64,000 nucleotides of DNA from Halosimplex salinum (GTDB lineage Archaea > Halobacteriota > Halobacteria > Halobacteriales > Haloarculaceae), in assembly GCF_003730195.1 (NCBI RefSeq), contig NZ_QWGG01000005.1, positions 62,001 through 126,000 on the forward strand, read 5' to 3'. The notes beneath the pieces were generated by a model. The model was not told the origin of the DNA and ran no database searches. It saw nothing but the letters and a program-made list of their open reading frames with translations. Position numbers and translations under genes: made by a program. Within the stretch, counting starts at the first letter, position 1. The number at the start of each line of letters is the position of its first letter. Shown here piece after piece: positions 1-64,000 of this stretch.

Positions 1-158
1 CTGCCGTCACCGCCGTCGGCAGTGTTTCCGCCGTCGCCGTCGTTACCGCCACACCCGGCGAGACCGGCCGTGCCGGCCGCACCTAACGCGGCCAACAGTT
101 TCCGTCTGTACTGGTCAACATCCGTACCCGACCTTCGATTCTCGTTACCGCGTGTCAT
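1..158 (-). CDS. Tat/lipobox secreted protein, N-terminal fragment (probable ABC substrate-binding lipoprotein)
   Basis: Only the first 52 codons are inside the window; the gene continues to the left. The start is the ATG at 158-156. The translation has a twin-arginine-like segment (YRRKLLAALG), a short hydrophobic stretch and a lipobox ending LAGC, then a Gly/Asp/Asn-rich linker. This is the usual N-terminus of haloarchaeal solute-binding lipoproteins of ABC transporters, exported folded by Tat and anchored through the lipidated Cys. The substrate cannot be inferred from this fragment. Its neighbours are sugar and sugar-acid catabolic genes, so a sugar ligand is plausible. The export signal is seen directly; the transporter role is inference. 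Confidence 0.65.
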   Translation of the reverse strand, partial: MTRGNENRRSGTDVDQYRRKLLAALGAAGTAGLAGCGGNDGDGGNTADGGDG

Positions 159-177
159 AAGACGGTCGCACAAACGG

Positions 178-193
178 AATACCGGTATTTAAC
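178..193 (-). promoter_or_regulatory. Promoter with AATACCGGTATT palindrome upstream of the lipoprotein gene
   Basis: A perfect 12-bp palindrome, AATACCGGTATT (178-189), overlaps a TATA-like TTAAATA (read on the minus strand, 187-193) about 30 nt upstream of the ATG at 158. Its TACCGG half-site is shared with the operator-like palindromes at 3060-3076, 3444-3460 and 6885-6901, so this promoter may belong to the same regulon. Confidence 0.4.
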
Positions 194-241
194 CTTTTTG
201 GGAATCAATCAAAGATCAGGCAGGATCCGGCCGAGATCGCG

Positions 242-760
242 TCACTCCGGGGCGTTCTCGGCGCGTTCGACCGCCGAGCGGAGGGCGTCGAGGCGGGGGT
301 CCATCGTCACGTCGGCGAAAAACGTCAGTTCGTCTCCGTCGCGGTCGGCGTCCACGACGAGATAGGTCCGCTCGTCCTCGTCGTCGACGTACGTCATCGC
401 GACGTGCTCGAAGGGGACCTCGAACAGCGAGTCCGAGAGGCGTCCGCCGACGACGAACAGGAACCGCGAGTCGGTGACGACCACGGCGAGTTCGCGGGTC
501 GGCGTCTGACGGGCCAGCGAGTCGCCGTTGTCGACCATGAGCGTCCCTCCGCGGAAGACGTACTCCGGCTGTTCGTCGTCCTCGACGTACGTGATCAGCG
601 GGTGCCGGGTGCGCTCGCCCGCGGCGGTCAGCGCGTCCGCGGTGACCTCCGGGTCGGCGGCGCCGTCGGCCAACCGCGCCGCGCGCTCCTCGTCTACTTC
701 CGGGCCGGCGTCGCCACCGCCTCCGGCGGCCAGTCGGTCGAACAGGTCGCGCAGTCCCAT
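242..760 (-). CDS. Hypothetical protein with PH-like domain
   Basis: This encodes 172 residues from the ATG at 760; a GTG at 769 is an alternative. The N-terminus is short and Gly/Glu-rich. The body (about residues 50-170) alternates beta-strand-like segments such as FRGGTLMVDN, ELAVVVTDSRFLFVV and LFEVPFEHVAMTYV, the pattern of bacterial-type PH domains (YokE/bPH family) found in small cytoplasmic haloarchaeal proteins. No catalytic motif is visible. It stands alone between the lipoprotein gene and a divergent membrane-protein gene. The domain is assigned by strand pattern only and no function can be given. Confidence 0.6.
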   Translation of the reverse strand: MGLRDLFDRLAAGGGGDAGPEVDEERAARLADGAADPEVTADALTAAGERTRHPLITYVEDDEQPEYVFRGGTLMVDNGDSLARQTPTRELAVVVTDSRFLFVVGGRLSDSLFEVPFEHVAMTYVDDEDERTYLVVDADRDGDELTFFADVTMDPRLDALRSAVERAENAPE

Positions 761-1000
761 CGCTCGCACCTTTCCGGGCGACGGTATTCAGACTGTCGGC
801 CGTCCGTCCGGCGGAGACGCGCCGCTCGCCGGCGCTGATCTCGGCGACGATGCGGTCGGACTCGCCCCTCGTGCGCGCGTGACTGAATCAGGTAACAGCG
901 TCGACGGAGTCTCGGCGGGACTCGACCGCAGCCCCGGGGCGCGGCTCGCGGTCCGCGATATACCACCAACATTGATTAGTATCGCCAGTCACGCTCACAT

Positions 1001-1681
1001 ATGATTCGTCGAATCGCGACCTTGCCAGACGGGATTATCCGGCGGCGGACGCCGAAACGCGGGCTCACGCTGGAGACCATCGTGGTCCTGCTGTGCGGGC
1101 TCGTCGGCGGCGCCGGGTTCGGCTACGTGATGATCGAGGCGCTCAACGCGGTCGACACCGACAACTCGATGTTCCAGGTCCAGCTGGTCGGACGGGTGCT
1201 CCGGCCGGTCATGTTGACCGTCGTCGCGTGGGTCCTCTACTCGGTGGGCGCGCACGTTATCGCGAGTTCCAGCGGCGGGCGCGGCCCGATCAGCCGCCTG
1301 ATGCGCGGCGCGGCGTGGGCGATGATCCCCCTCGGGATCTGGAACCTCCTGCGCTCGCTCGTCGTCGCGTACCTCTTCTTCGACGTCGACATCCCGACCA
1401 ACCCGGAGGGACTGAGCGCCACCGAGCAGGCCGCCTCGGTGTTCACCGGCACGGCTGCCGGCGGCGAGGACGTCTACGCGGGGCTGACCGACCCGCTGTA
1501 CGCCGTCGTCATGCTGCTCGGCATCCTCTTCGTCGTCTGGAGCGCCCACCTGCTGTCGATCGCCGTCGCCGAATCCAAGAGCCTCGAGATCGACACCGCC
1601 CGCCGGGCGGCGGCGGTCCCGGCCGGACTGCTCGCGCTGTACCTCCTGGTGACCGCCCTCGGACAGGCGGGCATCCTGTAA
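1001..1681 (+). CDS. Yip1-like multi-spanning membrane protein
   Basis: A 226-residue protein with about five hydrophobic segments: TIVVLLCGLVGGAGFGYVMI, VMLTVVAWVLYSVGAHVI, AMIPLGIWNLLRSLVVAYLF, a segment near residue 165 (YAVVMLLGILFVVWSAHLL) and a C-terminal one (AGLLALYLLVTALGQAG). The layout resembles the Yip1/YIP1-like family common in haloarchaea. The short basic N-terminus fits membrane insertion. The ATG at 1001 is preceded by an A/T-rich stretch (ATTGATTAGTATCG) that can serve as promoter. The gene is monocistronic. The molecular role is unknown. Confidence 0.65.
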   Translation: MIRRIATLPDGIIRRRTPKRGLTLETIVVLLCGLVGGAGFGYVMIEALNAVDTDNSMFQVQLVGRVLRPVMLTVVAWVLYSVGAHVIASSSGGRGPISRLMRGAAWAMIPLGIWNLLRSLVVAYLFFDVDIPTNPEGLSATEQAASVFTGTAAGGEDVYAGLTDPLYAVVMLLGILFVVWSAHLLSIAVAESKSLEIDTARRAAAVPAGLLALYLLVTALGQAGIL

Positions 1682-1761
1682 CGCGGCCCCGTTTTCCCCC
1701 TGTTGCACGCCGGGCGAGAGCGGCCGCTCGGCTGGTAGCGACACCGGGCCGTCGGGCGGCT

Positions 1762-1783
1762 ACCCGGTATTTTTATATCCGGG
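1762..1783 (+). promoter_or_regulatory. TATA promoter inside a CCGGTAT/ATATCCGG dyad
   Basis: The sequence CCCGGTATTTTTATATCCGG places a TATA element inside an imperfect dyad, about 50-65 nt before the dehydrogenase ATG at 1831. The CCGGTA half-site matches the palindromes downstream at 3060-3460 and at the IclR promoter, although the centre is wider here. It is probably a regulated promoter. Confidence 0.4.
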
Positions 1784-1830
1784 CACGGTCCAAACCACAG
1801 TAGCGCGGTTCGAGAAGGAGCCATTAGTGT

Positions 1831-2865
1831 ATGAAACAGATAGTTCAGACGGGCCCAGCGTCCGTCGAAGTCCAGGAGGGAGAGCAACCGTCGCCCGGTC
1901 CCGAGGAGGTCCTCGTCCGGGTGCACACGGCAGGTATCTGCGGCAGCGACGCCCACGCCTACGAGTACGAGGGCGGGTACGACTGGATCGCCATGCCGCG
2001 GATCATGGGCCACGAGTACTCCGGCGAGGTCGTCGAGGTCGGGTCCGAGGTGCGGAGTTTCGAGCCCGGCGACCGGGTCGTCGAGGAGCCGATCCACCAC
2101 TGCGGGGAGTGTTTCCAGTGTCGTAACGGCGAGGAGAACATCTGCCAGAACTTCTCGATCACCGGCATGCACCGCGACGGCGCCTACGCGGAATACGCGG
2201 TCGTCGATCCCCAGTTCCTCCACGCCGTCCCCGACGCGGTCCCGCTGGCCGACGCGGCGATCACCGAACCGTTGAGCATCGCGACACGGGCGGTGTTGAC
2301 CCGCTCGTCGATCAACCCCGGCGACGATGTCCTCGTCGAGGGGCCCGGCCCGATCGGCGTATTCACTGCCGCTGTGGCCGACTCGCTCGGCGCGAACGTC
2401 CTCGTCTCCGGCCTCGACCAGGACGCCGCCACCCGTCTCCCGCTCGTCGAATCACTCGGCATCGACACGATCAACGTCTCCGACGAGGAACTGGAATCCC
2501 ACGCCGCGGCTCGGACCGACGACGTGGGGTTCGACGCGGTGTTCGACGCCAGCGGGCATCACACGGGCGTGGAGATCGGCGTGGAAGTCGTCCGCAAGGG
2601 CGGCGAAGTCGTCGTCGTCGGCATCCCGCGTGAACCCAGCCAAGTCCTGATGACACCGGTCGTCCGTGGCGAGATCGACGTCGTCAGTTCCTACGGCTCG
2701 GACTGGACGAACTTCGAACAGGCGTTGCGTCTCATGGAAAACGGCGAGATCGACGCCGAAGCCGTCGTCGACGACTCGTTCTCGACCAGTGACCCCACCG
2801 CAGCCTTCGAAGCGTTCCTCAACTCCGAAGCGGTCAAGCCGGTCTTCCGCTTCGCCGGCGACTGA
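1831..2865 (+). CDS. Zinc-dependent medium-chain sugar/polyol dehydrogenase
   Basis: A 344-residue MDR-superfamily NAD(P)-dependent dehydrogenase of the sorbitol/L-idonate/threonine dehydrogenase type, cytoplasmic. Catalytic zinc ligands fit C37 and H61/E62 (AGICGSD and MGHEYSG). The structural zinc site is C91, C94, C97 and C105 (HHCGECFQCRNGEENICQ). The nucleotide-binding motif EGPGPIG lies near residues 168-175. The length is normal for the family. It lies upstream of a lactonase-like amidohydrolase, a FAH-fold hydrolase and an IclR regulator, so it may oxidise a sugar, sugar acid or 2-keto-3-deoxy sugar acid in that pathway. The family is certain; the substrate is inference. Confidence 0.85.
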   Translation: MKQIVQTGPASVEVQEGEQPSPGPEEVLVRVHTAGICGSDAHAYEYEGGYDWIAMPRIMGHEYSGEVVEVGSEVRSFEPGDRVVEEPIHHCGECFQCRNGEENICQNFSITGMHRDGAYAEYAVVDPQFLHAVPDAVPLADAAITEPLSIATRAVLTRSSINPGDDVLVEGPGPIGVFTAAVADSLGANVLVSGLDQDAATRLPLVESLGIDTINVSDEELESHAAARTDDVGFDAVFDASGHHTGVEIGVEVVRKGGEVVVVGIPREPSQVLMTPVVRGEIDVVSSYGSDWTNFEQALRLMENGEIDAEAVVDDSFSTSDPTAAFEAFLNSEAVKPVFRFAGD

Positions 2866-3059
2866 ATCGGTCACTCGTCCGCGATCCGATCCGCCTCGTC
2901 TGCCGAGTCACTCCTCCTGTCGCGCCGTCCTGCGCGTCGTCGAACGGGTTCCCGATCGCTCCTGTGCTCCGTGAGAGACGATGGCACCGTCGGATTGTCG
3001 TCTTCCCGACGGACCGCGTTCGCGCTTTTCGGGCCGAGCTACGGCGATCTCCGCACATC

Positions 3060-3076
3060 TTCCGGTAATACCGGAA
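3060..3076. promoter_or_regulatory. Perfect operator-like palindrome, copy 1
   Basis: TTCCGGTAATACCGGAA is a perfect 8+1+8 palindrome, extended by one C/G pair on each side (3059-3077). The same 17 bases recur at 3444-3460, and half-imperfect versions occur at 3176-3192 and 6885-6901. It is probably the binding site of the IclR-family regulator encoded at 6079-6852. Confidence 0.55.
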
Positions 3077-3175
3077 GGCGTCTCGGCGGTAGGGCGCCGA
3101 TGAACCGGATATCAGCGTCTTTCAGGCCTCAACGTACTCTTTCACTGACTGCTATGACACTTATTCTCACACGCC

Positions 3176-3192
3176 TTCCGGTATTACCGTAC
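3176..3192. promoter_or_regulatory. Operator-like palindrome, half-imperfect copy 2
   Basis: TTCCGGTATTACCGTAC keeps the left half of the palindrome exactly, while the right half ends in GTAC. Read on the other strand it is identical, apart from the central base, to the site in the IclR promoter (6885-6901). This supports a genuine binding motif rather than chance. Confidence 0.5.
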
Positions 3193-3302
3193 AACGCGCT
3201 ACGTCCGGGCGAGACGACCTGAGATCGCCGGTCGAGCGCCCGAGTGGTCCCGGCGACCGCCGTCGGGGGACGGAATCGTCCGCTGGCCCGAGCGCAGGGC
3301 GG

Positions 3303-3324
3303 ATTACAGAAGTACGAATGTAAT
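3303..3324. promoter_or_regulatory. ATTACA-N10-TGTAAT inverted repeat
   Basis: A perfect 6-bp inverted repeat with a 10-bp spacer lies in the non-coding region between operator copies 2 and 3. The half-site spacing of about one helical turn and a half is typical of dimeric HTH regulators. Its sequence differs from the 17-bp palindrome, so it may bind a second regulator or be fortuitous. Confidence 0.25.
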
Positions 3325-3443
3325 TTCCAGTGGATGCCTGCCTGAGACTGGCCGAACGGCGGGGCGGACTATCGGTTTCAGCGTTCCGCCTGCTATCGCA
3401 GGCCGATCGATTTCCCGCAGACGGCGGGCTGGTATCCGACCGA

Positions 3444-3460
3444 TTCCGGTAATACCGGAA
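3444..3460. promoter_or_regulatory. Perfect operator-like palindrome, copy 3
   Basis: TTCCGGTAATACCGGAA again, identical over all 17 bases to the site at 3060-3076. It lies 84 bp beyond the 3' end of the amidohydrolase gene, which ends at 3544, and is not near a recognisable start codon. Confidence 0.55.
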
Positions 3461-3543
3461 CAATATCACCAGGCCGGTTCGCGGTCGTCGGTGACGGATC
3501 GGACGGTGTCGACACGTCGAGCGAGTCCGGGAGAACGCGGTCG

Positions 3544-4416
3544 TTACAGGTCGACGTGGCGGCGGAACGCCCGGTCGGTGATCCACCGGCGGTCGCCGGT
3601 CGAGAGGCCGTCGACCGCGTCGAGCCAGGAGAGCGTCTCGCCGTAGGTCGCCTCGTCGGAGACGTTCGGGAAGTCAGAGCCCCAGACGACGCGCTCGCGG
3701 CCGAACTCGTCGAGGAGCCACCGGACGTGGTCGTGCATGTCGGCGTAGGGGTGGTCCTCCGCGGACTGGTGGACGATCTCGGAGACCTTCACGCCGACCG
3801 AGTCGTGCTCGGCGAGCGCGGAGAACGTCTCGTAGACGCCCTCGCCGAGCGGTTCGTCGGGCTCGGCGTAGGCGAAGTGGTCGAAGAGGTACGTCAGGTC
3901 GGGGTAGCGCTCGACGAGTTCGAGCGCCTGGTCGAGCTGCTCGCCGCGGACGAGGATCTGGACGAGCGCGTCCGTTTCGGCCGCGGCCTCCCAGAACTCG
4001 GTCTCCTCGATCGCGTCCCGGAGCCACGTCACCGACCGGTCGAACGTCTCCCACATGCGGTCGTAGGGGCAGAGCCCGCCCAGTCGGAACCCGAGCACGC
4101 CGTCGACGGCCATCGCCTCGCGGAGGTCGTCGGCCGCGCCGTCGGCGAACTGGTCGAGCATTACGACGCCGTACAGCCGGTCGTGCTCGCGCGCCGCCTC
4201 GACCGTGTACCAGTTGTCCGTCCACTCGCAGATGGGATAGCCCACGACGACGGCCTCGTCGACACCGACGGCGTCCATCTCCGCGAGCAGCGCCTCGTTC
4301 CGGAACACCGGGTCGACCGAGAACGAACTGACCGACTCCTCGACGAGCGGCCCGTTGATCCACGGATGCGCCTCGCTGGGCGGGCCCCACGTGTGCGTGT
4401 GCGAATCGAGCACCAT
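3544..4416 (-). CDS. Amidohydrolase-2 family lactonase-like hydrolase
   Basis: From the ATG at 4416 this encodes a 290-residue metal-dependent TIM-barrel hydrolase (COG3618-like, the family of L-fucono-1,5-lactonase and related sugar lactonases). The N-terminal metal motif is DSHTHTW with H6 and H8. Later motifs are LFDHFAY and a C-terminal GSDFPNV whose Asp is the usual metal/catalytic residue. A TATA-like TTTACTAT (minus strand, near 4440) sits about 25 nt upstream, so the transcript would be almost leaderless. It diverges from the cupin gene. In context it may open a sugar lactone made by a dehydrogenase. The hydrolase fold is well supported; the lactonase role is inference. Confidence 0.75.
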   Translation of the reverse strand: MVLDSHTHTWGPPSEAHPWINGPLVEESVSSFSVDPVFRNEALLAEMDAVGVDEAVVVGYPICEWTDNWYTVEAAREHDRLYGVVMLDQFADGAADDLREAMAVDGVLGFRLGGLCPYDRMWETFDRSVTWLRDAIEETEFWEAAAETDALVQILVRGEQLDQALELVERYPDLTYLFDHFAYAEPDEPLGEGVYETFSALAEHDSVGVKVSEIVHQSAEDHPYADMHDHVRWLLDEFGRERVVWGSDFPNVSDEATYGETLSWLDAVDGLSTGDRRWITDRAFRRHVDL

Positions 4417-4502
4417 ACCCGCCGGTGGACCCGCGCCGATAGTAAAGGTTCGCACCCGACCGACCCCGAACAACTACAAACGCTCGTACTGTGTCTGTCC
4501 GT

Positions 4503-4979
4503 ATGGAGAAAGTAGCGATCGAGGACGTCCCGGTCGAACGGAACCCCCTGCAGGTACACGACGTGCGAAAGCCCGTGTCCCGTGAACTCGGGACCGAGCA
4601 CTTCGCCGCGAACTACTTCGAACTCGAACCCGGCGACTCCTTCTCGGGGGGCCTCCACCGTCACCACGACCAGGAGGAGGTGTTCTACGTCGAACGGGGG
4701 GAGACCACGTTCGAAGTCGGCCTCGACCGCGAGGAGGTCGCGGTCGCCGCCGGCGAGCTGATCCGGTTCGAGCCCGGCGAGTTCCAGACCGGCTACAACG
4801 ACGGCGACGACCGCGCCGTCGGCTGGGCGTTCGGGGCGCCCGGCGCCGGCCACGACTGGGACGCGCTCGAATCGCGTGCGTACTGCCCGGAGTGCGACGC
4901 CAAACGGACCCACGGCGTCGACCTCGCTGGCGGTCGGTTCGAACTGACCTGCACCGAGTGCGGGAACGTCCAGGGCTGA
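4503..4979 (+). CDS. Cupin protein with C-terminal zinc ribbon
   Basis: A 158-residue protein starting at the ATG at 4503. Residues about 35-105 form a cupin-2 barrel, with the metal motif GLHRHHDQEEVFYV (His, His, Glu) and a later GEFQTGYN strand. The C-terminus (about 120-157) has YCPECD and CTECG Cys pairs, a predicted zinc ribbon that is not part of ordinary small cupins. It diverges from the lactonase-like gene with an 86-bp spacer. It could be a sugar-binding or isomerase-type cupin in the same pathway, or a sensor. Fold and Cys pairs are seen; the role is unknown. Confidence 0.75.
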   Translation: MEKVAIEDVPVERNPLQVHDVRKPVSRELGTEHFAANYFELEPGDSFSGGLHRHHDQEEVFYVERGETTFEVGLDREEVAVAAGELIRFEPGEFQTGYNDGDDRAVGWAFGAPGAGHDWDALESRAYCPECDAKRTHGVDLAGGRFELTCTECGNVQG

Positions 4980-5088
4980 GGACGGCGCTCCCGCGGAACG
5001 GAGAACGCGGAAAAAGACGGGAACGGAGAGAGAAGAACTGCGGCCGGCGTCGCGATCGGTCAGCTGTCTCCGGGAGCGATACGGCGTC

Positions 5089-5934
5089 TCACTCGGCGAC
5101 GACGTGGTTCTCGAGCGTGCCGATGCCCTCGATCTCGGCCTCGCAGACGTCGCCGGGTTCGAGCAGGTCGAGGGGCTCGCGGAAGATACCGACGCCGCCC
5201 GGAGTCCCGGTCGAGATCACGTCGCCGGGTCGTAGCGTCATGTTCTCGCTGATGTACGAGACCGCCTCCTGGATGTCGAAGATGAACTGCTCGGTGTTGG
5301 AATCCTGCTTCGTCTCGCCGTTGACGCGCAGGGACACGTCGACGCTGTTCGGGTCGTACCCGTCGCCGGCGACCAGCGCCGGTCCCATCGGCGAGAAGGT
5401 GTCGAGGCTCTTCCCGCGGAAGAACTGGCCGTCGTCGAACTGCGAGCGTCGACCGCTCACGTCGTTGAGGACCGTGTAGCCGGCCACGTGGTCGTCGACC
5501 TCGTCCTCGTCGATGACCTTGGCCTGGCGACCGATCACGACGGCGAGTTCGACCTCGTAGTCGACCTGTTCGTCGCCACCCGGGTGGACGACCGGGTCGC
5601 CCGGGTTCGTTACCGTCGTCGGAGCCTTCGAGAACAGCAGCGGCGTCTCGGGGATCTCCTCGTCCTGTTCCTCGGCGTGGTCACGGTAGTTCAGCCCCAC
5701 GCAGACGATCTTGCCGGGGACCGGGACAGGCGCGAGCAGCGACACGTCGTCGACGGAGTGCTGGGAGAGCGCGCCGCCCTCGACGCGGCGGCGGACCTCC
5801 GCGAGATAGCTGTCGTTGGCCAGGTCCTCGTAGGTCGGTTCGCCCGTCGGCTGGCCGTCCAGCGAGTGGATCGCGTCGCCGTCACGGACGCCCCAGGTGG
5901 TGCTACCGCCGTCTGTGTACCGAACGAATTGCAT
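5089..5934 (-). CDS. Fumarylacetoacetate hydrolase family protein (possible 2,4-diketo-3-deoxy sugar-acid hydrolase)
   Basis: A 281-residue cytoplasmic FAH-fold hydrolase, starting at the ATG at 5934. Family motifs are VGLNYRDHAEE, LLFSKAPTTVTNPGDPV, VDYEVELAVVIG (metal-ligand Glu residues) and GYTVLNDVSGR, followed by GKSLDTFSPMGPALV. The length is typical. Members cleave C-C bonds of acylpyruvates. In haloarchaeal and bacterial deoxy-sugar pathways one member splits 2,4-diketo-3-deoxy-L-rhamnonate or -fuconate into pyruvate and lactate. The neighbouring dehydrogenase, lactonase-like protein and lactate oxidation genes make that role attractive here. The family is secure; the exact substrate is inference. 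Confidence 0.8.
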   Translation of the reverse strand: MQFVRYTDGGSTTWGVRDGDAIHSLDGQPTGEPTYEDLANDSYLAEVRRRVEGGALSQHSVDDVSLLAPVPVPGKIVCVGLNYRDHAEEQDEEIPETPLLFSKAPTTVTNPGDPVVHPGGDEQVDYEVELAVVIGRQAKVIDEDEVDDHVAGYTVLNDVSGRRSQFDDGQFFRGKSLDTFSPMGPALVAGDGYDPNSVDVSLRVNGETKQDSNTEQFIFDIQEAVSYISENMTLRPGDVISTGTPGGVGIFREPLDLLEPGDVCEAEIEGIGTLENHVVAE

Positions 5935-5938
5935 CACC

Positions 5939-5967
5939 GGATAGAGCTATCCCTCGGAACTTAAAAC
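5939..5967 (-). promoter_or_regulatory. TATA box and GGATAG-AG-CTATCC dyad of the FAH-family gene
   Basis: Read on the minus strand, AAAGTTTTAAG (around 5961-5970) is a TATA element about 30 nt before the ATG at 5934. Between it and the start lies a 14-bp dyad, GGATAG-AG-CTATCC (5939-5952), in the position where a repressor would block initiation. Confidence 0.35.
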
Positions 5968-6078
5968 TTTAGAAGCACTACGGTTCGGGACCGTTGCGGG
6001 CCGGACGACGCGTCGGCGGCCACCGCGGGGTCGGCGCGAACGGCGGTCGCGGGGCCGGCGTGAGCGGCGGTCGCGGGG

Positions 6079-6852
6079 CTACGCGTGGGTCATGTTGACT
6101 TCGATGACGTTTGCGATGCGCAGCACCTGCCGAGGGATCTCCTCCTCGAACCGCTCGCCCTGCATCCGGTTTTTCGGGCCGGAGACGGAGATAGCCCCCA
6201 GCACCTCGTCGTCGTTCAGCAGCGGTGCGGCGATGCAGATCATCCCGCGGACGCGCTCTTCCCTGTCGATGGCGTAGCCTCGCTCGCGGATCTCCTCGAA
6301 CTCCGCGAAGAGCTCGTCCTCGTCGGTGATCGTCCGGTCGGTGGTCGCCGGCATGCCGTGGCGGTCGAGGATGTCGCGCACGTTCTCCTCGTCCATGTGC
6401 GCCATCATCGCCTTGCCCAGCGCGGTGGTCTGGAGGTGGACGCGGTAGCCGTTGTACGTGTCGAGCTTGACCGCGTTCTGCCCCTCGGTCTTGTAGAGGA
6501 AGACGCCGCGGCCGTGCTCCTCGACCATGAGGTTCGAGTGCTCGCCGGTCTGCTCGGCGAGGTTCTGGAGTTCGGGTTTGGCCACCTCGAACACCTTCAT
6601 GCGCTGGCGCGCGTACCCGCCGAACTCCAGGAACCGGGTCCCCGTCTTGTACGTCCCGTCGTCGTTGACGACCAGCTCCAGCTGTTCCAGCGTTCGGAGG
6701 TGGTCGTGCACCGTACTCCGCGGGAGGTCGAGCTCCTCCGCGACTTCCGTCACGCCCGCTCCGTCGAGCGCCCGGAGCACCTCCACGACGTCGAAGCTCA
6801 CCCGCGTCGCCTTCACAGGCACGTCGATGTCCGTTTTCATTTCGCTTTCCAT
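6079..6852 (-). CDS. IclR-family transcriptional regulator (XacR/RhcR-like)
   Basis: A 257-residue regulator starting at the ATG at 6852. It has an N-terminal winged HTH (about residues 15-75, with VTEVAEELDLPRSTVHDHL as the helix-turn-helix) and a C-terminal IclR effector domain (GEHSNLMVEEHGRGVFLYK, TALGKAMMAHM, RGMICIAAPLLN, GAISVSGP). IclR proteins of this type control sugar-acid pathways in haloarchaea. Its own promoter carries the 17-bp palindrome seen three more times nearby, suggesting that it binds that motif and regulates itself. It lies between the FAH-family gene and the lactate genes. Whether it activates or represses cannot be read from the sequence. Confidence 0.85.
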   Translation of the reverse strand: MESEMKTDIDVPVKATRVSFDVVEVLRALDGAGVTEVAEELDLPRSTVHDHLRTLEQLELVVNDDGTYKTGTRFLEFGGYARQRMKVFEVAKPELQNLAEQTGEHSNLMVEEHGRGVFLYKTEGQNAVKLDTYNGYRVHLQTTALGKAMMAHMDEENVRDILDRHGMPATTDRTITDEDELFAEFEEIRERGYAIDREERVRGMICIAAPLLNDDEVLGAISVSGPKNRMQGERFEEEIPRQVLRIANVIEVNMTHA

Positions 6853-6874
6853 ACTTGTGGATACGATTCGATCG

Positions 6875-6917
6875 TTATAAAATTGTACGGTATTACCGGA
6901 ACGGGGGCTACCCCGTT
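6875..6917 (-). promoter_or_regulatory. IclR promoter with operator and adjacent hairpin
   Basis: On the minus strand a TATA element TTTTATAA (6875-6882) lies 23-30 nt before the ATG at 6852. The palindrome GTACGGTATTACCGGAA (6885-6901) abuts the upstream side of the TATA box, where a regulator would contact the BRE. Immediately beyond it AACGGGG-GCTA-CCCCGTT (6900-6917) forms a perfect 7-bp hairpin. The arrangement fits autoregulation. Confidence 0.55.
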
Positions 6918-7036
6918 CACGGGCCCGCGTCGAACCCGGACTCGGCCGCTCGGGCGCGTTCGACCGTCGCCGTCGGTCGAGCCGCCGTCGCGAGGGACCC
7001 GCAAAGCACAAGAGCGGTGGGTCCGACGTTGATTCC

Positions 7037-7546
7037 ATGCCTCCCGGGAGTGCGGACAGCCTCAGTCAGGACCTCGAAGCGGCAGGTGTACGGACCCGCC
7101 GCGTCAGGCCGGCGGCGTTCGCCGAGACCATCGACGACCTCGCCGCCGGACCGGCCGTCGGCGTCGAGTTGACCGATCTCCCCGTCTCGCTGGCGGACGC
7201 GCCCGTGAGCGTCGACCCCACGCCGGCCGAACTGAGAGCCGCGACCGTCGGCGTGACGCCTGCGTCCCTGTCCGTCGCCGGCTACGGGTCGCTCGTCCTC
7301 CCGGGCACCGCCGACGGCGCGGAACTGGTCAGTCTCTTCGTCGAGCACCACGTCGCTGTACTTCGCGAGAGCGACGTCGTCCACGACATGGAGGCGGCGT
7401 TCGACGAGTTCGACGCGGACGCCGAGACGGCGGCGGAGAGCCGGATCCTCGCGACCGGGCCGAGCGCCACCGCCGACATGGGCGCGCTCGTCGAGGGCGC
7501 GCACGGACCGAAGACGGTGACAGCGGTCGTCCTGGAGGGGGAGTGA
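7037..7546 (+). CDS. lutC: LUD-domain protein LutC-like (lactate utilization)
   Basis: A 169-residue LUD-domain protein (LutC/YkgG type), starting at the ATG at 7037. Typical features are AAFAETIDDL, VGVTPASLSVAGYGSLVL and the C-terminal signature ATGPSATADMGALVEGAHGPKTV. LutC works with LutA and LutB to oxidise L-lactate to pyruvate with iron-sulfur electron transfer. Its stop overlaps the GTG start of the next gene by 4 bp, so the two are translationally coupled. No strong TATA box is seen immediately upstream. The family is clear; lactate as substrate is based on family knowledge and on the neighbouring pathway. Confidence 0.8.
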   Translation: MPPGSADSLSQDLEAAGVRTRRVRPAAFAETIDDLAAGPAVGVELTDLPVSLADAPVSVDPTPAELRAATVGVTPASLSVAGYGSLVLPGTADGAELVSLFVEHHVAVLRESDVVHDMEAAFDEFDADAETAAESRILATGPSATADMGALVEGAHGPKTVTAVVLEGE

Positions 7547-9768
7547 CCGTGGCGAAGAAAGACGACTACCGACGACTCATGGACACCGAAGGGGCGGCGG
7601 TCCGCGCCAACACGACGGCGTTCAACGACGGCCGCTACGAGTCGGTCGCGAAGCTCGACGACTACGAGGAACTCAAGGAGCGCGCGCGGGCGATCAAGGA
7701 AGACGCCATCGAACGGCTGCCGGAACTCGTCGAGCAACTCCGCGAGACCGTCGAGGACAACGGCGGGACGGTCTACGTCGCCGACGACGCCGACGACGCC
7801 AACGAGTACATCAGGGAGGTCGTCGCCGACGAGGACGCCGAGCGCGTGGTCAAGAGCAAGTCGATGACGACGGAGGAACTGGAGGTCAACGAGGTCCTGG
7901 AGGCCGACGGCGTCGACGTCGTCGAGACGGATCTGGGCGAGTGGGTCCTGCAGGTCGCCGACGAGGCCCCCTCGCACATCGTCGCTCCCGCTATCCACAA
8001 GTCCCGCGAGGGCATCGCCGACCTGCTCAACGAACGCTTCGACCCCGACCCGCCGCTGGAGACGGCAGAGGAACTCACCGAGTTCGCGCGCGACCACCTC
8101 GGCGAACTGATCGAGGACGCCGACGTGGGCATGACGGGCGCGAACTTCGTCGCCGCGGAGTCCGGGACGATGGCGCTCGTGACGAGCGAGGGCAACGCCC
8201 GCAAGTCGGTCGCGGCGACGGACACGCACGTCGCCGTCGCCGGCGTCGAGAAGATCGTTCCGTCAGTCAGTGACTTCGCCCCCTTCGTCGAGCTCATCGG
8301 CCGCTCGGGCACCGGCCAGGACATCACTTCGTACATCTCGCTGTTCACGCCGCCGGTCGACACGCCCACCGTCGACTTCGCCGACGACGAGACGCCCCTG
8401 TCCGAACTCGACGCGGACCGCGAGTTCCACCTCGTGCTCGTCGACAACGGTCGCCTCGCCATGCGCGACGACGACCAGCTCCGCGAGACGCTCTACTGCA
8501 TCCGTTGTTCTGCCTGTTCGAACAGCTGTGCCAACTTCCAGAGCGTCGGCGGCCACGCCTTCGGCGGCGAGACCTACTCGGGCGGGATCGCCACGGGGTG
8601 GGAAGCCGGGATCGAGGGCGAAGACGTCGCCGCGGAGTTCAACGACCTGTGTACCGGCTGTACGCGCTGTGTGAACGCCTGTCCGGTCGGCATCGACATC
8701 CCGTGGATCAACACGGTCGTCCGCGACCGCATCAACCGCGGGGCCGACGAGGGCAGCTTCGACCCCCTCGTCGACGGGCTGACCCCCGACGCCGAGGACG
8801 AGGGGAGCCCGCCGCTGGGCAAGCGCTTCTTCGGGAACTTCGAGACGGTCGCGAAACTCGGCAGCGCGACGGCGCCCGTCTCGAACTGGCTGGCCGACGC
8901 GGGGCCGAGCCGCTGGGCGATGGAGCGCGTCCTCGGCGTCGACCGGCGTCGCTACCTCCCGACCTTCCGCCGGGAGACGTTCAGCGAGTGGGCGCAGTCG
9001 CGACCGAGCGGCCGTACGGACGCCGAGGGGACCGGCCGCCGCGTCGTCGTCTACCCGGACCTGTACACGGACCACGTCCTCACGGACCGCGGGAAAGCGA
9101 CGGTCCGCGTCCTCGAAGCGCTGGGCTGTGACGTGACCGTCCCCGACGTGCGCTCCAGCGGGCGCGCGCCCTACTCGCAGGGGATGGTCCGCACGGCCGC
9201 CGACCACGCCGAGGACGTGGTCGAGTCCCTCTCGGAGTACGTCGCTGCGGGCTACGACGTGGCGGTCGTCGAGCCGAGCGACCTGGCGATGATCGACCGC
9301 GAGTACGAGAAGCTCCTCCCCGAGGACGCCGACGCGCTCGAGACCGTCTCGGCGAACACCTACGAGGCGCTGGAGTACGTCTACGGGCTGGTGACCCAGG
9401 AGGGCGCCGACGCGTCCGCGCTGACCGACCCCCGTCCCGACGAACCGGGCGTCGTCTATCACAGCCACTGCCAGCAGCGGACGCTCGGCCTCGAATCGCA
9501 CACGGTCGCCGTCCTCGAACGCGTCGGCTACGACGTGACGACCACCGACGTGGAGTGTTGCGGGATGGCCGGGAGCTTCGGCTACAAGACCGACTACTAC
9601 GAGATCAGCATGGACGTGGGCGAACAGCTCCGCGGTCAGCTCGACGCCCCCGAGAACGAGGCCCGGATCCCCGTCGCCAGCGGCACCTCCTGTCTCGAAC
9701 AGATCGACGCCCTGCTGGCGCGCGAGCCCACCCACCCCATCGAACTGCTCGACCCGAACCGCGACTGA
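7543..9768 (+). CDS. lutB: LutB-like iron-sulfur protein fused to a CCG domain
   Basis: A 741-residue protein with a GTG start at 7543 that overlaps lutC. Residues about 60-300 are a LUD domain. Next comes a dicluster ferredoxin segment with C319-x2-C322-x2-C325-x3-C329 and C370-x2-C373-x2-C376-x3-C380 (the second followed by PVGI). The C-terminal third has a GlpC/LutA-type cysteine-rich region with HSHCQQRTLG and ECCGMAGSFGYK (CCG at 672-674). In Bacillus, LutA (CCG) and LutB are separate proteins; here both are in one chain, with one clear CCG motif. It is probably cytoplasmic or membrane-associated and passes electrons from lactate to the respiratory chain. The fusion is seen directly; the substrate is inferred. 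Confidence 0.85.
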   Translation: MTVAKKDDYRRLMDTEGAAVRANTTAFNDGRYESVAKLDDYEELKERARAIKEDAIERLPELVEQLRETVEDNGGTVYVADDADDANEYIREVVADEDAERVVKSKSMTTEELEVNEVLEADGVDVVETDLGEWVLQVADEAPSHIVAPAIHKSREGIADLLNERFDPDPPLETAEELTEFARDHLGELIEDADVGMTGANFVAAESGTMALVTSEGNARKSVAATDTHVAVAGVEKIVPSVSDFAPFVELIGRSGTGQDITSYISLFTPPVDTPTVDFADDETPLSELDADREFHLVLVDNGRLAMRDDDQLRETLYCIRCSACSNSCANFQSVGGHAFGGETYSGGIATGWEAGIEGEDVAAEFNDLCTGCTRCVNACPVGIDIPWINTVVRDRINRGADEGSFDPLVDGLTPDAEDEGSPPLGKRFFGNFETVAKLGSATAPVSNWLADAGPSRWAMERVLGVDRRRYLPTFRRETFSEWAQSRPSGRTDAEGTGRRVVVYPDLYTDHVLTDRGKATVRVLEALGCDVTVPDVRSSGRAPYSQGMVRTAADHAEDVVESLSEYVAAGYDVAVVEPSDLAMIDREYEKLLPEDADALETVSANTYEALEYVYGLVTQEGADASALTDPRPDEPGVVYHSHCQQRTLGLESHTVAVLERVGYDVTTTDVECCGMAGSFGYKTDYYEISMDVGEQLRGQLDAPENEARIPVASGTSCLEQIDALLAREPTHPIELLDPNRD

Positions 9769-9782
9769 GTTTTCGGCTCGAC

Positions 9783-9824
9783 CGAACTTTCGGTTCCCAG
9801 GATCGAACTCTCGGTTCCCAGAAT
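9783..9824. repeat. Two-copy 21-bp tandem repeat between convergent genes
   Basis: Two adjacent 21-bp units (9783-9803 and 9804-9824) share 19 of 21 bases around the core TCGGTTCCCAG. They lie in the 75-bp gap between the convergent stops of the lutB-like and GH115 genes, and may act in transcription termination. Confidence 0.5.
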
Positions 9825-9843
9825 CCCGTGAGCGCGCGACCGC

Positions 9844-12657
9844 TCAGACGTGCGTCGCGCGCGGCCCGAGATACGTCTCGTGCTCCCCGCCGACGGTCAC
9901 GACGATACGGTCCACGACGAGCCCCGGGTCGAGCCCGGCCAGCACGAGCGTCCCGCTCCCGTCGACGGTGTGCGTCGACGTCCCGACGGCCGCGCCGCGG
10001 AGGACGTTCCCCTGCCACTCGGGGTCGTGCTCGCCGCCGTCGGGGTCGATAGAGACGACGCGTCGGTCGTCGCCCAGCGTCACCGCGTATCGGAGGTCGC
10101 GGTCGGCGGTGAGCGCCTGGGTCGGCAGACAGTAGACGGTCACCGTCGCCTCCCCGGCAGGCAGGTCCAGGTCGAACGCCAGCGTCGGCGCGTCCTCGGG
10201 GTCGTGGGACTCGAACACCGGCGGGTCGAGCGCCATCGCCGCCCCGGAGTGGCGTCCGGGGACGTCGCACGCCGTCCAGCGAGCGTGCTCGCCGGGCGTC
10301 CGGCGGCCGTACGCCTCGGCCTCGACGGCCGCGACGCCGTCGACCGCGACGACATCGCCGTCCGGCGTCCGCGCGTCCGCTCGCACCCGGACGCGCCGCT
10401 GTTCGCCGGCGCCGGCGCCGGAGACGGTCACCGTCCCCGCAGCCTGTCCTCCGGGGTGTGCGTCCCAGTCCACGTCGACCCACAGCCGGCACTCGTCGGC
10501 GACGGTGCCCGATTCGGTGTCGAGCGCGATCCAGTCGGCGTCCGTCTCCGCCGTCCAGTCGACCGGGGCGTCGCCGCGGGCGAACACGTCGACGAAGCGC
10601 GCCCGGTCGATGGCGGCGTGGATCGTGGGGAGCGAGGGCGGCGGCGCCTCGCCGTAACTGACCGGATCGGTCCGGCCCTCGATAGCGACGCCGAGCGCCG
10701 CGCCGTCGCGCAACTCGACTGTCGCCGTCGTCGGCTCGTCGAACACCGGCAGGTCCCGGGGCTCGTGGGACATCATCCCTTTCCACTTGCCGTCGCGGAC
10801 CTCGTCGTACCGCTCGGTCAGGGCGGCGATGTGCTCGTGGGCGTCCATCGCGCGGGCCGCGTGTCGGTCGACGCTCGCGCGCCCCTGCGCCGCGTACCGC
10901 TTGCTCCGCGCCGCCGCGAGGTACTTCTCGTTCGTCGCGGCGGCACAGCGGACGGGGTACTCGACGAGTTCGAACAGGGCAGCGTGATCCGACTCGGGCA
11001 GCCGCTCCCTGACGGTCTCGACGCGGTCGACCAGGTCCTCGAACGCCCCGCGGCGGCGTTCGGCTTCGTCGCCGCCGCGCGTGGCGCTGAACGCCGGGTC
11101 CGCCGGCTGCGTGTTCGGATACACCGTGGACCAGCCCATATGCTCGGGCTTGCGGGCGAGACAGAGCCGGTAGTACTCCCGGAGGACGGCGGCCACCTCG
11201 TCGGCGACCCGGTCGTCGAACTCGCGGGCGGCCCACCGGCGCAGCCACGATTCCACGGGCTCCTCACGGGCGCCGGAGACGTCCCACGCCGTCTCGAGGA
11301 AGTACTCCAGCTCCTTCTCCGTCGGCTTCACGTCGCCGACGTTGACGACCCAGCACTCGCGAGCGCCGGCGTCGTAGGCCTTCAGCATCTCGTGGCGCAC
11401 CACCGCGGGCGGGACGCTGGAGAGCCAGAGGTAGTCGTGGGGCCGCCCCCAGTAGGAGAGGTGGTAGTAGATGCCCGATCCGCCGGGGCGGTCGCGCTCC
11501 GCGGGCGTGGGCAGTTCTCGGACGTAGCCGTGGCTGTCGTTCGGCCACATCAGGCAGACGTCGTCGGGGACGTCGAGACCGCCGCGGTAGAGGTCCAGCA
11601 CCTCCTTGTACGGGCAGAACACCTGTGGCACGTCCGCGACGGGCGCGTCGTGGGCGTCGTCGAGCAGATCGCGCTGGTCGTCGAGAACGCGCTGCAGGAG
11701 CTCGGTCGTCTCCTCGCGGGTGTCGCCGCCGGGCATCCCGGAGTCGTGGATGCCGCGCATGCCGACGGTGAAAACGTTCTCGTAGTCCGCGACGCGTTCG
11801 ACTCGGTCGCGCCAGTACTCCAGGATCCGGTCGCCGTTCGTCGCGTAGTTCCAGTCGCCGAACGCGTCCTCCCACTCGTCGACGTTGTTGCGGTGCATCG
11901 GCTCGCAGTGGGACGTTCCGATCGCGATCGCGTACTCGTCGGCGAGGGCCTCGATGCCGTCGTAGCGGTAGAACGCCTTCGTCCCGGGATGCATCGCCGG
12001 CCAGACGACGTTCGCGCGGAGGCGCAGGAGCAACTCGAAGAGGCGTTCGTAGGTACTCGGGGTGACCCCGTCGCGGTCCCGCGCCTCCTCGGGGGCGTGC
12101 GTCTCGCTCGACCACGGACGCAGTCCCCAGTCCTCGTCGTTGAGGAAGACGCCGCGGTAGGTCACGTCCGGCGGTCCGTCCCTGTGAGTCCCGGCCTCGA
12201 CGGCGGCCGTCTCCCGCTGGTCGGGCGCTACGTCGGCCCACCAGTACCACGGCGAGACGCCGAGTTCCCGGCCGAGTTCGTAGGCGCCGTAGGCCGTCCC
12301 GCGACGGTCGCTGCCCGCGACGAGGACGGCCGCGTCGGCGTCGACCGGCGGGTCCGCGAGGGTCTCGACGACGAAGCTCTCGCGCTCGTCCGCGAGCGCG
12401 TCCAGATCCGCGTCCGCGGCGTCGCGGCAGGCGTCGACTCCGGCGGACTCTCCCAGCGTTCCGACGACGACGACCGCGCCGGACCCGTCGAGTCCGTTCA
12501 CGACCGACGGTCGCGCGCCGGTCACTCGTTCGACGTCCGCCGTCAGGTCCTCCGCCGCTCGCTCGACGACGCCGTGGTCGTCCGGGTCGACGTACACGTC
12601 TGCGACGCCGTCCCCGACGAGCGGCACGTCTCCCTCTCCCGGGGTTTCTGTTATCAC
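9844..12657 (-). CDS. Glycoside hydrolase family 115 (alpha-glucuronidase-type)
   Basis: With the GTG at 12657 as start this encodes 937 residues; no upstream ATG fits, because the open frame beyond runs into the divergent GH42 gene. GH115 signatures are YGAYELGRELGVSPWYWWADV, YRGVFLNDEDWGL, LRANVVWPAMHPGTKAFY, GTSHCEPMHRNN, GMRGIHDSGMPGG and WVVNVGDVKPTEKELEYF. The C-terminal beta-sandwich (from about residue 600) matches the accessory region of the family. Characterised members remove (4-O-methyl-)glucuronic acid from xylan. No Sec or Tat signal is visible with this start, so it may act on imported oligosaccharides. A TATA-like AAGATATC is about 30 nt upstream. The family call is strong; the substrate is by analogy. 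Confidence 0.85.
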   Translation of the reverse strand: MITETPGEGDVPLVGDGVADVYVDPDDHGVVERAAEDLTADVERVTGARPSVVNGLDGSGAVVVVGTLGESAGVDACRDAADADLDALADERESFVVETLADPPVDADAAVLVAGSDRRGTAYGAYELGRELGVSPWYWWADVAPDQRETAAVEAGTHRDGPPDVTYRGVFLNDEDWGLRPWSSETHAPEEARDRDGVTPSTYERLFELLLRLRANVVWPAMHPGTKAFYRYDGIEALADEYAIAIGTSHCEPMHRNNVDEWEDAFGDWNYATNGDRILEYWRDRVERVADYENVFTVGMRGIHDSGMPGGDTREETTELLQRVLDDQRDLLDDAHDAPVADVPQVFCPYKEVLDLYRGGLDVPDDVCLMWPNDSHGYVRELPTPAERDRPGGSGIYYHLSYWGRPHDYLWLSSVPPAVVRHEMLKAYDAGARECWVVNVGDVKPTEKELEYFLETAWDVSGAREEPVESWLRRWAAREFDDRVADEVAAVLREYYRLCLARKPEHMGWSTVYPNTQPADPAFSATRGGDEAERRRGAFEDLVDRVETVRERLPESDHAALFELVEYPVRCAAATNEKYLAAARSKRYAAQGRASVDRHAARAMDAHEHIAALTERYDEVRDGKWKGMMSHEPRDLPVFDEPTTATVELRDGAALGVAIEGRTDPVSYGEAPPPSLPTIHAAIDRARFVDVFARGDAPVDWTAETDADWIALDTESGTVADECRLWVDVDWDAHPGGQAAGTVTVSGAGAGEQRRVRVRADARTPDGDVVAVDGVAAVEAEAYGRRTPGEHARWTACDVPGRHSGAAMALDPPVFESHDPEDAPTLAFDLDLPAGEATVTVYCLPTQALTADRDLRYAVTLGDDRRVVSIDPDGGEHDPEWQGNVLRGAAVGTSTHTVDGSGTLVLAGLDPGLVVDRIVVTVGGEHETYLGPRATHV

Positions 12658-12786
12658 ACCTCTCGCGTTTTCGGGCCTCCTACAGATATCTTTCGAGGCC
12701 AGTCCCCGTTCCAGGTCGGGGGGACTTCGAGCGATCGGTAGAACAGAGGAGAACAGTTTTATCGGAGGATTTCGATAGCCGAGGCG
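12658..12786. promoter_or_regulatory. Divergent promoter region of the GH115 and GH42 genes
   Basis: This 129-bp spacer carries GTTTTATC (12754-12761), about 28 nt before the GH42 ATG, and on the other strand AAGATATC (near 12688), about 31 nt before the GH115 GTG. Both spacings fit nearly leaderless archaeal transcripts. A GGAGG (minus strand) lies about 20 nt upstream of the GTG. I found no copy of the IclR palindrome here. Confidence 0.45.
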
Positions 12787-14793
12787 ATGAATATCGGCGT
12801 TTGCTACTTCCCCGAACACTGGCCCCGGGAGTCGTGGGCGGAGCAGGTGGCACAGATGGCGGAGGCGGGCATCGAGTACGTCCGTATGGGCGAGTTCGCG
12901 TGGTCGCGATACGAACCCGAGCGCGGCACCTACGAGTTAGACTGGCTGGAATCGGCCGTCGACCTCGTCGACGAACACGGGATGCAGGCGGTGCTCTGTA
13001 CCCCGACCGCGACGCCACCGAAGTGGCTCGTCGACGAGCACCCGAGCATCCTCCGGCAGGAACGGGACGGGACGACGGTCGAGTTCGGCAGTCGCCGCCA
13101 CTACTGCTTCAACTCCGCGGTCTACCGCCGCGAGAGCGCGCGTATCGTCGAGCGACTGGCCGAGCGGTTCGCCGGTCACGACGCCGTCGCGGGCTGGCAG
13201 ACCGACAACGAGTACGGCTGTCACGGCACCACCCGCTGTTACTGCGACGACTGCGCGACGGCCTTTCGAACGTGGCTCCGCGAGCGCTACGACGGTATCG
13301 ACGACCTCAACGACTCGTGGGGCAACGCCTTCTGGAGTCAGGAGTACACGGGCTTCGCGGAGATCGACCCGCCCAGGCACACCGCGACCGGACACCATCC
13401 CGCCCGCCTGCTCGACTACTATCGGTTCTCCAGCGACAGCGTGGTCGAGTTCAACCGCGAGCAGTGCGAGATTCTCCGGGAAACGGACGACAGCTGGTTC
13501 GTGACGCACAACGAGATGTCGCTGTTCGGCGCCATCGACGCGTACGACCTGGGTGCCGACCTCGATTTCATGTCGTGGGACTCCTATCCGACGGGGCACG
13601 TCCAGCACGCGCCGGGTGAGACGACCCCCGATCAGTTGCGCGCGGGGGACCCGGACCTGACGGGACTCAACCACGCGATCTTCCGGGACTCCGCCGACGG
13701 GGACTTCTGGATACTGGAGCAACAGCCGGGCGGCGTCAACTGGCCGCCCCACCCCACCCAGCCCGGCGACGGAGCGATGGCGCTGTGGGCGCATCACGCC
13801 AGCGCGTCCGGTGCCGACACGGTGAGTTACTTCCGCTGGCAACGCTGCGATATGGGCCAGGAGCAGTACCACGCCGGCCTGCGCAACCAGGACGGATCGC
13901 CCGACCGCGGGTATCACGACGCCGTCCGCGCGGCCGAGGATCTGGAACGGCTCGCCGAACCGATGGACGACAGCGACAACGAGGCCCGCGTCGCCCTCCT
14001 GCACGACTACGAGAACCTCTGGGGGTTACAGATCGAACCGGCGTCCGTCGACTTCGACTACTGGGACCACCTGTTGACGTACTACGCGGCACTGCGCCGC
14101 CACGGCGTCGCCGTCGACGTCCTCCCCACCGACGCCGACCTCTCGGAGTACGACGCCGTCGTCGGTCCGACGCTCTACTTCGCCGACGAGGACCTGGCAG
14201 AGCGGCTCGACGCCTTCGCCCGCGACGGCGGCGAGGTGCTCGTGACTGTCCGCTCGGGGGTCAAGAACGAACACAACCGCTTGCGCCCCGCGCTCCCGGG
14301 ACCGCTGTCCGACGCCGTCGGCGCGACTGTCGAGCAGTACGAGGGCTTCCGGGACGACGCCGAACCCGAGATCGCTTACAGCGGTGAGTCCTACGCGTTC
14401 CGGACGTGGGGCGAGTGGCTCGACGCCGATGCGACCGAGACCGTCGCTCTGCACGAGACCGGCCCCGCTGCCGGGACGAGTGCCATCACGCGCAACGCGG
14501 TCGGCGAAGGGCACGTCACCTACGTCGGTGTCTGGCCCGAGGACGACCTCGCGGACGCCCTCGTCACGGACTTCCTCGACGACGCGGGTATCGCCGTGAC
14601 CGACCGGCTCCCCGATGGCGTTCGGCTTTCGCGCCGGGGCGGCCTGACGTGGGTCTGTAACTTCACGAGCGACCCGCTCGGCGTCGATACACCCGCCACC
14701 GCCGCCTGGCACCTCGGCGACGGGACGGTCGATCCGTTCGACGTCGCCGTGACCGACGCCGACCCCGCCGCCGTGTCCGTGGTGGTGAAGTAG
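12787..14793 (+). CDS. bgaH: GH42 beta-galactosidase, BgaH-like
   Basis: A 668-residue cytoplasmic GH42 enzyme, close in length to the Haloferax beta-galactosidase BgaH. The catalytic acid/base is E142 in QTDNEYG and the predicted nucleophile is E311 in WILEQQPG. The zinc-binding cysteines of the family are present in GCHGTTRCYCDDC. The (beta/alpha)8 barrel is followed by a trimerisation domain (from about 400: ARVALLHDYENLWGLQIEP) and a small C-terminal beta domain. It diverges from the GH115 gene, so the pair probably degrades galactose- and uronic-acid-containing plant oligosaccharides. Enzyme family and catalytic residues are clear; the natural substrate is not. Confidence 0.9.
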   Translation: MNIGVCYFPEHWPRESWAEQVAQMAEAGIEYVRMGEFAWSRYEPERGTYELDWLESAVDLVDEHGMQAVLCTPTATPPKWLVDEHPSILRQERDGTTVEFGSRRHYCFNSAVYRRESARIVERLAERFAGHDAVAGWQTDNEYGCHGTTRCYCDDCATAFRTWLRERYDGIDDLNDSWGNAFWSQEYTGFAEIDPPRHTATGHHPARLLDYYRFSSDSVVEFNREQCEILRETDDSWFVTHNEMSLFGAIDAYDLGADLDFMSWDSYPTGHVQHAPGETTPDQLRAGDPDLTGLNHAIFRDSADGDFWILEQQPGGVNWPPHPTQPGDGAMALWAHHASASGADTVSYFRWQRCDMGQEQYHAGLRNQDGSPDRGYHDAVRAAEDLERLAEPMDDSDNEARVALLHDYENLWGLQIEPASVDFDYWDHLLTYYAALRRHGVAVDVLPTDADLSEYDAVVGPTLYFADEDLAERLDAFARDGGEVLVTVRSGVKNEHNRLRPALPGPLSDAVGATVEQYEGFRDDAEPEIAYSGESYAFRTWGEWLDADATETVALHETGPAAGTSAITRNAVGEGHVTYVGVWPEDDLADALVTDFLDDAGIAVTDRLPDGVRLSRRGGLTWVCNFTSDPLGVDTPATAAWHLGDGTVDPFDVAVTDADPAAVSVVVK

Positions 14794-15333
14794 ACGGTCG
14801 GTTCGCAGACCCGTCCCGTTCTTCGCAGTGAGACCACCGCTGTCGTCGGCCGCCGTGTACCAGTGCACGCGAGACATCCCGACGTAAGTAGTCGGTTATT
14901 TTTCGAGAGTCGATCTGGCGCGATACAGTAGGCACAGCTGAACCGAGTTCGACGCTCGGACCGAAAATGCGACCGCTCAGCGATCGGTTCGGCTGGCGCC
15001 GGAATCCCTCGAAAGGACCGATATCCGGCGATAAACGCGGTGATGATACTCGCGGTGATACGTGAGTTCGATCCGCGATTCTTCGACGAAGTCGCGCCCC
15101 GCTGGGACTCGAAATCTGACCGTCGGGCCCCTCGTGAAGCGGCCTACGACCTCGGTTGCGAAAGGACCACGCTCGTCGGTGGCTGTTCAGAGGGGTCGGA
15201 ACCCGTTGATAGCCACTATCGCGGAATAACTACTCGATCTCCGAGCGCAAACCGCGAGCGGGAGGGGCCACAGTCGATCGGTTTCCGCGTTCGAGCGACC
15301 GCGACGAGACTATAATACTCAGATATATAGCTA
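14794..15333. other. 540-bp intergenic region, no gene recognised
   Basis: This stretch lies between the GH42 gene and the IS630-type HTH gene. A 91-codon frame at 15040-15315 has no recognisable protein features and I do not call it. The distal 30 bp are A/T-rich (CAGATATATAGCTATTATTCG) and overlap the end of the HTH gene. I found no catalytic-domain remnant of an IS630 transposase here. Confidence 0.4.
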
Positions 15334-15834
15334 TTATTCGTTTTCGATAGGTTTCCAGACTTCGGTGCGTTCGTCCCCGTCAGCAGTCGGTGGTTGCGGC
15401 CGCGCTCCTTGCCACGTCAGATCGGCGTCTCTCAGCAGTCGCTGGACGTGACGCCGGGAGTATTCGGCGTCGAATTCGTCTTCGAGGAGTTGCTGGGCGA
15501 GTTCGGTCGTCCACGAAGGCCGATCGTATCCGGCCTCGACCGGCGGATTCTGGACCGCTTCCCGGAATTCCGCTCGGTCGGCGTCGTCGAGTTTCGGCGG
15601 CCGACCGGAACGCTGTCGATCCTGGACCGCTTCGCTGATCGGTTCGGTTTCGAGACGATCGAACCACCGATAGATCGTCTGTTCGCGCGTATCGAGCCAC
15701 TCCGCGATCATCGGTGCAGAGGGGCCCCGCTTGTAGATAATCGCCACGAGCAATCGCTTCGTCTCCCGTTTTCCGCTCGCCTCGTCGAGCGCCGCCTCCA
15801 GTTCCTCGATAGAGACGTTTTCCAGTCTTGTCAT
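15334..15834 (-). CDS. Solo IS630/Tc1-type helix-turn-helix protein (transposase N-terminal module)
   Basis: A 166-residue protein that corresponds to the DNA-binding half of IS630-superfamily transposases: EELEAALDEASGKRETKRLLVAI, an HTH at PSAPMIAEWLDTREQTIYRW, the linker RQRSGRPPKLDD and a second winged helix ending YSRRHVQRLLRDADL. It stops at TAA just after TEVWKPIENE, and no DDE catalytic domain follows. Such stand-alone proteins are frequent in haloarchaea and may be OrfA products, domesticated regulators or remnants. It sits next to the orc1 gene and the candidate origin. I saw no terminal inverted repeats or target duplication. Confidence 0.7.
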   Translation of the reverse strand: MTRLENVSIEELEAALDEASGKRETKRLLVAIIYKRGPSAPMIAEWLDTREQTIYRWFDRLETEPISEAVQDRQRSGRPPKLDDADRAEFREAVQNPPVEAGYDRPSWTTELAQQLLEDEFDAEYSRRHVQRLLRDADLTWQGARPQPPTADGDERTEVWKPIENE

Positions 15835-16180
15835 ACTGCATTTCTCATAACGAACTGGGTTAATACATCCGATTAGTTTTGTCGTTTAGCACAGCGATCC
15901 TCGTACTCGGTGCGGGCGCCGACTGCCAGAGGTGGGAACTGTCGGGTGCCCGACTGTCTCTCCTTGTTCCGCAGTCGGGACACCGCTCGCCTGCAGCGAT
16001 GACTGTTCGTCGATAGGGATGCCGCTCGCCGGAAGGGATGCCGCTCGACCGGGGGAAATCACTCACCGATCGTGGGGACGGCTCACCGATAGAAGGACTC
16101 ACTCACCAGGGGGTCTGCGCGGTCAGGTCGGACGACCCACACCCCTCGCAACGAGTGTAAGCGAATGGCACGCGGTCGGT
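15835..16180. other. 346-bp non-coding region with short direct repeats
   Basis: No gene is recognisable. GGGATGCCGCTCG occurs twice with a 19-bp period (16016 and 16035), followed by several copies of CTCACCGAT or ACTCACC between about 16060 and 16110. The region lies just beyond the 3' end of orc1. It may be origin-associated or a remnant of transposition. Confidence 0.35.
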
Positions 16181-17383
16181 TCAGGCCGACACGTCGAGCG
16201 CTTCGACGACGATTTCCGGGTCCCGCAGCAGGCGATGCTCGAGGTAGCTGCCTTCGCCCTGCCCGCCGCCGGTGTGGTTCGACTCAGTCACGCCGAGGAA
16301 CGACTGCTCTTTGAGCAATCGGTACACTCGGTCCTCGGAGAGCGGTTCGGCGCCCTCTCCCTGCGCGAGAGTCACGTAGAGGTTGTACACGCGGTGGGTC
16401 CTGAACGCGGCCTGCGCGGGATTGTCGGTGGTCAGCAACGCGAGCGCGCGCAGGATGTACTTCACGTGCGGCGTCGTCCCGCTCACCAGCTTCTCGAAGC
16501 GGTTCACCTCCGCCCGCTTGACCGCGTCGTCGACGTGTGCGACCGTGACCGACTCGGTCCCCTGCTTCTCTGCGAGACGCCCGGCTTCGTACAGCGTGTC
16601 GATCGCCTTTCGCGCGTCCCCGTGTTCCTTCGCGGAGAGCGCCGCGACCTTCGGGATGACGTCTCCCTCGAGGACGCCGTCCTCGAACGCGTCCGTCCGG
16701 TTGTCGAGAATCTCGCGGAGCTGGCCGGCGTCGTAGGGGTCGAACACCAGTTCGTTGTCCTGGAGGCTGGAGTCGATCCGCTCGTTGAGCCGCTCGCGGT
16801 ACTCGATCTTGTTACTGATGCATATCGCCCCGATGTGAGTCTTCGACTTCCCGCTCTCGCGAGCCCGGGAGAGGCTCCGGAGGAGTTCGTCGTCGTCGAG
16901 TTTGTCGATCTCGTCGAGGATGACGACGAGGGAGTCGACGCCGAAGTCGTCGAGCAGGTCCCACGTGATGTCCCGGTAGTCCGCAGCGGCGATGCCGACG
17001 CGCGGGACGTCCACGTCGGCGTCCAGGTTCACGGCGAGCTGACGAGCCATCTCCCGACTCGCCTTCGTCTCGGTCTGGTAGTCCGAACAGTCGACGTACG
17101 CGTGCTGGAACGTGATGTCGTTGGTCTCGGCCTCGGTGTGGGCCTCTCGAGCCACACACCGGGTAACGAGTGACTTTCCCGCTCCCGTCTTCCCGTAGAC
17201 GATCGTGGTCTCCGGCGGGCCACCGATCGTCGCCGGTCCGAGCGCCTGTCCGATCGAGTTCACCTCGTCGTCGCGGCCGACGACCCGCTCTAGTTCGGGG
17301 ACGTGACCGACACGGAGTAGCTCTCGATTCGCAAATATCCCACCCGTCTCGAAGATGTTGTTCGTCTGCTCGGTATCTGGCAT
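16181..17383 (-). CDS. orc1: Orc1/Cdc6 family replication initiator
   Basis: A 400-residue initiator from the ATG at 17383. An AAA+ ATPase domain has Walker A GKTGAGKS (residues 64-71), Walker B VVILDEIDKL (D157/E158), sensor 1 GAICISNK and sensor 2 within EHGDARKAIDTL. A C-terminal winged-helix domain (about 300-400: AQAAFRTHRVYNLYVTLAQGEG and DRVYRLLKEQSFLG) contacts origin DNA. Haloarchaea carry many orc1/cdc6 paralogues, usually beside the origin each recognises. Here 620 bp of repeat-containing non-coding DNA lies directly upstream. ATPase motifs are intact, so it is probably active. The gene number within the orc series cannot be assigned. Confidence 0.9.
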   Translation of the reverse strand: MPDTEQTNNIFETGGIFANRELLRVGHVPELERVVGRDDEVNSIGQALGPATIGGPPETTIVYGKTGAGKSLVTRCVAREAHTEAETNDITFQHAYVDCSDYQTETKASREMARQLAVNLDADVDVPRVGIAAADYRDITWDLLDDFGVDSLVVILDEIDKLDDDELLRSLSRARESGKSKTHIGAICISNKIEYRERLNERIDSSLQDNELVFDPYDAGQLREILDNRTDAFEDGVLEGDVIPKVAALSAKEHGDARKAIDTLYEAGRLAEKQGTESVTVAHVDDAVKRAEVNRFEKLVSGTTPHVKYILRALALLTTDNPAQAAFRTHRVYNLYVTLAQGEGAEPLSEDRVYRLLKEQSFLGVTESNHTGGGQGEGSYLEHRLLRDPEIVVEALDVSA

Positions 17384-17583
17384 CGAGTACGCTGCTAGAT
17401 TCGGACACCGACCATAAACCTGCCGACTACGCAACGAGTGTATTCGCTCTAACACGCTTCCGACCGGTTTTCTGGCGATCTCAGACCAGTATAAATTTAA
17501 ATCGTTCTCTTAGAGACACCTGAGACCGAGTGAAAGAGGAGTTCACAGTCGCTGTGCGGTCGTCGAAGTACGTTTCGGGCCGT

Positions 17584-17753
17584 CCTGATAGTCTCGAACG
17601 TTCAGGCACCGACGTGTCCTGCCATTCCCGGAAGTTCGGGCACGGGCGCGTCCTGCCATTCCCGGAAGTTCGGGCACGGGCGCGTCCTGCCATTCCCGGA
17701 AGTTCGGGCACGGGCGCGTCCTGCCATTCCCGGAAGTTCGGGCACGGACGCGT
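17584..17753. repeat. 34-bp tandem repeats (one degenerate and four near-identical units)
   Basis: Units begin at 17584 (degenerate), 17618, 17652, 17686 and 17720, exactly 34 bp apart with no spacer. The conserved core is CATTCCCGGAAGTTCGGGC. The period is not a multiple of three, so open frames crossing it are artefacts. It contains a CCCG-N6-CGGG dyad. No spacer diversity exists, which excludes a CRISPR array. Confidence 0.85.
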
Positions 17754-17755
17754 CC

Positions 17756-17880
17756 GGTTACACTCGGTACCCGGTGTGTCTCTCGAACACGTGACCCTCT
17801 CGAGTTCGATCTCGAGACGCCGAGCCCGCCGGGGATCGGAGCCGGCGAAAATCTCGGTTTCACTCGTTACGGGGTGTGTC
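17756..17880. repeat. Pair of 25-bp direct repeats 100 bp apart
   Basis: 17756-17780 and 17856-17880 match at 21 of 25 positions; both contain CACTCG and end GGTGTGTC. The exact 100-bp offset and the position next to the 34-bp iterons suggest a second class of protein-binding site in the candidate origin. Confidence 0.55.
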
Positions 17881-18003
17881 CGTACGGAGGTATCCGGTGT
17901 TTGCACCAGCTCGGGGCGGACCTACCGAGGATTCGAGGTCGTGAACTCCCCCTCGTACGACGCTCGGAGACTTTCCTCGGGCTGCGGTGAGGGAACGAGA
18001 ACT

Positions 18004-18633
18004 CTATCGACTCGACCGGCGGAGGTCCCATTCGCCGTCCTCGTACGCCAGAACGGTGTCGAAGAGGTCGAGCATCGTCTCGATGGTCTGGTCGTCGTGT
18101 GCGTGCGGGTCGAGATGGTAGTGAGCGACGGCCTCGGTCGCCTCGCACCGCTCCGTGACGACGTTGAGGAACTTGAACGCCTGTGGGAGCTCGACGTACT
18201 GCAACAGCGCCGACACCGACTGAAAACAGACGGCGACCTGTCGGTCGGGGTCTGCGTCGGCCCATCCGTCGAGACAGTCGGTGATCCGCACGCCCAGTCG
18301 CGTCAGGTTCTGGGGCGAGCCGACGCAGTCGACCTTCTGGGCGGGCGACTCGCCCGACTCGTCGCTTCGAGACGTGTTCGACCGGGCGTCGGCGTCGACG
18401 GTGACGATCCGACTTCGCTTGGGGTAGGTCCCGACCACCCGCTGCCAGGCGTCGAGGTGGTCGCTCGGCGACTGCGTGAACAGGATGGAGAGCGCGTTCA
18501 CGTCCGACGGCGCTACAGGGGTCAACAGGTCCAGACAGACCTGTGATTCGTCGCCCGTGAACGAGGGACACATGACGAGTACGTTGTCTCCCGGTTGCAC
18601 CGACGCCGAGACACGCTCGGTGATGGGGCACAT
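18004..18633 (-). CDS. Degenerate RecA/KaiC-fold (HTR-like) signalling protein
   Basis: A 209-residue protein that resembles the haloarchaeal 'HTR-like' RecA-superfamily proteins related to KaiC/RAD55. The first strand and P-loop region reads DNVLVMCPSFTGDESQVCLDLL and lacks the GK[ST] of a working Walker A. Later strands are NALSILFTQSPSDHLDAW, KRSRIVTVDADA and DRQVAVCFQSVSALLQYVELPQAFKFLNVV. Related proteins are encoded at 44074-44736 and 46908-47567 in this window. The upstream region is A/T-rich and may be its promoter (GTTGATAAATC). The nearest large neighbour is the candidate origin. A signalling role is a family-level assumption. Confidence 0.65.
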   Translation of the reverse strand: MCPITERVSASVQPGDNVLVMCPSFTGDESQVCLDLLTPVAPSDVNALSILFTQSPSDHLDAWQRVVGTYPKRSRIVTVDADARSNTSRSDESGESPAQKVDCVGSPQNLTRLGVRITDCLDGWADADPDRQVAVCFQSVSALLQYVELPQAFKFLNVVTERCEATEAVAHYHLDPHAHDDQTIETMLDLFDTVLAYEDGEWDLRRSSR

Positions 18634-18718
18634 ACTACTGAGTTGACTTATCTATCCTGCCTCGTGTTGATAAATCTATGTCTCGGTCGTCGACGCCGCC
18701 ACAGGTTCGACGACGCGG

Positions 18719-19699
18719 TTAGTCTCGAACGAGCGGTTCGTACCAGTCGCGATTCGCCCGATACCACTCGACGAAGGCGTCGACGCCCTCGCGGATGGTG
18801 TGGGTCGGTTCGTAGTCGATCAACTCGCTGGCCTTCTCGATGTCGGCGTGGCTGTGGTCGGCGTCCACGTCGTACCCCTTGGTGTACTCCAGGTCGAGGT
18901 CGGGCGCCAGCTGGTCGCGGATCTCCTCGGCGAGCGTCCGGATCTCGATGTTGTCCGTGCTACCGACGTTCATCACTTCGCCGTCGGCCGCGTCGGTCGA
19001 GAGCAGCGCGCGGTTGGCCGCGAGGATGTCCGCGACGTAGGTCATGTCGCGGGTCTGCGTGCCGTCGCCGTAGATGACCGGCGGCTCCCCGTTGATACAG
19101 CGAGAGACGAAGTTCGAGATGGCCATGTTCGGGCGCATCCGTGGGCCGTACACGGTGAAGTATCGCAGGGCGACCGCGGGGACGCCGTAGCGCTCGGCGT
19201 ACACCATCGCGTAGCGCTCGGCGGCGAGTTTCGACGCGCCGTAGGGGCTGATCGGCGTCGTGAGGTGGTCCTCGTCGTAGGGGAGATAGCGGGGCTTGCC
19301 GTACACCGACGAGGAACTCGCGAGGACGAGGCGCTCGACCCCGTGTTCGCGGGCGGCGTCCAGGACGTTCAGCGTCCCGTCGACGTTCACCTCGTCGTAC
19401 TTGCGAGGACTGTAGTCGGTTCGGACGCCGGCCTGTGCGGCCTGATGATACACGTAGTCGGCCTCGGCGACGAGTTCGTCGACCGTCTCGGCGTCGCGCA
19501 CGTCGCCCTCGACGAGTTCGTAGGACCCATCGCTCTCGTCGGCGGCCGCGCGGCCCGCCTCGACGTTGTGTTCTTTGATCCGCGTGTCGTAGTACGGGTC
19601 GAAGTTGTCCAGCACGACCACGTCGTGGTCGTCGCCGGCGAACGTCTCCGCGAGGTGACCGCCGATGAAGCCGGCGCCACCCGTGACCAGGATACGCAT
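18719..19699 (-). CDS. NAD-dependent nucleotide-sugar epimerase (GalE/UDP-GlcA epimerase type)
   Basis: A 326-residue extended short-chain dehydrogenase starting at the ATG at 19699. The Rossmann motif GGAGFIG is at residues 7-13, the catalytic Tyr/Lys pair is Y153-x3-K157 (SPYGASK), and the upstream Ser/Thr is in ASSSSVYG (near 130). VYGPRMRPNMAISNF and the GDGTQTRDMTYV substrate loop match UDP-glucose/UDP-glucuronate 4-epimerases. It forms a same-strand pair with the AglF-like nucleotidyltransferase (88-bp spacing), with a UDP-glucose dehydrogenase nearby. It probably makes a UDP-sugar for surface glycans. Fold and catalytic residues are certain; the sugar is not. Confidence 0.85.
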   Translation of the reverse strand: MRILVTGGAGFIGGHLAETFAGDDHDVVVLDNFDPYYDTRIKEHNVEAGRAAADESDGSYELVEGDVRDAETVDELVAEADYVYHQAAQAGVRTDYSPRKYDEVNVDGTLNVLDAAREHGVERLVLASSSSVYGKPRYLPYDEDHLTTPISPYGASKLAAERYAMVYAERYGVPAVALRYFTVYGPRMRPNMAISNFVSRCINGEPPVIYGDGTQTRDMTYVADILAANRALLSTDAADGEVMNVGSTDNIEIRTLAEEIRDQLAPDLDLEYTKGYDVDADHSHADIEKASELIDYEPTHTIREGVDAFVEWYRANRDWYEPLVRD

Positions 19700-19787
19700 T
19701 GGTCGTAGGACCGATCGGACCGGAGAAAAAGCCATCGTCACAGCGGTCGGAACGGCGTGTGGGAGACCGCTCACTCCCGGTCGGCGA

Positions 19788-20549
19788 CTATTCCGCGGTC
19801 GCGTCGGCCTGCTCGGGGTCCTCGCCGTCGACGACACCGGCCTCCTGCAGCCGTTTTTCGGCCGACTCGCGGTCCTCGGGGTAGCCCACGTCGGTGCGCC
19901 AGCCGTCCATGCGGATGGCGTCGATAGTACGACCGGAGTGGATGAGCAGGTCGATGGCGTCGCTGATCTCGTACTCGCCGCGATTGGACGGCTGGACGAG
20001 GTGGCAGGCGTGGAGGATCGCCGGCGTGAACGTGTAGAAGCCGGTCATCACGAGGTTCGAGGGCGGGTCCTCGGGCTTCTCGATGACGTCGGTGATCTCG
20101 CCGTACTTGTTCGTGTCGCAGACGCCGTACCGGGAGGCTTCCTCCCAGGGGACCTCCTCGACGAGGAAGGCGGCGTCGGCGCGGGACTCGGCCTGTCGGT
20201 TGACGACGTCATCCAGATTGGCCTGGAAGATGTTGTCGCCGAGCATCAGCATGAAGTCGTCGTCGATGTGCTCTTCGACGGTGAGCAGCGCGTGGGCGAG
20301 CCCCTTCTGTTCGCGCTGGTGGGCGTAGGTGATCGGGACGCCCTCGAATTCGTCTTCGAAGTGGTTGATGATCGCCTGTTTCTTGTAGCCGACGACGACC
20401 AGCAGTTCGTCGGCGCCGAGTTCGACCAGTTGCTCGAAACAGTGCGTGAGGATGGGTTTGCCCGCGACCTCGACCATGCCCTTGGGTTTGTCCTCGGTCA
20501 GCGGACGCAGGCGCGTCCCCTCACCGGCGGCCAACACGACGGCTTGCAT
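19788..20549 (-). CDS. aglF: Sugar nucleotidyltransferase, AglF-like (UTP/dTTP-glucose-1-phosphate)
   Basis: A 253-residue nucleotidyltransferase with the N-terminal signature AAGEGTRLRPLT and the lysine-containing KPKGMVEVAGKPI; a second catalytic segment is DNIFQANLDDVV. The length and the C-terminal GWRTDVGYPEDRESAEKRL match haloarchaeal AglF, a glucose-1-phosphate uridylyltransferase of the N-glycosylation pathway. It makes UDP-glucose (or dTDP-glucose) that the neighbouring epimerase and UDP-glucose dehydrogenase could use. Gene order and strand suggest co-transcription with the epimerase. The family is certain; the nucleotide preference is inferred. Confidence 0.8.
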   Translation of the reverse strand: MQAVVLAAGEGTRLRPLTEDKPKGMVEVAGKPILTHCFEQLVELGADELLVVVGYKKQAIINHFEDEFEGVPITYAHQREQKGLAHALLTVEEHIDDDFMLMLGDNIFQANLDDVVNRQAESRADAAFLVEEVPWEEASRYGVCDTNKYGEITDVIEKPEDPPSNLVMTGFYTFTPAILHACHLVQPSNRGEYEISDAIDLLIHSGRTIDAIRMDGWRTDVGYPEDRESAEKRLQEAGVVDGEDPEQADATAE

Positions 20550-20677
20550 ACTCCCGAGTGGTCGGTCCTCGCGTAAAACTCTTGTCGATAGGCGAACCCC
20601 TTCGCCCGGCGACGGATAGGGGGCCAGCGAATGCCAGCGCCAGTCGTTTCGGTCTCTGGCCCGAACGAGTGGCCACG

Positions 20678-21877
20678 ATGGGAGGCGACGACCCGCGGCC
20701 GACCCGGCGATCCCGCGTCGGCTGGTGGCTGTTCGTCGCCGCGCTCGCGGCCGCCGCGGCGTACGTCGCGTACTCGTTCGTGGGGATGCTCGTCGCCGGC
20801 CTGTTCGGCTACTACGCGACGCGCCCGATCAACGACCGCGTCGAGGAGGTGATCGACTCCGACGCCGTCGCGGCCGGCGCGACCGTGCTGGTCGTCCTCC
20901 TGCCGGTCGTCCTCGTCACGCTGTACGCGGGATTCCAGATCGCGCTCGCCGCGCAGAGCCTGATCGGCGGGGCGGTCGACCCGCTCTCCTTCGCCGCCCA
21001 GTACTTCGGACTCGGCGACCTCCCCGCCGACGAGCGGGAGGCCGTGCGGACGGTTATCCAGGACCCCGGCGAGTTCCTCGAGAACCCCCAACAGACGGCC
21101 CAGACAGTTCTCGAACGGGGGCTGACCGTACTCTCGACCGTCGCGAGCACGCTCCTGTTCCTCGCGCTGGCGATCACCCTCTCGTACTTCCTGCTGAAGA
21201 CCGACGACGCGCTGTCCGACGCGCTCCGGGAACTGTTCGGCGGCCGCGACACGACCGCCTACGCCTACGCGACGGCCGTCGACTCGGACCTCGAGTCGGT
21301 CTTCTTCGGCAACTTCCTCTTCGTCGTCGTCATGGCCGTCGTCGCGACGGCCGCCTACTGGGTGACCAACCTGCTCCTCGGCCCCGCGCTCCGCGTCCCG
21401 ATGGTCCCGGCACTGGGCTTCCTGACGGGTGTCGCGAGCCTGATCCCCGTGGTCGTCGGGAAGGTCGTCTACGTCCCCGTGCTCGCGTATCTCGCGCTCC
21501 AGGCCGTTCGAACCGAGGGGACGCCGCTCCCCGCGGTCGGCGGCGTGGCGGTCGGCTATTTCCTCCTGCTGGACTTCCTCCCGCAGACGTTCCTGCAACC
21601 GTACATCTCCGGGCGGGACCTCGACGCGACGATGCTGCTGTTCGCCTACATCCTCGGCCCGATCCTGTTCGGCTGGTACGGCTTCTTCCTCCTCCCGATC
21701 CTCTTCATCCTGATGCTCGAGGCCGTCCGAATCGCCCTGCCGGAACTCCTCCACGGCGAACGGCTGACCCACACGGCGACACTGGGCGACGACGTCGGTG
21801 CCGACCCGCAGGAGGAAGGCCCGGTCCCCACGGACGAACCGGGCGAGAGCGGTACCGGACCGTCGTCGGACGAGTGA
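20678..21877 (+). CDS. AI-2E family membrane transporter
   Basis: A 399-residue membrane protein starting at the ATG at 20678. It has about eight hydrophobic spans: two at the N-terminus (VGWWLFVAALAAAAAYVAY, FVGMLVAGLFGYYATRPI), one near 70, and a block from 160 to 380 with LSYFLLKTDDALSDAL, FLTGVASLIPVVVGKVVYVPV and DFLPQTFLQPYISGRDLD. These are hallmarks of the AI-2E/TqsA (PerM) family, which includes exporters and Na+/H+ antiporters. A hydrophilic acidic tail ends the protein. It lies between glycan biosynthesis genes on opposite strands. The family is clear; the transported substrate is unknown. Confidence 0.8.
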   Translation: MGGDDPRPTRRSRVGWWLFVAALAAAAAYVAYSFVGMLVAGLFGYYATRPINDRVEEVIDSDAVAAGATVLVVLLPVVLVTLYAGFQIALAAQSLIGGAVDPLSFAAQYFGLGDLPADEREAVRTVIQDPGEFLENPQQTAQTVLERGLTVLSTVASTLLFLALAITLSYFLLKTDDALSDALRELFGGRDTTAYAYATAVDSDLESVFFGNFLFVVVMAVVATAAYWVTNLLLGPALRVPMVPALGFLTGVASLIPVVVGKVVYVPVLAYLALQAVRTEGTPLPAVGGVAVGYFLLLDFLPQTFLQPYISGRDLDATMLLFAYILGPILFGWYGFFLLPILFILMLEAVRIALPELLHGERLTHTATLGDDVGADPQEEGPVPTDEPGESGTGPSSDE

Positions 21878-21973
21878 GTGACGCGGGGTGACCGACGGCG
21901 CCGACCCCCTCGCGACGCGGCCGCTCACCCGGATCCGAATCCTGAAGGGCGGCGGTAGCGAAGCCACGCGTCA

Positions 21974-24685
21974 ATGCACGTCAGTATCGTCGGCAGCGGC
22001 TACGTCGGCACGACTGTCGCCGCCTGTCTCGCCGACCTGGGCCACGACGTGACGAACATCGACGTCGACGAGGACGTCGTCGCCGCCATCAACGACGGTG
22101 ACTCGCCGATCCACGAGCCCGGGCTGGACGAACTGGTCGCCGAGCACGCGGGCGACACTCTGCGCGCAACGACCGACTACGACGCCGTCCGGGAGACGGA
22201 CGTGACCTTCCTCGCGCTTCCGACCCCGTCGGAGGCCGACGGCAGCATCGACCTCGCGTACATGGAAGCCGGCGCCGCCTCTCTCGGCGAGGCCCTCGCC
22301 GAGAAAGACGGGGACCACCTCGTCGTCGTCAAGAGCACCGTCGTCCCCGGTTCGACGGAAGATGTCGTCACCCCCGCCATCGAGGACGCCTCCGGGAAGA
22401 CCGCGGGCGAGGACTTCCACGTCTCGATGAACCCCGAATTCCTCCGGATGGGGACCGCCGTCGCGGACTTCCTCGACCCCCAGAAAATCGTCTTCGGCGC
22501 CCGCGAGGAGCGCGCGTACGAGACGCTCCGCGGCGTGTTCGCGCCGCTAGTCGAATCCACCGACGCCGCCGTCGTCGAGACCGGGATCCGGGAAGCCGAG
22601 ATGATCAAGTACGCCAACAACGGTTTCCTCGCCGCCAAGGTCTCCCTCATCAACGACATCGGGAACGTCTGCAAGGAGTTCGACGTCGACGCCTACGAGG
22701 TGGCCGACGCCATCGCGCTGGACGACCGTATCGGCGGGAAGTTCCTCCGCTCCGGTCTGGGTTGGGGTGGGAGCTGTCTCACCGGCGATCAACGAGTGAT
22801 GGCAAAAGACGGGAATGGGACGAAACTCCTGACGCTGTCCGAGTTTTTCGATCGATACGTCTCTGACGGCGCCGTCGACGACGTGTCCGTCCTCAGTTGC
22901 GACGAACAGGGTGAGTTTTCATTCAAGTCCGTAACGGCCGCGACGAAGCGCCCGTACGACGACGAACTCTATACGGTCGGGACGAAGATGAACAAAGAGG
23001 TCACGGTCACCAAGGACCATCCGATGGTGACTGTCGAGCGGGGCGAATCCGTGATCCGTGATGCTGAGGAGCTTTCCCCAGGCGACCAGATACCAGTTCA
23101 GACTGGCCTGCCAGAAGACCCCCTCGGCACGATCGATCTAATCGACCTCGTCGAGTCTTCAGAACAGTTCGACAACTCGAACGTCTACCTCAAACCGTCC
23201 TTCGAACTAGAGACGATCGACGACGAGTTCCGCGAGGTACTGGCCGAATACAACCGGCAGTTCAGTTACTCGAAGTTACACGACCTCGTCAGAGGCAACT
23301 ACCTCCCGCTGAACGTGTTCCTCGAGTACGAGGTGGAGCTACCGATCGACCGTCGTGACCTCTCGCTCTATACGGCTGTTGGTGGCGGACAAACGTACGT
23401 TCCTGCAGTCATCGACGCGGACGCGGCGTTCTGGCGATTCATCGGCTACTACCTCAGTGAGGGGCATATCAACGAGGACGTTTCTGGAAATGGCTCCACT
23501 CCCCGAAAACGCGTCTTTCTGAGCTTTCATCCGAGTGACGAACCGGAGTACGTCTCCGAGGTCGAATCGTATTACCGGAGCCTCGGTATCCGACCGCGGA
23601 TCGAGACGCAGGACACGGCCACACAGATCGAAGTCTCGAGTCGAGTACTCGCCCATCTACTCGAACGACTCGGTTGCGGTACGGGGTCGTATTCCGCATC
23701 TATTCCGGATCTGGCGTATCAGGAGCCGCCGGAGCACAGGAAAGCGCTCCTGTCGGGGCTGTTCCGTGGCGACGGGCACATCGAATACACGAGTCATTCG
23801 AACGCGGTCGTGTACGACTACGGGTCAGTGAGCAAGGAACTGATTCAGGGGATGCAGTTCCTCCTGCACAGCCTCGGAATCGTTCCGAGCTACAAAACGT
23901 CCCAGTCGGCGAAATCGACCCGACCGGCGCATTTCCTTCGAGTAAGCTCGAAACGACAGATAGCACTACTGAAGGAGATGTTCCTGCCTGCCGAACAGAC
24001 GAAGATCCAGGATCGACTCGACGGCTACGACAGGGATATCAAACCGACTGGACACGCAGATGGCGGCACGCATACCACGGTCAAAGTGAACGAGATCTCC
24101 GTCGAAGCGGCCTCGACCGAGGTCTACTCGCTGGAGGTCGAAGACAACCACACGTTCGTGACGACAGATGGCCTCGTGGTACACAACTGCTTCCCAAAAG
24201 ACACGAACGCCATCATCGCGGCCGCCCGGAGCGTGGGTTACGAGCCCCCGATGCTGGAGGCCGCTGTCGAGGTCAACGACGCCCAACCCGAGCGCCTCCT
24301 CTCGCTGCTCGACGAACGAGCGGACGTGCGCGGCGAGCGCGTGGCGGTGCTCGGACTGTCGTTCAAGCCCGGGACCGACGACGTGCGCGGGACGCGCGCG
24401 GTGCCGGTCATCGAGGGGCTCCAGAAGCGCGGGGCCGAAGTGGTCGCCTACGACCCCGTCGCGGCCGAGAGCTTCGCCGAGTACTACGAGGATATCGAGG
24501 TCGAATACGCGGCGTCGGCGGCCGAGGCGCTGGAGGGCGCCCACGCGGCCGTCGCGGTCACCGACTGGGACGAGTTCGCCGCGCTCGACGGCGAGTTCGA
24601 CGCGATGGCGAACCCCCTCGTCGTCGACGGGCGCCACATCGTCGAACGGCGCGACGGCATCGAGTACGTCGGCCTGACGTGGTGA
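21974..24685 (+). CDS. UDP-glucose 6-dehydrogenase precursor with intein
   Basis: The 903-codon gene encodes a UDP-glucose/GDP-mannose dehydrogenase interrupted in frame by an intein (residues 268-738). After splicing the enzyme is 432 residues, the normal length. The N-terminal Rossmann domain starts HVSIVGSGYVGTTVA, the substrate domain contains MIKYANNGFLAAKVSLIND, and the C-terminal UDP-binding domain has LGLSFKPGTDDVRGTRA. The catalytic motif GWGGS-CFPKDT is split exactly before its nucleophilic Cys, which is also the first C-extein residue. The enzyme oxidises UDP-glucose to UDP-glucuronate in the cytoplasm for surface polysaccharide or N-glycan. Activity therefore depends on splicing. 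A good ATG start follows a short A/T-poor leader. Confidence 0.92.
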   Translation: MHVSIVGSGYVGTTVAACLADLGHDVTNIDVDEDVVAAINDGDSPIHEPGLDELVAEHAGDTLRATTDYDAVRETDVTFLALPTPSEADGSIDLAYMEAGAASLGEALAEKDGDHLVVVKSTVVPGSTEDVVTPAIEDASGKTAGEDFHVSMNPEFLRMGTAVADFLDPQKIVFGAREERAYETLRGVFAPLVESTDAAVVETGIREAEMIKYANNGFLAAKVSLINDIGNVCKEFDVDAYEVADAIALDDRIGGKFLRSGLGWGGSCLTGDQRVMAKDGNGTKLLTLSEFFDRYVSDGAVDDVSVLSCDEQGEFSFKSVTAATKRPYDDELYTVGTKMNKEVTVTKDHPMVTVERGESVIRDAEELSPGDQIPVQTGLPEDPLGTIDLIDLVESSEQFDNSNVYLKPSFELETIDDEFREVLAEYNRQFSYSKLHDLVRGNYLPLNVFLEYEVELPIDRRDLSLYTAVGGGQTYVPAVIDADAAFWRFIGYYLSEGHINEDVSGNGSTPRKRVFLSFHPSDEPEYVSEVESYYRSLGIRPRIETQDTATQIEVSSRVLAHLLERLGCGTGSYSASIPDLAYQEPPEHRKALLSGLFRGDGHIEYTSHSNAVVYDYGSVSKELIQGMQFLLHSLGIVPSYKTSQSAKSTRPAHFLRVSSKRQIALLKEMFLPAEQTKIQDRLDGYDRDIKPTGHADGGTHTTVKVNEISVEAASTEVYSLEVEDNHTFVTTDGLVVHNCFPKDTNAIIAAARSVGYEPPMLEAAVEVNDAQPERLLSLLDERADVRGERVAVLGLSFKPGTDDVRGTRAVPVIEGLQKRGAEVVAYDPVAAESFAEYYEDIEVEYAASAAEALEGAHAAVAVTDWDEFAALDGEFDAMANPLVVDGRHIVERRDGIEYVGLTW
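22775..24187 (+). other. Intein (471 aa) with LAGLIDADG homing endonuclease domain
   Basis: The intein begins with Cys (CLTGDQRVMAKDG, block A) and ends LVVHN before the host Cys (block G). Block B is VTVTKDHPMVTV with the conserved Thr and His, and block F is VYSLEVEDNHTFVTTDG. Two DOD endonuclease motifs are present: FWRFIGYYLSEGHI (precursor residues 486-499) and LLSGLFRGDGHI (592-603). All splicing residues (Cys1, block B His, penultimate His, Asn, +1 Cys) are intact, so splicing and homing are probably active. The segment is visibly less G+C-rich than its host gene, as expected for a mobile insertion. Confidence 0.95.
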
Positions 24686-24722
24686 CTGACGAACGACGCA
24701 CGAGTGCCCGGTCCGCCGACGA

Positions 24723-27185
24723 TTACTCTCCGACTCGCACCCGTGTTCCGTTCCGAACCGCCGATTCGGGGACGGTCACGGTTCGTGTCCCGTTCCCCAC
24801 GGCGAGTTCGTACTCGGCGGGGTAGGGGACGACGAGTCGGTACTCGCCGTCGGCGCCGGTCGCGGCCTGCTGGCGGTACAGGAACGACTCGTTGGGGATG
24901 TCCACCGTCGTCCGCGCCTCGACGGTCGTGTTCGCGGACGCGGTCCCCGCGACGGTCGCGCCGGGGACGAGCGTGAACACCTTCTTGCGCGTGGACGCAG
25001 AGGCGAAGACCGCCCGGTAGTGCGAGACGGCGTCGTACCCTTCTTCGGCCCAGCGGCTCCCGTAGGTCACGTAGAGGTGTCGCTGGATCGTGTCGGGACG
25101 GCGCGGCAGCGCCTCGATCACGACGAATCCGGTCTCCTCGTGCAATCGGTCGTACCACCCGGCCGGGTCGTCGTCGTAGACGAACTCCTCGTAGGTGTCC
25201 TGGGCGGTCAGGTAGCTCTGTGACTCCCCGTTGACGAAGTAGTTGAACATCCGGTTGACGCCCCAGCGACTCAGGACGTAGTTCTCGGGGTAGACCAGCT
25301 CTTCGTCCTCGGCGTGGGCGTCGATCCACGTCGCGGTCCGATAGCTCTCGTCGTCGACGACCGCCCCGGAAACCTCTCCGGGCAGATACAGTCCGCTGGT
25401 TCCGACCAGGAGCGTGACGACCGCGACCGTCACCACGACGGACCTGACCGAGAGGGCGTCTCTGTCGACTCTCCACAGCGTCGACCTCCCGTCGGGCGCC
25501 GACGGCCTGTCACCCGGACCCGAACTCGACAGCGGTCCCGTCTCGTGAGCGACACCGGCCGGCGACGCCACGAGTTCCAGGCGGGCGAGCAGCCAGACGA
25601 ACCCGAGGCCGGCGAAGAGGGCCAGCAGCGGCGCGAAGTGCGCGGCGAAGCGGACCTGGAGCGCCGTCAGGAAGAGGAGCCACCAGCCGTAGCCGCTCAG
25701 CGCCAGCCACTGCCGGTCGCCGAGCGCGGCCCGACGCAGGCCCCAGCCCATGACCGGCAGGCCCAGCAGGAGGAACGCGCCCAGCAGTTCGAGTCCGAGC
25801 GCGTGGTCGAGGGTGAACGACGGCGCCTTCTCCCCGATATCCGACCGGAACAGCAGGAACCCGACGCCGTCGAACAGGTCGTCCACCAGCCCCGGGACGA
25901 CTAGCTGTGACAGGAGCAGGACCGCGACGGACGTCCCGATTTCGGCCGCGAGGAGCGTTCGCACGGGCAGGTCTCGGCGACGGACGAGTTCGCCCACTGC
26001 GGCGAGACCGAGTCCGCTCGCGAGCACCAGCCCGGGGACGACCGCGACGGTCACCGACTGCCAGCCCAGCGCGAGGTGGGCGCCGAGGGAGGCGACTGCG
26101 GCGACGGCGGTACCCAGCAGGACCGGTGCGTTCGCCCGCAGCGGGGGACGGTCGTCGGCGACGTCCAGCGGGACCGCCGCGGCGAGGTACCCGGCGACGG
26201 GTACCAGTAGCAGCGGGCTCCCTTCCCACGCCAGGACCTGTGCGGCGAGACAGCCGCCGAGCAGGGCCGCACCGCGACGCGCTCGCGAGCCGAACGGGTC
26301 GTCGACGGTGACCAGCCACGCCAGGACGGCCACCGTCGCCGTCAGCCAGAGCGCGTCGAAGGCGTGGTGGTCACCGAAGCCCAGCGAGGTGCGGAACGCG
26401 AACCCGGGGACGAGCGCGAGCGAGACGGCGGCGGCGAGCCCGACCCGCCGGTCGCCGAGCACGCGGGCGCCGAGCAGGTACACGAGTCCGCCGACGAGGA
26501 CACCGGTGACGACCGGGTACAGCGCGAGGACGGTCCCCGATGCCTCCCGCCCGCCTCCGACCAGCGCACTGACCCACCACATCGTCGCCACGAACAGCGG
26601 CTCGCCCGAGGGGATCCCGACGAGCGTGGACAGCTCCGCCGGGCTCCGGGCGGTCCCGAGGAGCTGATCGACGAGATACCGGTAGTAGTAGGGGTCGTTC
26701 CCGGTGAGCACGACCCGTCCGCTCCTGAACACGTCGGGATAAATGTACGCTCGCGTCCAGACGAACAGCGCGAAGACGACGAGCGCCGTCCCCACGGCCG
26801 GTAGCACGCCCGTGGACGCGTCGGGCCAGTCGATCGACCGTCCGACCGCGGTTTCGCTTCCGCTTCCGGATCCGGTTTCGCTTCCGCTTCCGCTTCCGCT
26901 TCCGCTTCCGCTCCCGGCCCCACTCCCGTCTTCGTCTCCGTTGCGAGCGCCTCGGCCGGCGTCGAGTCCGCTCCTGACGGCGCCGGGGTCCGAGAGACGG
27001 TAGCCGTCGCCCGCTTCCTCGACGATTCCCTGTTCGACGAGCCGGCCGAACGTGCCCGTATCGACGGGCGCGTCCTCGAAGGTCCACGTTTCGGCGTCGT
27101 CGTCGAGATCGAGAAGCGCATTCAGCGTCGTCGCGAACTCGAGGTCGTCCGCGACGCGCTCGGAGAGCCCGCTCCTGTCACTCAT
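24723..27185 (-). CDS. STT3/AglB-like oligosaccharyltransferase-family membrane protein with N-terminal extension
   Basis: An 820-residue protein. Residues 1-75 look like a small winged-helix-type domain. Residues about 80-115 are a Gly/Ser/Glu linker coded by GCTTCC-type repeats. Then follow about 12 membrane spans and a C-terminal globular domain. STT3 features are [13 protein letters not shown] (first acidic loop motif) and [13 protein letters not shown] (DHH motif). In the globular domain the usual WWDYG of oligosaccharyltransferases is replaced by [11 protein letters not shown]. It sits in a sugar-nucleotide cluster, so transfer of a lipid-linked glycan is plausible. The changed acceptor motif means it may be an alternative or inactive paralogue. 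Confidence 0.75.
26855..26916. repeat. Hexanucleotide (CTTCCG) repeat tract inside the STT3-like gene
   Basis: Five perfect CTTCCG units (26881-26910) followed by a CTCCCG unit, plus imperfect units on the left, encode the Gly-Ser/Glu linker. The unit length is a multiple of three, so slippage would change linker length without a frameshift. Confidence 0.85.
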
Positions 27186-27394
27186 CTGTTTCAGGATCTG
27201 ACTGTGACGAAAAAGCCGTTGGGATCAGCGGCGACCGAGACCGACGGACTCGCCGATTTCGCGGCCCTTCACCGTCCCGTTCAGGTTCGGTCCGTCCCTC
27301 ACCGTGGCTCGTAAGCCGTCGCGCCGCCGCGACACCGGCGTCTGACCGCCCGGAGTTCGACGGACGTAAACCCCGACCGATCCTCCGGGCCGGT

Positions 27395-27991
27395 ATGCGC
27401 CAGTTCGTCGTCATCGGCCACGAAGCGCCGACGGATCCGGAGTTCTCGCTCGACGACATCGCGGGCGGCGCCGGCCGCCTCGACGTCCTCTGTCGGTGTG
27501 TCACCTCCGCGTTCTTCCTCTCGCACGACATCCGCGAGGCCGTGCGGGTCCACCTCGTCCTCGCCGACGAGTTCACCGTCAGCTTTGACGGTCGGGACCT
27601 CCGGCGACTCAACCCCGACGAGCGTTCGACCGCGGCGCTCGTCCGCAACGCCCTCGAGGAGCGCGCCGAAGCCATCGGCCACCAGCCCGTCGAGACCTCC
27701 CCCGGCGTCTCGCTCACCCGCCGCGGGTTCGAGCCCACCCTCGATGCCGTGGCGCGGGACGGGACGGTGGTTCAGCTCCACGAGGACGGGGACCCCGTCG
27801 TCGACGTCGAACCGCCCGAGAACCCCGTCTTCGTGCTCTCGGACCACCACGACTTCGCCGACCGAGAGGCCGACGTACTGGCCGAGGCGGCCGACGAGCG
27901 GGTTCGGCTCGGTCCCGAAGCGCTCCACGCCGACCACGCGATCACGGTGGCGCACAACTACCTCGACACGGACGGGTTCACCCGGTACTGA
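27395..27991 (+). CDS. trmY: tRNA (pseudouridine-54 N1)-methyltransferase TrmY
   Basis: A 198-residue SPOUT-class methyltransferase starting at the ATG at 27395. It begins [24 protein letters not shown]-knot residues are in [13 protein letters not shown], and the C-terminal region is [19 protein letters not shown], both characteristic of archaeal TrmY. It methylates pseudouridine 54 of the tRNA T-loop to N1-methylpseudouridine. It is cytoplasmic and, fittingly, lies immediately before a tRNA gene. The length matches the family. Confidence 0.92.
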
Positions 27992-28076
27992 GGTGCGTTC
28001 GGGTCGCCGTCCGGCCCTGAGCCGGGTTCGGAACTGTTAAAACCAGCCGGCGTTTTTGTTCAGGTGCTACCAGCAC

Positions 28077-28149
28077 GGGCCGGTGGGGTAGCTTGGTATC
28101 CTTCGGCCTTCGGGTGGCCGTAACCGCGATTCGAATTCGCGCCGGCCCA
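28077..28149 (+). tRNA. tRNA-Pro (anticodon CGG)
   Basis: A 73-nt cloverleaf: acceptor GGGCCGG (28077-28083) pairs with CCGGCCC (28142-28148), with discriminator A at 28149. The D-loop contains GGGGTAGCTTGG. The anticodon stem CGGCC/GGCCG closes the loop TTCGGGT, so the anticodon is CGG, reading proline CCG. The T-arm is CGCGA-TTCGAAT-TCGCG. No CCA is encoded and no intron is seen. A TATA-like GTTAAAAC lies 34-41 nt upstream. Confidence 0.95.
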
Positions 28150-28315
28150 TTTCTACCCCTTTCAGTACGCGAGGAGCGAAGCGTCCACATCGCCACTTTC
28201 ACCAGTTCAGACGCCTGTACGCGACGATCCGGCAGTCACTGTCCTGTCCGATACATCGCGAAACCGAGTCCAAGTGGCAATCAGAGTTACGACCGATCCG
28301 ATCGAACTCTCGGGT

Positions 28316-28513
28316 ATGTCGGTGGAGGAACAGCGACAGCGAGTGGAACCGGTGGAGTGTGCGGCCAACCACGACCCCGTCGAGATGTACGAGAAGGAGG
28401 CGTTCGGGACCGCGGTCACGTACGAGTGTCCGACCTGTGGACGGGTGATCGAGCTGGACTTCTTCGGCTCGGAGGTAGAGCGAGAGGTACTGGACGAGGG
28501 GAACCTCTGCTGA
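28316..28513 (+). CDS. Small zinc-ribbon-like protein
   Basis: A 65-residue acidic protein starting at the ATG at 28316. One clear Cys pair is YECPTCGRVIELDFFG; other cysteines are at VECAANH near the start and NLC at the C-terminus, together allowing a four-Cys zinc site. Small proteins of this kind are common and mostly uncharacterised in haloarchaea. It stands between tRNA-Pro and the NDUFA9-like gene. No function is assigned. Confidence 0.6.
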   Translation: MSVEEQRQRVEPVECAANHDPVEMYEKEAFGTAVTYECPTCGRVIELDFFGSEVEREVLDEGNLC

Positions 28514-28642
28514 GCACTCGGAGGCTCCTTCGGAGTGGCGAGACACGTCTGGTCGAACTGTCGAACAGACGGGCCCAGAAACTGCGGATACACGACCAGT
28601 TGGGCGGGAACGTTTAGGGTGATGCCGTCCTAGGGTTCTGAC

Positions 28643-29548
28643 ATGAACGTGCTCGTCGTCGGCGGGAGCGGCTTCATCGGGACGCACCTGAGCGAGGAAC
28701 TGGTCGAGCGGGGCCACGAGGTGACCGTGCTCTCTCGGGACCCCAGCGGCGAGGGACTCCCGGCCGAGGTCGAGACGTACGCGGGCGACGTGACAGATTA
28801 CGACTCCATCGAGGGGGCGTTCGAGGGAAAGGACGCAGTGGTGTTCCTCGTCGCGCTGGAACCGATGTACAAGCCGAAGGGCGGTGACGAGATGCACGAT
28901 CGCGTCCATCGTGGCGGCACCGAGCACTGTGTGCGGGCCGCAGAGGCACACGGCGTCGACCGGTTCCTCCAGATGAGCGCGCTCAGCGCGGACCCCGAGG
29001 CCGCGACGCACTACCTCCGGGCGAAGGGTCGGGCCGAGGAACTCGTCCGCGACTCGGACCTCGAATGGGTGATCTTCCGGCCGTCGATCGTCTTCGGCGA
29101 GGGCGGCGGGTTCGTCAAGTTCACCGAGAAACTCAAGTCCTGGTTCGCCCCAGGGCTGCCGGTGTACCCGCTCCCCGGTGGCGGCAAACTGACGCGATTC
29201 CAGCCGATTCTGGTCGACGACTTCGTCCCGATGATGGCCGACGCCGTCGAGGACGACGAACACGTCGGTCAGATCTACGAAATCGGCGGTCCAGAGGTGC
29301 TGACGCTGCGGGAGGTGACTGAGGCGGTTTACGACGCCGAGGGGAAGTCGATCTCGATCGTTCCGCTGCCGATGGCGGTCGCCAACCTCGGGCTCTCGGT
29401 ACTCGGGACCGTCGGGTTCCCGATGGGCAGAGACCAGTTTCGATCGCTCCGGCTCGACAACACAACTGACCGAAACGACGTGGGGGCGTTCGGCGTCAGC
29501 GAGTCCGAGATGACGACGTTCCGGTCGTATCTGGGCCTCGCAGGCTGA
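28643..29548 (+). CDS. NAD(P)-binding epimerase-family protein, NDUFA9-like
   Basis: A 301-residue atypical short-chain dehydrogenase with an N-terminal Rossmann motif VVGGSGFIGTHL. It lacks the usual YxxxK active site; the equivalent region reads HYLRAKGRAEELV, so a Lys is present without the normal Tyr spacing. LEWVIFRPSIVFGEG and the C-terminal GPEVLTLREVTEAV match the complex-I accessory subunit NDUFA9 family and prokaryotic relatives. It may bind NAD(P)H as a redox sensor or reductase. It is monocistronic and cytoplasmic or peripheral to the membrane. Confidence 0.8.
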   Translation: MNVLVVGGSGFIGTHLSEELVERGHEVTVLSRDPSGEGLPAEVETYAGDVTDYDSIEGAFEGKDAVVFLVALEPMYKPKGGDEMHDRVHRGGTEHCVRAAEAHGVDRFLQMSALSADPEAATHYLRAKGRAEELVRDSDLEWVIFRPSIVFGEGGGFVKFTEKLKSWFAPGLPVYPLPGGGKLTRFQPILVDDFVPMMADAVEDDEHVGQIYEIGGPEVLTLREVTEAVYDAEGKSISIVPLPMAVANLGLSVLGTVGFPMGRDQFRSLRLDNTTDRNDVGAFGVSESEMTTFRSYLGLAG

Positions 29549-29731
29549 CGGCTCAGACCTGTGCTGTGGTGGCTATTGTCACGGGCGTGTCATCGGTCGG
29601 CACACCGTTTCGTCCCGATATCGGCGCTTTCGCTCCGTACCGGGTAAAGAACTGCTTACCGCGTCGGTGTCGGCGGATTACGTCGAGAGCGGTTACTCGA
29701 TTGACGCTTTCAGGTTCGATAGGCGGGCAAA

Positions 29732-29741
29732 AAACTTATAT
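29732..29741 (+). promoter_or_regulatory. cetZ1 promoter (TATA box)
   Basis: AAACTTATAT lies about 40-50 nt before the cetZ1 ATG at 29782, preceded by an A-rich BRE-like segment (GGCAAAAA). A second A/T stretch (GTTTATTTCTC) fills the leader. It is probably the promoter of the cetZ1-31717-cofC run. Confidence 0.5.
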
Positions 29742-29781
29742 CCGCGATGGGACTGTTTATTTCTCAACGGTAACCGCAGCT

Positions 29782-30966
29782 ATGAAATTGGCGATGATCG
29801 GCTTCGGGCAGGCCGGCGGCAAGATAGTTGACAAGTTCCTCGAATACGACGAGGCTACCGGGAGCGGGATCGTTCGCTCCGCGGTCGCAGTCAACACAGC
29901 CAAGGCGGACCTGCTCGGGCTAGAACGAATTCCGGAGGAGAATCGAGTACTGATCGGTCAGGCGCGCGTGAAAGGTCACGGCGTCGGGGCCGACAACGAG
30001 CTCGGCGCGGAGATCGCCGAGGAAGACATCGACGAGATCCAGGGGGCCATCGACAACATCCCGGTCCACGAGATCGACGCGTTCATGATCGTCGCCGGGC
30101 TCGGCGGCGGGACCGGTTCGGGCGGTTCGCCCGTACTGGCCAAGCACCTCAAGCGCATCTACACCGAACCGGTGTACGGGCTGGGCGTCCTGCCCGGCGG
30201 CGACGAGGGTGGCATCTACACGCTCAACGCCGCGCGCTCGTTCCAGACGTTCGTGCGCGAGGTCGACAACCTGCTCGTGTTCGACAACGACGCCTGGCGC
30301 AAGTCCGGCGAGTCGATGGAGAGCGGCTACGAGGAGATCAACGACGAGATCGTCCGGCGCTTCGGCGTTCTGTTCGGCGCCGGCGAGGTCGGCGCGGGCG
30401 ACGAGGTCGCAGAGAGCGTCGTGGACTCCTCGGAGATCATCAACACGCTCTCCGGCGGCGGCGTCTCCACGGTCGGCTACGCTGCGGAGTCGGTCGAGGA
30501 GAGCGACTCCGGCGGCCTGCTCTCGCGGTTCAAGGGGGACGACGACGGCATCGACGACAGCGGCATGGACACGGCGAACACCACCAACCGCATCACGTCG
30601 CTGGTCCGGAAGGCGGCGCTGGGTCGCCTGACGCTCCCCTGTGAGATCGACGGTGCCGAGCGGGCGCTGCTCGTGATGAGCGGTCCCTCGAACCATCTCA
30701 ACCGGAAAGGCATAGAGCGCGGGCGGAAGTGGCTCGAGGAGCAGACCGGTTCGATGGAGGTCCGCGGTGGCGACTACCCGGTTCACGAGAACAACGTCGC
30801 CGCGTCGATCCTGCTGTCGGGCGTGCACAACGTCCCGCGGATCAAGGAGCTCCAGCAGGTCGCCATCGAGGCCCAGGACAACATCGACGACATCCGGCAG
30901 CAAAGCGAAGAGAACTTAGAGGAGTTGGTGGAAGATGACGAAGATGAGCTGGATCCGCTCTTCTAA
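29782..30966 (+). CDS. cetZ1: Tubulin/FtsZ-family cytoskeletal protein CetZ1
   Basis: A 394-residue CetZ starting at the ATG at 29782. Upstream in-frame codons are not used, because a promoter lies inside that stretch. Nucleotide-binding residues include GFGQAGGKIVD at the N-terminus and the tubulin signature GLGGGTGSGG (near residue 108). The T7/GTPase region is NRITSLVRKAALGRLTL. The C-terminal tail EELVEDDEDELDPLF is acidic, as in Haloferax CetZ1, which polymerises at the membrane and controls cell shape and motility. It overlaps the next gene, a signal-peptide/membrane protein, by 32 bp, implying translational coupling. Confidence 0.93.
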   Translation: MKLAMIGFGQAGGKIVDKFLEYDEATGSGIVRSAVAVNTAKADLLGLERIPEENRVLIGQARVKGHGVGADNELGAEIAEEDIDEIQGAIDNIPVHEIDAFMIVAGLGGGTGSGGSPVLAKHLKRIYTEPVYGLGVLPGGDEGGIYTLNAARSFQTFVREVDNLLVFDNDAWRKSGESMESGYEEINDEIVRRFGVLFGAGEVGAGDEVAESVVDSSEIINTLSGGGVSTVGYAAESVEESDSGGLLSRFKGDDDGIDDSGMDTANTTNRITSLVRKAALGRLTLPCEIDGAERALLVMSGPSNHLNRKGIERGRKWLEEQTGSMEVRGGDYPVHENNVAASILLSGVHNVPRIKELQQVAIEAQDNIDDIRQQSEENLEELVEDDEDELDPLF

Positions 30967-31717
30967 GAGCGCGACGCTGGTCGTATTGCTCGCCCTCTCG
31001 CTCTCGGTCGCCGGGACAGCCGGTGCTATCTCGGTCGTCTCCGGCGACGCGCCCGAAGACGCGCGCGTCGGCGAGACGGTGACGACGACGGTCACCATCG
31101 AGGACCCGTTCGTCGACATGCCCGACCAGTGGACGCTCCAGGGGAGTACGGAACTCGAGAGCGTCAGCTGGACTATCGTGGTCCGCCAGCAGGGCGAACA
31201 GGTCGAGCAGGAAAACTACGGTGACCAGTCCTTCGAACAGGCGCTGAACGCCAGTAACGGCGGCGACACCGTCGAGATCGAACTCACCGGCGACGTGCCG
31301 GAAGTCTCGAACTACACGTACGAGCCCCGCGAGACGTTCACGCTCTACGACTTCGACACGACCCAGGGGAGTTCGACCAGCGACCTCAACGAGTCGCAGG
31401 TCCACCACTACACGAACGACAGCCGCGACGCGCGACTCGCCATCGACGACGCGTCGGCCGCGATCAACGAGACCGGTGGGAACAGCGAGGCAGAGTCCCA
31501 GCGCGACCGCGCCATCTCGGCCTACGAGAACAGCAACTTCGACAACGCACAGTCGCTGGCCAGTGACGCACAGGACCAGGCCGAGCAGGCCCAGGAGTCC
31601 GCCCAGCGGACCCAGACGATCCTGATGGGCGTCGGTGCCCTCATCGTCCTGCTCGTCGTAGTCGGCGGCATCTACTACTGGCGCTCCAACAAGGACGAAC
31701 CCACGAAGCTCCAGTAG
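30935..31717 (+). CDS. Secreted, C-terminally membrane-anchored protein coupled to cetZ1
   Basis: A 260-residue protein with an N-terminal signal peptide (SATLVVLLALSLSVAGTAGA), an extracellular beta-rich region with ETVTTTVTIEDPF and VEIELTGDVPE, a helical Gln/Ala/Glu-rich segment (about 190-225, DAQDQAEQAQESAQRTQ) likely to form a coiled coil, and a final transmembrane helix (ILMGVGALIVLLVVVGGIYY) before a short cytoplasmic KDEPTKLQ tail. It overlaps cetZ1 by 32 bp and abuts cofC (stop then ATG). The linkage with cetZ1 suggests a cell-surface or shape role, perhaps an anchor. This is inference; no family is recognised. Confidence 0.75.
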   Translation: MTKMSWIRSSKSATLVVLLALSLSVAGTAGAISVVSGDAPEDARVGETVTTTVTIEDPFVDMPDQWTLQGSTELESVSWTIVVRQQGEQVEQENYGDQSFEQALNASNGGDTVEIELTGDVPEVSNYTYEPRETFTLYDFDTTQGSSTSDLNESQVHHYTNDSRDARLAIDDASAAINETGGNSEAESQRDRAISAYENSNFDNAQSLASDAQDQAEQAQESAQRTQTILMGVGALIVLLVVVGGIYYWRSNKDEPTKLQ

Positions 31718-32359
31718 ATGCGCGTCGTCGTCCCGTTCGACGCCGAGCGGCCCAAGACCCGCCTCGCCGCCCTTCTCGACGAGGCCGAACGCGCCGCGTT
31801 CGCACGGGCGATGCTCGACGACGTGCTCGACGCGCTTTCGACGCTCGACAGCGAGCGACGCGTCTCGGTCGACCCGCTCGTCCTCGCGACGACGCCCGTC
31901 GACTGCGACGCGCCGGTGGCCGTCGACGACCGCCCGCTCACCGAGGCCGTGAACGCGCGGCTTCCCGAGGGCGCGGACGACGACCCGGTCGCGGTCGTCA
32001 TGGCCGACCTCGCGCTCGCGACGCCCGACGCCCTCGAACGGCTGTTCGAACCCGACGCGGACGTGGTGCTCGCGCCGGGACGGGGCGGCGGGACGAACGC
32101 GCTCGTCGTCCGCGACGCCGACTTCCGCGTCGACTACCACGGCGCGTCCTTCCGCGACCACCGCGAGATCGCGCGAGAAGTCGGCGCGACCCTCGCGGTC
32201 GTCGACTCCGTCCGGCTCTCGACGGACGTCGACGAGTCGGCAGATCTCGTCGAGGTCCTGCTCCACGGCGAGGGCGGGGCGGCCGAGTGGCTCCGCGACG
32301 CGGGATTCGAACTCGCGACGGACGAGGGGCGGGTCGAAGTCGAGCGGAATTCGGGATGA
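31718..32359 (+). CDS. cofC: 2-phospho-L-lactate guanylyltransferase CofC
   Basis: A 213-residue nucleotidyltransferase of coenzyme F420 biosynthesis. It starts [19 protein letters not shown], where Pro/Lys/Arg form the nucleotide-binding loop. The metal-binding region is [14 protein letters not shown], followed by [14 protein letters not shown] and YHGASFRDH. It condenses 2-phospholactate (or PEP) with GTP for side-chain assembly. The ATG follows the previous stop directly. cofG lies 355 bp downstream and cofH further on, so three F420 genes sit within 8 kb. The length is normal for the family. Confidence 0.9.
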
Positions 32360-32713
32360 ACCCGAACGAAATTCGGACAACGGTTTTGACCGGCCGACCC
32401 AGAGGATCGCACGCACGGGCCGGTCCCGTGTAGCTGGGTCGCGTCTCGCGCCGCGTCCCCGGACTGTGTCGACCTGGCGCCTCGGCGGATCGCTCCCAAC
32501 TGCCCCGTTGCCCGCGGACCGAGGGGGGTAGCACAGTCCACCGTTCCACGGTCGGCGACCCCGGGTCGGTCGCCGACCATCTCCCGTGTCCCAGTCGGCA
32601 GTTCTCTCCTGTCCATCGTGTCCCGGTCGCCAGTGCTCTGTCGTCCATCAGTCGTCTCCTCGCTCCTCGCCGGGAGCGTCAAGGCTTTGCCCGTCGAACG
32701 TGGACGGGGGAGT
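32360..32713. other. 354-bp non-coding leader upstream of cofG with strong dyad and tandem duplication
   Basis: No gene is seen. A perfect 10-bp hairpin, GGTCGGCGAC (32550-32559) with GTCGCCGACC (32569-32578), has a 9-nt loop. It is followed by an imperfect 32-bp tandem duplication (32586-32617 and 32618-32649, about three-quarters identical) about 65-130 nt before the cofG GTG. ACGGG-CCGGT-CCCGT near 32415 is another small dyad. This could be a structured mRNA leader or an operator array. Confidence 0.4.
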
Positions 32714-33862
32714 GTGATACCCGGCGCGGACGAGTACGACGTCGACATCGACCCGTCCACCGAAGCGGTGGAGCGACTGCTCGCGGTCACGCCCGACGAC
32801 GTGGAACCGGCGGACGAGTTGACGTTCGCTCGCAACGTGTTCGTCCCGCTGACGACGGCCTGCCGCTACACCTGCACCTACTGCACCTACTACGACCCGC
32901 CCGGCCAGGCGACGCTCATGTCCCCCGAGGAGGTCCGGGACGTGGTTCGCACCGGCGCCGCCGCCGGCTGTACGGAAGCCCTCTTCACGTTCGGCGACGA
33001 CCCCGACGACCGCTACACCGCGGTCCACGACCAGCTCGACGAGTGGGGCCACGACTCCATCCACACCTACCTCCGCGAAGTCTGCGAGATAACCCTCGAC
33101 GAGGGGCTGCTCCCCCACTCGAATCCCGGCGACCAGACGCGCGAGCAGATGGCGACCGTCGCCGACGTGAACGCGAGCATGGGCGTCATGCTCGAGACAA
33201 CCGCCGACGTGCAGGCCCACGGCGGCCCGCGCGCCAAGAACCCGGGACAGCGCCTGAACACCATCCGCACCGCGGGGCAACTGGGCGTCCCGTTCACGAC
33301 GGGGATCCTCGTCGGGATCGGCGAGGACTGGGCGGACCGCGCGGAGAGCCTGCTCGCGATTCGCGAGTTGCACGAGCGCTACGACCACGTCCAGGAGGTC
33401 ATCGTCCAGCCCGTCCGGGAGAACGAGCGCTGGACGGACGGCTCGACGGGCGTCGAGACGCTCCGGCGGACGGTCGCGATGGCCCGCGCCGCCCTCCCGG
33501 ACGAGGTGTCGGTGCAGGTTCCGCCCAACCTCGCGCCCGTCCGAGAGGTGATCGACTGCGGTGTCGACGACCTCGGCGGAGTGTCGCCGGTGACCGACGA
33601 CCACGTCAACCCCGACTACTCGTGGCCGGCGCTCCGCGAACTCGAAGACGTCGCGGAGTACGCGGGCGTCCCGCTCGACGAACGACTGCCCGTCTACCAG
33701 CGGTACCTCCCGGCGCGTCTCCGGAACGCCGGCGTCGAACCCGCGGACCCACCCGCGGAAGTCGACCGCTGGGTCTCCCCGGACATCGAGGCCGCCATGG
33801 ACGCGGCCGACGACGCGGGCGAGCGCTACCGCGCGGTTATCTCGGGTACGGCGGCCGATTGA
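32714..33862 (+). CDS. cofG: 7,8-didemethyl-8-hydroxy-5-deazariboflavin synthase subunit CofG
   Basis: A 382-residue radical-SAM enzyme. I choose the GTG at 32714 (preceded by GGGGGAG) because residues upstream of VIPGADEYDVDI look non-conserved and come from repeat DNA. The iron-sulfur motif is CRYTCTYC (CxxxCxxC). The TIM-barrel continues through HSNPGDQTREQMATV, GILVGIGEDWADRAESL and SPVTDDHVNPDYSWP. With CofH it makes the F0 chromophore of coenzyme F420 from tyrosine and a flavin precursor. In archaea CofG and CofH are separate proteins; cofH is encoded at 38238-39641 on the other strand. Cytoplasmic. Confidence 0.92.
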   Translation: MIPGADEYDVDIDPSTEAVERLLAVTPDDVEPADELTFARNVFVPLTTACRYTCTYCTYYDPPGQATLMSPEEVRDVVRTGAAAGCTEALFTFGDDPDDRYTAVHDQLDEWGHDSIHTYLREVCEITLDEGLLPHSNPGDQTREQMATVADVNASMGVMLETTADVQAHGGPRAKNPGQRLNTIRTAGQLGVPFTTGILVGIGEDWADRAESLLAIRELHERYDHVQEVIVQPVRENERWTDGSTGVETLRRTVAMARAALPDEVSVQVPPNLAPVREVIDCGVDDLGGVSPVTDDHVNPDYSWPALRELEDVAEYAGVPLDERLPVYQRYLPARLRNAGVEPADPPAEVDRWVSPDIEAAMDAADDAGERYRAVISGTAAD

Positions 33863-33901
33863 GGAGACCGCCACCGCCCGACCGCCTCCGCGCTCTCCCG
33901 C

Positions 33902-34744
33902 CTATCGCCTGATACGCGGCGCCAGTAGCCACCGCCCCGTCCCACCCCCGTCGGCGATGGGGTGTTCCAGCGAGAGCGGACACCCGCCTTCGCCGCCGCC
34001 GACGAACTCGACGGTCACGGGCACGTCGCTCGGGACGGCCCCGACGATGTCCCGGAGGTAGTCGACGGAGTACAACGACGCCACCGCGCCGGGGTCGAGC
34101 GAGTCGAGGTCGGCCTCGTCGAACTCGAGTCGCACGTCGTCGGTGTCGCCGCTGGCGGTGACCGTCAGCAGCCGCTCCGCCGGGTCGACCGCGAACTCCG
34201 CGTGGTCCGCGACCAGGTCGGCAGCGCGGACCGCCCGACGGAGATCGTCCGATCCCAGCACCGCACTCGATTCCACGGACCCGGCGTCGACCCACTCGAC
34301 CTGCCGGACGGCGTCGGCTGCGATGGGCGCGAAGGTGTACTCGACGGCCCCCGCCGTCACGTCGAACCGGCCGCCGTCGCCGAGCGCGAGTCGGATCGCG
34401 TCCCCGTCGGCCATCGAGACGGCGTCGCCGAGGCGGTCGAGCGCGACGCCGAACGTCTCCCCGTTCGCCGTGTAGGCGTCGAACGCCCCGCTGTCGAGTC
34501 GCAACTCGGCCATCGCCACGTCGGCGGGGTCGCGCGCCCTGAACGCGAGGCCGTCCTCGAAGGTCATCCGACACTCGCTCGCGACGGCCATCGCACCGTC
34601 GAGCGCCGTCGAGAGGGCGGCGGCGTCGAGACTGACGTCGAGCCTCGGGGGTCCCGCTTCGTCGGCGGTCGCGTCGGTCTGCCGGGTCGTTTCGTCGGTC
34701 GATGCGTCCGTGCTGTCGCGGTCCTGCCGCTGTTCGGGAGTCAT
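33902..34744 (-). CDS. Divergent PCNA (sliding clamp) paralogue
   Basis: A 280-residue PCNA-fold protein starting at the ATG at 34744. A disordered acidic/Thr-rich N-terminal extension of about 33 residues precedes two clamp domains: CRMTFEDGLAFRARDPADVAMAELRLDSGAFDAY-like strands (in pieces), then RRAVRAADLVADHAEF, SGDTDDVRLEFDEADL, YSVDYLRDIVGAV and a C-terminal LLAPRI that normally lines the PIP-box groove. The interdomain connector is remodelled compared with ordinary haloarchaeal PCNA (about 247 residues, no extension). It may be a second, specialised clamp or a heterotrimer partner. The neighbouring divergent gene ends in a PIP-like motif. The clamp fold is well supported; paralogy assumes a canonical pcn elsewhere. 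Confidence 0.8.
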   Translation of the reverse strand: MTPEQRQDRDSTDASTDETTRQTDATADEAGPPRLDVSLDAAALSTALDGAMAVASECRMTFEDGLAFRARDPADVAMAELRLDSGAFDAYTANGETFGVALDRLGDAVSMADGDAIRLALGDGGRFDVTAGAVEYTFAPIAADAVRQVEWVDAGSVESSAVLGSDDLRRAVRAADLVADHAEFAVDPAERLLTVTASGDTDDVRLEFDEADLDSLDPGAVASLYSVDYLRDIVGAVPSDVPVTVEFVGGGEGGCPLSLEHPIADGGGTGRWLLAPRIRR

Positions 34745-35020
34745 GTCAGTGGTCGTGGCTCGCTCCGGGCGAAAACGGTATCCGGCGCGCCGGCGAACCG
34801 ACGACCGGGCGAGTCCGCCCGCGTTTCGCGCGGCCGGCGACACCTGCCAGGGAGTCCGGCCGCGCTCTCGATACCGTCCGAGCGACTGCGTCGCCGCCCG
34901 GACTCGCGCGTTCTCCGCTTCCCCGAGAACCCCGTTAAGCGTTGCGCCGCTCGCGACATGTATAACTGGATATCGGGTATAATAGCTTAAATACTCCCGC
35001 AGTATAATCGGAAACGAGTT
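34745..35020. promoter_or_regulatory. Divergent promoter region of PCNA paralogue and PIP-motif protein
   Basis: The 276-bp spacer has a markedly A/T-rich right end (TATAACTGG, GGGTATAATAGC, CTTAAATACTCC, AGTATAATCGG; 34960-35015). CTTAAATA lies 27-35 nt before the ATG at 35021. TATAAT-type elements occur twice around it. The left part is G+C-rich and shows no clear TATA box for the clamp gene. Confidence 0.4.
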
Positions 35021-35581
35021 ATGACGGCCGACGAACGACCGCGGGGAATCCTCTCCCCGGCGGACCGCTCGTATCTGCGCGGGGAGACGACGTTCGAGAG
35101 CGCCCAGAGCGAGCGCAACGCCCGCGCGCGGATCCGCGAGCGAGTGCTGTCGGGGCTCCACGACGCCGACCTGCTCGCGGACGCGCTGTCCGAGCGCGAC
35201 CGGGAACTCGTCTTCGGGAAACACGTCGGCGACGACCCGGACGGCGTCCGCTCGATCATCGCCGCGCTCGCGCTCCTGTATCGGGGCGCCGAGGACGCCG
35301 GCCTCGACTTCGGGACGCTCCTCGAAGAGGGGGTCAGCCGCGCCGAGGCCGAGCGCTCGGTCGCCGCGAGCGTCGAGTTCGAGGTCCGCCGCGAACCGCT
35401 CGACCCCGACCGGCTCACCCGGAAGCTCAGGCGGACCGGCTCGCTCACCCTCTCCGAACTCTCCTATCTCCGCGAGACCGACGACGTGAGTCTCGACCGC
35501 CTGCTCGACCGCTACGCGACCGACGTGGAGACCGACGAGGCCGACGACGACTGGGTGCAGGCGAAGATGACTAATTTCTAG
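35021..35581 (+). CDS. Hypothetical helical protein with C-terminal PIP-box-like motif
   Basis: A 186-residue Arg/Glu/Asp/Leu-rich, predominantly helical protein of no recognised family. It begins GILSPADRSYLRGETTF, has a hydrophobic helix DGVRSIIAALALLY near residues 80-95 and a Leu-rich repeat-like end (LSELSYLRETDDVSLDRLLDRY). Its last residues are QAKMTNF, matching the PCNA-interacting pattern Q-x2-[LIM]-x2-F except for the final aromatic. It is transcribed divergently from the PCNA paralogue across an A/T-rich promoter region, so a physical link to that clamp is an attractive hypothesis. It could also be a tightly regulated cytoplasmic protein unrelated to replication. Confidence 0.65.
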   Translation: MTADERPRGILSPADRSYLRGETTFESAQSERNARARIRERVLSGLHDADLLADALSERDRELVFGKHVGDDPDGVRSIIAALALLYRGAEDAGLDFGTLLEEGVSRAEAERSVAASVEFEVRREPLDPDRLTRKLRRTGSLTLSELSYLRETDDVSLDRLLDRYATDVETDEADDDWVQAKMTNF

Positions 35582-35601
35582 AAACCATCTTTTTCCCGCT
35601 C

Positions 35602-35725
35602 GGGTGTCCTCGGCGCGCTTCGCGCGCCTGCGGGCACCCTCGCGGCAAAAACATGGGTGAAAAAGGCCGGACGCTTCGGTCGCTCCGCTCCCTCGCGTCC
35701 GGTGAACCGGCGCCTTCGGCGCCGG
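35602..35725. terminator. Two strong hairpins downstream of the PIP-motif gene
   Basis: GGGTG...CACCC (35602-35639) encloses GGCGCGC-TTC-GCGCGCC, and a second perfect hairpin CCGGCGCC-TTC-GGCGCCGG covers 35707-35725. A T-rich run (ATCTTTTTCCC) immediately follows the stop codon at 35581. The set probably ends transcription before the lipoprotein gene. Confidence 0.45.
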
Positions 35726-35780
35726 ATGCTCGGTACAGGGAAAGTACTTAACAGAGTGTCCACACTCCTGACGTGTTCCG

Positions 35781-36281
35781 ATGCGTCACGCGTTCACCGC
35801 TCTGTTCCTGTTGCTCGTAGTTTCTGCCGGCTGTGTCGAGACGGGCGGACCGGGGAGTTCCACGCCCGAGGCGGCGTCGATATCGACCGTCTCCGAAGAC
35901 CTCTCCGCTACCGGCGTCTCGTGTCACGAGGACCTCTCGGTGAACTTCTGGGGAATCGAAGAACAGTTATGGGACCGAAACAGTGTTCGCGTCGGCTACT
36001 CCGTTCCGGCGAATACGAGCGTCTTCCTGGTCGCCTACGTAGACGGCGTCCGGTCCGGGGTCGTGTACGAGCGCAACGGAGGCGACGATGCCATCGTAGT
36101 CGACGGCGGGGAAATCCACCTCGACTCGAGTTTCTCGGGAACCCATACCGTAGAAATCGTCCTCTACCACGACGAGGGCGGAAACGAACAGTTCGAACGG
36201 AGCGTCGACTCTCCGTGTCTCGACGACGAGACGGTGATCATGGCCGGACCGAGGAAGATCGACTTCAGCGAGTTCGCATAG
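35781..36281 (+). CDS. Predicted secreted lipoprotein
   Basis: A 166-residue protein with a short N-terminal signal ending in the lipobox SAGC (LFLLLVVSAGC), then a Gly/Ser/Pro linker and a beta-rich extracellular domain. Two cysteines (VSCHEDL and SPCLDDE) may form a disulfide. Strands such as NSVRVGYSVPANTSVFLVAYV and GTHTVEIVLYHDEGG suggest an immunoglobulin-like fold. No family is recognised. A GTACTTAACA element about 35 nt upstream may be the promoter. It is monocistronic. Confidence 0.7.
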   Translation: MRHAFTALFLLLVVSAGCVETGGPGSSTPEAASISTVSEDLSATGVSCHEDLSVNFWGIEEQLWDRNSVRVGYSVPANTSVFLVAYVDGVRSGVVYERNGGDDAIVVDGGEIHLDSSFSGTHTVEIVLYHDEGGNEQFERSVDSPCLDDETVIMAGPRKIDFSEFA

Positions 36282-36387
36282 CTCCCGGATTCGGACACGT
36301 CACCCGCCGCTCGCTCAGTCCACACACAGGGGCAACCGACTCCCTCGCTCCGAAACAACGGGACCGACGACACGCTCGCCGCCTCGC

Positions 36388-37044
36388 CTACTCCCCAGCG
36401 ACGAACCCGGAGAAGACGCGCGATTCGATCTTGCGGAGGTGTTCGCCGACGGTCGCCGCCGACAGATCCAGTTCGTCGGCCAGATCCGCGTGCGTCGCCT
36501 CGCGCGGCACGTCGTAGTAGCCAGCCCGGACGGCGACCGCCAGCACCTCGCGCTGGCGGCCGGTCAACCGGCCGAACAGTTGGCGGACGCCGGGGTCGTA
36601 CTCGCCCGTCTCGACCACTTCCAGGTCGACCTCGTCGGGGATGTCGTCGAACGCCTCCACGAAGGCCCCCTCGTCACCGACGAGCGTGACGACGGTCGAG
36701 CCGTCAGTGGCCGACTCGATCGGCATCTCGACCACCAGGTCCGAACCCCGCCGGTACCGCAGGAGCCGGCGCGTGAGGTCGTCGAGTTCGAAGTGCGTGT
36801 AGACGAACCCGCGGTCGGTTCCCGTCGCAGTGTAGTCGATGACGTAGCGTGAGTCGTCGAGCAACTCGCCGTAGCGGTCGATTCCGCCCCGCACCTCCGA
36901 CAGCGAGACGCCCGTCTCACCGTCGATCAACTCGATCTGGTGGATCGGACCGGGCGTCACCGCCGGCTCGTCGGCGACCGCCGCACCGAGCGGGTGGAAC
37001 GCGTCGCCGTCCGCCGGACTCGCTCGCACCGTGACGTAGCGCAT
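36388..37044 (-). CDS. Bat-type helix-turn-helix regulator (HTH_10)
   Basis: A 218-residue regulator starting at the ATG at 37044. The N-terminal two thirds is the haloarchaeal bacterio-opsin-activator-type sensor region (FHPLGAAVADEPAV, YVIDYTATGTDRGFVYTHFE). The C-terminus is an HTH_10 domain: LTGRQREVLAVAVRAGYYDVPREATHADLADEL with the recognition helix LSAATVGEHLRK. It acts as a cytoplasmic transcription factor. Its own promoter carries a perfect CACTGGG-ACTC-CCCAGTG dyad over the expected start site, suggesting autoregulation. Targets are unknown. Confidence 0.85.
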   Translation of the reverse strand: MRYVTVRASPADGDAFHPLGAAVADEPAVTPGPIHQIELIDGETGVSLSEVRGGIDRYGELLDDSRYVIDYTATGTDRGFVYTHFELDDLTRRLLRYRRGSDLVVEMPIESATDGSTVVTLVGDEGAFVEAFDDIPDEVDLEVVETGEYDPGVRQLFGRLTGRQREVLAVAVRAGYYDVPREATHADLADELDLSAATVGEHLRKIESRVFSGFVAGE

Positions 37045-37050
37045 ACCGTC

Positions 37051-37086
37051 CACTGGGACTCCCCAGTGAAAACGCCACGGTATAAA
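37051..37086 (-). promoter_or_regulatory. Promoter and operator-like dyad of the HTH_10 gene
   Basis: On the minus strand TTTATA (37081-37086) is the TATA box, 37-42 nt before the ATG. CACTGGG-ACTC-CCCAGTG (37051-37068) is a perfect 7-bp inverted repeat that would overlap the transcription start. A protein bound here would block initiation. Confidence 0.5.
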
Positions 37087-37243
37087 CCCACCTCGTATGA
37101 CTGGCAACAGACCTACGCACCGAGCGTCCCGATACACTGACGCCGGACGAGCACGGTCGCGGCGGTCCGGGGCGCTCGTCCCACGTCGCCCTGAATCTCT
37201 CGCCCTCTCCCGGGACCGCCGCCCTGCTGACGCTCCGATGCCC

Positions 37244-38032
37244 CTAGCCCGCGGTCTCCCGTTGGCGTGCGCGTTCGCGTTCGCGTTCGTGCTCGCGGTC
37301 CGACTCCGCTCCGTCTCGTTCACTGTCCGTCCGACGCCCCCTCTCACCGTTCGAGTCCGCTGGCGCTCGGCCTCCTCCCGCCTCCTCGCTGTCCAGTTCG
37401 AGCGTAAGCGGTCGGGCGATCCGCCGCGCGAACCCAGCGAGGGCGCCGGTGACGCGGCCGACGGCGCCGTCTTCGTCGTCGGAGTCGTCCACGCGGAGCG
37501 AACTCCCCTCACGGACGACGACGCCGCGGGATTCGAGTTTCTCGATAGTGGCGTCGACGGCGTCGTCGTCGGCTTCGAGGGTCTCGGACAGTTCCCGGCG
37601 AGTCCGGGGACCGGCGTCGAGCGCCTCGACAACCCGTCGAGCGACGTAGTCGTGGTACACCTCGCGACCGGTGGGCTCGTCCTCCGTTGCGCCCTCGTAG
37701 CGGATGGTCTGGACCGCGTCGGCGACGAACCAGACCCCGACGATCAGGAAGGCGACCGGAAGCCACGTCGTCCCGTCGTCGAACAGGAGCATCGCCGCCC
37801 CGCCGACGAGCGCGTACAGACCGATTCCGGCGTTCCTGACGGACTGGCGCACGTCGTACACGTCGGTGACGAGTTCGGTCAGTCCGAACAGCGCCATCGA
37901 GACGACCGTCGTCACGAACTGCGGCGTCGTCGGGTCGAGGACGTGCCAGAGGAGGGCCAGCAAGCCGGCCCACTGGAGGGCTCCTCGGACGGTCAGTCGC
38001 TCGCGGAGGGCTTCGCGGAGGGTCGCTGCCAT
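37244..38032 (-). CDS. Membrane protein with C-terminal winged-helix domain
   Basis: A 262-residue protein from the ATG at 38032. The first 115 residues hold about four hydrophobic spans (GALQWAGLLALLWHVLD, FVTTVVSMALFGLTELV, NAGIGLYALVGGAAMLLF, WLPVAFLIVGVWFVADAV). Residues about 130-175 look like a winged helix (VARRVVEALDAGPRTRRELSETLE...IEKLESRGVVV). The C-terminus is a highly charged Glu/Arg tail. A membrane-tethered DNA-binding regulator is possible; the family is not recognised. It is on the same strand as the HTH_10 gene. Confidence 0.65.
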   Translation of the reverse strand: MAATLREALRERLTVRGALQWAGLLALLWHVLDPTTPQFVTTVVSMALFGLTELVTDVYDVRQSVRNAGIGLYALVGGAAMLLFDDGTTWLPVAFLIVGVWFVADAVQTIRYEGATEDEPTGREVYHDYVARRVVEALDAGPRTRRELSETLEADDDAVDATIEKLESRGVVVREGSSLRVDDSDDEDGAVGRVTGALAGFARRIARPLTLELDSEEAGGGRAPADSNGERGRRTDSERDGAESDREHERERERARQRETAG

Positions 38033-38095
38033 CGCACTCGTGTTAGACGGACGAACTGATGGGCGTGTCGGAAGCGCTCCACGCTCACTCGTTCC

Positions 38096-38235
38096 GTGAC
38101 CTCGCTTCACACTGCCACGCGGCTCGCGGGTCACTTCGTTCACGGCGCTTCGCGCCGTTCACATCGAGGTCTCCTTCGGTCGACCTCGCACGCTCCCCGC
38201 TCGCGTTCCGAGGTGCTCACTTCGTTCGCACCTCG
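38096..38235. repeat. Cluster of hairpins between the membrane-wHTH and cofH genes
   Basis: Consecutive dyads: GTGACC/GGTCAC (38096-38134), ACGGCGC-TTC-GCGCCGT (38142-38158), CGAGGTC/GACCTCG (38165-38188) and CGAGGTGC/GCACCTCG (38209-38235). They fill most of the gap between the convergent or adjacent gene ends. No protein is encoded. Confidence 0.6.
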
Positions 38236-38237
38236 CT

Positions 38238-39641
38238 TCAGTCGTCGGCGCTGCTCGTCTCACCGACCGTCTCGGCGAGCCAGTCGGGGTCGACCAGCGG
38301 CGTCCCGTCCGCCTTCGGCCCGAGTTCCGGGCCGTGCGGGCCATCGTCGGGGTCGATGCGGCGGCGCTGCCGGTAGTCCGTCGAGCGCTCGACCGGCACG
38401 CGACCGATGGCGTCGATCATCTCGACGTACTCGTCGAACGAGCGGACCTCGCCGAACTCCCCGCCCGCTCGCTTGGTGATCTCCTCCGAGAGGATGGTCC
38501 CCATGAAGTCGTCGGCGCCACAGGAGAGCATCTTCAGCCCCTGCTCGTCGCCGTACTTCACCCACGAGGACTGCACGTGGTCGATATTGTCGAGGAACAG
38601 TCGAGAGACGGCGATCAGCAGTTCGTCCTCGTCGGTGGTGGCCCCGGCCTCCACCATCCCCTCCTCGTGGAGCGGCGTGTTCTGGTGGACGAACGAGAGC
38701 GGGACGAACTCGGTGATCGCGCCCGTCCGCTCCTGCAACTCGCGGATCCGCTTCAGGTGCTCGACCCGGTGCATCTCGTTCTCGACGTGGCCGTACATGA
38801 TCGTCGAGGTGACGTCGAGGCCGACGGTCGCCGCGGCCTCCATCGCCTCCAGCCACTCGTCGGTCCCGATCTTCCCGGGGCAGATAACGTCGCGCACCTC
38901 GTCGACGAGGATCTCGGCGGCAGTACCGGGCACCGAGTCCAGCCCCGCTTCTTTCAGACGGCCGTACACCTCCTCGTAGGACCAGTCGGTGCCGCGGCGG
39001 CCGTGGTAGGCCTCTTCGGGCGTCATCGAGTGGACGTGGACGCCGTCGACGCTCATCGCCTCGATCTGCTCGCAGTAGGTGCCCGGATCCACGTCGTACT
39101 CTTCCGGCGGCCGGTAGTTCAGGTCGCCGCGGTCGCTCGACTCCAGTATCTCCCGGTGTTCCTCGTCGAGTGCGAACGCCGGGTGGAGTCCCGAGACGGA
39201 CGTGACCTCGTAGACGCCGCGCTCGACGGCCTTGCGGACGATCTCGCGGGACTCGTGCGGTCGCTTCGTGAACCCGCCGTGTGATTCGTCGTTGGCGCTG
39301 CGGAACTGCTCGGAGCGGTCCTTGAAGTTACAGAACAGACAGCCGGTGTTGCAGGCGGTCGTGACGTTGTTGTTCAGGTTGGCGACGAACGTCACCTCGT
39401 CGCCGACTACTTCCTCGCGACGGCGGTCGGCCGCCTCGAGGACGAGTTCCTTGCGTTCGCGGTCGATGCCGTCGCTTCGGGTGCCGGTCGTCAGGAGTTC
39501 GACGCCGTCGGCGACGGTGAGCCGCTCGCCCGTGCGAGCCTTCGCCAGCGCGTTCTCGAACGACTGATCGGTCTCGGGAACGTGCTCGAACCCGAACTCT
39601 CCCCGCGGCACGTTCGGTCGCGGGTCGGCGGCGTCGGTCAT
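38238..39641 (-). CDS. cofH: 5-amino-6-(D-ribitylamino)uracil--L-tyrosine 4-hydroxyphenyl transferase CofH
   Basis: A 467-residue radical-SAM enzyme starting at the ATG at 39641. The cluster motif is CNTGCLFCNF (CxxxCxxC). Downstream features include GVYEVTSVSGLHPAF, MSVDGVHVHSMTPEE, GTAAEILVDEVRDVICPGK and the C-terminal YGHVENEMHRVEHLK. It joins the tyrosine-derived phenol moiety to the ribityl-uracil precursor. CofG (32714-33862) then forms the deazaflavin F0. It has a roughly 85-residue N-terminal region and an extended acidic tail (GPHGPELGPKADGTPLVDPD), longer than in methanogens. The family is certain. Confidence 0.92.
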   Translation of the reverse strand: MTDAADPRPNVPRGEFGFEHVPETDQSFENALAKARTGERLTVADGVELLTTGTRSDGIDRERKELVLEAADRRREEVVGDEVTFVANLNNNVTTACNTGCLFCNFKDRSEQFRSANDESHGGFTKRPHESREIVRKAVERGVYEVTSVSGLHPAFALDEEHREILESSDRGDLNYRPPEEYDVDPGTYCEQIEAMSVDGVHVHSMTPEEAYHGRRGTDWSYEEVYGRLKEAGLDSVPGTAAEILVDEVRDVICPGKIGTDEWLEAMEAAATVGLDVTSTIMYGHVENEMHRVEHLKRIRELQERTGAITEFVPLSFVHQNTPLHEEGMVEAGATTDEDELLIAVSRLFLDNIDHVQSSWVKYGDEQGLKMLSCGADDFMGTILSEEITKRAGGEFGEVRSFDEYVEMIDAIGRVPVERSTDYRQRRRIDPDDGPHGPELGPKADGTPLVDPDWLAETVGETSSADD

Positions 39642-39712
39642 TGCCCGTCATCACACCGGCCAGCGTGATAAGCGGACGGGAATCGGCCGATGACCCCGCT
39701 GTTCGTGACGGC

Positions 39713-40747
39713 TCATCCACCAGTCGCCGGCAACACCGAGACGACCTCGGTCAGCGTGTCCAGCACGACCCAGCCCACGAAGAGCGCGTACGCGAGCAGC
39801 AGGACGACCGACTCCGCCGTCGAGAGGGCGAGATCCGTTCGGAGGACCGTAAAGAGGAGCACCGTCGCCAGCGTGAGGACGGCGAACATCGGGACCGCGA
39901 GTGCGAAGTTGAACGACCACGTCCCGACGATGAGCACGCCGACCGGGATGGCGACGAGCAGGTCGAACGTGTTCGAGCCGAGGACGTTCGCCACCGAGGC
40001 GACGCCGCGGCCGTCGCGCGCGGCGCGGACGCTCACCAGCGCGTCGGGCAGACTCGTCGCCCCCGCTGCGACGGTGACGCCCATGACGAAGTCGTCGACG
40101 CCGACGGCCAGCCCGATCGTCTCGACCGCCTCGACTAGCTGGTGGACGGCGACGAGGATGACGAGCAGTCCGGCGAGCAGGAACGCCCACTGCCTGCCGG
40201 CGTCGACGCCCGCTCCCGTCTCGGGGTCGGCGACGTGGTCGGCGGTGTCCTGCGCCTGGATGAACAGGTAGAGGCCGTAGAGCGCGAGGGGGACGACGGC
40301 CAGCGCCCGGGTCAACTCGCCGCCGATGTAGTCGACGCTCGGATCCGGGTTGTATATCACCGCCATCGCGAAGGTGATCACGAGCGCAGAGACGGCGAGC
40401 ATGTAGAACTGCGCCTCCTTGTAGACGAGCGTCCGGTTTGCCTCGATCTCCCCCTCGGTCGAGAGGCCCGCGATCGCCGGGATGACGAGGACGTTGAAGA
40501 TGGCCGAACCGACGATCGCGCCGGTCCCGATCCCGAGCGCTCCGCCGAGCGCCGAGACGACGACCGTCGCCAGTTCCGGGAAACTCGACCCGACGGCCGC
40601 GACGACCGACCCCTGGACGACCTGCGGGAGCCCGTAGTACGCCGAGAGCCGCTCGCTCGCGGATTCGAGCCACGTGCTCCCGATCCAGACGGCGCCGGTC
40701 GCCACCAGGACGATCCCGAGGTCGACTGCCGAGACGCTCTCGCTCAT
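39713..40747 (-). CDS. CaCA-superfamily sodium/calcium exchanger
   Basis: A 344-residue integral membrane protein with about ten spans and the two alpha repeats of the CaCA family: GSSFPELATVVVSALGG...GSAIFNVLVI near residue 55-90, and GATSLPDALVSVRAAR...NVLGSNTFDLLVAIP near 230-270. These conserved acidic and Asn/Ser residues form the ion-binding site. It exchanges Ca2+ (or another cation) for Na+ or H+, useful in a salt-in halophile. It follows the TerB-domain membrane protein on the same strand, with 12 bp between them, so the two may be co-transcribed. Confidence 0.88.
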   Translation of the reverse strand: MSESVSAVDLGIVLVATGAVWIGSTWLESASERLSAYYGLPQVVQGSVVAAVGSSFPELATVVVSALGGALGIGTGAIVGSAIFNVLVIPAIAGLSTEGEIEANRTLVYKEAQFYMLAVSALVITFAMAVIYNPDPSVDYIGGELTRALAVVPLALYGLYLFIQAQDTADHVADPETGAGVDAGRQWAFLLAGLLVILVAVHQLVEAVETIGLAVGVDDFVMGVTVAAGATSLPDALVSVRAARDGRGVASVANVLGSNTFDLLVAIPVGVLIVGTWSFNFALAVPMFAVLTLATVLLFTVLRTDLALSTAESVVLLLAYALFVGWVVLDTLTEVVSVLPATGG

Positions 40748-40759
40748 CGTGGTCCGATC

Positions 40760-42268
40760 TCAGTCGCTCCCCGCACCGACCGGTGCGCCGCCGAACGACC
40801 CGACGTCGTCTTCGTCGACGTCGAGGGCGCCCCCGATCTTGCGGATCGTCGCCTGCTCTTTGCGTGTCGTCTCCCCGTCGGCCCGCGCGACCGCGTCGGC
40901 GAGCGAGAGCGCCCGCGCCTGCTCGGTCGGCGGGAGTGCGCCGGCGAGCGCCTCGGCGACCGTCGCCGGGTCCGTCGACTCCGCGGCACTCCGTTCGATC
41001 GCGGCTTCGACCTCGTCGGCGGTGTAACCGTCGACGCTCTCCAGCGCGGCGTCTCGGACGACCTCCGCCTCCTCGGGCGTCGGGGAGCCGTCCGCGAGCA
41101 TCACCGCCGACCCGACCGCGACCAGTCCCTGGAGGACCAGCTCGTCGTCAGCGTGGCCCGACGGGTCGAACGCCGACGTGTCCTCGAGGAAGGAGTATTC
41201 GACGCCGGCGTCTTCGAGCGCGCCGACCAGCGCCGTCGTCGGCCCTCGGTTCAGCAGTCCGCGACCGAGGTCGTACGCGATCACGAACGGATTCATCAGG
41301 ATACACGTGATGCTGAACCAGCCCGTGAGCGCGGTCCGCTTGGCCGACCCCCACAGCTGGTCGCGCAGACAGGCGTGACAGGCGAGGTGTCGCTCGGACT
41401 CGATCTTGTACGCGAGGAGGTATCCGGTGACCACCGTGGCGTCGGCGGTCTCCTCGATCGGTCGCGTTCCGCAGTACGGACAGGGAACGTCGACCGCGAC
41501 GGCGCCGTCGGGGACGCCGTACTCCGTCCCGCCGTCTCCGCAGGCGTGACACACCTCGACGCCCGGCTCACCGACCGTCCCGCAGGACGCACAGCCGACC
41601 GGATGCTCCGGCGTCGGTCCGGTTCGCGACTCGAACCCGAACAGCCGCCGGAACCAGCCCGGATACAGCGGCGGGACGGACTCGCTGTACTCGAGGACGA
41701 CCGGCTGCATCGTCACGCCGATCGCGAGCGTCATCATCGGGAGGATGTACAGCAACCCGCCCGCTGTCTCCGGCGCTACCCCGACCATCGCCCCCGAAGA
41801 GAGCGTGTCCAGCGACGGGCGGAGGCCCGCCTCGACACCGACGCTCAGGAATCCGACCATCGACGACGTACCGACCAGGACGGCCCCGCGTGGAAACCGC
41901 CACGCGACACCGGCGAGGACGAGCCCCAGCGCGAGACCGGTCCCGATCGCGGTGACCGGCGTCGCACTCCCCGTGGCCAGGAGCGCGACCAGCGGCCCGA
42001 AACACAGGCCGGTCGCGGCGCCGACCGCGATCGATCCGCCGCGCGTGTGGTATCGTGCCGCCGCCAGTCCGGCCGCCGCTCCAACGACGCCGCCGCCGAC
42101 GGCTGGCGCCCCGACTCCCACGGTCATGCCGACGACCAGCCCTGCGGTCGCTCCGGCGAGCGTCGCGACGGCCGTCCGAACCCTGTAGAACGCCCACGTT
42201 CCACCGAACACCGCGGCCAGCCCCAGCAGCGGGGCGACCAGCGCCCCGAGTATGCCCATTAGTCCCAT
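40760..42268 (-). CDS. Membrane protein with zinc ribbons and TerB-like C-terminal domain
   Basis: A 502-residue protein (ATG at 42268; MGILG a few codons on is also possible). Residues 1-200 contain about six Gly/Ala-rich hydrophobic spans. From about 220 there are three Cys-rich elements: CASCGTVGEPGVEVCHACGDG, CPYCGTRPIEET and HLACHACLRDQLWG. The C-terminal third (about 370-490) resembles TerB/DjlA-type helical domains: VLQGLVAVGSAVMLADGSPTPEEAEVV and ADAVARADGETTRKEQATIRKIGGAL. Such proteins have been linked to metal or stress responses. It overlaps the operon of the CaCA exchanger. Domains are seen; function is unknown. Confidence 0.7.
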   Translation of the reverse strand: MGLMGILGALVAPLLGLAAVFGGTWAFYRVRTAVATLAGATAGLVVGMTVGVGAPAVGGGVVGAAAGLAAARYHTRGGSIAVGAATGLCFGPLVALLATGSATPVTAIGTGLALGLVLAGVAWRFPRGAVLVGTSSMVGFLSVGVEAGLRPSLDTLSSGAMVGVAPETAGGLLYILPMMTLAIGVTMQPVVLEYSESVPPLYPGWFRRLFGFESRTGPTPEHPVGCASCGTVGEPGVEVCHACGDGGTEYGVPDGAVAVDVPCPYCGTRPIEETADATVVTGYLLAYKIESERHLACHACLRDQLWGSAKRTALTGWFSITCILMNPFVIAYDLGRGLLNRGPTTALVGALEDAGVEYSFLEDTSAFDPSGHADDELVLQGLVAVGSAVMLADGSPTPEEAEVVRDAALESVDGYTADEVEAAIERSAAESTDPATVAEALAGALPPTEQARALSLADAVARADGETTRKEQATIRKIGGALDVDEDDVGSFGGAPVGAGSD

Positions 42269-42468
42269 AGCATGGTGGCAGAACGCCTCCACTTATCTCC
42301 ACCGGATCCGGTTCGGCTGTCATGTCGCGCGGAATCACCGCAGCGAGGGAGCAGCGCACGGGTTCGGAGCGGACGCGGTCCGTTCCGAGCTAACGGAGAG
42401 ACCACTCCGGTGGCCGTGCCGACACTGGAACCAGAAATCGCTTTGCCGAGGGGGCTGACTGGACCGAC

Positions 42469-43521
42469 ATGACCTCTGTGAAGGAGTTCCGCGTGGAGAC
42501 GCCCGCGACGGCCGAAGACCTCGGCCGCGGCGCGTTCGTCTTCACCGACGACTACTCGGTGTTCGACTGGGGGAAGATGCCCGACGAGATCCCCGACAAG
42601 GGCGCCTCGCTCTGCACGATGGGCGCGTTCAACTTCGAACTGCTCGAACGCGAGGGCGTTCCCACCCACTACGAGGGCGTCGCGACCGACGCGACCGACG
42701 GCCCCGTCTCGCTCGACGACGCCCTCGACTCGGGCGAAGCGCCCCGCGAGATGGTCATCGAACTCACCCAGGTCCCCGACCTCCCCTTCGAGGGCGACGC
42801 CACCGAGGACCCCAGCGGCTACGACTACGACGCCTACCACGAGGGCGCCGGCGAGAACTACCTCGTCCCGCTCGAGATCGTCTTCCGCAACCGCGTCCCC
42901 GTGGGCTCCTCGCTCCGCAAACGCACCGACCCCGCCGACCACGGCCTCGACTTCGAGAGCTGGCCCGACGAGGCGGTCGACCTCGACGACCCGGTCGTCG
43001 AGTTCTCCACCAAGTACGAGGAGCAGGACCGCTATCTCGCCCGCGAGGACGCCGACCGTATCGCCGGCGCCGCGAGTGTCGACGACCTCGAATCGGTCGC
43101 TCGCGAGGTCAACCGACTCGTCACCGAGCGCGCCGCCGACGCCGATCTCACACACGAGGACGGCAAGATCGAGTGTCTCTACTACCAGGGCGAGGTCCGC
43201 GTCGCCGACGTCGTCGGGACGTTCGACGAGAACCGCTTCTCCTACGGCGACCAGCAGGTCTCGAAGGAGGTCGTCCGCCAGTACCACAAGCGGACCCAGC
43301 CCGAGTGGGTCGAGGCCGTCTCCGCCGCCAAACGCGAGGCCGACGAGCGCGGCGTCGCCGACTGGAAGTCCCTCTGTGACCGCCGGCCCGAACCGCTCGA
43401 CGACCGCGTGGTCGCCGCCGCTCGCGACCTCTACTGCGCCGGCACGAACGCGTACGTCGGCCGCGAGGCCTTCGACGCCCCGTCACTCGACGCTGCCGTC
43501 GAGGCCGTTCGAGACCTCTGA
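42469..43521 (+). CDS. purC: Phosphoribosylaminoimidazole-succinocarboxamide synthase PurC
   Basis: A 350-residue haloarchaeal-type SAICAR synthetase. Motifs: [21 protein letters not shown] (ATP/CAIR-binding), [32 protein letters not shown] and a C-terminal [17 protein letters not shown]. It joins CAIR with aspartate in de novo purine synthesis. Other purine genes (purS, purQ, purU) lie 2-6 kb away. The length exceeds bacterial PurC (about 240) because of an inserted acidic region, usual in haloarchaea. The ATG at 42469 has no other plausible upstream start. Confidence 0.92.
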
Positions 43522-43536
43522 CGCCCGACCGCGAGA

Positions 43537-43923
43537 ATGACCGACGACCCGTGCGACGACCGGCGAACGACCGCCCCGCCGGAAACGGACGACCGCTTTC
43601 TGGTGCCGTTGCGCGGCGTCGCGGTCGACGCCGAGACGCGCTGTGCCCACTACGACTCGGCGGCCGACGTGGTCGCGCTTCGCTTTCCCTGCTGTGACCG
43701 CTACTACCCCTGTTTTCGCTGCCACGAGGCCGTGACGGACCACGACTCCGAGCGCGTTCCCCGAGCGGCGTTCGACGACCCGGTGGTCCTCTGTGGCGTC
43801 TGCGGGACCGCCCTCTCCGTGCGGTCGTATCTCGACTGCGAGGACGCCTGCCCGGAGTGCGGCGCGGCGTTCAACCCCGGGTGTCGGCGTCACCGCGGCC
43901 GATACTTCGCCGTCGAGGAGTGA
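43537..43923 (+). CDS. CHY-type zinc finger protein
   Basis: A 128-residue protein with the CHY zinc-finger pattern: RCAHYDSAADVVALRFPCCDRYYPCFRCHEAVTDH, then LCGVCGTALSVRSYLDCEDACPECGAAFNPGCRRH (given here as pieces). At least ten Cys/His ligands indicate three zinc ions. Archaeal and eukaryotic CHY proteins act as zinc-binding chaperones or in ubiquitin-type pathways. It follows purC by 15 bp on the same strand and is probably co-transcribed. A cytoplasmic zinc or redox role is inferred; no specific partner is known. Confidence 0.88.
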   Translation: MTDDPCDDRRTTAPPETDDRFLVPLRGVAVDAETRCAHYDSAADVVALRFPCCDRYYPCFRCHEAVTDHDSERVPRAAFDDPVVLCGVCGTALSVRSYLDCEDACPECGAAFNPGCRRHRGRYFAVEE

Positions 43924-44073
43924 GCCGCCACGAGTCCGCTCCGTAGCTTCAAGTACGAGAGCGGGGCCACCCGGCGGTGTGACCTGAGACCCGCCGCAGA
44001 GCGGTCCGCGGGAGCGCGACACGCCGCTCTGCGAGCCGTCCGCGTCGCCTGTTCGCTACTGTGTCCGTCCCTC

Positions 44074-44736
44074 TCACGCGATATCGCGACTCGTGTCGAC
44101 GGTGATCCTGTCTGTGAGCGAGACGCGAAGCGCATCGGTGAGCGCACGGCCCCCGCGGAACTTCGGGACGCGGAGCCGGTTCTCGACCCCGTCTCCGTCG
44201 GCGACGGTACGCAGGTCGAAGACGAGATCGGCCATGTACTCGGTTCGATGGCGCTGTGGCGGGGCATCGTCGTGTTTGAGTCCGTACACGACGGCGATCC
44301 CGCCGGTCTGTGCGACGGTCGCCCGTAGCTCGGACAGAAACGCCCGGTACTGGCCGGGGTCGGTACGTTCCAGCGAGTCGACGGGGTCGACGACGACCAG
44401 CGTATCGTCGGGCAACTGGTCGACGTACCCGAGCGCGTCGACGACCGGTGCGTCCCGGTCCAGCGCCGTCACCGCGAGGTCGTCGGGCGACCCACTACAT
44501 CGGAGTTCCCGCGAGACAGCCGTCGGCGAGCGCTCGGCGGAGAGATACAGCGTCTCGTGGCGGTCGGCGAACTCCGCGAGGAACAGTCCGGCCTGACTCG
44601 CCGGCTCCGCGAGCAACGCGGCGACCGTCCCGGGCGGCACTCCGCCGTCGAGTTCCCTGTCGAGCACCGGGACGCCGGTCGAGAAACGATCACTCACGGT
44701 TCGACCCACCCGGGCCGTCCACTTCGTCGGTCCCAC
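44074..44736 (-). CDS. KaiC/RAD55-like protein with degenerate P-loop
   Basis: A 220-residue RecA-superfamily protein (ATG at 44736; a GTG at 44697 that begins SDRFSTGVPVLDRELDG fits the family better). KaiC-like elements are STGVPVLDRELDGGVPPGTV, the divergent P-loop region AALLAEPASQAGLFLAEF (no GKT), TLYLSAERSP, and a Walker-B-like strand DDTLVVVDPVDSLER. The C-terminus contains VENRLRVPKFRGG, typical of RAD55-related haloarchaeal proteins. It may be a non-hydrolysing signalling protein. It is transcribed opposite to the CHY gene. Confidence 0.7.
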   Translation of the reverse strand: MGPTKWTARVGRTVSDRFSTGVPVLDRELDGGVPPGTVAALLAEPASQAGLFLAEFADRHETLYLSAERSPTAVSRELRCSGSPDDLAVTALDRDAPVVDALGYVDQLPDDTLVVVDPVDSLERTDPGQYRAFLSELRATVAQTGGIAVVYGLKHDDAPPQRHRTEYMADLVFDLRTVADGDGVENRLRVPKFRGGRALTDALRVSLTDRITVDTSRDIA

Positions 44737-44800
44737 CCATAACCGGATAGAACGTACCCGTGAGCTTTGTTACGGGGCGTCTAGCCGACTCCCGCCGGAG

Positions 44801-45787
44801 TTAGTCGTCGGCTTCGGCTTCCGTCTGGTCCTCGTCGTCCTGCTCGGCGACGTACTCGCCGAGGCCGTCGATCGGTCGGTCGGGGTTCGCCTGGTCGAGA
44901 TCCGACGGGGCGCCCAGTTGCGCGTCGGCCGCCTCGGGGTCGCGGAGCGTCGTCCGCCCGCGGTGGACGGTCACCTCGTCGTTGAGGTGGAGGTCGATGG
45001 CCTCCAGCAGCGCCTCGGCCTCCAGCGGCTGACCGATCTGCTGGAGCTCCTCCTCGGTCGCGTCGTCGGGGACGTTGAACGCCCGCTGGGTGATGATCGG
45101 CCCCTGATCGAGGTCGGTCGTCACGTAGTGGGCGGTGACGCCCGCGATGCGGACGCCCTCCTCGATGGCCTGCATGTAGGCCGAGGCGCCCGGGAACGCC
45201 GGCAGCAGCGACGGGTGAACGTTGATGATCCGGTCCTCGTAGCGGAAGACCACGTCGGGGCTGAGGATGCGCATGTAGCGCGCCAGTACGACGAGGTCGG
45301 CGTCGTACTCCGCCAGCAGGTCGAGGAGTTCGTCCTCGTCGGGCGTCCCCTTCTCGTCCCCGATGTCGTGGTAGGGCACGTCGTATTTCTCGGCGAGCGG
45401 TTCGAGGTCCGAGTGGTTACCGATGACCACTTCGACGTCCGCGTCGAGGTCGCCGCTCGCCCAGGCCTCGAAGATCGCCTCCAGGCAGTGGGACTCCTTG
45501 GTGACGAGGACGGCGATGCCCTGCGTCTCGCGGTCGTCGGGGAACCGCACCTGGACGTCGACACCGAGTTCGTCGCCCAGGTCGTTGAGGTTCTCCCGGA
45601 GGGTCTCTTCCTTGACGATCATCTCGGACGTGTCGACCCGCATCGTCATTCGGAAGACGCCCTCGCGGACCGCCTGGTCCATGTCCTCGATGTTGATGTT
45701 GCGCTCGAAGAGCAACGAGGTGATCTCCGCGATGAGCCCCGTGTCGTCCTCGCCGACGACGACGATCTCGGTCAACTCCCGTGTCAT
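44801..45787 (-). CDS. purU: Formyltetrahydrofolate deformylase PurU
   Basis: A 328-residue protein from the ATG at 45787 (the upstream MVA is less likely). An N-terminal ACT-type domain (residues 1-85: EIVVVGEDDTGLIAEITSLL) precedes a formyltransferase domain with VEVVIGNHSDL, INVHPSLLPAF and the catalytic ITAHYVTTDLDQGPII region (His and Asp). It hydrolyses 10-formyl-THF to formate and THF, supplying formate for PurT-like purine steps. The acidic C-terminal tail is haloarchaeal. It is near purC, purS and purQ but transcribed oppositely. Confidence 0.88.
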   Translation of the reverse strand: MTRELTEIVVVGEDDTGLIAEITSLLFERNINIEDMDQAVREGVFRMTMRVDTSEMIVKEETLRENLNDLGDELGVDVQVRFPDDRETQGIAVLVTKESHCLEAIFEAWASGDLDADVEVVIGNHSDLEPLAEKYDVPYHDIGDEKGTPDEDELLDLLAEYDADLVVLARYMRILSPDVVFRYEDRIINVHPSLLPAFPGASAYMQAIEEGVRIAGVTAHYVTTDLDQGPIITQRAFNVPDDATEEELQQIGQPLEAEALLEAIDLHLNDEVTVHRGRTTLRDPEAADAQLGAPSDLDQANPDRPIDGLGEYVAEQDDEDQTEAEADD

Positions 45788-45987
45788 CGCGACCACCTCG
45801 GCCGGGTTCGACCCGGCGAGCGCGTGCGTGAACTGACAGTCATCGGATAGCGCTGACGGGCGTGGGCGTCTAAAGCGTTCCCGTCGCTCGCCGTCGGTTC
45901 ACACGCCCCGCCTCGCCGATTCTCAGCAGTGGATCACGCACGCAGAGAGTTATAACAGTGGAGTCGAAACGGACTGCAGAGACGGAT

Positions 45988-46911
45988 ATGCGAGAATTGA
46001 CCGTGTTGTGTGCCGACGCCGACGAGACCGAGCGGGCGGTCACGCGCGACGCGCTCGCCGCCGACGGTGACGTCGACGTTGTCGAGGCGTCGTCCGTCGA
46101 CGAGGCGACCGACGCGCTCGCCGGCGAACGAGTCGATTGCGTCGTCACGGCGTACGACCTCCCGGACGGAACCGGACTCGACGTCGCGGCGCAGGTCCGC
46201 GAGACGTCGCCGGACACGCCCTGTATTCTCTTTACCGACGTGTCGCCGGACCGTATCGACACCGACCAGCGCGAAGACGTCGTGGTCGAGTACCTCCCCC
46301 GGGACATGCCCGGCGCGCGAGAGTCGCTCGCCCGCATGGTCGGGAACACGGTCACCGAGCGGACGCAGGTCGGCTACCCGCTCCCGACCGCGGAAGACGA
46401 GCGCCTCGCAGCGCTCGAACAGTACGACCGGCCGGGGCTGGAGGCCGCCGACGCGTTCGACCGACTGACGACGCTCGCGCGCAACCGGTTCGGCGTCGAC
46501 GTGGCCTTCGTCGGCCTGATCGACGCCCACGAGGAGCGGTTCCTGGCCTGTGCGGGCTCCGAGTGGGAGACCCTCTCTCGGGAGGATTCGATGTGCACGC
46601 ACACGATCCTCGAGGACGAATTGCTGGTCGTCGAGGACACCCACGCCGACGACCGCTTCGCCGACAACGACCGCCTCGACGAGCTGGACATCCGCGCGTA
46701 CGCCGGTGTGCCGCTGGAGACGCCACGCGGCGCGACCGTCGGCGCGTTCTGCCTCACTCACGACGAGCCCCGGACGTTCTCCGAGGACGAACTCGCCGAC
46801 CTCACGCTGTTCGCCGCGGAGGCGATGGACCAGCTCGAGCTGCGACGGCGACTGAACGACTCGGAGTCGGAGGGGACTGAGACGGCCGGAACGGACGGTG
46901 AGGACGCATGA
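45988..46911 (+). CDS. GAF-domain protein with pseudo-receiver domain
   Basis: A 307-residue cytoplasmic signalling protein (ATG at 45988; a GTG at 45958 would add ten residues). Residues about 5-110 form a response-regulator-like domain. The segment that normally carries the phospho-acceptor Asp reads VVTAYDLPDG, with Ala at the position four before the Pro, so it is a pseudo-receiver. Residues about 145-290 are a GAF domain: FVGLIDAHEERFLACAGSEW, CTHTILEDELLVVED and YAGVPLETPRGATVGAFCL. Its last codons overlap the RecA-like gene by 4 bp (ATGA). A ligand- or redox-sensing input module coupled to that protein is likely. Confidence 0.85.
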   Translation: MRELTVLCADADETERAVTRDALAADGDVDVVEASSVDEATDALAGERVDCVVTAYDLPDGTGLDVAAQVRETSPDTPCILFTDVSPDRIDTDQREDVVVEYLPRDMPGARESLARMVGNTVTERTQVGYPLPTAEDERLAALEQYDRPGLEAADAFDRLTTLARNRFGVDVAFVGLIDAHEERFLACAGSEWETLSREDSMCTHTILEDELLVVEDTHADDRFADNDRLDELDIRAYAGVPLETPRGATVGAFCLTHDEPRTFSEDELADLTLFAAEAMDQLELRRRLNDSESEGTETAGTDGEDA

Positions 46912-47567
46912 GTATCCAGGAACCGACCTACACGTTCGAGAACCTCCCGATAGCCGGCGTCGACGCGGGGACGAACCTCCTCGTCACCGGTCCGGCGCTG
47001 GGTGGTATCCGCGAACTCACGCTGCGGATGCTCCTGCGTCGCCACTCACGCGAGGGGGCGCTGTTCGTCGCCGCGGACGTCGACGGACGACAGACCCTGA
47101 CCGACTATCAGGCGCTCGGTGGCGACGTGGACTTCGCCCGGGTGGGCGTCGTCGACTGCACGGAGGAAGGGGCCGACGACGACTCGTGCAACGTCCACGC
47201 GGTCGGGAGCCCGGCCGACCTGACCGGCGCCGGCATCGAGTTCTCCTCGCTGTACGAACGGATCCACGCGAACGGCGCCAGTCGCGTTCGGACCGGTATC
47301 TACACGCTCTCGCCGTTCGTCGTCTACGCGCCCGCGAAGTCCGTGTTCCGGTTCGTCCACACGCTCACCGGGCGCATCCGGGTGGCCGACGGGCTCGGCG
47401 TCTGCGCTATCGACCCCGGGACCGTCGACGACCAGACGCTCTCGTCCATCGCGCAGGCGTTCGACGGCAAGATCGAACTCCGCGAGTCCGACGGGCGACG
47501 GAAGATCCGGGTGCGGGGGCTCCCCGACCAGCCCGACGACTGGCAGCCCGTCGAGTTCGAGCACTGA
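46908..47567 (+). CDS. Degenerate RecA-fold (HTR-like) protein coupled to the GAF gene
   Basis: A 219-residue protein of the same group as 18004-18633. The P-loop region reads GTNLLVTGPALGGIRELTLRMLL and lacks GK[ST]. Later strands are GALFVAADVDGRQTL, VVDCTEEGADDD, SRVRTGIYTLSPFVVYA and GLGVCAIDPGTVDDQ. The C-terminus (RRKIRVRGLPDQPDDWQPVEFE) is typical of the family. The ATG overlaps the stop of the GAF/pseudo-receiver gene, so the two are co-translated and probably interact. Its role in signal transduction is inferred from family annotation. Confidence 0.75.
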   Translation: MSIQEPTYTFENLPIAGVDAGTNLLVTGPALGGIRELTLRMLLRRHSREGALFVAADVDGRQTLTDYQALGGDVDFARVGVVDCTEEGADDDSCNVHAVGSPADLTGAGIEFSSLYERIHANGASRVRTGIYTLSPFVVYAPAKSVFRFVHTLTGRIRVADGLGVCAIDPGTVDDQTLSSIAQAFDGKIELRESDGRRKIRVRGLPDQPDDWQPVEFEH

Positions 47568-47616
47568 CCGGGCCGAGTCAAAACCGTTTTCTCCCGGCGT
47601 GACCGCCACTCACCTG

Positions 47617-47868
47617 ATGACCGCTTACACCGCGACGGTCGAGGTTCGCCTCAAACACGGCGTCCTCGACCCCGAGGCGGAGACGACCGAGCGCGCGCTC
47701 GAACGGCTCGGGTTCGACCTGGAGGACCTGCGAGCGGCCGACCGCTTCGAGGTCGACATGGACGCAGCGTCGGCCGACGACGCCCGAGAGCGCGCCGGCG
47801 AGATGGCCGAACGCCTCCTCGCCAACCCGACCATCCACGACTACGAGGTCTCCGTCGAGGAACGATGA
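47617..47868 (+). CDS. purS: Phosphoribosylformylglycinamidine synthase subunit PurS
   Basis: An 83-residue protein (ATG at 47617) with the PurS signature AYTATVEVRLKHGVLDPEAETTERALERLGF in pieces, and the acidic RFEVDMDA motif. PurS bridges PurQ and PurL in the FGAM synthetase complex. It overlaps purQ by 4 bp (ATGA) and both follow the same promoter. purL is not in the window. The length matches the family. Confidence 0.92.
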   Translation: MTAYTATVEVRLKHGVLDPEAETTERALERLGFDLEDLRAADRFEVDMDAASADDARERAGEMAERLLANPTIHDYEVSVEER

Positions 47869-48542
47869 CCGTCTCCGTCATTCAATTCGGCGGGAGCAAC
47901 TGCGACCGCGACACCGTCCAGGCGCTCGCCCACCTCGACATCGACACCGAACTCGTCTGGCACGAGGACGGCCTCCCCGCCGACGCCACCGGCATCGTCC
48001 TCCCCGGCGGCTTCTCCTACGGCGACTACCTCCGCGCCGGCGCCATGGCCGCTCGCTCGCCCATCATGGACGAGGTCCGCGAGGCCGCCGAAAGCGGGAC
48101 ACCCGTCCTCGGCATCTGTAACGGCGCCCAGATCGGCTGTGAGTCCTCGCTCACCCCCGGCGCCTTCACCACCAACGAGAGCGCACGCTTCCAGTGCGAG
48201 CACGTCCACCTCCGCGTCGAGAACGCGGACACCCCGTGGACCGACCACTTCGAGGAGGGCGAGGTCGTCGAGTTCCCCATCGCCCACGGCGAGGGCCGCT
48301 ACGAGATCGACGACGCTCGACTGGAAGAACTCGAAGCCGACGACCGCGTGCTCTTTCGCTACTGCGACGAAGACGGCGAGGTCACGCCCGAAGCCAACCC
48401 GAACGGCTCGAAACACAGCGTCGCGGGCGTCCTCGGCGAGCGCGACACCGTCGCCGTCCTGATGCCCCACCCCGAGCGCGTCTCCCTCCCCGACATCGGC
48501 GCCACCGACGGACAGGGCGTCCTCCGCGCGTTCGGCGAGTAG
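47865..48542 (+). CDS. purQ: Phosphoribosylformylglycinamidine synthase subunit PurQ (glutaminase)
   Basis: A 225-residue class I glutamine amidotransferase. The nucleophile Cys is in PVLGICNGAQIG, and the His/Glu partners are in VAVLMPHPERV. The N-terminus is VSVIQFGGSNCDRDT and VLPGGFSYGDYLRAG shows the PurQ-specific loop. It delivers ammonia from glutamine to the PurL synthetase in step four of purine synthesis. Translationally coupled to purS. An extended hairpin-rich non-coding region follows. Confidence 0.93.
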   Translation: MTVSVIQFGGSNCDRDTVQALAHLDIDTELVWHEDGLPADATGIVLPGGFSYGDYLRAGAMAARSPIMDEVREAAESGTPVLGICNGAQIGCESSLTPGAFTTNESARFQCEHVHLRVENADTPWTDHFEEGEVVEFPIAHGEGRYEIDDARLEELEADDRVLFRYCDEDGEVTPEANPNGSKHSVAGVLGERDTVAVLMPHPERVSLPDIGATDGQGVLRAFGE

Positions 48543-48945
48543 ACCTCTTCTCCTCTCGGATTCGACTCTTTAATTCGATGGGTGGCGCGCGCTGTCGAGC
48601 GTGTCCGAGCACCGCGAGGACCGCGAGATGGTGCCGTGCGAGGGATGAGTGAAGGAACGGAGTGACTGAGCGAATCGGCTGGGGAGGTGTGAGGCTGTTT
48701 GCGGTGCAGTGTTGTCCTGGCGTCCTGACGAGCGCAGCGAGTCAGGGCTCGGAAGACGAACGGAGTGAGTCTTCCGGTGGATCGAAAGGGCGAGGCACGG
48801 TCGCACCGCAGGGCAGTCGCTGAGCAGGCACTATTCGAGTGAGCGGAGCGAACGAGAATATCCTGCTCAGCGACCGCGAGCGGGTCGAGGGCTTTCATCG
48901 TCCGCTGTCTCTCCCGGTTGAATCGACTCCAGACAGTCGATCCGC
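48543..48945. other. 403-bp non-coding region rich in inverted repeats
   Basis: No gene is recognisable. It contains CCTGAC-N11-GTCAGG (48724-48746), CGGAAGAC-N11-GTCTTCCG (48750-48776) and a large nested dyad with a 13-bp outer arm, GTCGCTGAGCAGG (48816-48828) and CCTGCTCAGCGAC (48862-48874), enclosing TATTC/GAATA. It follows purQ and precedes the opposite-strand small membrane protein, so it may serve as a bidirectional terminator or encode structured RNA. Confidence 0.5.
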
Positions 48946-49137
48946 TCAGGACTCCTTCTCGCGTTCGAGTTCCTCGACGCGGTTCTCCAGTTCCTCGATC
49001 CGTTCGTCCTTGTCGTCGTCCGATCCGCCGAACCGTCGAACGAGGTAGACGAGGCCACCGATAAAGCCGGCGACGATCAGGAGGTTCAGCAGGATGATGA
49101 TCAGTTCGGTCGCGCCGGGGACTTGAAGCGGAACCAT
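48946..49137 (-). CDS. Small single-span membrane protein with coiled-coil tail
   Basis: A 63-residue protein starting at the ATG at 49137: a short VPLQVPGATE lead, one transmembrane helix (LIIILLNLLIVAGFIGGLVYLV), then RRFGGSDDDKDE and a heptad-patterned coiled coil (RIEELENRVEELEREKES). The N-terminus superficially resembles TatA, but there is no amphipathic Phe-Gly hinge. The helix orientation is probably N-out with a cytoplasmic tail. Function unknown. It diverges from the ABC transporter genes. Confidence 0.6.
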   Translation of the reverse strand: MVPLQVPGATELIIILLNLLIVAGFIGGLVYLVRRFGGSDDDKDERIEELENRVEELEREKES

Positions 49138-49263
49138 CGTACCGACACCTGCCGCCCGGATGACTTGTAGCTGTGGTGTACTCGCCGTGGCCGGCGCACG
49201 ACTCACAGCCGGAACGCGAGACCAGAACAGTCAACTATCCGATGGGCGCATCTGCCGACCACC

Positions 49264-49986
49264 ATGACGACGCAGGCGGTGCAGGTGGAGGGCCTGCGCA
49301 AACGCTACGGGGACGTACAGGCGCTCGAAGGGCTCTCCTTCGAGGTTCGGCCCGACGAGATATTCGGGCTGGTCGGCCCCAACGGGGCGGGGAAGACGAC
49401 GACGCTACGGACGCTCGCGACGCTCCTCAACAAGGACGAGGGCACGGTGACCGTCGCCGGTCACGACGTGGAAGCCGACCCGGACGCCGTCCGGCGGGCC
49501 ATCCGGTACCTGCCGGAGGACGCCGGCGCCTACGAGTCGATGAGCGGTCGGCAGTTCCTCGAGTTCGTCGCCGACTTCTACGCACAGGGCGCGGCGGCGG
49601 ACGCGATGGTCGAGCGCGGGGTCGAGATCGCGGACCTGGACGAGCGGATCGACGACGACACGCAGGCGTACAGCAAAGGGATGACGCGCAAACTCCTGCT
49701 GGGGAGCGCGCTGATGACCGACCCGCACCTCGCCATCCTCGACGAACCCACCTCGGGGCTGGACGTGAAAAACAGCAAGACCGTCCGCGAGGTCGTCAAG
49801 GAGTTCCCCGGCGAGGAGCGGTCGATCCTCCTCTCGAGTCACGACATGCTCGAAGTCGAGTACCTCTGTGACCGGGTGGGGCTGCTCAACGACGGTGTCA
49901 TCGTCACCAGCGGTTCGCCCGAGGAACTGATGGCCGAGTACGACGCCGAGAACCTCGAAGACGTGTTCCTTGAGGTGGTCGCCTGA
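49264..49986 (+). CDS. ABC transporter ATP-binding protein (NatA-type)
   Basis: A 240-residue ATPase. Walker A is GPNGAGKTTTLRTL (near residue 40), the Q-loop region is RYLPEDAGAYESM, the ABC signature is divergent (QAYSKGMTRKLLLGSAL), Walker B is HLAILDEPTSGLD and the H-loop is SSHDMLEVEYLCD. Such ATPases pair with ABC-2 permeases for export of drugs, Na+ or polysaccharide precursors. The permease at 50099-51343 follows. The 112-bp spacer contains no separate promoter, so the genes form an operon. Confidence 0.9.
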   Translation: MTTQAVQVEGLRKRYGDVQALEGLSFEVRPDEIFGLVGPNGAGKTTTLRTLATLLNKDEGTVTVAGHDVEADPDAVRRAIRYLPEDAGAYESMSGRQFLEFVADFYAQGAAADAMVERGVEIADLDERIDDDTQAYSKGMTRKLLLGSALMTDPHLAILDEPTSGLDVKNSKTVREVVKEFPGEERSILLSSHDMLEVEYLCDRVGLLNDGVIVTSGSPEELMAEYDAENLEDVFLEVVA

Positions 49987-50098
49987 TGAGCGCGGTCCGA
50001 CCGGAGGGAGGACCGCGGAATCGCGAGCGGGGAGCGGAAGCGATCCGCGAGCACCGGTCGAGCGCGCCTATCCCGGAGCGAAGCGAGGGGGTGGTCGC

Positions 50099-51343
50099 GT
50101 GAGACCCTTCACACGTCTCGTCTGGAAGGAAGCGCGCGAGCTCCTGCGACCGCGCTACATCCTGCCGATCCTCCTGCTCCCGCTCATCTTCGTCGGGATG
50201 GGACAGGGGTTCTCGGGCGTCGAGGCACAGCTCGGACAGGAACCGACGGTCGGCGTCGTCGACCACGACGGCGACCGGTACGGCGAGGTAGTGGTCGACA
50301 CCCTCGACGCCGAGTCGACCCTCGCCCACCGCTCGACGAACGGCTCCGTCGAGACGGCGCTGAACGAGACGACGGCGGCGGGCGGGAGCGCTGTCGTCGA
50401 GATACCGGCGAACTTCACCGAGCGGATCGAGTCCGGCGAACGGGGACGGATCCACCTCTACACCACCGTCGAGAGCGTCAGCATCGTCGGAATCGCCTCG
50501 TCCTCACAGGTCGAGGAGTTGCTCTCCCAGTCCGCGCACAACGTCACCGTCGCCGTCACGGGCGCGAGCGAGGCGCAACTCGACCCGATCGAGCGCGACC
50601 ACACCACCTACGTCAAGGGCCGACAGCTCTCGGCGCCGCCGGGCGTCGTCTCCGCCGCGTTCACCTCGCAGTTCATCTTCGTCCCCGTGATCATCATGCT
50701 CGCCATCGTCTTCTCCGGGCAGATGGTGATGAACTCGATGGCCAGCGAGACGGAACACAAGACCCTGGAGACGCTGCTGTCGATGCCGGTCGATCGCCGG
50801 TCTATCGTCGCCGCGAAACTCGTCGGCGGGTCCGTCGTCGGCCTCATCGCCACCGCCCTCTACACCGGCGGGATCGCCTTCAGCAACCTCTCGATCGGCG
50901 AAGTCGGTGGCAACGGGGCGATCACGCTCGGTGCCGGCGACTACCTCCTCGTCGCCGTCTCGCTGTTTTTCACCCTCGTCGGGACGCTCGCGGTCGCGCT
51001 CTCCCTGGGTCTGTTCGCCGACAGCCAGCAGGGCGCCCAGATGCTCCTGCTCCCGCTCTCGGGGCTCGCCATCGTCCCGATGTTCGCCACGATGTTCACC
51101 GACGTGGACGCGCTCGGTCCACTGGCGAAGGGGGTCCTGTTCGCCATCCCGTTCACGCACCCGATCATCGCGCCCAAGCGCCTGCTGTTCGACGACCGCG
51201 GGCTGGTGTTCGCGGGCATCGGCTACGAGATCGTCTTCGCTCTCGTCGCGGTGTGGCTGGCGGTGAAGATATTCGAGTCAGACCGCCCGATCACCGGCAA
51301 CGCCGGCTGGCTCGACCGACTCGTCCGCATGGTGCAGCAGTAA
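50099..51343 (+). CDS. ABC-2 type permease (NatB-like)
   Basis: A 414-residue protein with a GTG start at 50099 (preceded by GAGGGGG, no ATG nearby). An N-terminal span (ILPILLLPLIFVGMGQGF) is followed by a large extracellular domain (residues 35-180) and a membrane domain of five or six spans from about residue 200 (FIFVPVIIMLAIVFSGQMV, LVGGSVVGLIATALYTGG, LLVAVSLFFTLVGTLAVALSLG, LLLPLSGLAIVPMFATMF, IGYEIVFALVAVWLAVKIF). The cytoplasmic ETEHKTLETLLSMPVDRR is the ATPase-coupling loop of NatB/ABC-2 proteins. It partners with the ATPase upstream to export an unknown substrate. Confidence 0.85.
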   Translation: MRPFTRLVWKEARELLRPRYILPILLLPLIFVGMGQGFSGVEAQLGQEPTVGVVDHDGDRYGEVVVDTLDAESTLAHRSTNGSVETALNETTAAGGSAVVEIPANFTERIESGERGRIHLYTTVESVSIVGIASSSQVEELLSQSAHNVTVAVTGASEAQLDPIERDHTTYVKGRQLSAPPGVVSAAFTSQFIFVPVIIMLAIVFSGQMVMNSMASETEHKTLETLLSMPVDRRSIVAAKLVGGSVVGLIATALYTGGIAFSNLSIGEVGGNGAITLGAGDYLLVAVSLFFTLVGTLAVALSLGLFADSQQGAQMLLLPLSGLAIVPMFATMFTDVDALGPLAKGVLFAIPFTHPIIAPKRLLFDDRGLVFAGIGYEIVFALVAVWLAVKIFESDRPITGNAGWLDRLVRMVQQ

Positions 51344-51476
51344 GGGGCCGCTCCTTCTTTCGTCCGGGAGAACGAACCGTACTGGTCACGCCGACCGACC
51401 GACGGCGGTCCGCTCGTCGAGGACCGGCGCGTCAGGCAGTCGCCGACTCTCGGCGTGACGGCATCCGACGCCGCGC

Positions 51477-51734
51477 TCAGTCCCACGAGTCCGGGAAACT
51501 GGCGACCTCGACGGTGAGAGTGTCGTCGTGACCGATAGAGACGCGATTGTCACAGTAGGAGAATCTGAGGCGTGGCCGCGCGTCCGACGACCGCTCGAAC
51601 AGCTTCTCGAGCGCGTCTACGTCTATCGCCTCCTGTAACGGCGGTAACGACGTGGGCGGCCGGTCCTCGAAGTCGCTCGTCGCTCGGATAACCGCGTGCG
51701 GGACCGATTCGTGCTCCCGTATATCACATCTCAT
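51477..51734 (-). CDS. Solo HalOD1 (halobacterial output domain 1) protein
   Basis: An 85-residue protein from the ATG at 51734. It is essentially one HalOD1 domain: PPTSLPPLQEAIDVDALEKLF followed by RLRFSYCDNRVSIGHDDTLTVEV. HalOD1 is a haloarchaeal output domain, usually fused to receiver or sensor domains; solitary copies are common and may act as adaptors. A/T-rich sequence upstream (AAATTAATAAACG) is the likely promoter. It is monocistronic and convergent with the ABC permease. Confidence 0.8.
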   Translation of the reverse strand: MRCDIREHESVPHAVIRATSDFEDRPPTSLPPLQEAIDVDALEKLFERSSDARPRLRFSYCDNRVSIGHDDTLTVEVASFPDSWD

Positions 51735-52149
51735 AATCAAAATTAATAAACGTAAGATGATAATCCTTCGCATTCACAAATATGATAGCTAGTTGTTGAG
51801 ACGGAGGCACGTGCTACTGCCTGCGCTAGACCCGGCCCTGTCCGTCTGCCGACGAGCGGTCGAGACCTCGGAGAGCGTACTCGTACTCCCCGGACGATCG
51901 TCGCGACTCGCGAGGGTCGGATAGGATGGGGAACGTAGGGGACTGGAGCGTGTGACAATCGGGGTCTCCAGGGCCCCTAAGAGACCGTAGATCGTTGACG
52001 CATAAAAACCCACGGCAACCGGAGTGAAAGTGTAACCGCACGACCCTGGCGCTCCTGACTGTGGTAACGAGTCACAAAACGTCGAACGGCGGGGGGTACG
52101 TTTCGGGTCGAACGGAGCGGGCGGGTCGGACCGACGAGGAGTGGGCGTC
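51735..52149. other. 415-bp non-coding region
   Basis: The right end of the HalOD1 promoter, A/T-rich (51735-51800), is followed by G+C-rich sequence with no recognisable gene or repeat. Two open frames on the minus strand have shadow-type composition. A TAAAAACCC segment near 52005 is the only other A/T-rich patch. Confidence 0.4.
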
Positions 52150-53229
52150 TCAGCGTGCGAGCGGGAGGGAGTAGCTCCGTTCGCGTTCGACGACGGCCTC
52201 CCACGTGCGTTCGCACTCGCAGGACACCTGGTCGAACACGGAGGGGTCCTGCCGTTCGTCGAAGTCCTTGATAGCGCGCTGGACGCGGTCGTCGCAGTCG
52301 CCGCAGTTGTGCGGGCCGCGGTCCGAGCCGTGGCCGACGGGGTCGGAGACGACGATGCCGTCGACGTCGGCGGTGTCCTCCAGCACCTCGGCGACCGACC
52401 AGAGCCACGGCGGGCGGTAGCCGCCATCGTGGTAGAGGTCCTCGACCATCGTGTAGTTCTGGACGTTACAGGGGTTCATCGAGACGGTGTGACACCCCTC
52501 GACGTCGAGACAGCGCCGCACCGACCGCTTCATGTCCTCGACGGCCTCGCCCTCCGAGAGGAAGGGCGGTTTCATCAGCAGGTACGCCTTGATGGCGCCG
52601 CCGTCGACGGCGCTGGCCTCCGCGCAGGCCGCCTCGAAGTCAGCGAAGTCGAAGTACTTGTTGACGCAGTCGCGGCGGACGCGGTCCGTCGCGGTCTCCA
52701 GGCCGATGGCGACGTCGGTCTGGAGGCCCTGCTCGGTGAACTCGCGGATCTTCTCGCGGTCGACGAAGTCGGGGAGAGACTCGACGACGATGCGGTCGCG
52801 GTCGCCGAACGTCTCGGCGATGGCCTGTCGAGTTTCGGCGGGCACCTCGCGCTCGTCGAGGAAGGAGCCGGAGGTGTAGATCTTGATCTGCTGGGCGGGG
52901 TCGTCCGCGTTCTCCGCTTCGTGGTCGAGACAAGCGTCGATCTGGGCCATGAGGTCCTCGTGGGCGACGCTCCCGCCGTCGACGGACTCGGCGACGTAGC
53001 CGCACATCGTACAGCCGCCGGCGCGCGCCCAGCGACAGCCGCCGGTGTTCAGGATGATCGTCAGGGAGGTGACGAACCAGTCCGGCGTGTTGTCCTCGTC
53101 GAGCCACACCCGCGTCGGCTCGCGCGGGTCGTAGCTGGCGTCGTTGCGCGAGCGGACCTCGCGCATCACCTTGTTGTGGGCGTCCATCCCCTTGCCCTCC
53201 TCGTAGACTTCGGGGCTCGGTTGACTCAT
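52150..53229 (-). CDS. Archaeosine biosynthesis radical SAM protein RaSEA
   Basis: A 359-residue radical-SAM protein starting at the ATG at 53229. The iron-sulfur motif is unusual: CRWARAGGCTMC (Cys spacing 7 and 2), as in RaSEA/Elp3-like TIM-barrels. QQIKIYTSGSFLDEREV, IGLETATDRVRRDCVNKYF and the Cys-rich GPHNCGDCDDR near the C-terminus support the call. RaSEA works with ArcS to convert preQ0-lysine-modified tRNA into archaeosine at position 15. ArcS is encoded nearby (55601-57427), with only a large membrane-protein gene between them. It is preceded by a hairpin array. Confidence 0.9.
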   Translation of the reverse strand: MSQPSPEVYEEGKGMDAHNKVMREVRSRNDASYDPREPTRVWLDEDNTPDWFVTSLTIILNTGGCRWARAGGCTMCGYVAESVDGGSVAHEDLMAQIDACLDHEAENADDPAQQIKIYTSGSFLDEREVPAETRQAIAETFGDRDRIVVESLPDFVDREKIREFTEQGLQTDVAIGLETATDRVRRDCVNKYFDFADFEAACAEASAVDGGAIKAYLLMKPPFLSEGEAVEDMKRSVRRCLDVEGCHTVSMNPCNVQNYTMVEDLYHDGGYRPPWLWSVAEVLEDTADVDGIVVSDPVGHGSDRGPHNCGDCDDRVQRAIKDFDERQDPSVFDQVSCECERTWEAVVERERSYSLPLAR

Positions 53230-53268
53230 TGCCCCGTTCTATCCGGTCTGGCGATAAAACGTCGGCGG

Positions 53269-53415
53269 TCACAGATTTGCAGAGCAAATCTGTGAGCACG
53301 ATGGGCAACGGAGTTGCCCATCGGCAGTCGCGGCTTTTGTGGTTTGAAAGCCGCGAGCACGGAAGTCGACGGAGTCGGCTTCAGGCGGTCCCGATGTTCG
53401 CGGAGCGAACTCGGG
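53269..53415. repeat. Array of five consecutive hairpins
   Basis: Five dyads follow one another: TCACAGATTTGC-aga-GCAAATCTGTGA (53269-53295), CGATGGGCAAC-gga-GTTGCCCATCG (53299-53323), TCGCGGCTTT-N9-AAAGCCGCGA (53328-53356), GAAGTCGAC-gga-GTCGGCTTC (53362-53382, one G-T pair) and CCCGATGTTCGC-gga-GCGAACTCGGG (53390-53415, one bulge). Four have the 3-nt loop aga or gga, and two linkers read GAGCACG. The stems differ in sequence, so this is a structural rather than a sequence repeat. It lies between a membrane-protein gene and the RaSEA gene, both on the minus strand. Confidence 0.9.
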
Positions 53416-53430
53416 ACGACGAGAGACGGC

Positions 53431-55431
53431 TCAGGGCATCGTGATCGTCAGCCAGCGGAGTTCGCCGGTGAGCACGTCCACGGCCGGTAACGCCGAGGGG
53501 CCGTAGTGGAAGAGAACGAACGACGTCAGGAGGAGGTATATCGTGACCGCTCCGACGGCGGCGCCGAACGCGCCGGCGGCCACCGCTTCGGCCCGCTCGT
53601 CGCGGGGGCTCGCAAGCAGCGCCAGCGCGAGCACCGCCGCGACGGCCAGCGACGCGAGACCGAGCGCCTGGACGACGTCGCCTTTGGTCGTCTCGAAGAC
53701 GAACATCGCGCCGACGGAGAGCGGTGCCCCCAACAGAAGAGTTGCCTCGTAGCTCAGGACGGTCGCGCTCGTCCGCGCCGTGAGTATCGATCGAACCCGC
53801 GGGATCCGGAACAGTCCGTACACCGCCAGCGGGTACAGCGGGTGGAGATACCGGACGGTGAGCTGGACGAACACGGGGAGTCTGTTGATGTAGAGGCACA
53901 CGAACAGCGCGGTCGTCACGATCACCAACAGGTCGACCGGGTCGGCGGCGTCGCGGAGCCGTCGCCCGCCGCTCCGGATCTCGTCGACCCGGCGACGGAG
54001 CGGGAGCGCGGCCAGCGCCGCGAGCACCGGTGCTGACTCGAGCACCGAGAGGTTCGTCCCGCCGTCGAAGAAGAGGGTCGTCTTGTCGTAGTCCTTCGAT
54101 CCCCAGCGGACGAAGGTGTCGAAGAGCCGACCGGGCTCGGTGAACAGCGTCACGAACCCGCTCACGTACATGCCTATCGCCCGCCGGGCGAGCGGGACGA
54201 TACTGTCGACGCCGTCGAGAACCGGTCGGACGAGAGCGGCGACGGCCCCCGCTGCCACGGCGATCACGCCGCCGCTCGATCCAGTTCCATCGGCTGCACC
54301 GCCGCCCGTCGCGCCGCCGCCCGCCGCGCCGCCGCCCGCGACTTCCGAACCCTCACCGCCGTTCGCCGCGCCGTCGGCCAGGTCGGCGAGCGACCCCCCG
54401 CTGTAGGGATCGAGGAAGTGCGGCGGCAGCAGCGGGTTGCCCGAGACGAGCGCGTTCGTCGCGAAGTACGGGACCAGCGAGAGCGCGAGCGCCAGGCCGA
54501 CGACGGCCAGCGTCCAGGCGTCGTTGCGCCGCGCCGTCGGGAGGTCGACGACGACGAGCGCCCCCAGCAGCGTGAACCCCTCCGGCGCGTGGACCCAGGC
54601 GAGCAGTCCCGCACAGGCGTAGGCGCCGGCGCGGAACGCGATCCGGGAGCGGTGGCTCTCCTCGTCGCGTCGACTGCGCGCGAACGCGTAGACGGCGATG
54701 ACGACGAACATCGCGGCGACCGCGTGGCGCTTGTGGGTCGTCGCCCAGAAGGCGACCGGCGTGCCCAGCAGGACGGTCGCGCCGCCGAGCAGACCGACGG
54801 TCGTCCCGTGTCTGTCCGCCAGCAGCCGATAGACGGCGACGACGACCACCGCGCTCGCCAGCATCGTGACCAGCTGGAGCGCGAACGTCGACAGATCGAC
54901 CACGAACGGCTTGAAGAACCAGCCGTTGCCGACCAGTGCCAGCGCGGCGAGCGCGCCGCCGGCCGCGAGCCCGCGGCGGCGACGACCGACCTGCTCGCCG
55001 ACGAGCACGCCGGTCGCCACCAGCAGGGCGCTCCAGCCGACCACGACGAGCCAGCGCAGTTCGACCAGCGGGTCCAGCAGTTCCAGTCCCCACAGGACGG
55101 GGAGCGCGAGGGCGGCCAGGCCGTAGCCGCGGCCGTACACCTCGCCGTCCCTGATGTGCATGCCCGGGTAGGCCTCGTCGAGCCCTCCCGGCGGCCCGAA
55201 CGAGAGGTGGCCGTCCGCCATCCGCCGCAGCATCGCCTCGTACAGCCCGATGTCGTTGAAGAAGGTGCCGACGCGCCACGTCAGCACGAACAGCGCGAGC
55301 GATCCGCAAAAGAGCGCGAGCCCGGGTCGCCCGCCGAACAGCGTCCGCGTCAGCGTCGCCCCGAACTCGGCGACTCGCTCGCGCTCGGCCGGCCACGGCA
55401 GCCCCGAGGAGCGAGCGGAGTCGCCGCTCAT
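53431..55431 (-). CDS. Large membrane protein, GT-C-like
   Basis: A 666-residue protein with about 12-14 hydrophobic spans. The N-terminal part (LFVLTWRVGTFFNDIGLYEAML...DEAYPGMHI) has the acidic-loop layout of GT-C glycosyltransferases such as PMT or ArnT. A long Gly/Ala/Ser-rich hydrophilic loop (about 355-390) splits the membrane domain. I see no decisive catalytic motif, so a sugar-transfer function is only a suggestion. It lies between the RaSEA and ArcS genes on the same strand. The ATG at 55431 starts a highly charged cytoplasmic N-terminus. Confidence 0.65.
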   Translation of the reverse strand: MSGDSARSSGLPWPAERERVAEFGATLTRTLFGGRPGLALFCGSLALFVLTWRVGTFFNDIGLYEAMLRRMADGHLSFGPPGGLDEAYPGMHIRDGEVYGRGYGLAALALPVLWGLELLDPLVELRWLVVVGWSALLVATGVLVGEQVGRRRRGLAAGGALAALALVGNGWFFKPFVVDLSTFALQLVTMLASAVVVVAVYRLLADRHGTTVGLLGGATVLLGTPVAFWATTHKRHAVAAMFVVIAVYAFARSRRDEESHRSRIAFRAGAYACAGLLAWVHAPEGFTLLGALVVVDLPTARRNDAWTLAVVGLALALSLVPYFATNALVSGNPLLPPHFLDPYSGGSLADLADGAANGGEGSEVAGGGAAGGGATGGGAADGTGSSGGVIAVAAGAVAALVRPVLDGVDSIVPLARRAIGMYVSGFVTLFTEPGRLFDTFVRWGSKDYDKTTLFFDGGTNLSVLESAPVLAALAALPLRRRVDEIRSGGRRLRDAADPVDLLVIVTTALFVCLYINRLPVFVQLTVRYLHPLYPLAVYGLFRIPRVRSILTARTSATVLSYEATLLLGAPLSVGAMFVFETTKGDVVQALGLASLAVAAVLALALLASPRDERAEAVAAGAFGAAVGAVTIYLLLTSFVLFHYGPSALPAVDVLTGELRWLTITMP

Positions 55432-55600
55432 GCGCCTCCGCTCCCCGCTCCTCGCCCGTCGCCGACTCCGTCGTTCGCTCGTCCGACTCTCGGCGTCACG
55501 TTGGCCGAACTTCCTCGCTCCCCGAGATAACTATTGCGGGGGGATTATCGAACGCGATAGCGGTCGCGGAGCCGAACCGGTCGGAACCTGGACAATTCGG

Positions 55601-57427
55601 TCAGTCCCGCTCGTCGACGTGACGGATGTGCGCGGCGATGCCCCGCGAGGAGCGAGCCATCTCGGGGCCGGTCATCTCCGCGCGGCCGACGGCGAAGGCG
55701 CTCGGTCCCTCGAAGACGACCTCGTCGCCGACGCGGATGGACTCGTCTGCGTCCACGATACCGGGTGCGAGCACACTCCCGTGGGGGACGAAGTCGTCGA
55801 TCTCGACGCGTTTCGTGGGGGCGTCGCTCTCGACCCAGCGGCGAGCGCCGGCGAGCGTGAACGCCAGCGTCCCGTAGGGCCGCACGACCACCGCGAGCTG
55901 GTTCCCGTCGCCGTCGTGGGCCTGCAGCCCGGGCTGGCTCCCCCGGATCGTCAGGTCGTCGAACAGCGCGTCGCCCGCCCCGTCGCCGAACTGGTAGTCG
56001 GCGATGGCGCGGACGGTGTTGTGCTGGCGCTCCCGCTTGCCGTACTTCAGCTCGCCCGAGAGCTCGCTGGCGAGGTTCCCGAGCGAGTCCGTGGTGGTCG
56101 GGTGGTCCTCGACGGTGTAGGTGAACTCGGTACCCAGCGACTCCTCGACGCGCTCGCAGATGGGGCGGTAGTCCTCGGGGACGTGCGCGATGACGCGCGG
56201 GTAGTCGGTCCGTTCGAGATAGCGCTCCAGTACGTTGGCCACGAACTCGATCTCGTTGGCGCTCCAGCGGCCGGTCACGACCGAGTCGTAGTGCTGGGCG
56301 GGGTAGGTGAGTTCGAGTTCCTGCGGCACCACACCGATGGGCGAGGTCATCGACACCTTGTGGGCGCGCCACTGGACGGCGTCGTGGTACTGCCCGTGGC
56401 TCTGGGAGTCCGTGTAGGGCTTCCGTGCCGAACAGGGGACCAGGACGAGCGGGTTGTCGAAGCGATTCCGATAGCGCGAGGTGACCCGCTCGGCGAAGCG
56501 CTGGATCTCCACCCGCCGGATGGTGTCTTCGGTCGCCGCGGTGATCTCGGCCTGCCGGAGGATCGGCGTGCGCTCCTCCAGGTAGGCGTACTGCTGGTCG
56601 AGGCGGCGGAACGTGGCGGTGAGCCACTGTTCGTGGCGGGCCTGCCCCTCGATGTAGTCGCGCAGTCGACCGTCGCGGATGCGCCGGCGGACGGTCTTGA
56701 GCGCCGCGGCGAGCGCGTTGACGTTGTGCCGTGCGCAGTCCTCGCGGTCGAACTCCTCGCGGGGCTGCTGGCAGGCCGGACAGGCACACGGGAGTTCGTC
56801 GAGGTCTTCGAGGAACTGGTGACCGTCGACGGTGAGATAGCGGCCCTGCGTCCCCCGGACGACGGCGCGGTCGGCGTCCACGAGGTCGACCCCCGCGTAC
56901 ACCAGCGTCGCGACGTTGGCGGGCGTCGCGACGCCCGGCAGGTAGAGCGCCGTGTCCGGCGGGATCGCTTCCCGAACGCCGATCATCGCGTCGACGAAGG
57001 CCCGGGCGTGGCCGGCGAGGCCGTGGGCGCCCGAGAGGACGTAGGCGTCGGTGCCGTGGTCGGTCGCCGTCGTCGCGGAGACGACGGCCGCGCTCGGGAA
57101 GTCCACGTCGGGGTACTCCGGCTCGAAGGCGTCCTGTACCTCGTCGGGCGTCCCGGCGGGGAACCCGCGAGCGGGGAGGATCGTGAGACGGGAGTCGTCG
57201 CCCTCGGGGGCGTCGGGCTCGGTCGCCCAGCCGCTCCCGGGGTCGGAGAGGACGGGATGGGCGACGCCCGCTTCGGGGGCGGCGTCGGGGCCCTGGCCGG
57301 CCCCGTCGGCGTCGTCCGCGCGGTCCGCGTCGGTGACGAGCGCGGGGGTCGTCACCGGCGAGTCGAGGCGCAACTCGGCGAGACGGGCCGCCCCGTCGCG
57401 CTCGTGGACCTCGAAGTAGTCGGTCAT
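55601..57427 (-). CDS. arcS: Archaeosine synthase subunit alpha (ArcS)
   Basis: A 608-residue protein starting at the ATG at 57427. A TGT-like barrel (residues about 1-240, with LPCACPACQQ as zinc-type cysteines) is followed by a middle domain with the ArcS signature VPCSARKPYTDSQSHGQ and a C-terminal PUA domain (about 530-608: KRVEIDDFVPHGSVLAPGIVDAD). ArcS attaches lysine to preQ0 in tRNA and, with RaSEA, completes archaeosine. An inserted acidic segment near residue 40 (DADRADDADGAGQGPD) is haloarchaeal. It uses the same neighbourhood as RaSEA, supporting a functional pair. Confidence 0.92.
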   Translation of the reverse strand: MTDYFEVHERDGAARLAELRLDSPVTTPALVTDADRADDADGAGQGPDAAPEAGVAHPVLSDPGSGWATEPDAPEGDDSRLTILPARGFPAGTPDEVQDAFEPEYPDVDFPSAAVVSATTATDHGTDAYVLSGAHGLAGHARAFVDAMIGVREAIPPDTALYLPGVATPANVATLVYAGVDLVDADRAVVRGTQGRYLTVDGHQFLEDLDELPCACPACQQPREEFDREDCARHNVNALAAALKTVRRRIRDGRLRDYIEGQARHEQWLTATFRRLDQQYAYLEERTPILRQAEITAATEDTIRRVEIQRFAERVTSRYRNRFDNPLVLVPCSARKPYTDSQSHGQYHDAVQWRAHKVSMTSPIGVVPQELELTYPAQHYDSVVTGRWSANEIEFVANVLERYLERTDYPRVIAHVPEDYRPICERVEESLGTEFTYTVEDHPTTTDSLGNLASELSGELKYGKRERQHNTVRAIADYQFGDGAGDALFDDLTIRGSQPGLQAHDGDGNQLAVVVRPYGTLAFTLAGARRWVESDAPTKRVEIDDFVPHGSVLAPGIVDADESIRVGDEVVFEGPSAFAVGRAEMTGPEMARSSRGIAAHIRHVDERD

Positions 57428-57474
57428 GTGTCGCTCGTCGGGGTGGGCCGGGATGAGCCTATCGTCTCGGGGCG

Positions 57475-57792
57475 CTACACCAGAAGCGGCAGCGCCAGCA
57501 ACGCGACGACGCCGACGCAGACCAGCGTCGCCAGGACGAGCCGCTCGAAGCGGTCGCCGACCGGCACCTCGGCGCGATGGGCCGGTCGGAACGTCCAGAC
57601 CAGCCGGTAGAAGGCCGCCCCGGCGGCCGCGAGGAACGCGACCGTCGAGAGCGCGACGCCGTACGGGAGCGCGACCCCGAGCGCCGCGAAGTACATCGGC
57701 CCGAAGGAGTACATCGTCGCGAAGGCGACCGCAGTGACGACGAACCACGGCACCGGGTCGACCGCCGTCCCCTCCCGGTTGTGGAGTTGCAT
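57475..57792 (-). CDS. Small three-span membrane protein
   Basis: A 105-residue protein (ATG at 57792) with three hydrophobic spans: WFVVTAVAFATMYSFGPMYFAAL, GVALSTVAFLAAAGAAFY and LVLATLVCVGVVALLALPLLV, joined by a basic loop (RLVWTFRPAHRAEV). No family is recognised. It lies 47 bp upstream of arcS on the same strand, so the two may be co-transcribed. Confidence 0.6.
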   Translation of the reverse strand: MQLHNREGTAVDPVPWFVVTAVAFATMYSFGPMYFAALGVALPYGVALSTVAFLAAAGAAFYRLVWTFRPAHRAEVPVGDRFERLVLATLVCVGVVALLALPLLV

Positions 57793-57917
57793 ACTCGCGG
57801 TTCGGCCCGAACGCCCGTATGCCTTGTCCGGGACTGTGCAGGGCGGATCTCCGTCGCCCCTCACGATCAGTCCCGTCGACCCCCACAGCTAAGGGGCCGG
57901 CGGCCGCGCTCGTGCAC

Positions 57918-58115
57918 ATGGCGACCGACGGCGAGACGCCCTCGGACGGCGACATCCGCGTGTTGCTCGTCCTCGACCTCCTGCTGTCGCTCGTGTTCAG
58001 CCTCGTCGTCGTCTACGCGCTCGACCTGGCGGGCATCGGCGAGTTCACCTGGACGAACGTCGCCGTCGCGACGCTCTTCCTCGCGGTCGTGACGTACTTC
58101 GCGGTCCTGCGGTGA
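57918..58115 (+). CDS. Small two-span membrane protein
   Basis: A 65-residue protein from the ATG at 57918: an acidic 15-residue start (ATDGETPSDGDIR), then two transmembrane helices (VLLVLDLLLSLVFSLVVVYAL and NVAVATLFLAVVTYFAVL). Function unknown; the length and composition are typical of uncharacterised haloarchaeal membrane peptides. It is monocistronic, upstream of the DJ-1 gene. Confidence 0.55.
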   Translation: MATDGETPSDGDIRVLLVLDLLLSLVFSLVVVYALDLAGIGEFTWTNVAVATLFLAVVTYFAVLR

Positions 58116-58202
58116 CGCGGTCGCAACCGCGTCGAATCGAGTCCCGGCAAGACGGTCGGGCGAACGATCACTTACCCGTCTCGCGCCCGTAGTGTGTCTG
58201 CA

Positions 58203-58901
58203 ATGACAAACACACTGTTCGTCGTCAGCGAGGAAGGGTACTGGGCAGAGGAGTGCGTGGAACCGCTCACGACGCTCGAATCCGCCGGCGTAGACGTGAC
58301 GGTCGCGACGCCCTCGGGCGACCCGCCGGTCGTCGACGAGCGCTCGGTCGACCCCGACGAGGTGGGCGAGGAGACCGCAGAACGGGTCCTCGACGTCCAC
58401 GAGAACCACCCGGAACTCAACGACCCCGACCCGGTCGCGGCGGTCGACGCCGACGACTACGACGCGGTCGTCTTCCCTGGCGGGCACGGCACCGAGTGGG
58501 ACATCAACCAGGACCAGCACGCCCGCACGCTCCTCCGCGACGCGGTCGCCGGCGGGGACGGGAAAGCGCTCGTCGTCTGCCACGCCGTCGGCATCCTGGC
58601 GTTCACGCGGACCGCCGACGGGGAGTTCCTCGTGGACGGCCGCGACGTGACGGGCTTCCCAAACGAGTGGGAGGAGGGCATCGTCGACGACCACCACCGC
58701 ATGCCCGACGGTCGAAAGCTCCCCTACTTCGTCGCGGACGAGGTCGAAGCGGCCGGCGGCAACTGGGACGCCGAACTCGACGCCGACACGAGCGTCACCG
58801 TCGACGGTGACCTCCTGACCGCCCGCGGCCCCGAATCGTCGTCGGCCGCCGCCCAGGCGCTCCTCGACGAACTCGGCGTCGCCGCCGCCGCGAGCGACTG
58901 A
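58203..58901 (+). CDS. DJ-1/PfpI family protein (class I amidotransferase fold)
   Basis: A 232-residue cytoplasmic protein starting at the ATG at 58203. The elbow nucleophile is in LVVCHAVGILAF (Cys-His). An upstream Glu-containing loop is FPGGHGTEWDIN, and the start NTLFVVSEEGYWAEECVEPL fits the Hsp31-like DJ-1 group. Members act as glyoxalases, deglycases or holding chaperones in stress. A TATA-type element is not obvious. The gene ends facing the universal stress gene. Confidence 0.85.
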   Translation: MTNTLFVVSEEGYWAEECVEPLTTLESAGVDVTVATPSGDPPVVDERSVDPDEVGEETAERVLDVHENHPELNDPDPVAAVDADDYDAVVFPGGHGTEWDINQDQHARTLLRDAVAGGDGKALVVCHAVGILAFTRTADGEFLVDGRDVTGFPNEWEEGIVDDHHRMPDGRKLPYFVADEVEAAGGNWDAELDADTSVTVDGDLLTARGPESSSAAAQALLDELGVAAAASD

Positions 58902-58930
58902 CGAACCGATCGCGACCGCCCGTTTTCGGT

Positions 58931-58970
58931 CCCGACTACCCGGTTTCAGTCACGCCTACCAGGTTTCAGC
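58931..58970. repeat. 20-bp tandem repeat between convergent genes
   Basis: Units 58931-58950 and 58951-58970 share about three-quarters of their bases around TACC-GGTTTCAG. The second unit crosses the stop codon of the USP gene. The position between convergent genes is like the repeat at 9783-9824. Confidence 0.4.
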
Positions 58971-59412
58971 CCCGACTTTCTGCTCTTGCTCCACCGACCA
59001 CGAGCGTCGGCACAGTCGTCAGCCGGACGACTCGTTCGGTCGTGCTCCCGGTGCTCGCGATTCGACTCAGCCCGGTCCGACCGTTCGTCCCCATCACGAT
59101 CAGGTCGGCGCCGTAGTCGCCGGCGGCGTCGACGATGACCTCGTACGGCACGCCTCGACGGAGGTGCCGCTCGACGGCGACGCCCGCCGCCTCGCCCGCT
59201 TCGGCGACCGCGTCGAGCGCCCGTTCGCCGGTCGCTTCCTCCGCCTCGACGACCATGTCCCAGTGACTCACCGCGGGGTAGGTCTCGTCGACGACGAACA
59301 GCGCGTCGACGGTCGCGCCGTACCGCTCGGCGAGGTCCACGGCGTGCTCGGTCGCCGTCTCGCTCGGCTCGCTCCCGTCCGTCGGCACCAGTATCCGCTC
59401 GTATCGCGCCAT
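58966..59412 (-). CDS. Universal stress protein (UspA family)
   Basis: A 148-residue UspA-fold protein from the ATG at 59412. It starts RYERILVPTDGSEPSE and the ATP-binding motif G-x2-G-x9-G-S is present: MGTNGRTGLSRIASTGSTTERVV. It probably binds ATP and acts as a dimer in stress responses. Convergent with the DJ-1 gene. Confidence 0.9.
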   Translation of the reverse strand: MARYERILVPTDGSEPSETATEHAVDLAERYGATVDALFVVDETYPAVSHWDMVVEAEEATGERALDAVAEAGEAAGVAVERHLRRGVPYEVIVDAAGDYGADLIVMGTNGRTGLSRIASTGSTTERVVRLTTVPTLVVGGARAESRG

Positions 59413-59533
59413 GCGGCGTGTCAGTCTCCCCCGTCATGTGAGTGTGTCGACCGTTTAGGTGGTCGTAGTCGTCGAGACGGGCGTCCTCGCCGGTCACGGT
59501 GGATATTTGGTGTGGCCACGCACAATCGAGAGT

Positions 59534-60214
59534 ATGGCCATCGAAGACCGCGGTGACGCGAGTCTCATCACGCACGCGCTCGCGACTGACATGCTGACAC
59601 AGCTTCGCGACGTGGAGACCGAACAGGTAGCGTTCCGGAAGGGACTGGTCAAACTCGGCCGGATCTGCGGCTACGAGATCATCGACGGGGCGATGGAGAC
59701 CGAGTACGTCTCCGTCCAGACGCCGCTCACGGAGACGATGGGCCAGCGGGTCAAAGGACTGGACGACGTAGTCATCGTGAACGTCCTCCGCGCCGCGACG
59801 CCCTTCGTCGAGGGGCTGCTCAAGGCGTTCCCGCGCGCTCGACAGGGCGTCATCTCCGCGAGCCGCGACGAGGCGGCGGGCATGGACGACGACGGCGAGT
59901 TCCCCATCTCCGTCGACTACGTGAAACTGCCGGACATCGAACCCGAGGACACCGTCATCGTCGCCGACCCGATGCTCGCGACCGGGTCGACGATGTGTGC
60001 CGTCCTAGAGCGCGTGCTGGAAGGCCAGCCCGACCCGGAGCACCTGTTCGTTCTCTCGGCCGTGAGCGCGCCCGAGGGGCTCCTCCGGGTGAACGAAGCG
60101 GTCCCGCAGGCGGAGCTGCTGACCGTCGCTATCGACGAGGAACTCGACGACGACGGCTACATCGTGCCCGGACTGGGCGACGCCGGCGACAGGGCGTTCC
60201 GAACGACCGAGTAG
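59534..60214 (+). CDS. upp: Uracil phosphoribosyltransferase
   Basis: A 226-residue type I phosphoribosyltransferase starting at the ATG at 59534. The PRPP loop is [16 protein letters not shown], the uracil-binding C-terminus includes [16 protein letters not shown] and the start region [18 protein letters not shown] is typical of Upp. It salvages uracil to UMP. A GGATATTTGG element about 25 nt before the ATG may be the promoter. It is convergent with the small RAM-domain gene. Confidence 0.92.
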
Positions 60215-60253
60215 CGGCGAGCGTCCGCACAGGAGACCGCCGCACCCGCTTCG

Positions 60254-60484
60254 TCAGTCCATCGCGACGTACGTCTGGGTGTCCTCGATGCCGTCCAGGC
60301 TCTGGATGTGGGTCGCGGAGACGGCTTTGACGTCGGCGGTCTCGTCGACGGAGACGGTGGCGATGAAGTCCACGTCGCCGGCGACGATGTACGCGTCTTC
60401 GACGCCGTCGACGTCGAGTATCTCGTCTCTGAGCCGTTCGGCGTCGCCGGAGTGGGCCTTGACCATGACGTATGCGCGCACCAT
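60254..60484 (-). CDS. Stand-alone Lrp/AsnC RAM-domain protein 1
   Basis: A 76-residue protein consisting only of the RAM (regulation of amino acid metabolism) ligand-binding domain of Lrp/AsnC regulators: RAYVMVKAHSGDAERLRDEIL, DAYIVAGDVDFIATVSVDE and LDGIEDTQTYVAMD. The ATG at 60484 is chosen over the GTG at 60493 because GGAGG of the trkA end lies about 8 nt upstream. It forms an overlapping pair with trkA (60486). A second 76-residue copy lies on the far side of trkA at 61380. No DNA-binding domain is present. Confidence 0.85.
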   Translation of the reverse strand: MVRAYVMVKAHSGDAERLRDEILDVDGVEDAYIVAGDVDFIATVSVDETADVKAVSATHIQSLDGIEDTQTYVAMD

Positions 60485-60485
60485 C

Positions 60486-61166
60486 TCAGGCACCTCCCCT
60501 GGCCGCGACGGCCTCGCCGACGACCAGCTGGCGAACGTCGGCCAGCTTCTCGAAGTCGGCGAGGATGGCGAGTGAGTCGCCGACCTCCATCGACACGTCG
60601 TCGTCGGGGATCGTGAGCGCGTCGCCTTTCTTCCCGAACGCGAGCAGTTCGGTGTTCGCGGGGAGTTCGAGTTCGCTCAGGGTGTAGCCGCGCATCGGCG
60701 AGTCGTTCGTCACCGTCAGCTCGACGAGCTGGAGGTTCTGCGCGATGTCGGCGACGGCGCGGATGTTCCCGCCCAGCAGGGCGTTCTTGGCGACGATGGC
60801 GCCCAGTCGCTCGGGGTAGATGACCTCGTCGACGTCGGAGGCGTACTTGCGGTAGATCTCCTCGCGGTACTCCTCGTCGATGCGGAGGACTGTGCGACAG
60901 CCGTGGTGTTTCGCGACCATGCAGGCGACGAAGTTCGTCGAGAGGTCGCCGGTCAGCGCGCCCAGCGCGTTTGCGTCGTGGAGGTCCGCCGAGAGTAACA
61001 CCGTCTCGTCGCTGGCGTCCCCCTCGATGACGTCGTACCCCTCGGCTTTCGCGCGGTCGACTTTCGTCGGGTCGCGCTCGATGAGCACGACCGCGTGTCC
61101 GCTGTCTTCGAGTGCGCGCGCCGTTCGGAGCCCGACGCGTCCGGCACCCACGATAACGAATCGCAT
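60486..61166 (-). CDS. trkA: TrkA-family potassium uptake regulator
   Basis: A 226-residue protein. A Rossmann NAD-binding RCK-N domain begins RFVIVGAGRVGLRTARAL and contains VLIERDPTKV and VIEGDASDE. The C-terminal RCK-C (TrkA-C) domain is residues about 140-220 (LQLVELTVTNDSPMRGYTLSEL, DVSMEVGDSLAILADFEKL). It gates K+ uptake through TrkH in response to nucleotides; K+ is critical in these salt-in cells. Its stop overlaps the RAM-domain gene's region by a few bases, so the pair is co-translated. TrkH is not in the window. Confidence 0.88.
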   Translation of the reverse strand: MRFVIVGAGRVGLRTARALEDSGHAVVLIERDPTKVDRAKAEGYDVIEGDASDETVLLSADLHDANALGALTGDLSTNFVACMVAKHHGCRTVLRIDEEYREEIYRKYASDVDEVIYPERLGAIVAKNALLGGNIRAVADIAQNLQLVELTVTNDSPMRGYTLSELELPANTELLAFGKKGDALTIPDDDVSMEVGDSLAILADFEKLADVRQLVVGEAVAARGGA

Positions 61167-61379
61167 ACATCACCTTACGGCGAGGCGCGGGAATAAAGTT
61201 ACCTCCGCGACAGGCCCCGCGGGGTGTGCCCCAGGGTCGACGGGCCGGCCGCCTCCTCGGACGCGCCGCGAGGCCTCGTGTGGATCCACGGCGTTCTGGG
61301 CCTCGAACCACCGATTTACGGCGGGTTCGACCGGCTGGGGGGAAGGTTTTTGGAGCGTCCAGCAGAAGTTCCGTGTACG

Positions 61380-61610
61380 ATGGTGCGGGCCTTTATCATG
61401 GTGAAGACGGCGGCCGGGAAGTCCGAGCAACTCCTGGCATCGATCCGGGACATAGAGGGCGTCGAGGAGGCACACATCGTCGCCGGACAGTACGACATCA
61501 TCGTCGAGGCTGTCGGCGACGAGGTGTACGACCTGATGCACGGCGTCGCGACGAACCTCCGCGACCTCGACGGCGTCGCCGACACGAAGACCTATATCTG
61601 CCTCGCGTAA
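61380..61610 (+). CDS. Stand-alone Lrp/AsnC RAM-domain protein 2
   Basis: A 76-residue RAM-domain protein: RAFIMVKTAAGKSEQLLASIRD, EAHIVAGQYDIIVEAVGDEV and LDGVADTKTYICLA. It is the same length as and clearly homologous to the protein at 60254-60484. It is transcribed away from trkA. Its stop codon (TAA at 61608-61610) is only a few bases from the end of the inserted IS1341-type element. It probably forms oligomeric ligand sensors, perhaps together with the other copy. Confidence 0.85.
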   Translation: MVRAFIMVKTAAGKSEQLLASIRDIEGVEEAHIVAGQYDIIVEAVGDEVYDLMHGVATNLRDLDGVADTKTYICLA

Positions 61611-61700
61611 ACGACCCCACCCTACTCGCTCACGGCTTCGCCGTTCGCTTCGTTAAGGGTGGGGCTTTCGCGTGGACTCCCGTTCTGGCCATCGCTGGCA
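61611..61700 (-). ncRNA. Candidate omega-RNA region at the tnpB 3' end
   Basis: TnpB guides normally overlap the 3' end of tnpB and the element's right end. Here the last codons of tnpB ([16 protein letters not shown]) coincide with a nested stem: a 9-bp outer stem (61615-61623 with 61656-61664) around ACGGC-TTC-GCCGT. The guide would be read from the DNA just outside the element (toward 61600). Whether it is transcribed is unknown. Confidence 0.4.
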
Positions 61701-62902
61701 GGCTGGTAATCGCCGTTCACGTTCAACGTCCCGCGATTCAAGCGCACGTTTACAGGTGCGCCTCCGCCCGACGACGTTTGCGCCGAGCGGAGATATTTCA
61801 GACCGATGTTCTTCGCCGCGTTGTAGTCTGCATTCACTTCGTAGCCGCACTTCTGGCAACAGAACTGCACTTGTGTGAGGCGGTTCTCACGGAGCGTCGT
61901 CCCGCACTTCGAACACCGCTGGCTGGTATAGGCGGGACTCACCTGTTCGGTCGTGATACCGAACATCTCGGCTTTGTACTCGACGTACTCGAACAGGTGG
62001 TCGAACGCCCACGCGTGGAACTTCTTCGCGTTGGGCATCCGCTCACGAATCCCTGTCAGGTTCTCGAAGGCGATCACGTCGCAGTCGTGTTCGATGGCTT
62101 CTGCGACGAGTTCTTTCGAGACGGTGTGTAAGAAGTGGTCGTAGCGACCCGTCTCCGTGCGTCCGACTGATTGGATAGTTTCGTGAGCGGCCCGCGTCCC
62201 GCGCTGTTGGAGCGACCCACGTCGCTTCTCGAATTCACGATGCCAGTGGCTCAACTCCGAGCCGCTCCAGAACGTGCCCGTGGAAGTGACGGCGACGTTT
62301 TCGATGCCGAGGTCAACGCCGAGGACTGTGCTGTGCCCGTCGTTGCCTTCAGAGGAGTCGGCAGTCTCGGACTCCACGTCCGCCTTTGTTCGGACGTGAA
62401 GATAGAACTCGCCGTCTCGGTAGTGGAGTTCCCCGCCCGTCACTTCGTAGTCGTCGTTGAACAGATACTTCGAGTGGGGCGTCTCGCGGCTCTCGTCGGG
62501 GAGGACGTACTCGGCGGTGATGCGTCCGTCGACGGTCGAGAGTGTGGCGTGGTCGTCGTCGAATGTTGCACACCGCCTGTCGTAGACGATCATTGGGGCG
62601 GTGAAGTGGGGCTTTCCCGCGTAGTTACCTTGTTTCCATCGAGCGACGACGCTCTGGACAGCGTCGGCGGCCTTGTTTCGAGCGTTCTGGACGAGATTCG
62701 CCTAGAGTCGCGTCTCGGCCCGCACGTCGTCGTAGGTTTCGCGTTGCAGTTCGGCTTTGCTCGTCGTCTTGTACTCGCCTTGCCACGCGTAGTCGACGAC
62801 GTAGTTGGCAGCCCACAGAAACTCGGAGATGGTTTCGTGGAGGAGGTTGGCGTCGCTGTCGGCCACGTCGAGTTTGACGGGAACCGTGCGACGCACCTCC
62901 AT
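61622..62902 (-). pseudogene. tnpB: TnpB RNA-guided nuclease gene interrupted by an amber stop
   Basis: The coding frame runs from the ATG at 62902 to 61622 (427 codons) with one in-frame TAG at 62704-62702, after RAETRL. Before the stop the N-terminal HTH-like region (EVRRTVPVKLDVADSDANLL) is intact. After it the frame resumes as [15 protein letters not shown]. The RuvC residues are preserved: [22 protein letters not shown] and DYNAAKNIG. The zinc finger is present ([18 protein letters not shown]). The TAG probably arose from CAG by one substitution. A downstream in-frame ATG (62593) could still start a truncated RuvC protein. A dead or conditionally read-through gene is likely. Confidence 0.85.
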
Positions 62903-63059
62903 CCGTACTTCAGACGAAGTCCGATGTTTTTATACTAGTACCGGTTCGGTGGGGGAGTCGGCCAGCTATCGAGTGTGGTTGGTGTAGTACTGTGTCGGTT
63001 TCCTCTCGACTTGAGGTCGGGGGCTCCATCTTGAGTCACGCTGACCGTTCTCCGGCCGC

Positions 63060-64000
63060 TCACTCCGAGCGCCGACTTCGCTCCAGAACTTCCGCTCGCT
63101 GTGCGCGTAGCCGCGGCGACGGCGTCGCGTAGGCGTACTCGAACACGTCGCCCGGGCCGTCGTCGGGCGTCGCCTCCGCTGTCGCGACCGCCTCGTCCAG
63201 TTCCGCCTCGGCGGCCTCGCGCGCCTCGTCGACGAACGCCTCGTCGACGACGCCCTCCTCGCGCAGGTACGCCGCGTAGCGCTCCAGCGGGTCGGCGGTA
63301 CGCCACTCCGGCAGGTCCTCGTCGCCGCGGTACCGGTCGGGGTCGTCGCTCGTCGAGTGCGCGCCCTGCCGGTAGGTGAGGCTTTCGACGAGCACTGGTT
63401 CGCCGGCCCGCGCGGACTCGCGGGCCTCGCCGACGACCTCGTAGACTGCGAGCGGGTCGTTGCCGTCGACGCGGACGCCCTCGAAGCCGTAGGCGCGGGC
63501 CTTCTGTGCGATGGTGTCGCTGGCCGTCTGTCGCTCCGCGGGCATGCTGATCGCCCAGCCGTTGTTCTCACAGAAGAAGACGACCGGCGACGCGAACACG
63601 CCGGCGAAGTTGAGCGCCTCGTGGAAGTCCCCCTCGCTCGTGGCGCCGTCGCCGAAGTACGCGCAGACCGCTCGGTCGTCGTCGAAGTGGTCGGCAGCCA
63701 TCCCCGCGCCGACGGCGTGGGGGAGGTGCGTCGCGATGGGCGTCGCCTGCGTGAAGGTGGCGCTGCCGCGGTCCGGTGTTCCACCGTCGGTCGGACGGTC
63801 CGGGTCGGCGTCGGCGTCAGCGTCGGCGTCGGTGGGTTCGAACTCGGAGTGGCCGCGGCGAAAGCGGAGGACGTCGGCCGCGGGTCGGCCGCGTGCGAGT
63901 TGCATCGCGTTCGACCGGTAGGTCGGGAACAGCCAGTCGTCCTCGGCCAGCGCGTGGGCCGCGCCGACCTGTGACCCCTCCTGACCCTCGAACGGCGGGT
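63060..64000 (-). CDS. Pyruvate (2-oxoacid) dehydrogenase E1 component, alpha subunit (C-terminal part)
   Basis: The gene runs off the right edge; 313 codons are visible and the start is outside. The first visible residues are PPFEGQEGSQVGAAHALAEDD. The thiamine diphosphate motif is GDGATSEGDFHEALNFAGVFASP...FFCENNGWAISM. Downstream DGNDPLAVYEVVGEA and ESLTYRQGAHSTSDDP are E1-alpha phosphorylation-loop-type regions. An acidic insert DADADADADPDRPTDGG interrupts the usual FHRGH...ATFTQATP region. The enzyme decarboxylates pyruvate or a branched-chain 2-oxoacid to an acyl-lipoyl group with E1-beta and E2. Cytoplasmic. The partner genes are beyond the window. Confidence 0.9.
   Translation of the reverse strand, partial: PPFEGQEGSQVGAAHALAEDDWLFPTYRSNAMQLARGRPAADVLRFRRGHSEFEPTDADADADADPDRPTDGGTPDRGSATFTQATPIATHLPHAVGAGMAADHFDDDRAVCAYFGDGATSEGDFHEALNFAGVFASPVVFFCENNGWAISMPAERQTASDTIAQKARAYGFEGVRVDGNDPLAVYEVVGEARESARAGEPVLVESLTYRQGAHSTSDDPDRYRGDEDLPEWRTADPLERYAAYLREEGVVDEAFVDEAREAAEAELDEAVATAEATPDDGPGDVFEYAYATPSPRLRAQRAEVLERSRRSE

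Follow-up and report, generated by a model that had tools for sequence, protein, structure and literature searches.

The only AglM-type UDP-glucose dehydrogenase (UGD) gene of Halosimplex salinum is almost certainly interrupted, at the codon of its catalytic cysteine, by a class 1 homing intein of full length, which belongs to the 'udp' allele and was acquired horizontally. In the window, by which we mean the whole 64,000-nucleotide stretch of DNA analyzed, positions 21974-24685 of the forward strand translate as a single open frame of 903 codons, which encodes both the enzyme and the intein. The intein interrupts UGD after residue 267, with the junctions GLGWGGS and CFPKDT, and the opposite strand of the intein stretch contains several stops. 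The host protein passes the NF041297 AglM model with 749.6 bits against a curated cut-off of 670, while the other nucleotide-sugar dehydrogenases of the genome score far lower. Its GGSCFPKD motif aligns without gaps to that of the solved UGDs 3vtf, 4a7p, and 3gg2. The cysteine of this motif is the catalytic nucleophile in the UGD family. Since the same residue forms the +1 position of the C-extein, activity should need splicing, and none is expected before the intein has been removed.

The arrangement suggests how the element would work. Translation would give a 903-residue precursor, in which Cys1 would attack the Ser267-Cys1 bond and the N-extein would be transferred to the +1 Cys, which is UGD's own catalytic cysteine. 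Asn471 would then cyclize, and the exteins would join as GGS-CFPKD to form a 432-residue UGD. The freed intein would cut intein-free UGD alleles at about the insertion site, and would spread when the break is repaired from a copy that carries it. Splicing, cutting, homing, and the inactivity of the unspliced enzyme are inferences. The features concerned and the neighboring genes are collected in Table 1.

Table 1. Features of the interrupted UGD gene and its surroundings, in window positions.
Feature	Position	Strand	Basis
N-extein, UGD AglM residues 1-267, ending GLGWGGS	21974..22774	+	frame; NF041297 AglM; PF03721/PF00984; syntenic empty gene in same genus
Intein, 471 residues, class 1 (Cys1...His-Asn), 'udp' allele	22775..24187	+	translation; family models; relatives; predicted structure
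Cys1 codon, first splicing nucleophile	22775..22777	+	invariant in 23 aligned inteins
Block B, T79-x-x-H82 (TKDH)	23009..23020	+	T79 and H82 invariant in 23 inteins
Homing-endonuclease region inside HINT domain, residues ~116-427	23120..24055	+	LAGLIDADG_3/Hom_end; structure; omega of residues 206-427
LAGLIDADG motif 1, RFIGYYLSEGHI, acidic residue E229	23435..23470	+	E229-G230 invariant in 23 inteins
LAGLIDADG motif 2, LLSGLFRGDGHIE, acidic residue D333	23747..23785	+	R331-G332-D333-G334 invariant in 23 inteins
Blocks F/G, VEDNHTFVTTDGLVVHN, penultimate His470 and terminal Asn471	24137..24187	+	TIGR01443; H470 and N471 invariant in 23 inteins
C-extein, UGD residues 268-432 and stop	24188..24685	+	PF03720; NF041297
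+1 Cys codon (TGC) of C-extein, conserved UGD GGSCFPKD cysteine	24188..24190	+	alignment with solved UGDs; insertion at this codon in every full-length archaeal relative
NAD-dependent epimerase	18719-19837	-	
Nucleotidyltransferase	19788-20549	-	
AI-2E-family transporter, between nucleotidyltransferase and UGD	20558-21877	+	
aglB, STT3 and AglB_L1 domains	24723-27185	-	domain models

Both ends of the insert and its central part are recognized by family models above their curated cut-offs: TIGR01445 intein_Nterm (2.4e-14, residues 1-86), TIGR01443 intein_Cterm (residues 449-471), PF14890 (1.5e-16), and LAGLIDADG_3 (PF14528, 4.8e-15). In an alignment of 23 homologous inteins, residues C1, T79, H82, E229, D333, H470, and N471 are invariant. 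An AlphaFold2 model of the intein, calculated from this alignment, reached a mean pLDDT of 90.3 and a pTM of 0.90. Its best structural match is the TliVMA intein (7qss; Z 38.0, 353 residues at 2.5 A), followed by PI-PkoII (2cw7; Z 36.7) and PI-PfuI (1dq3; Z 29.7), all of which align end to end. These three share the two-domain architecture of the H. salinum intein, but are only 18-19% identical to it over the structural alignment and take their names from other host genes or are known to occur in them. The HINT fold is matched by mini-inteins, at best with a Z of 21.7 over 153 residues (2.0 A), and residues of about 212-424 match the LAGLIDADG enzymes I-DmoI and I-Tsp061I with Z of about 17. 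By these matches, the intein consists of a splicing domain of the HINT type into which a LAGLIDADG endonuclease with two motifs is nested, and residues 116-205, which precede the first LAGLIDADG motif, may help to recognize DNA. Chance resemblance is not a serious alternative to intein identity; the insert is a real class 1 intein that looks intact and is predicted to splice. An earlier note on this DNA had described an intein from CLTGDQRV to VVHN in a contiguous frame, splitting the catalytic-cysteine motif and retaining its splicing residues and two LAGLIDADG motifs. Its boundaries hold to the base, and the frame, the placement in GGSCFPKD, the splicing residues (C1, TxxH, HN, and the +1 Cys, conserved in relatives), and both motifs are all borne out. 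The note's statement that the enzyme cannot work unless it is spliced is sound as an inference.

The intein belongs to an allele that was already known. A survey of Halobacteria published in 2014 names 24 intein alleles in the class, one of them 'udp' (UDP-glucose 6-dehydrogenase), with seven halobacterial, two bacterial, and six other euryarchaeal sequences, including Methanocaldococcus jannaschii NP_248048, and reports that the halobacterial sequences are monophyletic (PMC4071816). The H. salinum intein shares with this allele the host enzyme, the full size, and the class of organisms, and is a further copy of it; the kind of element and its mosaic spread were known, a point that the earlier note had missed, so the novelty is low. 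What is new is the H. salinum copy itself and its acquisition in this genus: the nearest other member that we found is 79% identical, and the genus is otherwise empty among comparable members.

When species genomes of bacteria and archaea were scanned, 25 relatives matched along the length of the query. All full-length archaeal relatives that were read, including those of Halorubrum and Halobacterium, interrupt the identical codon (GGS|C...HN|CFPKD); the contig of one relative (L046) begins within the intein. Outside the haloarchaea, the identical codon is occupied in a Candidatus Nanohalarchaeota MAG (59% identical), in Candidatus Methanohalarchaeum (54%), and in a Thermoplasmatota MAG (48%). 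Identity within the haloarchaeal and nanohaloarchaeal inteins is 59-79%, and a single starred clade sets them apart from the bacterial copies, which points to common descent of the H. salinum intein with the other 'udp' members, as judged on the haloarchaea and the nanohaloarchaeon. The earlier note had also raised the question of a site and origin shared with Methanocaldococcus. The literature largely answers it, as PMC4071816 places M. jannaschii and the haloarchaeal copies in a single 'udp' allele; the identical codon is interrupted in the other archaea read, and no Methanocaldococcus copy was recognizable as a match in the phylum sample. The one unidentified match over residues 1-471 that was inspected (G100 C4) is an intein in a radical-SAM-like protein. 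The nanohaloarchaeal intein (L055, 6001-7410) lies on a 1-Mb contig in the organism's own divergent UGD (49% identical), as would fit an exchange between haloarchaea and the DPANN archaea that share their habitats.

The bacterial relatives come from Omnitrophota (L058, L059) and Acidobacteriota (L060-L062). Their inteins, 31-36% identical to the query, precede the homologous catalytic cysteine in nucleotide-sugar dehydrogenases (GGH|C...HN|CIPxDP). Models of the UDP-ManNAc dehydrogenase type give the two tested hosts (L058, L060) higher scores than AglM does, yet scores under their own cut-offs. That the same cysteine is targeted in bacterial nucleotide-sugar dehydrogenases nearer to the UDP-ManNAc type is a possible addition to what is known of the allele. 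Within the sample of the class, the intein is present in 20 of 391 genomes (~5%) and 8 of 86 genera. A virus or plasmid as carrier was considered and rejected: no close copy was found in the viral_contigs, phage, and plasmid collections, whose matches are other inteins of ~23-28% identity or a short C-terminal match of 44%.

Comparison with the genus of H. salinum separates the history of the intein from that of its host gene. Six other genomes of the genus have a UGD that can be compared, and in all of them it is intein-free, with 87-90% identity to the joined extein; one genome of the genus (71% complete) gave no comparable UGD match. One of the six (G005) carries the empty gene in the same neighborhood, and its blastn blocks meet at 22770 and 24188, so that the intein in the open 903-codon frame is an in-frame insertion relative to a syntenic uninterrupted homologue. 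In the extein tree, the H. salinum UGD lies inside its own genus (support 99/94 and 100/98). In the intein tree, its intein joins those of Halobacteriales archaeon QS_6_64_34 (L038) and of a member of the same family (L102, genome G584) with support 100/98, and then L010. The two nearest inteins, which are of Haloarculaceae type, are equal to the query in length and site and 79% identical over 471 residues, whereas their host UGDs are 74-76% identical to that of H. salinum and belong to another clade; an extein clade shared by the three was rejected (p-AU 8e-60). Toward these two, the intein is thus better conserved than the host, although inteins usually evolve faster (PMC4071816). Because the host gene is native to the genus and the intein foreign, the intein moved without the gene, which points to horizontal gain of the intein alone.

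On the extein tree, the occupied state requires at least five changes when only starred branches are counted, and eight on the best tree. Such trees count changes and by themselves do not separate gain from loss, so that an intein ancestral to the genus and precisely lost from its other species would also fit them. We consider this extremely improbable, since clean losses would be required on the branches around H. salinum, which has six empty relatives, and the nearest inteins lie outside the genus and conflict with the host tree. The choice of gain in H. salinum over repeated loss in its sisters was made by parsimony, and the immediate donor lies outside the sampled data. Base composition by itself does not bear on whether the gain was recent. 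The lower G+C that the earlier note had seen is real (57.2% in the intein against 67.5% and 71.1% in the N- and C-terminal parts of the host), but in each of the 25 haloarchaeal copies that were compared, G+C is below that of the host. This contrast is common to the whole allele and alone carries no information on recent arrival, and we rejected it as a sign of such.

The flanks were also compared. In 60-bp bins, the sequence on both sides is nearest to the own genus, and a long co-conversion tract was rejected, as a donor-like tract is absent and only the last few junction bases stand apart. Haloarchaeal alleles, 24 of them occupied and 62 empty, were compared up to 99 bases from the site, where 151 positions vary. 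The two that best separate the groups are silent and both lie at the junction: position +3 (24190) is C in 24/24 occupied and 36/62 empty alleles (p 0.00015), and position -4 (22771) is G in 16/24 and 16/62 (p 0.0026). Since the allele sequences are related, the p values are no more than indicative. The junction reads GGG-AGC|TGC in H. salinum, while four of the six sisters have TCN|TGT and two AGC|TGC. As a lead, this bias suggests either very short co-conversion in homing or a target preference, and the silent bases shared by occupied alleles are a possible addition to what is known. Co-conversion of flanking codons has been reported for haloarchaeal mcm inteins (PMC10643990).

In ten intein pairs, omega is ~0.06-0.16 for the endonuclease (residues 206-427) and 0.08-0.17 for the splicing region. 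For pairs of the H. salinum copy with its nearest relatives these values rest on near-saturated synonymous sites (pS 0.62-0.70), and closer pairs give the same answer. By this pattern of substitution, the endonuclease is under purifying selection. No mini-inteins were seen among the haloarchaeal copies, all but one of which are full length and open. The exception, from MAG SW_7_65_23 (L054, 6001-7536), has a stop codon inside the intein and about 40 extra residues, which reflect decay or an assembly error.

An alternative would be a splicing intein whose endonuclease is dead or unused, and which is kept by vertical descent and replacement of whole genes instead of homing. The stop inside the L054 intein indicates that decay may occur, and Halobacterium salinarum suggests that some UGD alleles travel as whole genes. 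In strain DSM 3754 (L044) the single UGD match bears the intein, and VNG1048G of strain NRC-1 is a protein of 426 residues (PMC5041007). The published NRC-1 primers mismatch the DSM 3754 gene at 6/24 and 4/25 positions, so the gene differs at both ends; the two alleles have diverged and do not differ by the intein alone, and we rejected this species as a simple plus/minus pair. Nevertheless, the alternative is unlikely. The acidic residues of the endonuclease are invariant, its omega in most pairs is no higher than in the splicing region, the haloarchaeal copies have stayed long and open with the one exception, and whole-gene replacement disagrees with a foreign intein in a native H. salinum gene. 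A homing intein remains the preferred reading.

The UGD gene is located among glycosylation genes (Table 1). Two repeats were seen in this region: a tandem repeat at 17600-17755 (34-bp unit, 4.6 copies, 95% match) near these genes, and a CGCTTC-type hexanucleotide repeat at 26849-26917, which encodes a linker rich in Gly, Ser, and Glu within the N-terminal part of AglB. The neighborhood bears on the idea that conditional splicing, in response to salt, redox state, or metal, switches the supply of UDP-glucuronate and thereby surface N-glycosylation. An intein that directly blocks the catalytic cysteine, next to aglB and a nucleotidyltransferase gene, would suit such a switch; the Halobacterium UGD is salt-sensitive (PMC5041007, which concerns the enzyme and not an intein), and conditional splicing has been reported for other inteins (e.g. 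PMC6195587). However, the patchy distribution (5%) and the absence from all six comparable sisters are more readily explained by a parasite than by a switch that has been retained, and no sequence feature specific to regulation and no positive evidence for it was found in this analysis, which makes a regulatory intein very improbable. We give hardly more credence to a broader proposal, in which the lineage tracks a single catalytic cysteine through paralogous nucleotide-sugar dehydrogenases and from one domain of life to another, and haloarchaeal splicing at this cysteine switches UDP-glucuronate for surface glycosylation and is not only parasitic.

Two further inteins were detected in the H. 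salinum genome. One, in RtcB (contig C11, about 688.3-689.6 kb; L068, L069), sits directly before the active-site cysteine (GYDIN|C...VVSN|CGVRMM), which we take to be catalytic, so that in two of the three detected inteins, those of UGD and RtcB, the catalytic cysteine of the host is the +1 nucleophile. The other (C21:512901-514298; L005) interrupts the DNA polymerase II large subunit and seemingly ends in ...SVKQ|C, with a C-terminal Gln instead of Asn.

Taken together, the analysis leaves the understanding of inteins in general unchanged and adds two small leads, the silent bases shared at the junction and the 'udp' intein in a nanohaloarchaeon. The case itself is a clean natural intein invasion, with a native host gene, a foreign intein, and empty sister alleles, in an enzyme that has a simple activity assay and whose catalytic residue doubles as a splicing nucleophile. 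The clean invasion and the easily assayed enzyme together make it a convenient system for studying homing and salt-dependent splicing in haloarchaea.
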